DNA of 29,739 nucleotides. Source: a virus. The position numbers were made by a program, and so were the translations under genes. The DNA lies in IMG/VR virus record IMGVR_UViG_3300022752_000281, positions 1-29,739 of that record; one strand, 5' to 3'. The notes under the pieces are model-generated. The model searched no databases, was not told the origin of the DNA, and worked only from the letters and a program-made list of their open reading frames with translations. Positions 1 to 29,739 of the stretch are shown here, piece after piece. Numbering within the stretch: the first letter of the stretch is position 1; each line of letters opens with the position of its first letter.

Positions 1-1
1 C

Positions 2-355
2 AACATCGACATCAAGCTCAACAGTAAAGATCTTCCGGCCACAGCCGTGGCGGTCAACTCAGCAGCACTGCTGCAGATAATTTTGGTATTTGTATCTTTT
101 TGGGGTGTTATGGCAATGTTGGGTAACGGTATGAAATCACTAGGTCCAGCTGCACAACGAGCTGAAGCTAGCGTAGCGGTTTATGACAGAGCTTATAACA
201 CTACATATACTCAGTGCCAAAACAACAATCCTAATAGCGGCGGAGCTATTTACAACTCAGAAGGTTTTCTTGTTGGACAGTATCCTGTTGCTGACTGCTT
301 AGGTGACGCTCAACGTGCAGGTAAACTGGCTCAGCTCTCCGCCAAAGGTTTTTAA
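2..355 (+). CDS. Partial small membrane protein, C-terminal part
   Basis: The reading frame is open from base 2 to the stop at 353-355, so the gene starts before the window. A GTG at 47 could act as a start, but the upstream codons (reading NIDIKLNSKDLPATA) look like ordinary coding sequence. The visible part has one hydrophobic segment of about 20 residues (LLQIILVFVSFWGVMAML), then an Ala-rich stretch and a C-terminal soluble part with two cysteines (in TQCQN and ADCLG). This fits a single-pass membrane or virion-associated protein. I recognise no family. The next gene follows after 32 bases in the same direction. Confidence 0.65.
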   Translation, partial: NIDIKLNSKDLPATAVAVNSAALLQIILVFVSFWGVMAMLGNGMKSLGPAAQRAEASVAVYDRAYNTTYTQCQNNNPNSGGAIYNSEGFLVGQYPVADCLGDAQRAGKLAQLSAKGF

Positions 356-387
356 CCTTTAACAGTTTTTATATCCGTGGAGTTTGT

Positions 388-615
388 ATGACAACCAACG
401 TAATGACTTTTGTGTGCCCAGTGTGTAAAATGCAGTTTAACTTAAAAGGCTCTAAATTGCGACGATGGAACGACAAGAAACAAAAAAAACCTACTACACA
501 AGGTCCTTACTGCAATTATAAATGTTCCAGTAAAGAGAATCAAGCTCGCATCGTAGCTCGGTACTGGTTACTAAAAGAATCAAAAGAAACTGCTTTGTTT
601 AAAAATCTAGGATAA
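388..615 (+). CDS. Small zinc-ribbon protein
   Basis: This 75-residue basic protein has two cysteine pairs, CPVC near residue 10 and CNYKC near residue 42, spaced as in a zinc ribbon that holds one zinc ion. The region between them is rich in Lys and Arg (KLRRWNDKKQKK), which suggests nucleic-acid binding. The start ATG is preceded by a GGAG Shine-Dalgarno about 7 bases upstream. It lies between the partial membrane protein and a tRNA. Target and role are unknown. The zinc-ribbon call rests only on the cysteine pattern. Confidence 0.7.
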   Translation: MTTNVMTFVCPVCKMQFNLKGSKLRRWNDKKQKKPTTQGPYCNYKCSSKENQARIVARYWLLKESKETALFKNLG

Positions 616-628
616 AATTTTTGGAAAC

Positions 629-701
629 GCCCGAGTAGCCCAGCGGAAGAGGCAAACGACTTAAAATCGTTACAGCGTGGGTCCGAATCCCACCTCGGGT
701 A
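629..701 (+). tRNA. tRNA with anticodon UAA (Leu by codon), class I shape
   Basis: A complete 73-base cloverleaf can be drawn. The acceptor stem is GCCCGAG (629-635) with CTCGGGT (694-700), with a G.U first pair. The D stem is GCC/GGC. The anticodon stem is AACGA/TCGTT with loop CTTAAAA (660-666), giving anticodon UAA at 662-664. The variable region is only five bases (ACAGC). The T stem is GTGGG/CCCAC with loop TCCGAAT. The discriminator is A701 and no CCA is encoded. UAA reads the leucine codon UUA, but bacterial tRNA-Leu normally has a long variable arm, so the charging identity is uncertain. The tRNA itself is well supported. Confidence 0.9.
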
Positions 702-710
702 TTTTTAAAA

Positions 711-1418
711 TCATTGGTGTATGGCTATGTACATATTGTCAAACGGCCTGAGTTCGGAGATTGTGTAGCCAAGTGAGATTATATAACTAAACAGCTCACG
801 TTTTCTCGCTGCAAACCATTCGTGGTTGTTTGCTTCAAAAATTATTGGTGGCTTGTTTGACGCTAAAAGCGTCTCGTGGGCACCAACAAGTACAGCCAGT
901 TCGTTGCCTTCGACATCTAGTTTTAGTAATCCTACATCATTCCACTCAAGATTATCTATATACTCCGTCTCTACTTCCTCTGTGCGTATTATTTTTTGAC
1001 CCACTTGTACTGGGAGTACTGTCGAACCCCCTCCATCTTCTGATACAACATTCAATTGAGCGTAGGCACTTGCGTGGTCTTTGTCGGTAAGAGCAAGGTG
1101 GAAAGGAAATACGTTAGTTTTTTCGTGTAAAAATATGTTTCCGCACAGCTGGTAGTAAGTACGTCTCTGCGCTTCAAACGCATTAACTTCCTTAAAGTCG
1201 TCTGCTAATAGTAGGGAATAGCTGCCCATGTGTGCGCCACAGTCTAAAAATCTTTTTTTCTTATTCCCAAACTTTTTAGCCCATTGGATTATCTGATGCT
1301 CAGGTATTCCTACCCTCTGCATCTGGCACATTCCAGAATCGTCTTTGTGCATTAAGAATGCCACATTAGGTACGGGCACCATTAAATGGTCCTCAGGACC
1401 CCAAAGATACGTGGACAT
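711..1418 (-). CDS. FkbM-family SAM-dependent methyltransferase
   Basis: The 235-residue product has a Rossmann-type SAM-binding motif FLDCGAHMGSYS at about residues 57-68, an acidic FEA after strand 2 (81-83), and the FkbM hallmark KLDVEGNE at about 166-173 followed by LVGAHETL. FkbM-type enzymes usually O-methylate sugars or polyketides. The gene is divergent from a GT2 glycosyltransferase, with a perfect palindrome exactly between the two starts, so the two are probably expressed together. Methylation of a glycan made by the neighbouring transferases is the likely role, by inference. The length is normal for a minimal FkbM domain. Confidence 0.88.
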   Translation of the reverse strand: MSTYLWGPEDHLMVPVPNVAFLMHKDDSGMCQMQRVGIPEHQIIQWAKKFGNKKKRFLDCGAHMGSYSLLLADDFKEVNAFEAQRRTYYQLCGNIFLHEKTNVFPFHLALTDKDHASAYAQLNVVSEDGGGSTVLPVQVGQKIIRTEEVETEYIDNLEWNDVGLLKLDVEGNELAVLVGAHETLLASNKPPIIFEANNHEWFAARKRELFSYIISLGYTISELRPFDNMYIAIHQ

Positions 1419-1431
1419 TTGTCTTCTATAA

Positions 1432-1449
1432 CTGCTACTATAGTAGCAG
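1432..1449. promoter_or_regulatory. Perfect 18-base palindrome between divergent genes
   Basis: CTGCTACTATAGTAGCAG is fully self-complementary. It sits exactly midway between two divergent start codons, with 13 bases on each side (1419-1431 and 1450-1462). Its centre holds TATAG on both strands, so it could be a symmetric -10 element firing in both directions, or a dimer operator covering both promoters. No -35 element is obvious. Confidence 0.6.
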
Positions 1450-1462
1450 CCAAGTTTGTTTC

Positions 1463-2233
1463 ATGACCTCTATACCTGTTATTGGCACTGCCGTTGTAAA
1501 TGCTCCGCACTGGGTGTATAGGTTATTTTATAGTATTGATTATCCTGTAGATACTTTTATTGTTTTAAATAATAATGGTCGCGGACAGATTACAGAAGAA
1601 CTAGATGCTTTAAAGACCGCGCCTCATGCTTTTGTTAAAGAAGTTAAAGTGTGCCACCTACCGGCAAACATTGGATGTGCAGGCGCGTGGAATCTTATTA
1701 TCAAATCGGCTCTTCAAGCGCCTCACTGGTTGATTACAAATCATGATGTCATGTTTACGCCTGGGTTTTTGGAGGCATTAGCTAAAAAGGTCGAGGATCC
1801 TGATACAGGTGTTGTTCACGGGCTGAATGGTGGTTGGGATGTGTTCTTGTTGAAGGATTGGGTTGTGCAGCATTTTGGGCTTTTTGATGAAAATCTGTAT
1901 CCCGGTTACTGCGAGGATATGGATTACGGTATGCGTTTTAAACATAAAGAGCTTAAACGTGAACTTTCAGTAGGAGTTCCGTACTACCACGGGTGGGCAA
2001 CCAACTCATATGACGACGGAAGTCAGACTTGGCGCAGCGAACCCGAGCTAGCTCAGAAGATTCATCAAGCTCATGAGATGAACAAAGGCTATATGCATGC
2101 AAAATGGTCACCTGCGTGGCAAGGACACGTCGAAGGGGAAGTTCATGAGACACCTTTTAATATCCCTAGTTTGCCTATTGACTTTACAACGTATGATTTA
2201 GAGTTTGTCCGTAGTAAAACTTTAGGATTCTGA
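1463..2233 (+). CDS. GT2-type glycosyltransferase (GT-A fold)
   Basis: This 256-residue protein is of family 2 type. It begins with a nucleotide-sugar-binding strand (IPVIGTAVVN), followed by NNNGRG near residue 36. It has ANIGCAGAWN near 69-77, a DxD-like NHDV at about 93-96, and the acceptor-side motif FDENLYPGYCEDMDYGMR at about 141-158, common in GT2 enzymes. The reaction is transfer of a sugar from a nucleotide-sugar to a glycan or protein; the substrate cannot be read from the sequence. It is transcribed away from the FkbM gene from the shared palindrome. Confidence 0.87.
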   Translation: MTSIPVIGTAVVNAPHWVYRLFYSIDYPVDTFIVLNNNGRGQITEELDALKTAPHAFVKEVKVCHLPANIGCAGAWNLIIKSALQAPHWLITNHDVMFTPGFLEALAKKVEDPDTGVVHGLNGGWDVFLLKDWVVQHFGLFDENLYPGYCEDMDYGMRFKHKELKRELSVGVPYYHGWATNSYDDGSQTWRSEPELAQKIHQAHEMNKGYMHAKWSPAWQGHVEGEVHETPFNIPSLPIDFTTYDLEFVRSKTLGF

Positions 2234-2237
2234 ACAG

Positions 2238-2243
2238 TATAAT
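2238..2243 (+). promoter_or_regulatory. Possible -10 box (TATAAT)
   Basis: A consensus TATAAT lies 5 bases after the stop of the GT2 gene and 22 bases before the ATG of the HTH gene. No good -35 hexamer is visible. It is the only promoter-like sequence ahead of the 2266-6162 operon, so it may be its start. Confidence 0.3.
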
Positions 2244-2265
2244 GGTTTTATATTGATACAGCCTC

Positions 2266-2562
2266 ATGCCTTTTTACTCTTCTTATACAACTTACAGTAG
2301 GTTGATTAATGATCTTAAGTTGATCATTGATTCTAGAGGAGTTTCGTCTTTTAAACTCAGTAAACTTGCCGATCTGTCGCCTACGACAACTCGCAAAATT
2401 TATTATGACGATAAATATATACCTTCGCCAGATGTTATTGAGCGAATATGTATCACATTGGACATTACACCTGGCGATTTGTTGAAAATTCTGCCTACAA
2501 TAGAGGAATCAGTAGTGGTGTGCTCAGGTGTTTTCGCCTCAGGAATATCAATTAGCAGCTAA
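2266..2562 (+). CDS. Cro/C1-type HTH DNA-binding protein
   Basis: This 98-residue protein has a Cro/C1-type helix-turn-helix: LIIDSRGVSSFKLSKLADLSPTTTRKIY (about residues 18-45), then IPSPDVIERICITLDITPGDLLKIL, the usual end of a single-domain HTH protein of this type. It probably binds DNA as a dimer and regulates phage transcription; its operator is unknown. It is the first gene of the plus-strand operon. Its last 35 bases overlap the next gene in another frame, so the two are likely translationally coupled. The C-terminal tail (CSGVFASGISISS) lies inside this overlap and has no recognisable features. Confidence 0.85.
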   Translation: MPFYSSYTTYSRLINDLKLIIDSRGVSSFKLSKLADLSPTTTRKIYYDDKYIPSPDVIERICITLDITPGDLLKILPTIEESVVVCSGVFASGISISS

Positions 2563-3037
2563 GGTCCTCGGTTTACCGGTTCCTTGTACAGCGGCGGAGC
2601 AAGCAGCAGCTGCTCCTATGACCGCCATGGTCTTGAAGAACTTTGGGAGGGCAATGCCCCCCGCTCCTGGGTTTGAAGATCGGGATGGCGTACAAATGGG
2701 CGCCACACGGTCTTTGAATGCACTACCTAACACCACTCAACCTGAATATAAAGGTCAACTGATGCATCGGTTACAAGCCGGTGTGGTTGATGAGCCGCAA
2801 GATGAAGAGATTCAGCATCTAATTGAACTGATAACACATGATCCACAAATTGCTGAACTATTTTTAAACTTTATTCATAATTTAGAACAACAAAGTGATG
2901 AACATATGGACATGTTGAGTGCTCAGCGGCCTGCTGAGTATGATATGCCTAATTATGGCAGCAATTATTCTATGTTGAATGCCCCAACTAATTCTTCGAT
3001 TCCGCCTTCACGGCGGTATCAGGAGTTGGCTCTATGA
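2528..3037 (+). CDS. Unrecognised protein, possibly virion-associated
   Basis: The 169-residue product starts at a GTG inside the end of the HTH gene with no strong Shine-Dalgarno, consistent with coupled translation. The N-terminus is Ala/Pro-rich, the middle is acidic and helical (DEPQDEEIQHLIELITHDPQIAELFLNFIHNLEQQ, in part), and the end is Asn/Tyr/Ser-rich. No enzyme motif is visible. Its stop overlaps the next start (ATGA at 3034-3037). I do not recognise a family. A structural role is inferred only from the operon context. Confidence 0.7.
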   Translation: MFSPQEYQLAAKVLGLPVPCTAAEQAAAAPMTAMVLKNFGRAMPPAPGFEDRDGVQMGATRSLNALPNTTQPEYKGQLMHRLQAGVVDEPQDEEIQHLIELITHDPQIAELFLNFIHNLEQQSDEHMDMLSAQRPAEYDMPNYGSNYSMLNAPTNSSIPPSRRYQELAL

Positions 3038-3267
3038 ATCTTAGGCAACACCAATTAGCTGAAAGAGATGTTCGTAATGAAAGTCCGGAAATTAATCCGA
3101 CTTTTTTCTTGCAATCATATTTAAAGTCTAATTTTCCTCAAACTGTGGCACATCCATCTCCAGAACAACAAAAATACGGAGTGTTCCCTCAACAAGACTC
3201 TAAGGGTATAGAATATAGCAAGAAGCCTTTATCTGGCACGTCATACGATAATCCCGCAAGCTCCTGA
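3034..3267 (+). CDS. Unrecognised small protein
   Basis: A 77-residue hydrophilic protein rich in Gln, Ser, Pro and Asn, with no predicted membrane segment or motif. Its start overlaps the previous stop by four bases and its stop shares a base with the next start (TGATG at 3265-3269). This tight stop-start coupling is the main evidence that it is expressed. Such short disordered proteins are common among phage virion genes. No function can be assigned. Confidence 0.65.
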   Translation: MNLRQHQLAERDVRNESPEINPTFFLQSYLKSNFPQTVAHPSPEQQKYGVFPQQDSKGIEYSKKPLSGTSYDNPASS

Positions 3268-3950
3268 TGACTGCTACTCCCCTTCTTGTTCCTGCTGCAA
3301 ATGCCCTAGCTCCGCTTGTCGGTGTTGAAGCAGCTACAGCTGCTGGTGGTGGTAATGCATTAAGTCAAATAATGCAGCTGCTTCTAGCTCAGACTGCAGC
3401 TAACATTACAGATCAAGCAGCTCGATCTGGTTTAGGGGCCATTACTTCCGCTGTGGCCCCTGCGGACACTTCTGCAGTTTCTGTGGGACCTAATAAGAGT
3501 AATTATTTTACAGGTAGTAATCCATATCTTCAACGAGAACCAACTGAGTTTCAGGAAAACTTTAAACGAGCTTTAGCTCGTAAATTCCTAGGACTTGATC
3601 TTCCAAATATTGATACAACAAAAAGCGTATACAATACTCTTGTTGAAAAAGCAGAGCAACAAGCCACTAGTCTTTCCCTCCGTGAACAAGCACTTGCAAA
3701 GCTAAAGGGTGAGATTGCGTACCGTAAAGAACAAATGGAACGTCAGTTTGATCAATCAATTGCCGGTCTTCAAGGGCAATACAAAGTTGAAAATACTAAA
3801 CAAGAACAGATCGGTCAGATTGAAAAACAACGAGTAGCTTCTGAATATGGTGCGGCGGGAGGAATGCTTAATTCCGCCATTGCTAACGTGTTCTCGCAAG
3901 TACCATATTCCGATAGTCCTATTCTTCGTCAAATTGCTGTTCCTGTGTAA
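3267..3950 (+). CDS. Unrecognised coiled-coil protein, candidate internal virion protein
   Basis: The 227-residue product has an Ala-rich, weakly hydrophobic N-terminal third (LVPAANALAPLVGVEAATAA) and then, from about residue 125, a long charged helical region rich in Gln, Glu, Lys and Arg that looks like a coiled coil. The C-terminus returns to a small-residue segment (YGAAGGMLNSAIANVF). This small-residue/coiled-coil/small-residue plan resembles phage internal or ejected proteins, but no homology is recognised. It is coupled to the gene before it and followed by the next after 2 bases. Confidence 0.68.
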   Translation: MTATPLLVPAANALAPLVGVEAATAAGGGNALSQIMQLLLAQTAANITDQAARSGLGAITSAVAPADTSAVSVGPNKSNYFTGSNPYLQREPTEFQENFKRALARKFLGLDLPNIDTTKSVYNTLVEKAEQQATSLSLREQALAKLKGEIAYRKEQMERQFDQSIAGLQGQYKVENTKQEQIGQIEKQRVASEYGAAGGMLNSAIANVFSQVPYSDSPILRQIAVPV

Positions 3951-3952
3951 TC

Positions 3953-4708
3953 ATGGCTGACACTATTCCTGCTGATGTTTTTTTAAATAACGCCATACGC
4001 ACTGCGTGGGATGCCTTTTCTCCCACTTTTGCAACTCCGATTGCTTTAGGTGCGTTTGGTGCAAGAGTATTAGACGATGCTTTAGCTCCTAAAATTGGAG
4101 CGTCTCGACGTAATCCTAAGAATGAAGTTGAGTTATATGCAGGCGATGACTATGGGTGGCAAAGTGTTCCGTCTTATACAAAACTATTTCCTCTTCCGGC
4201 TGATAAAAGTCTTCCCCTTAATATTCCACCTAAAAAACCTGAGAGTTCTACGACTCCCCCTGGCGGCAATAATCCGTCTTTGCCTGGGTTTGATCCTGCT
4301 GTTCAGGGAAAAATTGGACCTTTCTCAACAAATCCAGATACGAATATAGGTAAGGAGACTGCTAATCCAAATTTTGATTTACGTGAAATTATAAGAGAAA
4401 ATTATTATCAAATGGCGGCTAATCAAGAAAGAAATTGGCAGTGGATGCAGGTTGCCGGTGAAACAGCACAACGCTCAGCGATGGAGAAATCGCAACTGTT
4501 AAGTGATCGTAAGATTCAGGAAGCAAATATTAATGCTTGGGGGGATATAACTAAAGCCAAGATAACTACAAATGCTGCTATTGCTGCTGCAAATGCTGCA
4601 GCTATGACAGCGGCACAACGACCCGACGCGGGTTATATGAATGCGGCTGCTCAGTTATTCCAGGCTGCAGCTGCGCCTTATGCAAGAGCTGCTGCTAGAG
4701 TAGGTTAA
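3953..4708 (+). CDS. Unrecognised Ala-rich protein, candidate internal virion protein
   Basis: This 251-residue protein has three parts: an N-terminal globular-looking part (residues 1-75), a Pro/Gly/Asn-rich linker (about 76-140, with PPGGNNPSLPGFDP), and a helical C-terminal half with very high Ala and Gln content (for example ITTNAAIAAANAAAMTAAQ). No enzymatic motif is seen. It lies in the compact operon with 2- and 3-base gaps on either side. The composition resembles its two neighbours, so the three may form one assembly. That grouping is inference. Confidence 0.68.
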   Translation: MADTIPADVFLNNAIRTAWDAFSPTFATPIALGAFGARVLDDALAPKIGASRRNPKNEVELYAGDDYGWQSVPSYTKLFPLPADKSLPLNIPPKKPESSTTPPGGNNPSLPGFDPAVQGKIGPFSTNPDTNIGKETANPNFDLREIIRENYYQMAANQERNWQWMQVAGETAQRSAMEKSQLLSDRKIQEANINAWGDITKAKITTNAAIAAANAAAMTAAQRPDAGYMNAAAQLFQAAAAPYARAAARVG

Positions 4709-4711
4709 CTT

Positions 4712-5635
4712 ATGTCCCAAGCACCAACAGGCGGTGGCGGTATGGATCCTTTAACTTCTTTAGCTATTGGTGGTGCAATAAGTGGAATTGGTGCTGTTGC
4801 AAATAATTTAACTAAACCTAAAGAACCAAAAGTTGATACTTCGGCTGACTTTTATGCCCAAATTTTTGGGCCTATGTTTGGCGGCGCAAATCAAGGTTTA
4901 AGTTATGCAGCAACTCAAGCACAGATAGAAGCTGGTAAAGCCGCAGGGCTCCAGGCGGCGGATATGTATGCAGAAACAAGTGCTCAGTTGGGGGCATTTG
5001 AACAAGGTCTTCGGGAACAAGGTGCTGCCACTGGACTTGAATCTGGAATTGCCGGGCAGTCTGCTGGGCTAGCGCTAGGTTTACAAGAAAAAGGGAAGCT
5101 AGGCGAACTAGCTACCGAATTAAAATCTGTAGAAACTGCAGGAAAGTCTTCTGAACTATACGGAGAAGCTGCTAGTAAAATAGCTCAGCAAGGTACTCAA
5201 AACCTTGGAGAGATTGCTAAATCAGAGATTCTTGGGACTACTCAATTAGGCGATACTGGTATTAAAGCTCAGCAAGGTATAGCTGAAAAAACTATTGGTG
5301 CAGCTAGTGAGCAAGGAGCAGCAGCTCAACAAGGGACTAGTTTACTTGCAAATACACTGCAACAGGGAACTACTGAACTTGAAAAAACAACTCTGGCTGG
5401 TCAAAAAGATCTGTATTTACCCACAGCAACTGGGTTGGCGCAAGCAGGGATGGCTGCTCTGGCTGGGGAAAATGCGTTGGCACAAGACATTGCTAAGACA
5501 AATTTAAGAATTAAAGAAAACCAAGAATCTACACGAAATCAAATTGCCTTGGATCGTGCTAGAAATGAAGGTTTACAATCTAACAGACGGCAAGGTGCTC
5601 TATTTGCAATGCAAGGTAAGCACATGTTTGCTTGA
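4712..5635 (+). CDS. Unrecognised Ala/Gly/Gln-rich helical protein
   Basis: The 307-residue product starts with a Gly-rich segment and a short small-residue hydrophobic stretch (LTSLAIGGAISGIGAVA), possibly membrane-active. Then follows a very long low-complexity helical region in which Ala, Gly, Gln, Glu and Thr recur with a loose heptad rhythm (QQGTQNLGEIAKSEI and similar). The C-terminus is basic. The pattern fits a protein that inserts into or crosses a membrane during DNA ejection, but the family is not recognised. The stop overlaps the next start by four bases (ATGA). Confidence 0.68.
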   Translation: MSQAPTGGGGMDPLTSLAIGGAISGIGAVANNLTKPKEPKVDTSADFYAQIFGPMFGGANQGLSYAATQAQIEAGKAAGLQAADMYAETSAQLGAFEQGLREQGAATGLESGIAGQSAGLALGLQEKGKLGELATELKSVETAGKSSELYGEAASKIAQQGTQNLGEIAKSEILGTTQLGDTGIKAQQGIAEKTIGAASEQGAAAQQGTSLLANTLQQGTTELEKTTLAGQKDLYLPTATGLAQAGMAALAGENALAQDIAKTNLRIKENQESTRNQIALDRARNEGLQSNRRQGALFAMQGKHMFA

Positions 5636-6162
5636 TGACAACAACTATTGAAGCCGACACAACTGTAGCTAGTTGGTTAAGTTCGTTAGAAAAAGTTCAG
5701 AAGGATTCTTTCATACACTACGCTAAAAACGCGACAAGTGATGTAGAATCTTATCTTTTTGCAAGGTTTTTACAGCCTTCGTATCAAGGTAGTATTGCCG
5801 ATCTGACAGCGTGGATTCAAGAAAAATACCCAAAAGAAGATTTGCGCAAGGTCCTACTAATAGAAATAGATGAACTCAGAAACGATATAACGCAGGTGCG
5901 CAATATGACATTAAACAATATGTTGGATTATGCTACAGCGGCTACAAAAATTTCATCTTTACAAAAAGAATTACGCTCCCATATTCAAACGGTGCGAGCA
6001 ATTACAGATGGGTTAGATCGCCGTGGGTTATTACTAGCTGGCGCAGACCGGTGCTTACGTGAACTTTCTAATACTTTCCAAGATCAGCCCACCATTTTGT
6101 CTTTGTTAGAAGATGCTGGGCTGATTGTTTGGTCTACTCTAGAACGCGAAGAGAAGTCCTAA
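5632..6162 (+). CDS. Unrecognised alpha-helical protein
   Basis: This 176-residue protein is predicted to be mostly helical and charged, without a membrane segment. It has a KVLLIEIDELRNDITQ helix in the middle and an acidic C-terminus ending EREEKS. It is the last gene of the overlapping operon that begins near 2266. Its TAA stop overlaps the TAG stop of the minus-strand GH130-like gene (bases 6159-6162), so the two operons converge with no room for a separate terminator. No function can be given. Confidence 0.68.
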   Translation: MMTTTIEADTTVASWLSSLEKVQKDSFIHYAKNATSDVESYLFARFLQPSYQGSIADLTAWIQEKYPKEDLRKVLLIEIDELRNDITQVRNMTLNNMLDYATAATKISSLQKELRSHIQTVRAITDGLDRRGLLLAGADRCLRELSNTFQDQPTILSLLEDAGLIVWSTLEREEKS

Positions 6163-7238
6163 TACGCTTTTACAAGCTTCTTAAGCACTTCGTTTATCGG
6201 GCACCTGAAGATACCCATAAAAGCATCGTTCACACCTAAGGACATAGCGAGTTCTTCGCCGTCTAGAGTAGCGCCGAATGGCAAAATTACGGCAGGTTGA
6301 TTGGATACTGGATTGCCCACGTAGTCCGTCCAGGTAATTAAGGTATCCTCTAGAGAACCTGTGAACAACGGTTGTGGGGCTATATGAGTAATTTCTGTAA
6401 ACTCTTCGTCTGTCATAAATGCACTAAGATGATAAACTAAATACGGGTTACCTAAGTCATTATATGTCATGTGTTTCCAGTGGTAAAATATAAGTTGTTC
6501 AGAACCGACTAATAACGGGGGCAACGAACAAAACGTAGGAGCCCCTTGAGTTACGGAATTTAAGATATCACTGTCTACATGAATTGCGGGTAACCCTTCC
6601 CGTTCGATCACTAACGGGCGTATTGAATACAAACAATGCAGCAGATCCCGGTGAGGGAAAAAGCACCAATTTTTTTCCGTTTCTCCTTTAGTTAAATTTT
6701 TACCTATAGGAGGAAACGCTGTCTGTACAGCATCACCCAATTCGTTTACGTAGCAGACTGCTACCTTTGGGGTATCGAACAGCTTTCGTCCTCTTTGGTC
6801 ATACTTGCTAGCGTACTTGGAAGTAACAAACTGTACGTACAAGTTATCGTCTGGACCTTTAAATAAACGAGGATCTTCGTAACTAAGTCGGTGCGGCGTG
6901 GAGCGTAGTTTCTTAGCCCCGAGAACGGTGTGATCGTCTACTAATTGCCCGAGATAAATATCTGTATGAGCATTGTTTAAATAAAAGTAATTGTTGTCGT
7001 ACCTGAACCCAAATGGTTCAGCTTGTGACCTCCACGCTATAAACGTTTGATCGTTGTGGTTCAACATTGAGGGGCTAAAGTTACCAACGCTGTCTTTCGG
7101 CAACCCGTGGACAATACGTTTGAACTGCCCATTCAGAGCTTCAGCTTGCCTGTAAACGCTGGGAACTCCTTTAAACTCTTTTTTGATTGGAAGAACAACG
7201 TCTGAGTTGACGTGACGGAAGCGATGTGTCGTTTGCAT
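6159..7238 (-). CDS. GH130-like five-bladed beta-propeller protein (glycoside phosphorylase-like)
   Basis: The 359-residue protein has hallmarks of family GH130: YEDPRLF at about 120-126, TEKNWCFF at about 187-194, and near the C-terminus a PAVILPFGATLDG segment followed by SLGVNDAFMGI. GH130 members are mostly phosphorylases of beta-mannosides, reversibly forming mannose 1-phosphate. The characterised enzymes use an Asp as catalytic acid and basic residues to bind phosphate, and I cannot confirm those here. Some viral relatives may have lost catalysis. It follows the GT4 gene by one base, so the two are one operon. A role in trimming or supplying sugar for the neighbouring transferases is an inference. 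Confidence 0.78.
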   Translation of the reverse strand: MQTTHRFRHVNSDVVLPIKKEFKGVPSVYRQAEALNGQFKRIVHGLPKDSVGNFSPSMLNHNDQTFIAWRSQAEPFGFRYDNNYFYLNNAHTDIYLGQLVDDHTVLGAKKLRSTPHRLSYEDPRLFKGPDDNLYVQFVTSKYASKYDQRGRKLFDTPKVAVCYVNELGDAVQTAFPPIGKNLTKGETEKNWCFFPHRDLLHCLYSIRPLVIEREGLPAIHVDSDILNSVTQGAPTFCSLPPLLVGSEQLIFYHWKHMTYNDLGNPYLVYHLSAFMTDEEFTEITHIAPQPLFTGSLEDTLITWTDYVGNPVSNQPAVILPFGATLDGEELAMSLGVNDAFMGIFRCPINEVLKKLVKAY

Positions 7239-7239
7239 A

Positions 7240-8412
7240 TCAAGCGAGAAGATCGTTAATGGCTTTAATGAATCCCATTGAGACGGACTCCCAACGGTAT
7301 TCTGGTCGTTGTGTCACGGCATAGCAAGCTTCTGCTACTTCTTCGTACAAGTCTTCTTCGTCGTACAGAGCTGTAAGTATTTCAGCTGTGTGATCCGTAC
7401 TGACTAGACCACGTTCTACCCCCAGGTCTTTGTCTGTAACCCACGTTGCTACGTCAATTAACAGACCAGCTTCTTCCCAGATATCTTTACATGCCGTGTG
7501 ATTTGGTACAACTTGAGGCTTTCTGCAACTTGCATGCTCAAAACTCACAAGACCCCAACCTTCGCCATCTGCTGTGTTAAGTCCTACATCGCAGGCGTTA
7601 TATATAGTATTCAGCAGTTCGTCCGGCGGAGCGGCAATATAGTTGATTTCGTTTGAAGTCAAGATTAGTCGTTGTTTGTCGTCTAGCCCCAGGCGCCCCA
7701 TTTCCCGTTTAAACAGAGCTGTGATATCCCAACCAAGATCTTTAGTCCCCATGTGGAGATAAAGCATTGTATCTGGTTTATCTACAGCAAATTTTGCAAA
7801 CGCTTTAATTGTTAAATCAATCCGTTTCCGTGGTTGGTTTCTGTTTCCGTTAAATACGATAAATCTATCTTGAGGCAACCCTAGAGCTGTTCTTGCCTGC
7901 TCCCTCGGCATTGGATTGAACTTAGAGATGTCTACGCCGTGCGGCAGAACCCCTAACTTACTGGGTTTAATATCGTGTTTAAGTATACGGTGCGCACAGT
8001 TGATTGTAAACGTTATAGCAATATCCCAATACGGAATATTTCTCAACATATCGGGGTAATAATACTCGCTGTCTATAGGAAAATATGCAATAAATTTAAA
8101 TTTATACTGATCTTTAAGAAACTGAATCCGTTCCCAGACTTGGTTAACAATCCAAATATCGTTTAAACATATAAAAATGTCCGGTTTGATTTTATCGATT
8201 AGTTCAGGCAACCGTGGGATACCAAAACGATCAGGGCATGACAAATTCGATGCCGGATAAATCTTATAGGGAAGATCGTGAGGGTCTCCGTTATAGTTAA
8301 TACCAACAACTTCTACTTCATGTTCCTTCTGTAGATGTTCTAGTATGCTGGCGGTTACTCGACCAAATCCTGTATTTGAACATGCATCCCCGTACCAGAG
8401 CACTTTTGCCAC
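7240..8412 (-). CDS. GT4-type glycosyltransferase (GT-B fold)
   Basis: This 390-residue protein has the two-domain GT-B plan. The N-terminal Rossmann domain starts with a glycine motif (SNTGFGRVT, 12-20). PHGVD (157-161) leads into the linker. The donor domain has the basic phosphate-binding stretch GNRNQPRKRID (189-199) and the EX7E-like EGWGLVSFEHA (284-294). It should transfer a sugar from a nucleotide-sugar with retention of configuration; the substrate is unknown. It starts at GTG (8410-8412), the only plausible start before the intergenic region. It is divergent from terminase and leads the operon with the GH130-like gene. Confidence 0.88.
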   Translation of the reverse strand: MAKVLWYGDACSNTGFGRVTASILEHLQKEHEVEVVGINYNGDPHDLPYKIYPASNLSCPDRFGIPRLPELIDKIKPDIFICLNDIWIVNQVWERIQFLKDQYKFKFIAYFPIDSEYYYPDMLRNIPYWDIAITFTINCAHRILKHDIKPSKLGVLPHGVDISKFNPMPREQARTALGLPQDRFIVFNGNRNQPRKRIDLTIKAFAKFAVDKPDTMLYLHMGTKDLGWDITALFKREMGRLGLDDKQRLILTSNEINYIAAPPDELLNTIYNACDVGLNTADGEGWGLVSFEHASCRKPQVVPNHTACKDIWEEAGLLIDVATWVTDKDLGVERGLVSTDHTAEILTALYDEEDLYEEVAEACYAVTQRPEYRWESVSMGFIKAINDLLA

Positions 8413-8466
8413 TTTGTCAGTAAGCTTGGAGTACGATCACTATAGCAACATTGTCAGCTTACTGAT
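8413..8466. promoter_or_regulatory. Divergent promoter region with inverted repeat
   Basis: This 54-base gap separates the divergent GT4 and terminase starts. It carries a perfect 10-base inverted repeat, TCAGTAAGCT (8417-8426) and AGCTTACTGA (8456-8465), 29 bases apart. Each arm lies 1-4 bases from one start codon, so both genes have AGCTTACTGA just before the start and neither has a normal Shine-Dalgarno. Near the middle is CACTATAG (8438-8445), containing the self-complementary CTATAG that is also central in the palindrome at 1432-1449. A promoter in both directions and a symmetrical regulatory site are plausible. Confidence 0.55.
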
Positions 8467-10542
8467 ATGCCTAGTCGGGAAACTTTTGCTTATCGCCGTA
8501 AAGCTCAGTTAAATGCTGCGCGAGCTGTTGAGGTAACTGAAAAAGAAGATAATTCTATATACGCTAAAGCTGCTAATGACTTCCCTACTTTCTGTGTGCT
8601 TATGGATAAAGCCCCTGCTCCTCATATGATGGAGTGGCACAGGCATTTGATCACAGGAGAAAGCAATAGATACTTGTTAGATATAGCTGGAGCTAATCTT
8701 GATATTCTAAGTCCCCGAGGTAGTGCTAAAAGCACGGTGTTAAACTTGTTTACTGCATGGGCTATAGGTAGACATACGTCAGCCCAGATGCCTCTACAAA
8801 TTATATATTGTTCATATAACATAGCAACAGCTATACCTAAAAGCCGAATTATTAAACAACTGATTGATAACACGACGTTTAAACGTATATTCCCTCGTGT
8901 TCGTTTAAAGCCAGGAATGCAGTCGGATATTGGTTGGGCTGTTGACTTTGAGTATGCCGGAATTCCACGGGTTGGTGATGAAGAATATACGCTCAGAGCT
9001 GCTGGGTTGCGCGGTTCAATTACGTCAAAACGCGCACACTTATGTCTGACGGGTGATACACTAGTTTTAACTGATCAAGGCGAACAGCCAATTGAAAAAA
9101 TTTATGCAAATCCCGAACGCTTTTTAATTGCTGTTAGAAACTCAAGAACTCATCAAATTGATTGGAGCAACGTAGAAGCAGTTACACGACGTTATTCTTC
9201 AGAAATTGTTCACATTAAAACAACAAATAACGGTTATATTTCCGCAACTCCTGAGCACCCTTTTCTTACAACAGATCAAAAGTACGAATGGGCAGGGGAT
9301 ATTAGTACAGGGCAAACCCTTATTGGGGTAACTTTAGATGAAAAATTAAATAAAAATAATTTTAACTCAAAAGAATTTTACGAATGTCAAATTCAATACA
9401 GAGGAGAAAAAGTCCTTTGCAAAAAACGAAACAAGTCAAACAGTTCCGAGTGCTCATCACCAGATCATAAACAGAGCTGGGAGATCTTAACCGTTTCCGG
9501 AGTTGAAAGAGTTAGCAACGGAACGCACATCGTTTATGACCTTGAACTAGATCATACAGATCATAATTTTATTGCAAATGGGTTTGTTGTAAGCAATTGT
9601 TTAGTCGATGACCCTATAAAATCTTCGGCGGAACTACGTAATCCGACTATTCGGGAAGAAATGAATAATAATTGGTCGTCTGTTATATCTCCGATTATTT
9701 TTGATGGCGGTCGGGCTATTTGTTTAGGTACTCGATTCCATCCTTTAGATATTCATAAAACTATGTTCTCCCCTTCTAAGGGTTGGAATCAAGTTTCTCA
9801 AGAAGCCCTAACGTACAACAATAAAGGAGAGCCGGTAAGCTATTGGCCTGAGCAGTGGTCTGTTGATTATTTATTACAGACGAAAGAACTAGATCCTGTT
9901 GCATTTGCGTTCCAGTACCAACAACAACCTGTCTTAACGTCGGACCTAATCGTGTCTCCCGATCTTCTTGTCCGGGCTGACGTTGAGATGGAGTTTGATT
10001 CCTTAGCTGTAGGAATTGATTTGTCTGCTAGTGCTAAAGAAACTAGCGACTACACGGCATTTGTTTTGGGTGGACGACTTAAAGATAAGTACTACATTAT
10101 TGATGCACACCAATGCCGTTCCGTAGGAAATTTAGAGAAGATAGATTTACTGTGTGAGATGTTACTTGAATGGGGAATTTTAACTTTTGAGAACGACACG
10201 TATTTTCCGACTTATTCGACGATCACGCTGGTAGTTGAGTCAGTTGCTTATCAAGCAAGCTTGTCCGCTGATTTAAAACGGGTACTTTTAAATGACCGTG
10301 GATTGTCAAATATCCATATACATGAGGTATCCGGTTTTAGAGGAGATAAAGTTGCCCGTTTCCGAGGAACCTTGGGATTGCTTGAAAACAGAAAGATAAC
10401 ATTTAATCGGTATCGTAAATTTGATGCGTTATTTGAGCAGATTATAAATGTGGGATCTACGTCCCATGACGACTTACTCGATGCTTATACACACTTAATA
10501 ACCTTTTTACAAAGGCGGGGCAGTTTTTCGATAGAGTACTAA
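8467..10542 (+). CDS. terL: Terminase large subunit, interrupted by an intein
   Basis: This is the DNA-packaging motor ATPase and nuclease. The host protein is about 506 residues after removal of a 185-residue intein (residues 193-377), a normal terminase length. The Walker A-like loop is SPRGSAKST (82-90). Walker B is CLVDDP (378-383), which becomes continuous with KRAHL only after intein removal. The C-terminal RNase H-like nuclease shows Asp518 in GIDLSAS, Glu591 in VVES and the acidic pair in HDDLLDAY (668-669). The ATG is 1 base after one arm of the inverted repeat. It acts at the portal vertex with the protein encoded at 13563. No small terminase was recognised here. Confidence 0.93.
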   Translation: MPSRETFAYRRKAQLNAARAVEVTEKEDNSIYAKAANDFPTFCVLMDKAPAPHMMEWHRHLITGESNRYLLDIAGANLDILSPRGSAKSTVLNLFTAWAIGRHTSAQMPLQIIYCSYNIATAIPKSRIIKQLIDNTTFKRIFPRVRLKPGMQSDIGWAVDFEYAGIPRVGDEEYTLRAAGLRGSITSKRAHLCLTGDTLVLTDQGEQPIEKIYANPERFLIAVRNSRTHQIDWSNVEAVTRRYSSEIVHIKTTNNGYISATPEHPFLTTDQKYEWAGDISTGQTLIGVTLDEKLNKNNFNSKEFYECQIQYRGEKVLCKKRNKSNSSECSSPDHKQSWEILTVSGVERVSNGTHIVYDLELDHTDHNFIANGFVVSNCLVDDPIKSSAELRNPTIREEMNNNWSSVISPIIFDGGRAICLGTRFHPLDIHKTMFSPSKGWNQVSQEALTYNNKGEPVSYWPEQWSVDYLLQTKELDPVAFAFQYQQQPVLTSDLIVSPDLLVRADVEMEFDSLAVGIDLSASAKETSDYTAFVLGGRLKDKYYIIDAHQCRSVGNLEKIDLLCEMLLEWGILTFENDTYFPTYSTITLVVESVAYQASLSADLKRVLLNDRGLSNIHIHEVSGFRGDKVARFRGTLGLLENRKITFNRYRKFDALFEQIINVGSTSHDDLLDAYTHLITFLQRRGSFSIEY
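9043..9597 (+). other. Mini-intein within the terminase
   Basis: The in-frame insertion starts at Cys193 (CLTGDTLVLT, block A) and ends at Asn377 before Cys378 (+1 residue). Block B is ATPEHPFLT, with the conserved His. Block F/G reads VYDLELDHTDHNFIANGFVVSN. It splits the terminase at Walker B, a typical intein position. At 185 residues there is no room for a homing endonuclease. The expected site of that domain is an AT-rich, Asn/Lys-rich linker at about bases 9335-9480, which looks like a remnant. The penultimate residue is Ser instead of the usual His. Protein splicing should join AHL to CLVDDP. Confidence 0.92.
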
Positions 10543-10557
10543 AGGGGCTCTTACGAC

Positions 10558-11430
10558 ATGTCGAAAAAGCTGTGGATCGCCATTACGGCCAACAATCCTT
10601 TACAGCGGGTAGATCCTCTACTCACTGTGTTGCGGGGCTATGCCGACTTTCCTTGTGATATTTCTGTAAAGATTTATATCGATTATGCGTCTCAAAACGA
10701 CGTAGATACTCTATATGGAATATTAGAAGAATTTAAAGGATTGAATATTGAGATAAAAGTTGCAAGTCCAGGGTACCACGGGTGGTATTTAACCTGGGCG
10801 CACAAAACAGATTTAGCTCTAGCGATTCTTAACAGAGAAGCCGATTACTATATCTACTCTGAAAATGACATGTTACTTACGTATGAGAATTTTAAATACT
10901 ACCTTAAGTGGAAACCTGTTTTAAGCAAGTACCAACTTGAGCCAGGTTTTGTCAGGTATGAGCAAAAGCAACATAAGAAAGTACCGTTCGATAATTATTA
11001 TGTGTATTCGTTGACAAAAGAAACACCTAACGTGTGGGATACCCGTGGGTTTACTGTGCCAAATGTACTTGTGGTTGACTATGACGTTGACTTTTTTGTG
11101 CAGTTAGCTAACCCGTATTACGGGGCAATGATTCTAGATCAAACGGATGGCGAAGTTTATATACGTTCAGATAGTTACGATCCTGAAAAAAGTTATGCGA
11201 AAGTAGGGGTGCGTAACTGGCCTATTGCCGATCGAAGTTCGATGGGGCTGACATTTGAAAACCCACCGTTTAACTTTGAACACAGGCGATGTGTGCCAGT
11301 TAAGAAAAAACAAGATAACTACGAGATTTTGCCGTGTGGTTTAGTGCTGCACGAAGGCACTAAATATTCGGATCTCATACCGTGTTCTGTTGACTCTTTA
11401 ATATCTTGCGATAGGATGCTTACGTTGTAG
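10558..11430 (+). CDS. GT-A-type glycosyltransferase-like protein
   Basis: The 290-residue product begins with a beta strand typical of GT-A enzymes (KLWIAITANNPLQRVDPLLTV) and has a second strand ISVKIYIDYAS. A candidate metal-binding acidic motif YSENDM lies at about 100-105, after a conserved-looking DYYIYS strand, and EPGFVRYE follows at about 127. The later part is Tyr- and Pro-rich and shows no membrane segment. I assign it to the GT-A superfamily rather than a numbered family. A Shine-Dalgarno AAGGGG lies about 9 bases before the ATG. It follows terminase by 15 bases, so it should be co-expressed with virion genes. Confidence 0.7.
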   Translation: MSKKLWIAITANNPLQRVDPLLTVLRGYADFPCDISVKIYIDYASQNDVDTLYGILEEFKGLNIEIKVASPGYHGWYLTWAHKTDLALAILNREADYYIYSENDMLLTYENFKYYLKWKPVLSKYQLEPGFVRYEQKQHKKVPFDNYYVYSLTKETPNVWDTRGFTVPNVLVVDYDVDFFVQLANPYYGAMILDQTDGEVYIRSDSYDPEKSYAKVGVRNWPIADRSSMGLTFENPPFNFEHRRCVPVKKKQDNYEILPCGLVLHEGTKYSDLIPCSVDSLISCDRMLTL

Positions 11431-11449
11431 GTTTATGTGAGCTTAATTT

Positions 11450-11656
11450 ATGGGTGACGTACGTCCGGATTATTATAAAAAAGACGGTTTAGAATGTTAT
11501 GATTTTCAACGAGCATCTACCGGTTTAATTAAATTTCAAGGTTATTTAGAGAATTGCATATATAAATATTTGTGGCGCTGGGAAGACAAAAACGGCAAAG
11601 AAGATTTGCAGAAAGCTCAGGTTTATCTAGCTAAGCTTATAGAAACACTTGAGTAA
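11450..11656 (+). CDS. DUF3310-family small protein
   Basis: This 68-residue protein matches the compact DUF3310 pattern: an N-terminal Tyr-rich part (RPDYYKKDGLECYDFQRA), then LENCIYKYLWRWEDKNGKEDL, corresponding to the family's GNAIKYLWR-K-GG-EDL core, then KAQVYLAKLIETLE. The family is widespread in phages and sometimes annotated as nucleotide kinase-like, but its biochemical role is not established. Here it sits among packaging and structural genes rather than in a nucleotide-metabolism cluster. It is followed after two bases by the next gene. Confidence 0.82.
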   Translation: MGDVRPDYYKKDGLECYDFQRASTGLIKFQGYLENCIYKYLWRWEDKNGKEDLQKAQVYLAKLIETLE

Positions 11657-11658
11657 AC

Positions 11659-11943
11659 ATGGACGTACGTGCTTTTGGCAGTTATTATGGACAAACAGCA
11701 GTTCTTTCTTACGCTAGCGGACTTGCTTTGTCTCCTAGCGGGCAGTCTTTTAACTTTCCCGCTTGCCGCGCTGTTCTTATCAATGGCGGTACTAGCAACC
11801 AAGATTTACAAGTATTTTTTACAGACGGTACTAACACACCGGTAACGTTAAAAAAAGTCCCAGCCGGTTCTATCCTGCCGATCTCTATTACGGCTATTAG
11901 CGGGGCTGCCACCACGGTGGGTGATGTTGTAATCCTGTACTGA
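11659..11943 (+). CDS. Small beta-rich protein, probable virion component
   Basis: The 94-residue product alternates hydrophobic and Thr/Ser/Gly positions, as in a small beta sandwich, without a signal or membrane segment. The central VLINGGTSNQDLQVFFTDGT and the end TTVGDVVILY resemble small decoration or fibre-base proteins seen near capsid genes in marine phages; this is pattern memory, not an alignment. It lies directly after the DUF3310 gene and should be co-transcribed with it. Confidence 0.68.
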   Translation: MDVRAFGSYYGQTAVLSYASGLALSPSGQSFNFPACRAVLINGGTSNQDLQVFFTDGTNTPVTLKKVPAGSILPISITAISGAATTVGDVVILY

Positions 11944-11966
11944 GTCCTTTACTTTTTTATAACACA

Positions 11967-12158
11967 ATGTCTTACTCTGCTTTTATAGACGCTCTTACTC
12001 CAGGTAGAACCTTTAGCGATCGAGTCGGTTTACCTACAACAAATAGTTTGATCAAGGAGATAAGTACGCCTTCAACTATTCCTGCGGAAATTCAGGCATA
12101 CGTTTTGAATGCAACTAAAAATGCGCTTATACAAAAAGCTCTTAATAGACAAATTTAA
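11967..12158 (+). CDS. Unrecognised small protein
   Basis: A 63-residue hydrophilic protein with no motif. The C-terminal half (STIPAEIQAYVLNATKNALIQKALNRQI) is predicted to be an amphipathic helix. It lies in the same direction as its neighbours with a 23-base gap before it and an AT-rich 55-base gap after it. It is kept because the frame is intact and tightly packed between real genes. No function can be assigned. Confidence 0.55.
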   Translation: MSYSAFIDALTPGRTFSDRVGLPTTNSLIKEISTPSTIPAEIQAYVLNATKNALIQKALNRQI

Positions 12159-12213
12159 ATTTAATTAACTTTGTTTATTTTTATCAAGTATCCTTTAAGA
12201 GAGGCACAAAACC

Positions 12214-12513
12214 ATGGATAACCCATTTAAGCAAGCGCACGGATTTTTTTCCGAGGCGTATGCCATGCAGGAAGAAGCTGCGCAAGACCAGACCAGAAAT
12301 CAGCGGCAGGTAGACAGCCCTCAGAGGCATGATTATTTTCCTACTCGGAGGGAAGCGTATAATCCAAATTCTCCTGCACACAACTCACATAGGTTTATGG
12401 AAGATCTTAAACGAGGTCTTTTAGAGCATGCTGCTCGTAAACGTGTGGCCGGTAATAACATGGAATTTAAGGCCGGTGGTGGAGTACCTGTCGAATCAGT
12501 GCTACCATCATAG
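12214..12513 (+). CDS. Unrecognised small hydrophilic protein
   Basis: This 99-residue protein is rich in Gln, Arg, His, Glu and Pro (for example TRNQRQVDSPQRHDYF) and is probably largely disordered, with a helical DLKRGLLEHAARKRVA segment in the middle. The start has a good Shine-Dalgarno (AAGAGAGG, about 9 bases upstream). It precedes the GT17 gene by 20 bases. It may be a minor virion or assembly protein, but nothing shows this directly. Confidence 0.62.
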   Translation: MDNPFKQAHGFFSEAYAMQEEAAQDQTRNQRQVDSPQRHDYFPTRREAYNPNSPAHNSHRFMEDLKRGLLEHAARKRVAGNNMEFKAGGGVPVESVLPS

Positions 12514-12533
12514 TGACAGCCTGCAACGGGTAA

Positions 12534-13376
12534 ATGCTTTACGACTGTTTTTTATATTTTGACGAAAAAGAACTCTTAGAACTAAGGGTAAATCTGTTAA
12601 AAGATATAGTTGACGGATTTATTATTACGGACGGAAATCTGACGTTTAAAGGGGATCCTAAACCTTTTACATGTTTAGATACAATTCGGGAACTTGGATT
12701 GCCGGAAGAAAAAATCCAAGTACTCCATGTCGAACTGCCCCCAAAAGAGGTAGCTCTTAATCCTTGGGTGCGAGAGTACGCACAACGCGATGCTTTAGCT
12801 GTGGGCATGCGCCTCACTCCCCCGGATTCAGTCTTCTTTTTTAGTGATGTTGACGAAATTCCGAAACCCGAGGCTCTTTTACAAGCTGTACAGGTAGCCA
12901 AAGAAAACCCAGACCGGTGTGTGCGACTTTCTATGCCTATGTTCTACGGTCGCGCAGATCTACGAGTTATGGATCCTAACGGAGATCCTGTTAAACCTCC
13001 CAATAATTGGACTTGCGGTACTGTTGTACTATATGATCACCTTGAGGAGACTCCTTCGCAAATTCGTATGAAGGACAACGGTTTAGTCGTAGGAGAATGT
13101 GACGCTGGTTGGCATTTTTCGTGGATGGGGGATTCCGCCAGAATGAAACGAAAGCTTACTTCGTTCTCTCATTGTTATGATGAGATACCCAACGCACATG
13201 CTCCTGCTTATAGTCAAGAAATGTTGGATTACTTGGATACGTATAAGGCTCAAGCTGGAGGAACTGATCCTTTGGGCCGAGGAGATCATGTATTAGTTCC
13301 GTATCCACATGAACTACTTCCGTCTGAATTGTTTAAACTAGATGGAGTTAGGAAGTATTTGCTGCCCGATGACTAA
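12534..13376 (+). CDS. GT17-family glycosyltransferase (N-acetylglucosaminyltransferase-like)
   Basis: The 280-residue protein shows the family 17 pattern: MLYDCFLYFDEKELLELRVN at the N-terminus, GNLTFKGDPKP at about 34-44, the DxD-containing SDVDEIP at 104-110, and GWHFSWMG at 192-199. Family 17 includes the animal bisecting N-acetylglucosaminyltransferase and many bacterial and viral members with unknown acceptors. The catalytic core appears complete. The 3' end overlaps the start of the next small gene. Its place between terminase and portal suggests late expression and a virion or envelope acceptor, by inference. Confidence 0.88.
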   Translation: MLYDCFLYFDEKELLELRVNLLKDIVDGFIITDGNLTFKGDPKPFTCLDTIRELGLPEEKIQVLHVELPPKEVALNPWVREYAQRDALAVGMRLTPPDSVFFFSDVDEIPKPEALLQAVQVAKENPDRCVRLSMPMFYGRADLRVMDPNGDPVKPPNNWTCGTVVLYDHLEETPSQIRMKDNGLVVGECDAGWHFSWMGDSARMKRKLTSFSHCYDEIPNAHAPAYSQEMLDYLDTYKAQAGGTDPLGRGDHVLVPYPHELLPSELFKLDGVRKYLLPDD

Positions 13377-13524
13377 CCGCGCATCCGAAGAAGCCCGCGA
13401 GCGTTTCTCTAAAAAATCCCACGACGAAGATGAGCGTGGGGAACGTAACGAAGGAAATAAAGAGGCTCGTATGGAGGCTCTCCGTAAAGCACGTAAGGCC
13501 AAGCAAATGCGTAAGAAAGGCTGA
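13369..13524 (+). CDS. Small, highly charged basic protein
   Basis: This 51-residue product (starting MTNRASEEARERFSKK) is about half Lys, Arg, Glu and Asp. It ends in a basic RKARKAKQMRKKG tail that could bind nucleic acid. An in-frame ATG at 13342 would add nine residues, but I prefer 13369, where the start overlaps the GT17 stop (ATGACTAA). No family is recognised. Its TGA stop lies within a 15-base palindrome. Confidence 0.55.
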   Translation: MTNRASEEARERFSKKSHDEDERGERNEGNKEARMEALRKARKAKQMRKKG

Positions 13525-13532
13525 TTCAGCCT
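13518..13532. promoter_or_regulatory. Palindrome ahead of the portal gene
   Basis: AGGCTGA-T-TCAGCCT is a perfect inverted repeat with a one-base centre, overlapping the stop of the small basic protein and lying 30 bases before the portal ATG. The one-base loop makes an RNA hairpin with all pairs unlikely, and no T-run follows, so a DNA operator is more likely than a terminator. Confidence 0.35.
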
Positions 13533-13562
13533 GTAGATTAAATTCGTTTCTGAACTACCGGT

Positions 13563-15800
13563 ATGGCCGACACGCTCGGGGTTCGTCAAAGATTTCAAGA
13601 AATTCTTGAAGCTTCGCGGACCCAGGATAGATCTAAGCAAGCAACTACGTTAGTCGTACTTAGTCATATTCAGCAGATGACTCTGTTGATGATTAAGAAA
13701 GGGCTTACTTTTTATTGCGAACAAGACACGTATCGGTCTAGGTCAAGATTCATTGACGATCTTCTTACCTTAAATAAATTTGATATTAGACTTCCGTCTA
13801 TTATTAGGAACTTTTTAATTGATGGTTGCGGCCTCTTTTACTTTCGCCCTGACCCTAAGTTAAAGTATCAAATTTATTTTTTCCCCAAGGATCAATATCG
13901 TGTGTATCACGATGTAAATGGGAATATTGAAGAAGTTGTTATTATTTATAAATATAAAGTTCGTAACTCCAATCTTGGATTACCTTCTGAAATCTCAGGT
14001 CTGAACGAAAGGTACGTCCGGATTTCTATAACAGATTCAAAGATTGCCGAATTTGAATCCAACACAGAACTAAGTTTTGATTTAGAACCCGGCGGTGTGA
14101 TGACTGCCAATAATTCCAGGGAAAATACCCTAGGTTTTATTCCCGCCGTGGAGGTTTTAAACAAACCTGACAGTAGCGGCACCTCTGGTGAAGGTGAGTT
14201 TGAACCTTTTATGGAGCAGATTGTTTTACACGATACGCTTATTTCTAATATTGCTAAAAATATCGAGTTCTTTGGTAATCCGACTCTGATCAGTTCCCGC
14301 CCACGTAGTGATCTGGTCGAAGCTAATGACTCTGATCGCACTTTTCGTCCGACCATCAGTAGCCAGAGTGGGTTTGGTGGTAGGGACACTCCCTCAACTC
14401 GTGTTAGTGAACCTTTTGGTTCGCATGGAATGATCGGCGGTTTGCGTGTTCCTCGGATTATTGCAAATGTCGAACCTTCCGATCGGGTTGGTTACATGAC
14501 ACCAGACCCCGTTAACGGGGATATGAATCGTTGGGCACTTCTTCTTCGGGAAGAACTTCGTACAGCTCTTGGCGGTGTGGATGAGATTTCGGTTTCTGCC
14601 GGGGCTACTGCGACAGAAATTAAAGGTCTTATGGGTCGGGCTCAGGCCACGGCTCTTAGAAAAAATAAAAGTTTCCTTACTTATGGTTTCTGTAAGTTAC
14701 TGGAAATGGTGTTGTTCCACCAAGAACAGATGTTTAAAAAGAGCTTTGCTCTAGTTATTAAGCTTAAACCAGTAAAACCTGCTGCTGACGGTTCTGCAGA
14801 GGAAGCCACTAGGTTCTCATCAGATCAACGAAAGTTTGATGCAAAGCTGGATCAGTTGATGCGGGAGGCTTTATCTACGTCTTCCGTTCCTGAAGGTGTG
14901 TTTGGTCTACCTCCTGATGGGGATCGGACAGTTTCGTACCGATATCAAGGGGATGTTTACGAAGATACTGCATACGATATAAATCAAAAATCTATTGTTG
15001 TTCGGAACTTACAAGAGCTAGGTGTTGACAGCGTGGAAGCGTTGCGATACCTGTTCCCAGATAAGACTGATACCGAACGTGAGGAAATGCTAAAAGGATT
15101 TCCTTTTAGAATGATTCAACAAACTCAAAGCGCATTCCAACAATTTTTAGTATTATTATCACAGATGTTGCAAACGCCACATCCACTTGCTCCGGATCAG
15201 CCACTAGGTGCAGATCCAAGATTAAATTTGACGCCCTTGTTATATAGGACGTTCGACCACCTTGCGCAAGAACTAACCTACTCGGGTAGCTATGAGCCAG
15301 CAGATCCAAGCTTCAATCCCGAGCCCGGTAGCCCCGGCGGTAGCAGCCCCCCAGGCGGCGCCCTCGGACCAGGGCTCAACCGCCTACCCCCAGTGGGTGG
15401 CGCAAACCAGTACCCCGGCGGTAGCTTCGGTACCTACGCTCCAAGCGCCGTCGCAGGCGCAACAGGGTACGGGCCTTTCTACCAGCAACCAGTACAACCA
15501 GTATCCGTCCGCGTCCTCCCCGTCGAATCCGTGGGAAGCAGCGATGGGCAGCCTGGAGCGGGTGGTCTCACGAATGTCCCCCTTCCCCAGCCAAACAGCA
15601 CAGTCTCCGCAGTACCAAACAACGGCGCAGGCTACTCCTCAGTACAGTCCGAATTTACAGGGCCAACCCTGGGCTTATCAAGCCCCTACGGCAGCGCCGA
15701 CCTACTCCAACAACGCATCTACGACCCAAACTTCCTCACCGACTTCTACGGTAGGACAACAAACCCCCCAGCTAAGCGCCGCAACCGTTCAGGTCGTTAA
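13563..15800 (+). CDS. Portal protein
   Basis: This 745-residue protein forms the dodecameric ring at the head vertex, through which terminase packages DNA. The recognisable portal features are an N-terminal helical part, a mixed alpha/beta middle (FYFRPDPKLKYQIYFFPKDQY), and the stem/crown-like RTALGGVDEISVSAGATATEIKGLMGRAQA near 335-365. Size and gene order (terminase, portal, scaffold, capsid) fit N4-type portals. The last 169 residues (from about 577) are a Pro/Gly/Ser/Gln-rich tail encoded entirely inside the overlapping scaffold frame. The core before this tail is about 575 residues. The tail ends in a basic KRRNRSGR. Confidence 0.87.
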   Translation: MADTLGVRQRFQEILEASRTQDRSKQATTLVVLSHIQQMTLLMIKKGLTFYCEQDTYRSRSRFIDDLLTLNKFDIRLPSIIRNFLIDGCGLFYFRPDPKLKYQIYFFPKDQYRVYHDVNGNIEEVVIIYKYKVRNSNLGLPSEISGLNERYVRISITDSKIAEFESNTELSFDLEPGGVMTANNSRENTLGFIPAVEVLNKPDSSGTSGEGEFEPFMEQIVLHDTLISNIAKNIEFFGNPTLISSRPRSDLVEANDSDRTFRPTISSQSGFGGRDTPSTRVSEPFGSHGMIGGLRVPRIIANVEPSDRVGYMTPDPVNGDMNRWALLLREELRTALGGVDEISVSAGATATEIKGLMGRAQATALRKNKSFLTYGFCKLLEMVLFHQEQMFKKSFALVIKLKPVKPAADGSAEEATRFSSDQRKFDAKLDQLMREALSTSSVPEGVFGLPPDGDRTVSYRYQGDVYEDTAYDINQKSIVVRNLQELGVDSVEALRYLFPDKTDTEREEMLKGFPFRMIQQTQSAFQQFLVLLSQMLQTPHPLAPDQPLGADPRLNLTPLLYRTFDHLAQELTYSGSYEPADPSFNPEPGSPGGSSPPGGALGPGLNRLPPVGGANQYPGGSFGTYAPSAVAGATGYGPFYQQPVQPVSVRVLPVESVGSSDGQPGAGGLTNVPLPQPNSTVSAVPNNGAGYSSVQSEFTGPTLGLSSPYGSADLLQQRIYDPNFLTDFYGRTTNPPAKRRNRSGR

Positions 15801-16212
15801 CCACTTCGGTATCGAAGCTCCTGGGATTCTTAACCAATATTCCGTAACTCTGGAAGATGCTCTGATCGCTCAAAATGAGCGGATGGAAGCCATCGCTGCC
15901 CGTGGTTCTGCCATGGAGCATATCTTGACTGATCCGGATCAGTTGGCCGACTACACGAATCGCTTCTTCACCGAAGTGTACCCTGTGGACGCCGACGAGA
16001 CCTCCTACCAGCCTCAAGCGGGTTATCAACCCCGTTATGACATGCCTGCCGTTCCTGCCTCTGCTGGCGGCCCTGTGCGTCAAGATCCCGGCACTCAGTG
16101 GGAAGGTTTCTCCAACACCATGAATCAAAACCCCGAACAGGCGTGGCGATTCTTGAGCCAAATGAGCCCTGACGCTTTCCGTCAGAAGCTCCTGTTCCTG
16201 GATGCTGCTTGA
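15292..16212 (+). CDS. Capsid scaffolding protein
   Basis: The 306-residue protein has a disordered Gln/Pro/Ser/Thr/Ala-rich N-terminal half (residues 1-169) and a helical acidic C-terminal half ending PEQAWRFLSQMSPDAFRQKL. Helical C-termini that bind the coat are usual in scaffolds, and the gene lies between portal and capsid protein. The ATG has only a weak Shine-Dalgarno (GGGTAG). The first 509 bases overlap the portal gene in a different frame. It should guide capsid protein assembly and then leave the head. The role is inferred from position and composition. Confidence 0.8.
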   Translation: MSQQIQASIPSPVAPAVAAPQAAPSDQGSTAYPQWVAQTSTPAVASVPTLQAPSQAQQGTGLSTSNQYNQYPSASSPSNPWEAAMGSLERVVSRMSPFPSQTAQSPQYQTTAQATPQYSPNLQGQPWAYQAPTAAPTYSNNASTTQTSSPTSTVGQQTPQLSAATVQVVNHFGIEAPGILNQYSVTLEDALIAQNERMEAIAARGSAMEHILTDPDQLADYTNRFFTEVYPVDADETSYQPQAGYQPRYDMPAVPASAGGPVRQDPGTQWEGFSNTMNQNPEQAWRFLSQMSPDAFRQKLLFLDAA

Positions 16213-16235
16213 TAGCTTCCGTTGAATAAAAAATA

Positions 16236-16276
16236 AACCCTAGTTCGCTTAAAACACGAATTAGGGTTATTTTTTT
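16236..16276 (+). terminator. Rho-independent terminator after the scaffold gene
   Basis: The arms AACCCTA-G-TTCG and CGAA-T-TAGGGTT form a long stem around the loop CTTAAAACA, followed by ATTTTTTT. The upstream side is A-rich (AATAAAAAATA), so it might also work on the other strand. It separates the portal/scaffold unit from the small genes before the capsid gene and would let capsid genes be transcribed separately. Confidence 0.9.
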
Positions 16277-16300
16277 ATACCGCAACTTGCAAGTTTTGTT

Positions 16301-16474
16301 ATGGCTCCCTTTAAATCAGAAGCTCAACGTAAACTTTTTTACGCAAAAGCCGAACGTGGGGAAATTCCTGAGTCTACCGTCCGGGAATATGAGCACGAAA
16401 CCCACGGGAATCTACCTGAACACGTCAAAGCAAAAAAGAAAACCCAGAAGTATACTGAAAATAAAGGATCCTGA
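16301..16474 (+). CDS. Small phage protein of the KSEAQRKLFYAKAERG type
   Basis: The 57-residue product starts MAPFKSEAQRKLFYAKAERG, then has EIPESTVREYEHETHG and a Lys-rich end. Small proteins with this pattern are recurrent in tailed phages, close to structural genes; their function is not known to me. A longer overlapping frame starting at 16287 gives a sequence without family resemblance and is rejected. The start lies 24 bases after the terminator T-run. Its end carries the AAAGGA Shine-Dalgarno of the next gene. Confidence 0.8.
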   Translation: MAPFKSEAQRKLFYAKAERGEIPESTVREYEHETHGNLPEHVKAKKKTQKYTENKGS

Positions 16475-16476
16475 TC

Positions 16477-16659
16477 ATGGTTCAACATATAGGACACTCT
16501 CGGCGTCGTTCCGAGCCTAATTCTCCAGAGCTTATTGCTCAAATTGAAGCATTGCAAGCCGAATTAGCTGCATTTAAGAACGAATATCAAACCGATATGA
16601 CAAATGTTGCTTTAGATATGGCTAAAATTGATGAAAAAGCAACTCCACCTGTTGCTTAA
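16477..16659 (+). CDS. Small helical protein
   Basis: This 60-residue protein has a basic N-terminus (GHSRRRSEP) and a helix with heptad-like spacing (ELIAQIEALQAELAAFKNEYQ) that could form a short coiled coil. The start is two bases after the previous stop and has an AAAGGA Shine-Dalgarno about 8 bases upstream. It is followed by an AT-rich gap holding a TATAAT. No function is recognised. Confidence 0.7.
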   Translation: MVQHIGHSRRRSEPNSPELIAQIEALQAELAAFKNEYQTDMTNVALDMAKIDEKATPPVA

Positions 16660-16670
16660 TTTGCTGTAAG

Positions 16671-16676
16671 TATAAT
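16671..16676 (+). promoter_or_regulatory. Possible -10 box (TATAAT)
   Basis: A consensus TATAAT lies 25 bases before the GTG at 16702 in a short intergenic gap. There is no clear -35 at 16-18 bases. It may start a transcript for the gene at 16702 and perhaps the capsid gene. Confidence 0.3.
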
Positions 16677-16701
16677 TTAAGTAGCCCTAAGCACGAATCT
16701 C

Positions 16702-17517
16702 GTGGGTTACATTTCGCTGGTCAATTATAAGTACGATACAGGCCCACATCAACTTCAAGGTGGGCCTAATCATACAGATGATAATCTTCTACTTACTCAA
16801 AAATATCTAATAGTTTCTAGTGGGTACATTGATTCGTTAGGAAATCAAGTTTCTTGGTACGGAGTTAATGACGTAGGCAACGATTATGGGCGTCCTGTTA
16901 TTGGACCTCCTAATTCTGGTGCTTATGTAGTAGATGCTTGGCGAGCTGTACCTACTGCTGTCTCTGGCTTTTGGTCTGACTACGATTATAAATATTATTC
17001 ACCTAGTGGTGAACTGAGCATATATAACGGTTTCCGTGGATATACCACCCAGACGATTGCAAATGCGAAAGTTTTAACTTCTTATAACCCGCAATACGGT
17101 GTGCGGGATATGGGAGCCTATACCTATTACGGCGGGTACGCACCCTCGACTCAAACATACGATCCCTATAACACACCTGCTTCTTTAACTACTTCGGAAG
17201 GTACTACGGGTGGCGGTGTTAGTCACCCACGTCACATGGGTGCTCTGTTAACTACAGAAGCTGTTGCAGGAGCAACTACAGGATCTCGTACCGAGTGGGT
17301 ATATAACCCTCCGGTTTACTGTCAGACTTTTACCGAAAGTTACTATACGGGTATTCCCGGTTTTATGGGCGCTCCGACTCACTACATGTATCGAGGTAAG
17401 TCCTCTAGGTATGCTTTTAACCTAGGTTCTATTTACGGCGTGGGTGGTGAGGGTATTCGCGCTCTTCCTCATCGGTTTAGCCCTTCAGTCAATAGTAGTA
17501 ATCAGAAAAGCATTTAA
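16702..17517 (+). CDS. Tyr/Gly-rich protein, candidate virion component
   Basis: The 271-residue protein is unusually rich in Tyr, Gly, Ser, Thr and Pro (for example YTYYGGYAPSTQTYDPYNTP), with few charged residues. This resembles beta-structured surface or fibre proteins. No membrane segment or catalytic motif is seen. It starts at GTG with a weak Shine-Dalgarno. It lies just upstream of the capsid gene, where phages often place decoration or protease genes; no protease motif is present. The family is not recognised. Confidence 0.65.
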   Translation: MGYISLVNYKYDTGPHQLQGGPNHTDDNLLLTQKYLIVSSGYIDSLGNQVSWYGVNDVGNDYGRPVIGPPNSGAYVVDAWRAVPTAVSGFWSDYDYKYYSPSGELSIYNGFRGYTTQTIANAKVLTSYNPQYGVRDMGAYTYYGGYAPSTQTYDPYNTPASLTTSEGTTGGGVSHPRHMGALLTTEAVAGATTGSRTEWVYNPPVYCQTFTESYYTGIPGFMGAPTHYMYRGKSSRYAFNLGSIYGVGGEGIRALPHRFSPSVNSSNQKSI

Positions 17518-17570
17518 CGCTATAAACGCGACAAGTAGTACACTAGTTACATAAAAACAATTTAAAATAA

Positions 17571-17611
17571 GGGAGTAATTTCGCGGAGATTGACGCTTTG
17601 TTCGTCAAATG
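17571..17611 (+). promoter_or_regulatory. Capsid start with a hairpin between Shine-Dalgarno and ATG
   Basis: The proposed capsid ATG (17609-17611) has GGAG at 17585-17588, 20 bases away, normally too far. Between them GACG-CTTTGTT-CGTC (17592-17606) can fold, which would bring GGAG to about 5 bases from the ATG. A second GGGAG at 17571-17575 is too distant for this ATG. The start choice depends on the exon reconstruction. Confidence 0.45.
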
Positions 17612-19992
17612 GCGCTCATAGGCTGAGAGGCTTATGCAGTATCGGGTGAATTGCTGGAACCCTTCCCTTTAGCACAGCTAAATCAGGCTTATCCTGAGAA
17701 CCTTGACAATTAGAGCCGACTTATGTCGGAAGAATTTACAGCTTAGGGTGTGCGCCTAAGTTGAGGGAATCAGCAGCCAAGCCGCATGGGAACGTGCGGA
17801 AGGTTCAGAGACTAGATTGTACGATCCAGAACGGATTATGAGAATCCACGAGCGCCCGACACCCTACCTATGAGGGTGATGATATAGTCCGAGCTGCATC
17901 AATGGTAAAGATGCAGAACTAGGGGATAAAGAGCCTCTAGGATAACACAACTGCGACAATGATTTTCCGAAGTTGCTCGGCGCAGAACTCTACCGGCCTT
18001 AAAAACATCTGTCTAACCCTCTAACAGACAGATCGTTGTGTGGGGCGCCCACGGTGAAAGCTGTGGGGCAATACCCGTCAAATTCGGTGAACCCTTGAGG
18101 ATGGGAATACCGAGCCAAGCCCTTTATGGGAAGGTGTAGAGCCTGTACGGCGGGCTCCGTAGCATGTAGAATCATGCCGGAGAAGATACAGGGAGTGATT
18201 GGATGACAAAGGTAACTAGAGATGAAGTGCGTTCTTTTCTCATCGGAACTTTGTTAGGAGATTGCTACGCTTCGCCAACTTATCAATGGCAGTGGAGTAA
18301 TACCGAACAAAATTATGTTGAGTGGAAAGCAAGTTTTATCCGAAGATACCTTGGTGCGTCTTGCCAAGTTTTAGAGTCTAAAGACTCTACTTGTGCAAAC
18401 GGTTTTATGTACCGTTTTGCGTTGTGTTCAAACAAAGGTCGTCTTCGTATTTACCGTAATTGGTTTTATGCTAAAGACGGCAAAAAACACATAACAAAAC
18501 GTATTCGTCATTTTGACCATCCTTTGGGACTTGCGGTCTTAATTCTTGACCAAGGTTCTTGTAGGGGCGGACTCACAAAAGACTATAAAACCGGCAATAC
18601 GTACTACCGAAAACCTACGGTACGCATTCACTTAAACGCTTATCCCGAAGAGGAACTTGTTCTTTTTCAACAGGCGCTTAAGACTAACTTTGATTTAACC
18701 ACGACTCTTCAAAAAAAGAGATCCGGTAAATCTGATGGTCTTATAGATGTGTATTTTGGGACAACGGAAACGCAAAAACTTTGGACGCTCATTAAACCTT
18801 GGGTACCTGATTTAGTTTTTGCTCGTAAAAAATTTCATCCACTCATCATCCAGACTACAAACGCTAAATACGTACAACGTCAGAGAGGCTGTGCGTTAGA
18901 TTAGCGGCAGTGAAAACTGTAGTAGTAGAGCACCCGGCTTACGTTGTAGAGATGGCTGCGGAACCTGTGGTTGTTCATGATTTCTCAAAACAACCAGGGC
19001 AAACCGTGCAACTTGATCGTTACAGGTTCTGGGGAAACCCAGGAAGTAAGGAGTCACGTGAACGTACTGCAGAGCAAACCATCGGTACTGCTAGCAGCCG
19101 TAACATCGTTAAGGATAAGGTACTTGTAACTCTTCGTGAGTATACAGGTCCTGCAGATCCTAACGATCCTACACAGGCTAGCACTTTCAAGATCGCACGT
19201 GAGACACTGATTACCGCTCAGCGTTTGCTGCTCGATACCGGTAACCTTACTGCGTTCCACCAATCCATTGGTAGCCTCACCCTTTTGGATGACTATCGCC
19301 GGTGGCGCGATCGGGTGTTCATCAACGAACTCCTGAAAGCTGTTTCTAAGGGCAAGTCTTCAGATACCCAAGGTGGTTACTACTACCCTGGCGATTTGGC
19401 TGTTGGTTCTTTGACCTACACCAACTCTGAGCAAGCCAAGTTTGACGTTAAGGATGACCTTCTTCGGGTGGTCAAGTCCCTGCGTAAGCGTAATACCCCC
19501 ACCTACCAAGATGGGTTCTACCGCTGCGTTTGCGATCCTACCTTCCTGATGCACCTGCGTCAGAACTCTGACTTCCGTGAGGTGGCTCGCTACCCCGGCA
19601 ACGGTCAGATCAATCCCCTCATGTCAGCTATGCAGCCTAATGCTGCTATCTACATGGGTCAAGGTTTCGGCCAAGCTACTTTCGTGGCTGGCGAACCCAT
19701 CATGCCTACTGGTTTCGTTTTTGAAGGTGTGCGATTCTTTGAATCCACCAACATGCCTTCTCAAACTGCTGCGGCAACTATCGGTGGTACTGCGTCTACT
19801 TACGACAGTGCAATCGGTATGTTCTTCGGTCCTCAGGCTGTTGGTGTTGGCATCGGTGGCAATAATGCCCAAGTGTTGCTCAACAACAACGACGATTTCA
19901 GCCGTTTCATCATGATGATTTGGAGCCTGTACGCAGGTTTTGAACTTCTGAACGCTGACTTCGTGTCTGTTGCCTACTCATTCAACGTTTGA
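17609..19992 (+). CDS. Major capsid protein, gene split by two group I introns
   Basis: The body (18907-19992) is an N4-gp56-like major capsid protein: DRYRFWGNPGSKESRE, TLREYTGP, YRRWRDRVFINELLK, a P-loop-free FYRCVCDPTFLMHLRQNS and GVRFFESTNMP are in the family order. No ribosome site precedes the apparent GTG at 18910, and the frame there runs straight out of an intron. I propose exon 1 = 17609-17624 (16 bases), exon 2 = 17956-17999 (44 bases) and exon 3 from about 18907. Exons 1 and 2 encode MALIGYNDFPKLLGAELYRP, in frame, joined to about 362 residues, for about 382 in total. Exon edges could shift by a few bases. It forms the capsid shell with the scaffold. Confidence 0.8.
17625..17955 (+). 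ncRNA. Group I intron 1 (no ORF)
   Basis: The core is clear. P1 pairs exon CATAGGCT (17617-17624) with guide GGCTTATG (17629-17636), closing with the required U.G. ATCAGCAGCCAAGCC (P4-like) leads to the P6 hairpin CCGCA/TGCGG (17782-17799). AAGGTTCAGAGACTA (17800-17814) is the classic P7 region, matched by GATATAGTCC (17881-17890). P8 is GGATT/AATCC (17833-17847). P9 hairpins CTGCATC/GATGCAG and CTAGGGG/CCTCTAG follow. The 3' end is put at G17955 because only this choice, or G17961, keeps the capsid frame. About 331 bases, IA-like, with no endonuclease gene. Confidence 0.87.
18000..18906 (+). ncRNA. Group I intron 2 with endonuclease gene
   Basis: A second, unrelated group I core follows after a 44-base exon. 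TACCGAGCCAAGCCC with GGGAAGGTGTAGAG gives P4-P6. P7 pairs CCTGTA (18142-18147) with TACAGG (18187-18192). P8 is CTCCG/CGGAG (18155-18182) enclosing GCATG/CATGC. Upstream hairpins are ATCTGTCT/AGACAGAT (18007-18033) and CCCAC/GTGGG (18048-18067). The P1 guide may be GGGC at 18043-18046, pairing with exon GCCT (17996-17999). The endonuclease gene lies after P7, in the P9 region. The 5' edge is 17999/18000 or 18000/18001; the 3' edge is a G between 18904 and 18912. Confidence 0.82.
18203..18904 (+). CDS. LAGLIDADG homing endonuclease in intron 2
   Basis: The 233-residue product carries two LAGLIDADG-type motifs, FLIGTLLGDC (12-21) and LGLAVLILDQGS (around 108-119), so it should act as a monomer with two half-sites. 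The Lys/Arg-rich beta regions between them fit the DNA-binding saddle, and GKSDGLIDVYFGTTETQKLWTLIKPWV is typical of the second domain. It would cut intron-less capsid genes and spread the intron. The Shine-Dalgarno GGGAG (18191-18195) overlaps the 3' strand of intron helix P7. In both motifs the acidic metal-binding residue is retained (D20, D117). It stops two to eight bases before exon 3. Confidence 0.92.
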   Translation: MTKVTRDEVRSFLIGTLLGDCYASPTYQWQWSNTEQNYVEWKASFIRRYLGASCQVLESKDSTCANGFMYRFALCSNKGRLRIYRNWFYAKDGKKHITKRIRHFDHPLGLAVLILDQGSCRGGLTKDYKTGNTYYRKPTVRIHLNAYPEEELVLFQQALKTNFDLTTTLQKKRSGKSDGLIDVYFGTTETQKLWTLIKPWVPDLVFARKKFHPLIIQTTNAKYVQRQRGCALD

Positions 19993-20006
19993 GGAGGTAA
20001 TTAACC

Positions 20007-20876
20007 ATGACTACTAACGCTAATCAGATTCAAGTTTCCAAAATCTATCCTGGGAACTACACCAACGTTCTTCGTTACTGGCACGACGAAAAGTCTTTCC
20101 AGTTCCGTAACCAGAACGATACCGAAACCACCTACAGCAACCAGCCTATTGGCGGTCCTGTCGGCGTGGTGTTCCAACCTGGCTGGATTGCCCAACAAGC
20201 TATTGGCTACGTCGATCTGTCGTTCCAAGCTTTGGGTACCAATCAAATCGACTATTACACCCAGGCTTATAGCTCGGGTCTAAATGGTGCTAATGTCGCG
20301 TTCACCAACGCCGCTGTGATCATCCCTTCTCCGGATGCTTACAAGGATGTTCGTGCCGACATTACTGACGGTGTTAAGGTACCTTCTGGTGCTTATGTGT
20401 ATCGTCTATCCGTTCGTGTTGACGGCGGCGACGTGATCAGCAGCGGTGTTGGTGGCGGTACTACTACTCCCACTCTGGGCCTTGGCCCCGCTGTGGGTGT
20501 TGGTCTTAATACCACGCCTTCTGCTTCTGGTTTCTTTGTTACCCTTGCTGGTAGCAACAGCCGTATTGCTAACGGCTCCTTCAGCACCAATAACGTGTGG
20601 AACAGTTCTACTCTGTATCGGACTGGTACCGAAACTCAGTATAAGCTGTTTGCCGTTACCAACCTTGGTGGTGCCGCAGCTTCCGGTCTGGCTCAAGCCT
20701 CCGGTGTGTTCGATCCTCGGGCTGCTAACGGCAGGCTCAGTGGCAAGAACAAGGCTCTGGCTGTTTGCGAAGTCTGCTGGGTTCTGGCTGACGACGCTCC
20801 CGGTCGTGACGATCTGGCCCTCCAACCTGCTGGTTTGGTGGAGTCAAACGTTTACACCTCTACCGTTCCTGCTTGA
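20007..20876 (+). CDS. Major structural or decoration protein after the capsid gene
   Basis: The 289-residue protein is rich in Gly, Ala, Thr, Val, Asn and Tyr and is predicted to be mainly beta. It has a strong Shine-Dalgarno (GAGGAGG, about 9 bases before ATG) and frequent use of C-ending codons, like the capsid gene, suggesting abundant synthesis. It is followed directly by a strong terminator, which closes the capsid transcription unit. A decoration protein or tail-tube-like protein is possible. I recognise no specific family. Confidence 0.72.
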   Translation: MTTNANQIQVSKIYPGNYTNVLRYWHDEKSFQFRNQNDTETTYSNQPIGGPVGVVFQPGWIAQQAIGYVDLSFQALGTNQIDYYTQAYSSGLNGANVAFTNAAVIIPSPDAYKDVRADITDGVKVPSGAYVYRLSVRVDGGDVISSGVGGGTTTPTLGLGPAVGVGLNTTPSASGFFVTLAGSNSRIANGSFSTNNVWNSSTLYRTGTETQYKLFAVTNLGGAAASGLAQASGVFDPRAANGRLSGKNKALAVCEVCWVLADDAPGRDDLALQPAGLVESNVYTSTVPA

Positions 20877-20920
20877 TCTTTTTAGATCAAATAATGCCCC
20901 CTCTTCGGAGGGGGTTTTTT
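20873..20920 (+). terminator. Rho-independent terminator of the capsid unit
   Basis: A short hairpin TTGATC/GATCAA (20873-20890) covers the stop codon. Then comes the main terminator, CCCCCTC-TTCG-GAGGGGG (20897-20914) with a stable UUCG tetraloop, followed by TTTTTT. The last T is two bases before the end of the convergent minus-strand gene. Confidence 0.93.
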
Positions 20921-21380
20921 ATTGGTTTGCTATTTTTTGACGATTTAAAAAGTCTTGTATTTGTTGCAACCTAGTGTTTGGATTTTGACTTAAGTTGGAT
21001 GCCCCGCGAAGTTCAGGATTCAATGCATCTGCTGCTTTGTATGCCCACTCCATGGGATTTAAATAGTCTGCTCCTGCAGCTCCTGCTTCGATTACACGAG
21101 GATTTACGCCTCTCCCATAAAGCGGATCAATACCAATAGTTTCTTTTATCTTTTGTTTATTTAAAGCTTCGGCTGCCATTCTTAATAATCCTGGAGCTGA
21201 CGTGGCGGCAGCACCTACAGGCGTGTATGCCGTTATTCCTGCTCCTAAACCTGAAGCCGCTCGGATAGCCGCTTGTGGTGTAGAGATACCAGCGTCTTTA
21301 GCTCTGCCAAATTCAGCAACAGTGTTTAATACATCAAGACCTGGACCCGCTAACTTACCTAACCAACTTGGAATACCCAT
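20919..21380 (-). CDS. Unrecognised Gly/Ala-rich protein
   Basis: This 153-residue protein has an Ala/Gly-rich middle (AAIRAASGLGAGITAYTPVGAAA) that might be membrane-active, and a hydrophilic Asn/Gln-rich end. The N-terminus (MGIPSWLGKLAGPGLDVLNT) is amphipathic. It is alone on the minus strand between plus-strand virion genes, ends against the capsid terminator, and is divergent from the HhH gene with a symmetrical promoter-like region. Holin and minor virion protein are both possible. No family is recognised. Confidence 0.65.
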   Translation of the reverse strand: MGIPSWLGKLAGPGLDVLNTVAEFGRAKDAGISTPQAAIRAASGLGAGITAYTPVGAAATSAPGLLRMAAEALNKQKIKETIGIDPLYGRGVNPRVIEAGAAGADYLNPMEWAYKAADALNPELRGASNLSQNPNTRLQQIQDFLNRQKIANQ

Positions 21381-21402
21381 TTTTTCTAAAACACCTACCT
21401 AA

Positions 21403-21426
21403 ATTATAATCTGTTAGTAAACTAAC
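21403..21426. promoter_or_regulatory. Divergent promoter with symmetric TATAAT and palindrome
   Basis: ATTATAAT (21403-21410) is self-complementary and gives a consensus TATAAT -10 on both strands. Three bases later GTTAGT-AA-ACTAAC (21413-21426) is a perfect inverted repeat. The start codons lie 23 bases to the left (21380) and 36 to the right (21446) of the -10. This could be a bidirectional promoter with a repressor site just downstream of the plus -10. Confidence 0.5.
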
Positions 21427-21445
21427 TCTAGACACTACCCACATA

Positions 21446-21883
21446 ATGACTGTCGCTCAACTTCAAGAGGTTGTTTTCAAGCCCAGCGGGGTCAAAGTTG
21501 TAATTTTGAGTGAGCACGATGAAGGAGAGTACAAAATGGTGCGTTCCGTGACTACCGGTAAAGTGTTTTTTGCCCACAAGGGTCAAATTGAGCTTGTAGA
21601 AGCTACAGAAGAGAAAACAAGCGCAAAACCCGCCTTAAAACGCCGTGGTCGCCAGCTTATTCAACCAGAAATTCCCTTTGAGAATCGTGTAAACATTAAT
21701 AGTGCTACCCCAGAACGTCTAACTCAAGTCCTTAAAGGTGTAGGAATTAAGACAGCGGTCGAAATTAAAGAATTGCAACAGTCAATGCCCGGTGAACGCT
21801 TCACCAAATTGGATCAATTGAAGGCAATCAGCAGAGTTGACTGGACTGAAGTTCTGGAAGGCGGTGTTGTTTATGTTGAATAA
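21446..21883 (+). CDS. Helix-hairpin-helix (ComEA-like) protein
   Basis: The 145-residue protein has an N-terminal beta domain (LQEVVFKPSGVKVVILSEHD), a Lys/Arg-rich linker (KPALKRRGRQLIQ, about 60-72), and a C-terminal helix-hairpin-helix: NINSATPERLTQVLKGVGIKTA at about 79-100. HhH domains of this kind bind double-stranded DNA without sequence preference, as in ComEA. In a phage structural region, a DNA-contacting head or joining protein is plausible. The gene is divergent from the minus-strand gene at 20919. The HhH call is strong; the role is inference. Confidence 0.8.
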   Translation: MTVAQLQEVVFKPSGVKVVILSEHDEGEYKMVRSVTTGKVFFAHKGQIELVEATEEKTSAKPALKRRGRQLIQPEIPFENRVNINSATPERLTQVLKGVGIKTAVEIKELQQSMPGERFTKLDQLKAISRVDWTEVLEGGVVYVE

Positions 21884-21939
21884 TCAATTTATTTAATATT
21901 TTACGCAATTAGAATAGAAGTACATAGCGGTAAGGTGTC

Positions 21940-22560
21940 GTGTCTCAATTCTCGCAACAAGAACTTGAGCAGATTCAAAGTTACTTGTCGCAACAAGGTG
22001 TAGTTTTTCAAGCTACACAGACCGACGCAACTAAAAGGGAAATAATTTATGCGGCGGTTAATCAACTAACCCGTAATCCGGCGCAAACTTTTGGTTATAG
22101 GTTAGATGATTATAATTTTAGTCGTGTTGCATATCATCTAGGGTATAATATTGCCACAGTGCCTGCTGGGGACTACGCTCGCTTGCTGGAAGCGACTAGC
22201 AGTATCCCTTCTGAGTTCTATTACGATAAAATCGTCGGACAGCTTGAACGTTGCGAAGACGCTGAGCGGTTAACTGAGCTAGCTACCGGCAGAGCAACCA
22301 GTCGTCAGGAAACTATTCTTGGTGACGTTAGTCGGTCTATTAACGTTCAAGATAAACGCGAAACTGCTCGGATTTGGCGCGAAAACTATCAGTTTGAGTG
22401 TGATCGTTTAGCGCATATGCTTTACGTTCCTAACTATAAAGACCCTGTTACAGCTCGTTACCGTTTTGAGCGTAGTGGAGGGGAGTTTATCCAAGCAATT
22501 CCAGGGCCTCCGGACACAGCTCGGGCGGACAGGTTGTATTTTTACACTAAGTGGAGATAA
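21940..22560 (+). CDS. Candidate head-tail joining protein
   Basis: The 206-residue product is mixed helical, with a helix-rich C-terminal half (AERLTELATGRATSRQETILG, RIWRENYQFECDRLAHML) and a positively charged end. It starts at GTG with an AAGG Shine-Dalgarno. Size and place, after the capsid genes and before tail-like genes, suggest a connector or stopper protein, but no residue pattern confirms it. AT-rich sequence with TAGAAT before it could hold a weak promoter. Confidence 0.65.
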   Translation: MSQFSQQELEQIQSYLSQQGVVFQATQTDATKREIIYAAVNQLTRNPAQTFGYRLDDYNFSRVAYHLGYNIATVPAGDYARLLEATSSIPSEFYYDKIVGQLERCEDAERLTELATGRATSRQETILGDVSRSINVQDKRETARIWRENYQFECDRLAHMLYVPNYKDPVTARYRFERSGGEFIQAIPGPPDTARADRLYFYTKWR

Positions 22561-22596
22561 GAGCTATATTTATACCAGAAGTCTAAACGGATTAAC

Positions 22597-24366
22597 GTGA
22601 ATCCACAGAACGTAGCACGTCTTTTATCAGGTGCTGGACAAGAAGCAGCAAATATACTACGTATATTTGGAAAAGGTTTAGTTGAAAGTGGAATTCTAAA
22701 GCAGGCAGAGAACCCTACCACTTATCGGCAAGGAAGTCTTTTAACAAAAGCAGGTAATGCTCAGAACTTCCGCAGAGGGCAACCTTTTATTACTAGTGAA
22801 GAACTAGTTAATCAAGCTCGTCCACGGGTTTCTGTTGTAGGTACTCGTCCTCAGCCCGAAGGTCAGATGAGTCTCTCAGATATTCCTCTTGCCCGTCCTA
22901 CTACGATTACACGGGCTCCTGAAAACTTCCGACCGGCTCCTGAGCCTCAGTTTCCTGCTCCTTATCGCTCTTCTAGCATTCGTCCAGCTCAGATAACCTC
23001 AAAACCAGCGCCAGAACCTCAGTTTCCTGCTCCTGGTCGCCAACTTCCAACTTCTTTGGAAACTTTTAGCCAATTGCAAGCCAGAGATCCTGGTACAGCC
23101 TCTTCGATGCTTCAGTTAGCAGATCAAGCTTCAAGTTACTACGGAGTTCCTCGTGAAGAAGTCCTCCGTGGGATGATGGGGGGAGAAGGTACTAATTATC
23201 TTGCTCGTCTTGAAGGAGCAGGTCCTGGGGCACTTGTTCGTTCTCCAGAAGCTGCTATTGCTCAGCAAGATCTACGTTCGTTGTCTTCTCGTTTTGGCGG
23301 CGGCGCCGGAGAAGTGCCTCCGACTACGACAGCGAACGTTCCAGGTGGACGTTTAATGCAGTCTCCTGGCGGAGAGCTAGCCAATAAAAATGTTCTTATA
23401 CCCGATAACAATTTTTATATCGATGTTGAATCACGAACAGTATCTCCGGATCTTCTTAATGCTATTGGCGGCGTACGGACAGGTAATTTAGGAGCCTTGG
23501 CGGCTGTACTTGGTGGTGGAGCTGCCGCAGGTCTTGCCGTGGGTTCTCGGTTTAACCAGGGTGAACCTTCACTGGGGGAAACTACAACGGCAGCCCCTCC
23601 TGAACCCAATGTTCCGGCTTCTAAGACATCGGTTTATGACGATCGTCTGTATTCCACGCCTCTACCCGAAAATTATCGCGGGGACTCTTCTTATTTAGAT
23701 CCTTCGGCGGGTCCTGTCAAGATTATGGGAGGTGGCGCACGAGACAGTGCTGTTCGTGAGCAAATACAACAGTATGCGCGTGGTCAAGGAACGCAAGACA
23801 CCAGAGCTTCTAAGCCCTCAGCACTCCAAGCTCAATATGCACAAGAAAGTCTGAAAGCTCGGGCTAATATCGGTGAGATCATCAATGAGCTTGGGTACAA
23901 TGCGCCTGATAAAGCTCCTTTAAGGCAATGGGCTGTTCAAAATCCTGCGCTTGCAATGCGGTTGTTTGAACAACAACAGGCTACTGCTGCTAAAGCCAGC
24001 AATCTTCAACTTCGTGACTCTTTCCCATCTCCTAGTGATTTAGCACCGGCTGATGTAAGTCAGCAATCTCCAGGTAATGTTCAAGGCTCGATGATAAACG
24101 CATCTTTAGGTTCTAATTTAGCCAATAATGCTACAGCAAATAGTCATTTTAAGGCTGAATCCGCTGTTGCCCCTTCTCAAGGTGCTGACGAACTAACCAA
24201 CGCCACGCAACCTATGGAGCAACCGACTCTTATGACGGATCGTCAGTTCCTTGATCAAGCTCCTGCTAGGGAGTACGACACTGCTAAGATTTCTGACGCT
24301 ATGTTGCGTCGTGCCATGGAGCTTAAAATGGGTCAATTCCAAACCGGTTCAATCATCGGAGGCTGA
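22597..24366 (+). CDS. Long Pro/Ala/Gln-rich protein, candidate virion protein
   Basis: The 589-residue protein starts at GTG. It has a helical N-terminus (VARLLSGAGQEAANILRIFGKGL), a Pro-rich disordered region (70-160) with two copies of PEPQFPAP, a Gly/Ala-rich segment near 297-316 (GNLGALAAVLGGGAAAGLAVG) that could cross a membrane, and a Gln/Ala-rich helical C-terminal third. No catalytic motif is seen. The mix of disorder and one small-residue hydrophobic segment is like internal or ejected virion proteins. It is followed by the next gene after two bases. Confidence 0.68.
   Translation: MNPQNVARLLSGAGQEAANILRIFGKGLVESGILKQAENPTTYRQGSLLTKAGNAQNFRRGQPFITSEELVNQARPRVSVVGTRPQPEGQMSLSDIPLARPTTITRAPENFRPAPEPQFPAPYRSSSIRPAQITSKPAPEPQFPAPGRQLPTSLETFSQLQARDPGTASSMLQLADQASSYYGVPREEVLRGMMGGEGTNYLARLEGAGPGALVRSPEAAIAQQDLRSLSSRFGGGAGEVPPTTTANVPGGRLMQSPGGELANKNVLIPDNNFYIDVESRTVSPDLLNAIGGVRTGNLGALAAVLGGGAAAGLAVGSRFNQGEPSLGETTTAAPPEPNVPASKTSVYDDRLYSTPLPENYRGDSSYLDPSAGPVKIMGGGARDSAVREQIQQYARGQGTQDTRASKPSALQAQYAQESLKARANIGEIINELGYNAPDKAPLRQWAVQNPALAMRLFEQQQATAAKASNLQLRDSFPSPSDLAPADVSQQSPGNVQGSMINASLGSNLANNATANSHFKAESAVAPSQGADELTNATQPMEQPTLMTDRQFLDQAPAREYDTAKISDAMLRRAMELKMGQFQTGSIIGG
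22945..23034 (+). repeat. In-frame 18-base direct repeat
   Basis: CCTCAGTTTCCTGCTCCT occurs at 22945-22962 and 23017-23034, exactly 72 bases (24 codons) apart and in the same frame. Both copies encode PQFPAP within the longer shared peptide PAPEPQFPAP. It marks a small duplication inside the Pro-rich region of the long protein. Confidence 0.85.
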
Positions 24367-24368
24367 TC

Positions 24369-24740
24369 ATGTCACTTTCTTCTTTTGATACATCTGGTTT
24401 GGATCTTACTGGGTATGACCCTTATGGAAAGGGTATACCTGGTCTTGATACTTCCGCGTATTCAATGGATTCGATCCAATCAAATCCGCAGAAAAATTCT
24501 GGTCTCTCTGATATTGCCAAAATTTTTGGGATTGGTATTGGTCTAGCAGGAGATGCTATATCAAAAACTCCTACATTTTCTCGTCTTGCTGGTCCTCAGT
24601 TGGCTAAATACTTTATGTCAAATCCCAATAAAACATCCGACTTATTTGGGTTCGATACTAATTTAAAAGACAACAGCATTTTTAACGCGATTGTTGATAA
24701 TTATTCCCGCTATAGTAGGGCAGCGAATCCATTCGGTTAG
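24369..24740 (+). CDS. Unrecognised small protein
   Basis: This 123-residue protein has a Ser/Gly/Tyr-rich N-terminus (FDTSGLDLTGYDPYGKG), a central hydrophobic helix-like segment (IAKIFGIGIGLAGDAI), and a hydrophilic end. It is closely packed between the 589-residue protein and the next gene (2- and 13-base gaps). It shares with the protein at 20919 a short amphipathic and small-residue segment, but no clear homology. No function is recognised. Confidence 0.65.
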   Translation: MSLSSFDTSGLDLTGYDPYGKGIPGLDTSAYSMDSIQSNPQKNSGLSDIAKIFGIGIGLAGDAISKTPTFSRLAGPQLAKYFMSNPNKTSDLFGFDTNLKDNSIFNAIVDNYSRYSRAANPFG

Positions 24741-24753
24741 TCCGGGGGTCTAA

Positions 24754-25308
24754 ATGGCAAGTACTAGTACTAACAAATCACCTTGTCTTATCGATCGTCC
24801 TTTTCTGCGTGGGGCACGGATCAGTAACGGAACTACCGTTGTCAGTCCCACAAACCCCGCTTTTAGTGATTTAGTTCAACTAGTGCGTGTGGGGGATCTT
24901 CCCACAGAAGATGCTGGTCTTGTTGAAGATATTTTTGTTGTCAGTAATGAAGGGTATCCAAACCGCAGTGGCATTCGTACATGTGCGCTCGGGTTCTATG
25001 TGTACGCCCCTAACCAAGCTTCGCCTTCAACATCTACTGCATTATTGATATCTAAAGTTGAAGTCGGTCTTAGTGGCGGCACTGAAGGCATGATTCAGCA
25101 CCTTGAGTTACCTGCTGTTTTAGCTCCTGTTCCCTCCGTGGGCGATACTAACTTACTTCGTCCCATAGAAACAGGGAAGGGCGAAGGGCTTTACCTTGAA
25201 AAAGGTTATATACTTTGTGCCGGTTATCTTGGCAACGGACCTTCTGCTGTGTCTGGTGGCCTAAGCCCCTCGGGTATCACTATTTGGGCTCAGGGTGGCT
25301 TCTATTAA
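24754..25308 (+). CDS. Beta-rich virion protein candidate
   Basis: The 184-residue product starts MASTSTNKSPCLIDRPFLRG and is rich in short beta strands and Gly/Ser/Pro turns, with no membrane segment. It ends in a hydrophobic strand (SGITIWAQGGFY). The composition fits a fibre-base, decoration or tail-surface protein. I recall similar starts in cyanophage structural proteins, but this is memory of a pattern, not a proven match. The next gene follows after three bases. Confidence 0.65.
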   Translation: MASTSTNKSPCLIDRPFLRGARISNGTTVVSPTNPAFSDLVQLVRVGDLPTEDAGLVEDIFVVSNEGYPNRSGIRTCALGFYVYAPNQASPSTSTALLISKVEVGLSGGTEGMIQHLELPAVLAPVPSVGDTNLLRPIETGKGEGLYLEKGYILCAGYLGNGPSAVSGGLSPSGITIWAQGGFY

Positions 25309-25311
25309 GTC

Positions 25312-26850
25312 GTGTCCCGTAAAAAAGGATCAGATAACTTTAACTTTAAAAGCAAAATAGGAATAGAGTCTGTAAAGCAAGTAGGCTCTATTAAGGGCTC
25401 TGACGACCCTAATCAGCTTCTGAGACCTTTACCTTTTCATCGAAGGTTCAGGCCCGCTGTTGGTACAAAAGATTTTGGTATTCTGAGCGATTATAACTAC
25501 GCCTCTGTCTGGTCTCGTTGGCGCCGTGGTTATGAGCTTAGTATGTACACCCAGGGTGCTAATAGCGGTTTAGTCTATTCTTCATTTAAATATTACGTAT
25601 CAGGCACTGCCGGAGTTGGCGGGTACATTCCTGGAATATTTTTTGTCTACCCCACCACTCGTGCAGATACCCGAATGCACATGGTTGGTATTCGGCCCAG
25701 GGATACATTTAACTTTCTTGACTTTGGTATCTCTGTTGCAGAAGTAACTCTTTACGATGAAACAACATACGCTGTAAAGCTTAGTCAAAATTTTGGATCA
25801 CCTATTTCATACTTCCACGGGGAAGTTTTATCAAATAGGTTTAATTCAGATGGTACTTCAAAAACCTATGGTTATAACAATTACACAGTAATCGGTGTCG
25901 GTACGGATGGAGTCATAGTAGAGCCAAGTATAAATCCAATATTTAATACCTTGTTTTTGTCTGTAGCTGCAAACACAAGTTGGACCGTGGTTGATGCGAA
26001 TACTATGGCTGTTCCTGCCACCGGGCCTCCTGCTGTCGGAGAATTTTTAACAACAGAAATTCGCGTACAGTGTTCATGCCAAGATTTTCTTAATAGAGAA
26101 GGATTTAATTTATACGACACTTCAATAAAACAACGATATCCGTTTACCCGAGTACAAAATATCGATTCAGGTTATTATGATGCAGGGTCTTCTGCGGATG
26201 CTCGTGTTTCCACTTCTAGCGACTACCCAGGATACGTAAGAACTTTTGGTTTTATTTATCTTAATGAAATTTATAACATTGCTACGTACTCCGATACTGC
26301 TCTATATTCAGATCCGCAACTCTTTTATTTTCAACCTAAATGGTGCAAACACATTTATGCAGCTTTTTGGGATTTATACAGAAAATATGGTTTAGAGGGA
26401 TCCACATCATATTATCTACCTCAACCTAATGATGAACCTATGAATGAATACTATCGAGAAAAATTTGAAAGAGATCTAATTAAACAAACAGATTTTCTTA
26501 AACGAAATAAAGATTTTGCATGGTGGCAAAAATATAGTCCGACTTTGGATGATCTCCCTAGGCGCTTATTGTATTCTGATACGTACAATATGGTTGCTAA
26601 AACTTTAAATTTTGGGCAGTTAGAGGATCTTACAGAATTACAAGATACTAATTTTCAAATGTATACGATCGAACAATTTGATCCATTAAATCCAGCTGGC
26701 CTTCCTCAAGACACGTATGACGGAGGCACATATGCTAACGGAGAACTTGTTATACAACCGACTACAATTTTAGATGGAGGCTTGTATAGTAATGGGGTAT
26801 TGATACCGCCTGCTACCTACCCTGCATTCATAAACGGAGGCACCTACTAA
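25312..26850 (+). CDS. Tail or surface structural protein (Tyr-rich)
   Basis: This 512-residue protein starts at GTG and is rich in Tyr, Phe, Asn and Ser. The first 340 residues are beta-type, and a helical charged segment (YREKFERDLIKQTDFLKRNK) is around 385-400. The last 50 residues hold three related units: DGGTYANGE, DGGLYSNGV and NGGTY, likely a small beta-repeat tip. The length and place between a candidate virion protein and a fibre-like protein suggest a tail structural role. No catalytic motif is visible and no family is recognised. Confidence 0.7.
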   Translation: MSRKKGSDNFNFKSKIGIESVKQVGSIKGSDDPNQLLRPLPFHRRFRPAVGTKDFGILSDYNYASVWSRWRRGYELSMYTQGANSGLVYSSFKYYVSGTAGVGGYIPGIFFVYPTTRADTRMHMVGIRPRDTFNFLDFGISVAEVTLYDETTYAVKLSQNFGSPISYFHGEVLSNRFNSDGTSKTYGYNNYTVIGVGTDGVIVEPSINPIFNTLFLSVAANTSWTVVDANTMAVPATGPPAVGEFLTTEIRVQCSCQDFLNREGFNLYDTSIKQRYPFTRVQNIDSGYYDAGSSADARVSTSSDYPGYVRTFGFIYLNEIYNIATYSDTALYSDPQLFYFQPKWCKHIYAAFWDLYRKYGLEGSTSYYLPQPNDEPMNEYYREKFERDLIKQTDFLKRNKDFAWWQKYSPTLDDLPRRLLYSDTYNMVAKTLNFGQLEDLTELQDTNFQMYTIEQFDPLNPAGLPQDTYDGGTYANGELVIQPTTILDGGLYSNGVLIPPATYPAFINGGTY

Positions 26851-26851
26851 T

Positions 26852-27439
26852 ATGACATCCACTCCCGTAATTTCCCTACTAAAACGTTCAGGGAACTCTT
26901 CTGACAGACCCAGTGGTACCGTTGTAGTTAACGGCGAACTGGCGTTAAGTTTTGGTGCTGCTGATCCTGGTTTGTATTTTGAGGATTCTGCTGGTGGTAT
27001 ACGCAAACTAGGTCCTCCGGGATACGGTACGACTGCACCTAACTCCACTCCAGTTGGTCTTCCGGGTAATTCCAGAGGTGAACTGTGGGTAGACTCCAGC
27101 AGCTCGGCGTATTACTTAAAAGTTTGGACTGGTTCTGCGTGGCAAAAGATCTATGCCAGTTTTGCTGACACAGCGGAACATGCAAATACAGCGAATTCTT
27201 GTATTATCGCTAGCGGCACCATAAGCTCTTTTGCAGATACAGCTACATTGGCCAGCGGAGCTATCTTAGCCAGCGGTGTTGTGACTGCTGTCGGTAAGAC
27301 TGTGACAGCTGTTGTTACTAGCGGGTTACCTGCACCTTTGACGTACCCTTCAGGTTCTTTGGTTTATCAAATACAAAGTTCTGGAACGGCTCCCAGCGGA
27401 TTATATATTCGAGTACTTAACGGATGGGCTTTTACTTAG
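26852..27439 (+). CDS. Fibre-like structural protein
   Basis: The 195-residue protein has the N-terminal plan seen in phage fibres: KRSGNSSDRPSG, VNGELALSFG and DPGLYFEDSAGGIRKLG, then GELWVDSSSSAYYLKVWTGSAWQ, which resembles a common fibre attachment region. The middle is a Ser/Ala/Thr/Gly beta repeat (IIASGTISSFADTATLASGAILASG). The end, SGLYIRVLNGW, is a small compact domain. GGAGG in the preceding gene gives the ribosome site. The gene overlaps the Dps-like gene tail to tail by eight bases. Confidence 0.72.
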   Translation: MTSTPVISLLKRSGNSSDRPSGTVVVNGELALSFGAADPGLYFEDSAGGIRKLGPPGYGTTAPNSTPVGLPGNSRGELWVDSSSSAYYLKVWTGSAWQKIYASFADTAEHANTANSCIIASGTISSFADTATLASGAILASGVVTAVGKTVTAVVTSGLPAPLTYPSGSLVYQIQSSGTAPSGLYIRVLNGWAFT

Positions 27440-27974
27440 ACCGCAGTGTAGCTTTGAGCATCCAAGCAGCTTTAAACATAGCTCCAGCAACTTCCGCCAA
27501 ATAATTTTGAACATCAATAGCGTCTATGTCTCCTGCATATTTAGCAATAGTTTTGGCTTGCATCCCGGCATCGTCTATATTTTTTAAATAAGTCGTAAGC
27601 ATATTACGAGTGTCGTAATCTTTTACGTGTTTAAAACTTTTGTGTGCTTGCAGTAAACATTTTTGGCACAAGGGGACTAGATAATCCAAACTACGTACAA
27701 ACTCACCTATAGTGTCAAACTGCGTAATGTGAGCTTCATATTGATCTTTTAAAAATGCGTGAAGCGGAAAGAACAAAGGTCCTTCTATATTTAAATGAAT
27801 TAAATGTGCTTGAGCATATAGTTGATGAAGGAAAGAGGCATAGTCAATTAAATTTTCAACTAGACCTTGTACGGTCTCGCCGCTTTCCTCCATTTGTTGA
27901 ACAATAACTGGCTCGGACTCCGTAACAACCGTGGGCGCAAATTGAGTCATGGTAAAAGAGTCCGAGTAAGTCAT
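27432..27974 (-). CDS. Dps-like ferritin-family protein
   Basis: The 180-residue protein has the Dps core: HLIHLNIEGPLFFPLH (57-72) and QFDTIGEFV (85-93) match the Dps signature. Compared with E. coli Dps ligands (H51, H63, D67, D78, E82), the spacing 12-4-11-4 is kept as H60, H72, K76, D87 and E91, so one Asp ligand is Lys. A CxxC (C103, C106) follows. Dps dodecamers oxidise and store iron and protect DNA from peroxide. The changed ligand suggests weaker ferroxidase activity or a structural role. It lies one base after the HTH gene on the same strand. Confidence 0.82.
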   Translation of the reverse strand: MTYSDSFTMTQFAPTVVTESEPVIVQQMEESGETVQGLVENLIDYASFLHQLYAQAHLIHLNIEGPLFFPLHAFLKDQYEAHITQFDTIGEFVRSLDYLVPLCQKCLLQAHKSFKHVKDYDTRNMLTTYLKNIDDAGMQAKTIAKYAGDIDAIDVQNYLAEVAGAMFKAAWMLKATLRSK

Positions 27975-27975
27975 A

Positions 27976-28242
27976 TCAAAGCGAGCAGGCGCTACTAGCC
28001 TCGATGTTCTGCTCCTCTATGCTAGCTTCCTCATCGGCAACCCGGAGAAAATTCTGCAAAGCTTCTTTGTCCACACGGAACAGAGACTTGGCTCCGTTGG
28101 GTTGGAGGTTGATATAAAGGGACTTAGGCCAACCACCAGGCTGATTTCCCTCAGACAACGCAATGCGCTTGCGCACGAATCCACTAGAGCAGTTAAGTAA
28201 TTTTGCCGTTTCGGCAATCGTCAAAAGAGTTTTCGGTTCCAT
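27976..28242 (-). CDS. HTH_17/excisionase-type DNA-binding protein
   Basis: The 88-residue protein begins with a winged-HTH of the MerR/excisionase kind: LTIAETAKLLNCSSGFVRKRIA at about 7-28, followed by a wing that includes YINLQPNGAKSLFRVDKEALQNFL. The C-terminus is acidic and Ser-rich. It probably binds DNA and may regulate itself and the Dps-like gene, which follows after one base. The upstream region holds several palindromes. It may instead be an excisionase-like accessory factor, although no integrase is seen here. Confidence 0.82.
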   Translation of the reverse strand: MEPKTLLTIAETAKLLNCSSGFVRKRIALSEGNQPGGWPKSLYINLQPNGAKSLFRVDKEALQNFLRVADEEASIEEQNIEASSACSL

Positions 28243-28419
28243 CTACCAGGTATGGCGGAGATTGTAGGCAAACATATGCTAGCTATAGTTTTTATGAGCG
28301 CAATACACTTAGGCACAACTCACTTCTTCTTTATATTTCCAATAAACTAATTTTTAATATTTTATAATTCTGTAAATGCTTACTACTTATGTACGTACGG
28401 TGAGCTGTATGTAAGCATA
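28243..28419. promoter_or_regulatory. Divergent intergenic region with two dyads
   Basis: This 177-base gap lies between the HTH_17 gene and the divergent gene at 28420. It holds GCTAGC next to CTATAG (28283-28288), the same self-complementary core seen at two other divergent junctions. A TATAAT (28363-28368) points to the right. Further on, ATGCTTAC (28376-28383) and GTAAGCAT (28411-28418) form an 8-base inverted repeat around the palindrome GTACGTAC (28391-28398). The right arm ends just before the TTG start, so a bound protein could block translation or transcription. No ORF is seen in it. Confidence 0.45.
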
Positions 28420-28722
28420 TTGTCGGGTTCACTTACTGGCTACAATGGGGGCAGCTGTAGTAAACCGGTGGGAGTTCAGTACCAGGACGATCCAGGCAAT
28501 TTACAGTGCGGACTTACGTTGGAAGATGACTTTACTTTAACTAGAATTAGGAACAAGGCCCACTCCTTGCAAAACAAGGAACGTGACCAGTTTCTGTGGA
28601 CTATTGTGTACCGCCTGATCTGCCGCGAACGAGCTTATCGTGCTGTGATGGACGAGGTTGGCATTTCCGTGGACACTAACGTAGCTCTATTTGAGGATGA
28701 CAATGCCCTCTCCGATAACTGA
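28420..28722 (+). CDS. Unrecognised small protein
   Basis: This 100-residue protein is best read from a TTG at 28420; an in-frame GTG at 28468 is the alternative. No in-frame ATG is available upstream. The N-terminus is Gly/Ser-rich. The core is helical and charged (DDFTLTRIRNKAHSLQNKER, then FLWTIVYRLICRERAYRAVM) and the end is acidic. The last 20 bases overlap the start of the lysozyme protein, so translation may be coupled. No family is recognised. The start is uncertain. Confidence 0.6.
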   Translation: MSGSLTGYNGGSCSKPVGVQYQDDPGNLQCGLTLEDDFTLTRIRNKAHSLQNKERDQFLWTIVYRLICRERAYRAVMDEVGISVDTNVALFEDDNALSDN

Positions 28723-29739
28723 TCCCAATGCCCGCAAGTGGCTGGACGCTATTGCGTACGCCGAAGGAACCGACCGTAACCTGACGGGGGATAACGGCTA
28801 TAACGTTATTTTTGGCGGCGGTACTTTTAAGGATTTGAGTCGTCACCCAGATCGGGTTATTTCTGGTGGGAAATATTCCAGTGCGGCAGCTGGCAGGTAT
28901 CAGTTTATGCCTGATACTTGGAAAGGTACAGCAGCAAAACTTGGACTTAAAGATTTTGGACCAGCGGCTCAAGATTTAGCGGCTGTCCAACTCATGAAAC
29001 AGCGTGGCGTTGATCCATATTCTGCGCCGTTTAATCCTCAAAACATTGCCAAATTAGCTCCAGAATGGGCTTCACTTCCTACTTTGGCTGGTAAAAGTTT
29101 CTATGGTCAACCCGTAGTGTCTTTTGAGAAAATTCAAAAAGCTGTTGAAACTCCTCGTTATAACTTTCCTAGACAAGGCGAGGTTAGTCGTTTTGCTGGA
29201 GGCCAAACAGTAAGTGAAACTCCTGGGACATTTAAACTTCCAGATTTTAATTTAAATGGACGAATTGAACAAGCCCTTGTAAGAAATATTTTAAATAGTG
29301 CTATGTCCCCTGCGGACAGCGATCAATCTTTGTATAACGCAATTGCTCTTAATGATGCTGCTGCGGCATTAGATGAAGATGCTGATCCCGCAAATCAATT
29401 TAAAGCGGAAGAATATAGGTCTAAAGCAATGAATGCGATGCTCGCCTCAACCCCTGGTGGGCTTAACCCTGCAGATATTTTAAATACTGTTGCCAAATTA
29501 AAACAACAAGAAGCGGGATATAACGAAAATGCTGCTCAACTTGAAGCATTTATTAATAGTGTCCGTGGGACGCAAGGGGCTCAGCAAGCCATTCAGAGTG
29601 CTCAAACCCCAGCAAAACCGACACAAGGTGTTGCCTACACAGGAGTTTCTATAACAAACCCGAACGATACTGGCGGGAAAGGTATGGATTTTGTTATTGA
29701 GGGTGGTAAGCGAGGAGCTAAGTTTGTGTCCCCTTTTCA
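28703..29739 (+). CDS. Lysozyme-domain virion protein (lambda R-like transglycosylase), partial
   Basis: The frame is open to the window end (345 codons), so the C-terminus is missing. Residues 12-150 match the lambda R-type lytic transglycosylase fold (GH104): WLDAIAYAEGTD with catalytic-type Glu21, GYNVIFGGGTFKDLSRHP, SAAAGRYQFMPDTW and LKDFGPAAQDLAAVQL. A long Ala/Gln/Asn-rich helical region follows. GKGMDFVIEGGKRGAKFVSP near the end resembles the entry of an M23-type peptidase domain, but is cut off. ATG follows a GAGG Shine-Dalgarno. The length beyond the lysozyme domain points to a virion wall-drilling or ejected protein rather than a free endolysin. Confidence 0.87.
   Translation, partial: MPSPITDPNARKWLDAIAYAEGTDRNLTGDNGYNVIFGGGTFKDLSRHPDRVISGGKYSSAAAGRYQFMPDTWKGTAAKLGLKDFGPAAQDLAAVQLMKQRGVDPYSAPFNPQNIAKLAPEWASLPTLAGKSFYGQPVVSFEKIQKAVETPRYNFPRQGEVSRFAGGQTVSETPGTFKLPDFNLNGRIEQALVRNILNSAMSPADSDQSLYNAIALNDAAAALDEDADPANQFKAEEYRSKAMNAMLASTPGGLNPADILNTVAKLKQQEAGYNENAAQLEAFINSVRGTQGAQQAIQSAQTPAKPTQGVAYTGVSITNPNDTGGKGMDFVIEGGKRGAKFVSPF

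Follow-up and report, generated by a model that had tools for sequence, protein, structure and literature searches.

In the phages Lambda (C/Nu3) and Mu (I/Z), the protease and scaffold genes are nested in frame, so that their products have protein sequence in common, and the Rz/Rz1 pair of Lambda provides an example of lysis genes that are nested out of frame. Most of the long out-of-frame overlaps on record are those of small viruses, and the compactness of the genomes is the explanation given for them. Terminal out-of-frame overlaps are an established kind (PMC8227390), and larger viruses reportedly contain overlaps less often (PMC2992710). In phiX174 and other small viruses the 3′ end of one gene overlies the 5′ end of the gene after it, and the dual-coded ends are rich in disorder (PMC8227390, PMC2992710).

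The locus described here lies in the window (i.e. the whole stretch of 29,739 nucleotides that was analysed, IMG/VR record IMGVR_UViG_3300022752_000281) and resembles each of these systems in part. As in Lambda C/Nu3 and Mu I/Z, the start of a putative scaffold gene is found inside an upstream head gene, but the two frames, and the two proteins, differ. As in Lambda Rz/Rz1, an out-of-frame dual-coded pair is found in a tailed dsDNA phage, but Rz and Rz1 are lysis genes, shorter and fully nested, whereas here a terminal overlap of approximately 500 nt connects head genes. The arrangement of overlapping ends and their disorder-rich composition recall phiX174 and the other small viruses, from which the present dsDNA phages differ in size (approx. 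79 kb in S-EIV1); an overlap of some 500 nt that is kept lineage-wide in phages of this size is poorly explained by saving of space. The order of the genes is that of the connector (gene 8), scaffold (gene 9) and capsid (gene 10) genes of T7 and P-SSP7, and the putative scaffold is similar in length to theirs; however, a gap of 99 nt separates connector and scaffold genes in T7, and a single nucleotide is shared in P-SSP7, as opposed to 509 nt here. No description of the present overlap was found in the open-licence papers that were searched.

The window belongs to the lineage of Synechococcus phage S-EIV1, with which it shares the portal gene and the gene that follows. Indeed, the sole match among 50,697 phage records was KJ410740 (Synechococcus phage S-EIVl, the S-EIV1 of the literature, a freshwater isolate of 79,178 bp), the portals sharing 40.8% identity across 99% of the query. 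S-EIV1 is counted among the short-tailed cyanophages (PMC7156551) and marine relatives have been reported (PMC5332604). From IMG/VR, GTDB genomes, the S-EIV1 isolate and the window's own record, 409 loci were gathered, 387 of which were complete enough in the overlap region to be judged. In a supported tree of the portal core these fall into six clades, freshwater and marine, namely p1 (the window's group), p2 (the S-EIV1 group), p3, m1, m2 and m3, with portal-core identities between clades of approximately 0.44–0.59, except for the close marine pair m2/m3. Some contigs of the lineage (L164–L171) were found within metagenome-assembled genomes labelled Euryarchaeota, Rhodobacteraceae, Crocinitomicaceae and Blastopirellula, and are probably mis-binned phage DNA.

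The features of the locus are collected in table 1. The initial annotation had described a 509-base overlap of portal and scaffold genes with both frames open, and its coordinates proved to be exact, both ORFs lying on the + strand in a +1 relation. Its remark that the overlap is richer in C and G than its flanks is borne out by the GC content, the mean of the clade values being approximately 0.62 for the overlap, 0.46 for the portal core and 0.54 for that stretch of the second gene which lies outside the overlap, as is that on Pro/Gly/Ser/Gln-rich tails, the portal tail (approx. 170 residues) being rich in Gly, Pro and Ser and the N-terminus of the putative scaffold in Gln, Ser, Pro, Ala and Thr. 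The portal core had been proposed to end near residue 576, and the alignment places the end of the conserved core at residues 576–586 or thereabouts; the tail is extra sequence. In the window, the conserved core comprises residues 1 to approximately 576 and the overlapped tail residues 577 to 745 or so, ending in the basic motif KRRNRSGR, while residues 1–169 of the putative scaffold are dual-coded.

Table 1. Position of the overlapping genes and associated features in the window.
Feature	Position	Strand	Basis
Probable portal (head-to-tail connector) gene, 745 aa	13563..15800	+	matches to phrog_20475 and phrog_64; core alignment
Putative scaffold gene, 306 aa	15292..16212	+	frame and start region common to all relatives
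Very probable dual-coding overlap, 509 nt, +1 frame relation	15292..15800	+	purifying selection in both frames
TAA in scaffold frame, 15 nt ahead of ATG	15274..15276	+	
ATG start of scaffold frame	15292..15294	+	position identical in 80/80 window-clade contigs
Major capsid protein gene	18910..19992	+	phrog_1357, E=1.5e-23

The identity of the first protein as a portal can be held with good confidence. Its ORF matches phrog_20475 (virion structural, E=8e-158) and, more weakly, phrog_64 (portal, E=2.4e-9), and Pfam Head-tail_con (PF12236) matches it below cut-off, the last two being matches of the T7 type; no meaningful sequence match to it was obtained in the PDB. The second protein found no family match in PHROGs, Pfam or the PDB and no detectable similarity to gp9 of T7 or P-SSP7. 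Its gene sits between those of the portal and the major capsid protein, and the order is identical in another of the loci (L163); the order portal, putative scaffold, capsid is set by the position of the last of these genes. The AlphaFold2 model of the second protein contains helices at residues 80–95, 163–226 and 266–305, predicted with low confidence (mean pLDDT 42): residues 1–169 are predicted to be disordered apart from the helix 80–95 (NPWEAAMGSLERVVS), and the C-terminal part to be helical. On the basis of gene order and this helical/disordered build, the second protein is likely to be the capsid scaffold. The model of the portal is also poor (mean pLDDT 39.6), core included, so that the low values, although they fit disorder in the tails, prove nothing.

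An overlap of at least 452 nt is open in all of the 387 usable relatives, with the +1 frame relation kept without exception, and no contig of the six clades lacks it. A homologous portal ending before the position corresponding to 15292, or a homologous scaffold starting after that corresponding to 15800, either of which the initial annotation had considered fatal to its reading, occurs in none of the 387. Conserved elements reach across the clades on both sides, i.e. the motifs P-x-PG and G-x-x-D-(L/I/F) and a basic C-terminus in the portal tail (the latter present in examples from every group), and NP(W/Y)xxA, inside the short predicted helix, in the N-terminus of the putative scaffold. The annotation of the isolate can also be revised in this light: the KJ410740 record places the start of the second gene at 59863 (133 aa), but the conserved frame starts at 59287, and with the 192 codons between 59287 and 59862 the annotated gene lacks its dual-coded part. 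The late start is an annotation choice, because in this isolate, as in the relatives, the frame is open and conserved ahead of the annotated start; the second gene of the only isolate, S-EIV1, has therefore been annotated 192 codons too short.

How the second protein would be started can be judged from the region at the head of its frame. In nearly all relatives an in-frame stop lies 3–15 nt ahead of the usual start, which is an ATG 3 nt into the open frame in p2, p3 and most of m2 and m3, a GTG 6 nt into it in m1 and an ATG 15 nt into it in the window's group; in a few m2/m3 contigs the first start is found 6–48 nt into the open frame. The sequence AAGGAG precedes the start in all members of p2 and m1, and AAGAG in p3. 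Programmed ribosomal frameshifting out of the portal frame, by which a fusion of portal core and scaffold would be made and no separately started protein, would be permitted anywhere within the shared open stretch by its length and the +1 relation, and the window's clade, in which no Shine-Dalgarno sequence was found ahead of the scaffold ATG, is in keeping with it; most genes in the window are likewise without one. However, the position of the start shifts between clades and yet is never lost. The start directly behind an in-frame stop and the ribosome-binding sequence in two groups disfavour frameshifting as the main route, and it is considered improbable; independent initiation is favoured on these features of the start region.

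A rival reading is that a single frame is a genuine gene and that the other is open by chance, the overlap being GC-rich and low in stops. When codons were redrawn with the amino acids of the portal tail fixed, the scaffold frame acquired 0.3–6 stops (approx. 2–4 in most representatives) and was open with a probability of 0–0.09 in all representatives but one (0.003 in the window), the exception, L250, being open in 72% of the draws. With so few stops expected, openness in a single genome is weak evidence for the scaffold frame. With the amino acids of the putative scaffold fixed instead, an unconstrained portal frame would hold 5–14 stops and be open with a probability of 0–0.0025, so that its openness speaks strongly for the portal tail.

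A comparison of substitutions by codon position in both frames, which the initial annotation had recommended, reveals purifying selection on both encoded proteins. On entering the overlap, third-position divergence falls in the portal frame from 0.53 to 0.23 (window group) and from 0.46 to 0.15 (S-EIV1 group), and in the scaffold frame from 0.51 to 0.23 and from 0.42 to 0.25, respectively. Synonymous differences corrected for amino acid changes amount, relative to expectation, to 0.38 (p1), 0.28 (p2) and 0.45 (m1) in the portal tail and to 0.44, 0.53 and 0.64, respectively, in the scaffold N-terminus. Changes were further assigned to four classes according to their effect in both frames (silent, S, or amino-acid-changing, N, the portal letter first) in 94 independent close pairs, taken within groups and with equal overlap length and 86–99% identity, and rates were scaled to that of synonymous change in the core of the portal. 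Doubly silent changes occurred at a rate of 0.92 [0.76–1.11] (SS), those changing the scaffold only at 0.154 [0.134–0.175] (SN), those changing the portal only at 0.251 [0.219–0.287] (NS) and those changing both at 0.058 [0.046–0.072] (NN); on the same scale, amino-acid-changing substitutions in the portal core proceed at 0.060. In the m3 group (7 pairs) all four classes were higher (SS 2.38) with their order unchanged. Scaffold-silent changes that stop the portal were observed twice, as compared with 262.5 expected under neutrality and 65.8 at the NS rate, and portal-silent changes that stop the scaffold 5.5 times, as compared with 83 expected. Since the pairs are close and drawn within groups, the four-class rates describe recent evolution, deep conservation being established separately by the cross-clade motifs and the openness of both frames.

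Amino acid change is, therefore, suppressed independently in each frame and both frames are open in 387 of 387 contigs: the four-class rates rule out a spurious ORF, and a frame open by chance retains a negligible probability. The freedom of the doubly silent sites (SS 0.92 of the core synonymous rate) indicates that each frame adds its own constraint and that it is the two codes, rather than the bases as such, that are constrained. It is also what rules out a non-coding RNA or DNA element as the source of synonymous constraint, which is likewise scarcely credible. Such an element would find some room in the S-EIV1-like clade, where synonymous divergence is already lowered to 0.3–0.7 of expectation over the approximately 90 codons that precede the overlap (for instance at about 7470–7735 of L081) and where another element may lie, but in the marine m1 clade the constraint begins close to the overlap; in the window's clade the upstream reduction is weak. 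A hidden third ORF in this upstream region of the S-EIV1 clade was looked for, and no sense frame was open there, one antisense frame having few stops. A segregation of constraint, one frame being conserved where the other is free, was not seen, the conservation of the two frames being positively, if weakly to moderately, correlated (r 0.21–0.51).

Taken across the S-EIV1 lineage, the compared sequences demonstrate both frames, a start region proper to the second frame and selection on the two proteins, and the 509 bases are very probably a true dual-coding region, not an artefact of annotation, that is old and has been kept throughout the lineage. The overlap connects two genes of head morphogenesis in aquatic cyanobacterial viruses of a widespread lineage, and the hundreds of environmental sequences available make it a good system in which to follow two proteins evolving on one sequence.

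As to how the overlap arose, the same gene order without it in T7 and P-SSP7 suggests that it is derived, although the sequences of these phages are too distant to polarise it. Either of two single steps could have produced it. By loss of its stop codon, for which one mutation is enough, the portal may have grown its tail over an older scaffold N-terminus, a course of events to which we would give about an even chance. It is consistent with the shorter connectors of T7 and P-SSP7 (522–536 aa), with the length of their scaffolds (265–307 aa), which is about that of the full second ORF, and with the somewhat stronger constraint on the scaffold frame (SN 0.15, NS 0.25), but codon usage is ambiguous, neither frame being clearly the better fit, and every known relative already carries the overlap. 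Alternatively, and with roughly one chance in three by our reckoning, the scaffold start may have shifted in the 5′ direction, into a portal tail that was already present, a gain of a start being likewise a single step. The location of the conserved helical part of the scaffold outside the overlap agrees with this course, but the portal tail has no match beyond the lineage and, here again, every known relative carries the overlap. We lean slightly towards the loss of the portal stop.

The best-supported scheme for the working of the locus is as follows. Beyond its conserved core, the portal gene would be read on into the 5′ part of the gene behind it, yielding a flexible tail of approximately 170 residues, rich in Gly, Pro and Ser and with a basic cluster at its end. 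The next gene, most likely that of the capsid scaffold, would be initiated within the portal gene, from a start codon of its own, and would read the shared bases in the +1 frame as a disordered, Gln/Pro/Ser/Ala-rich N-terminal half carrying one short helix with an NPW motif. Internal initiation may allow the second protein to be made in an amount different from that of the portal. By analogy with other portals, the tail would point into the capsid; it may, then, lie inside the procapsid and possibly contact scaffold or DNA, a role inside the capsid with either partner being conceivable but rather unlikely. Shared coding would, at the same time, keep both segments inherited together. More doubtful still is the idea that portal tail and scaffold N-terminus bind each other in the procapsid, their inheritance being tied by the shared bases; if it were true, the scaffold would always fit the portal around which it nucleates, despite the mosaic recombination of phages.

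The surroundings of the two genes offer some further observations. Directly 3′ of the scaffold stop, at 16237–16277, a hairpin (AACCCTAGTTCG / CGAATTAGGGTT) followed by a run of T resembles a terminator; it was read from the sequence, the pattern scan not having listed it. An ORF for a LAGLIDADG endonuclease (18203–18904) is located between the putative scaffold and major capsid genes. Upstream, a glycosyltransferase family 17 gene (PF04724, 12534–13376) adjoins the portal gene, and the ORF of the terminase large subunit (8467–10542) contains an intein splicing domain (PF14890, residues 200–377).
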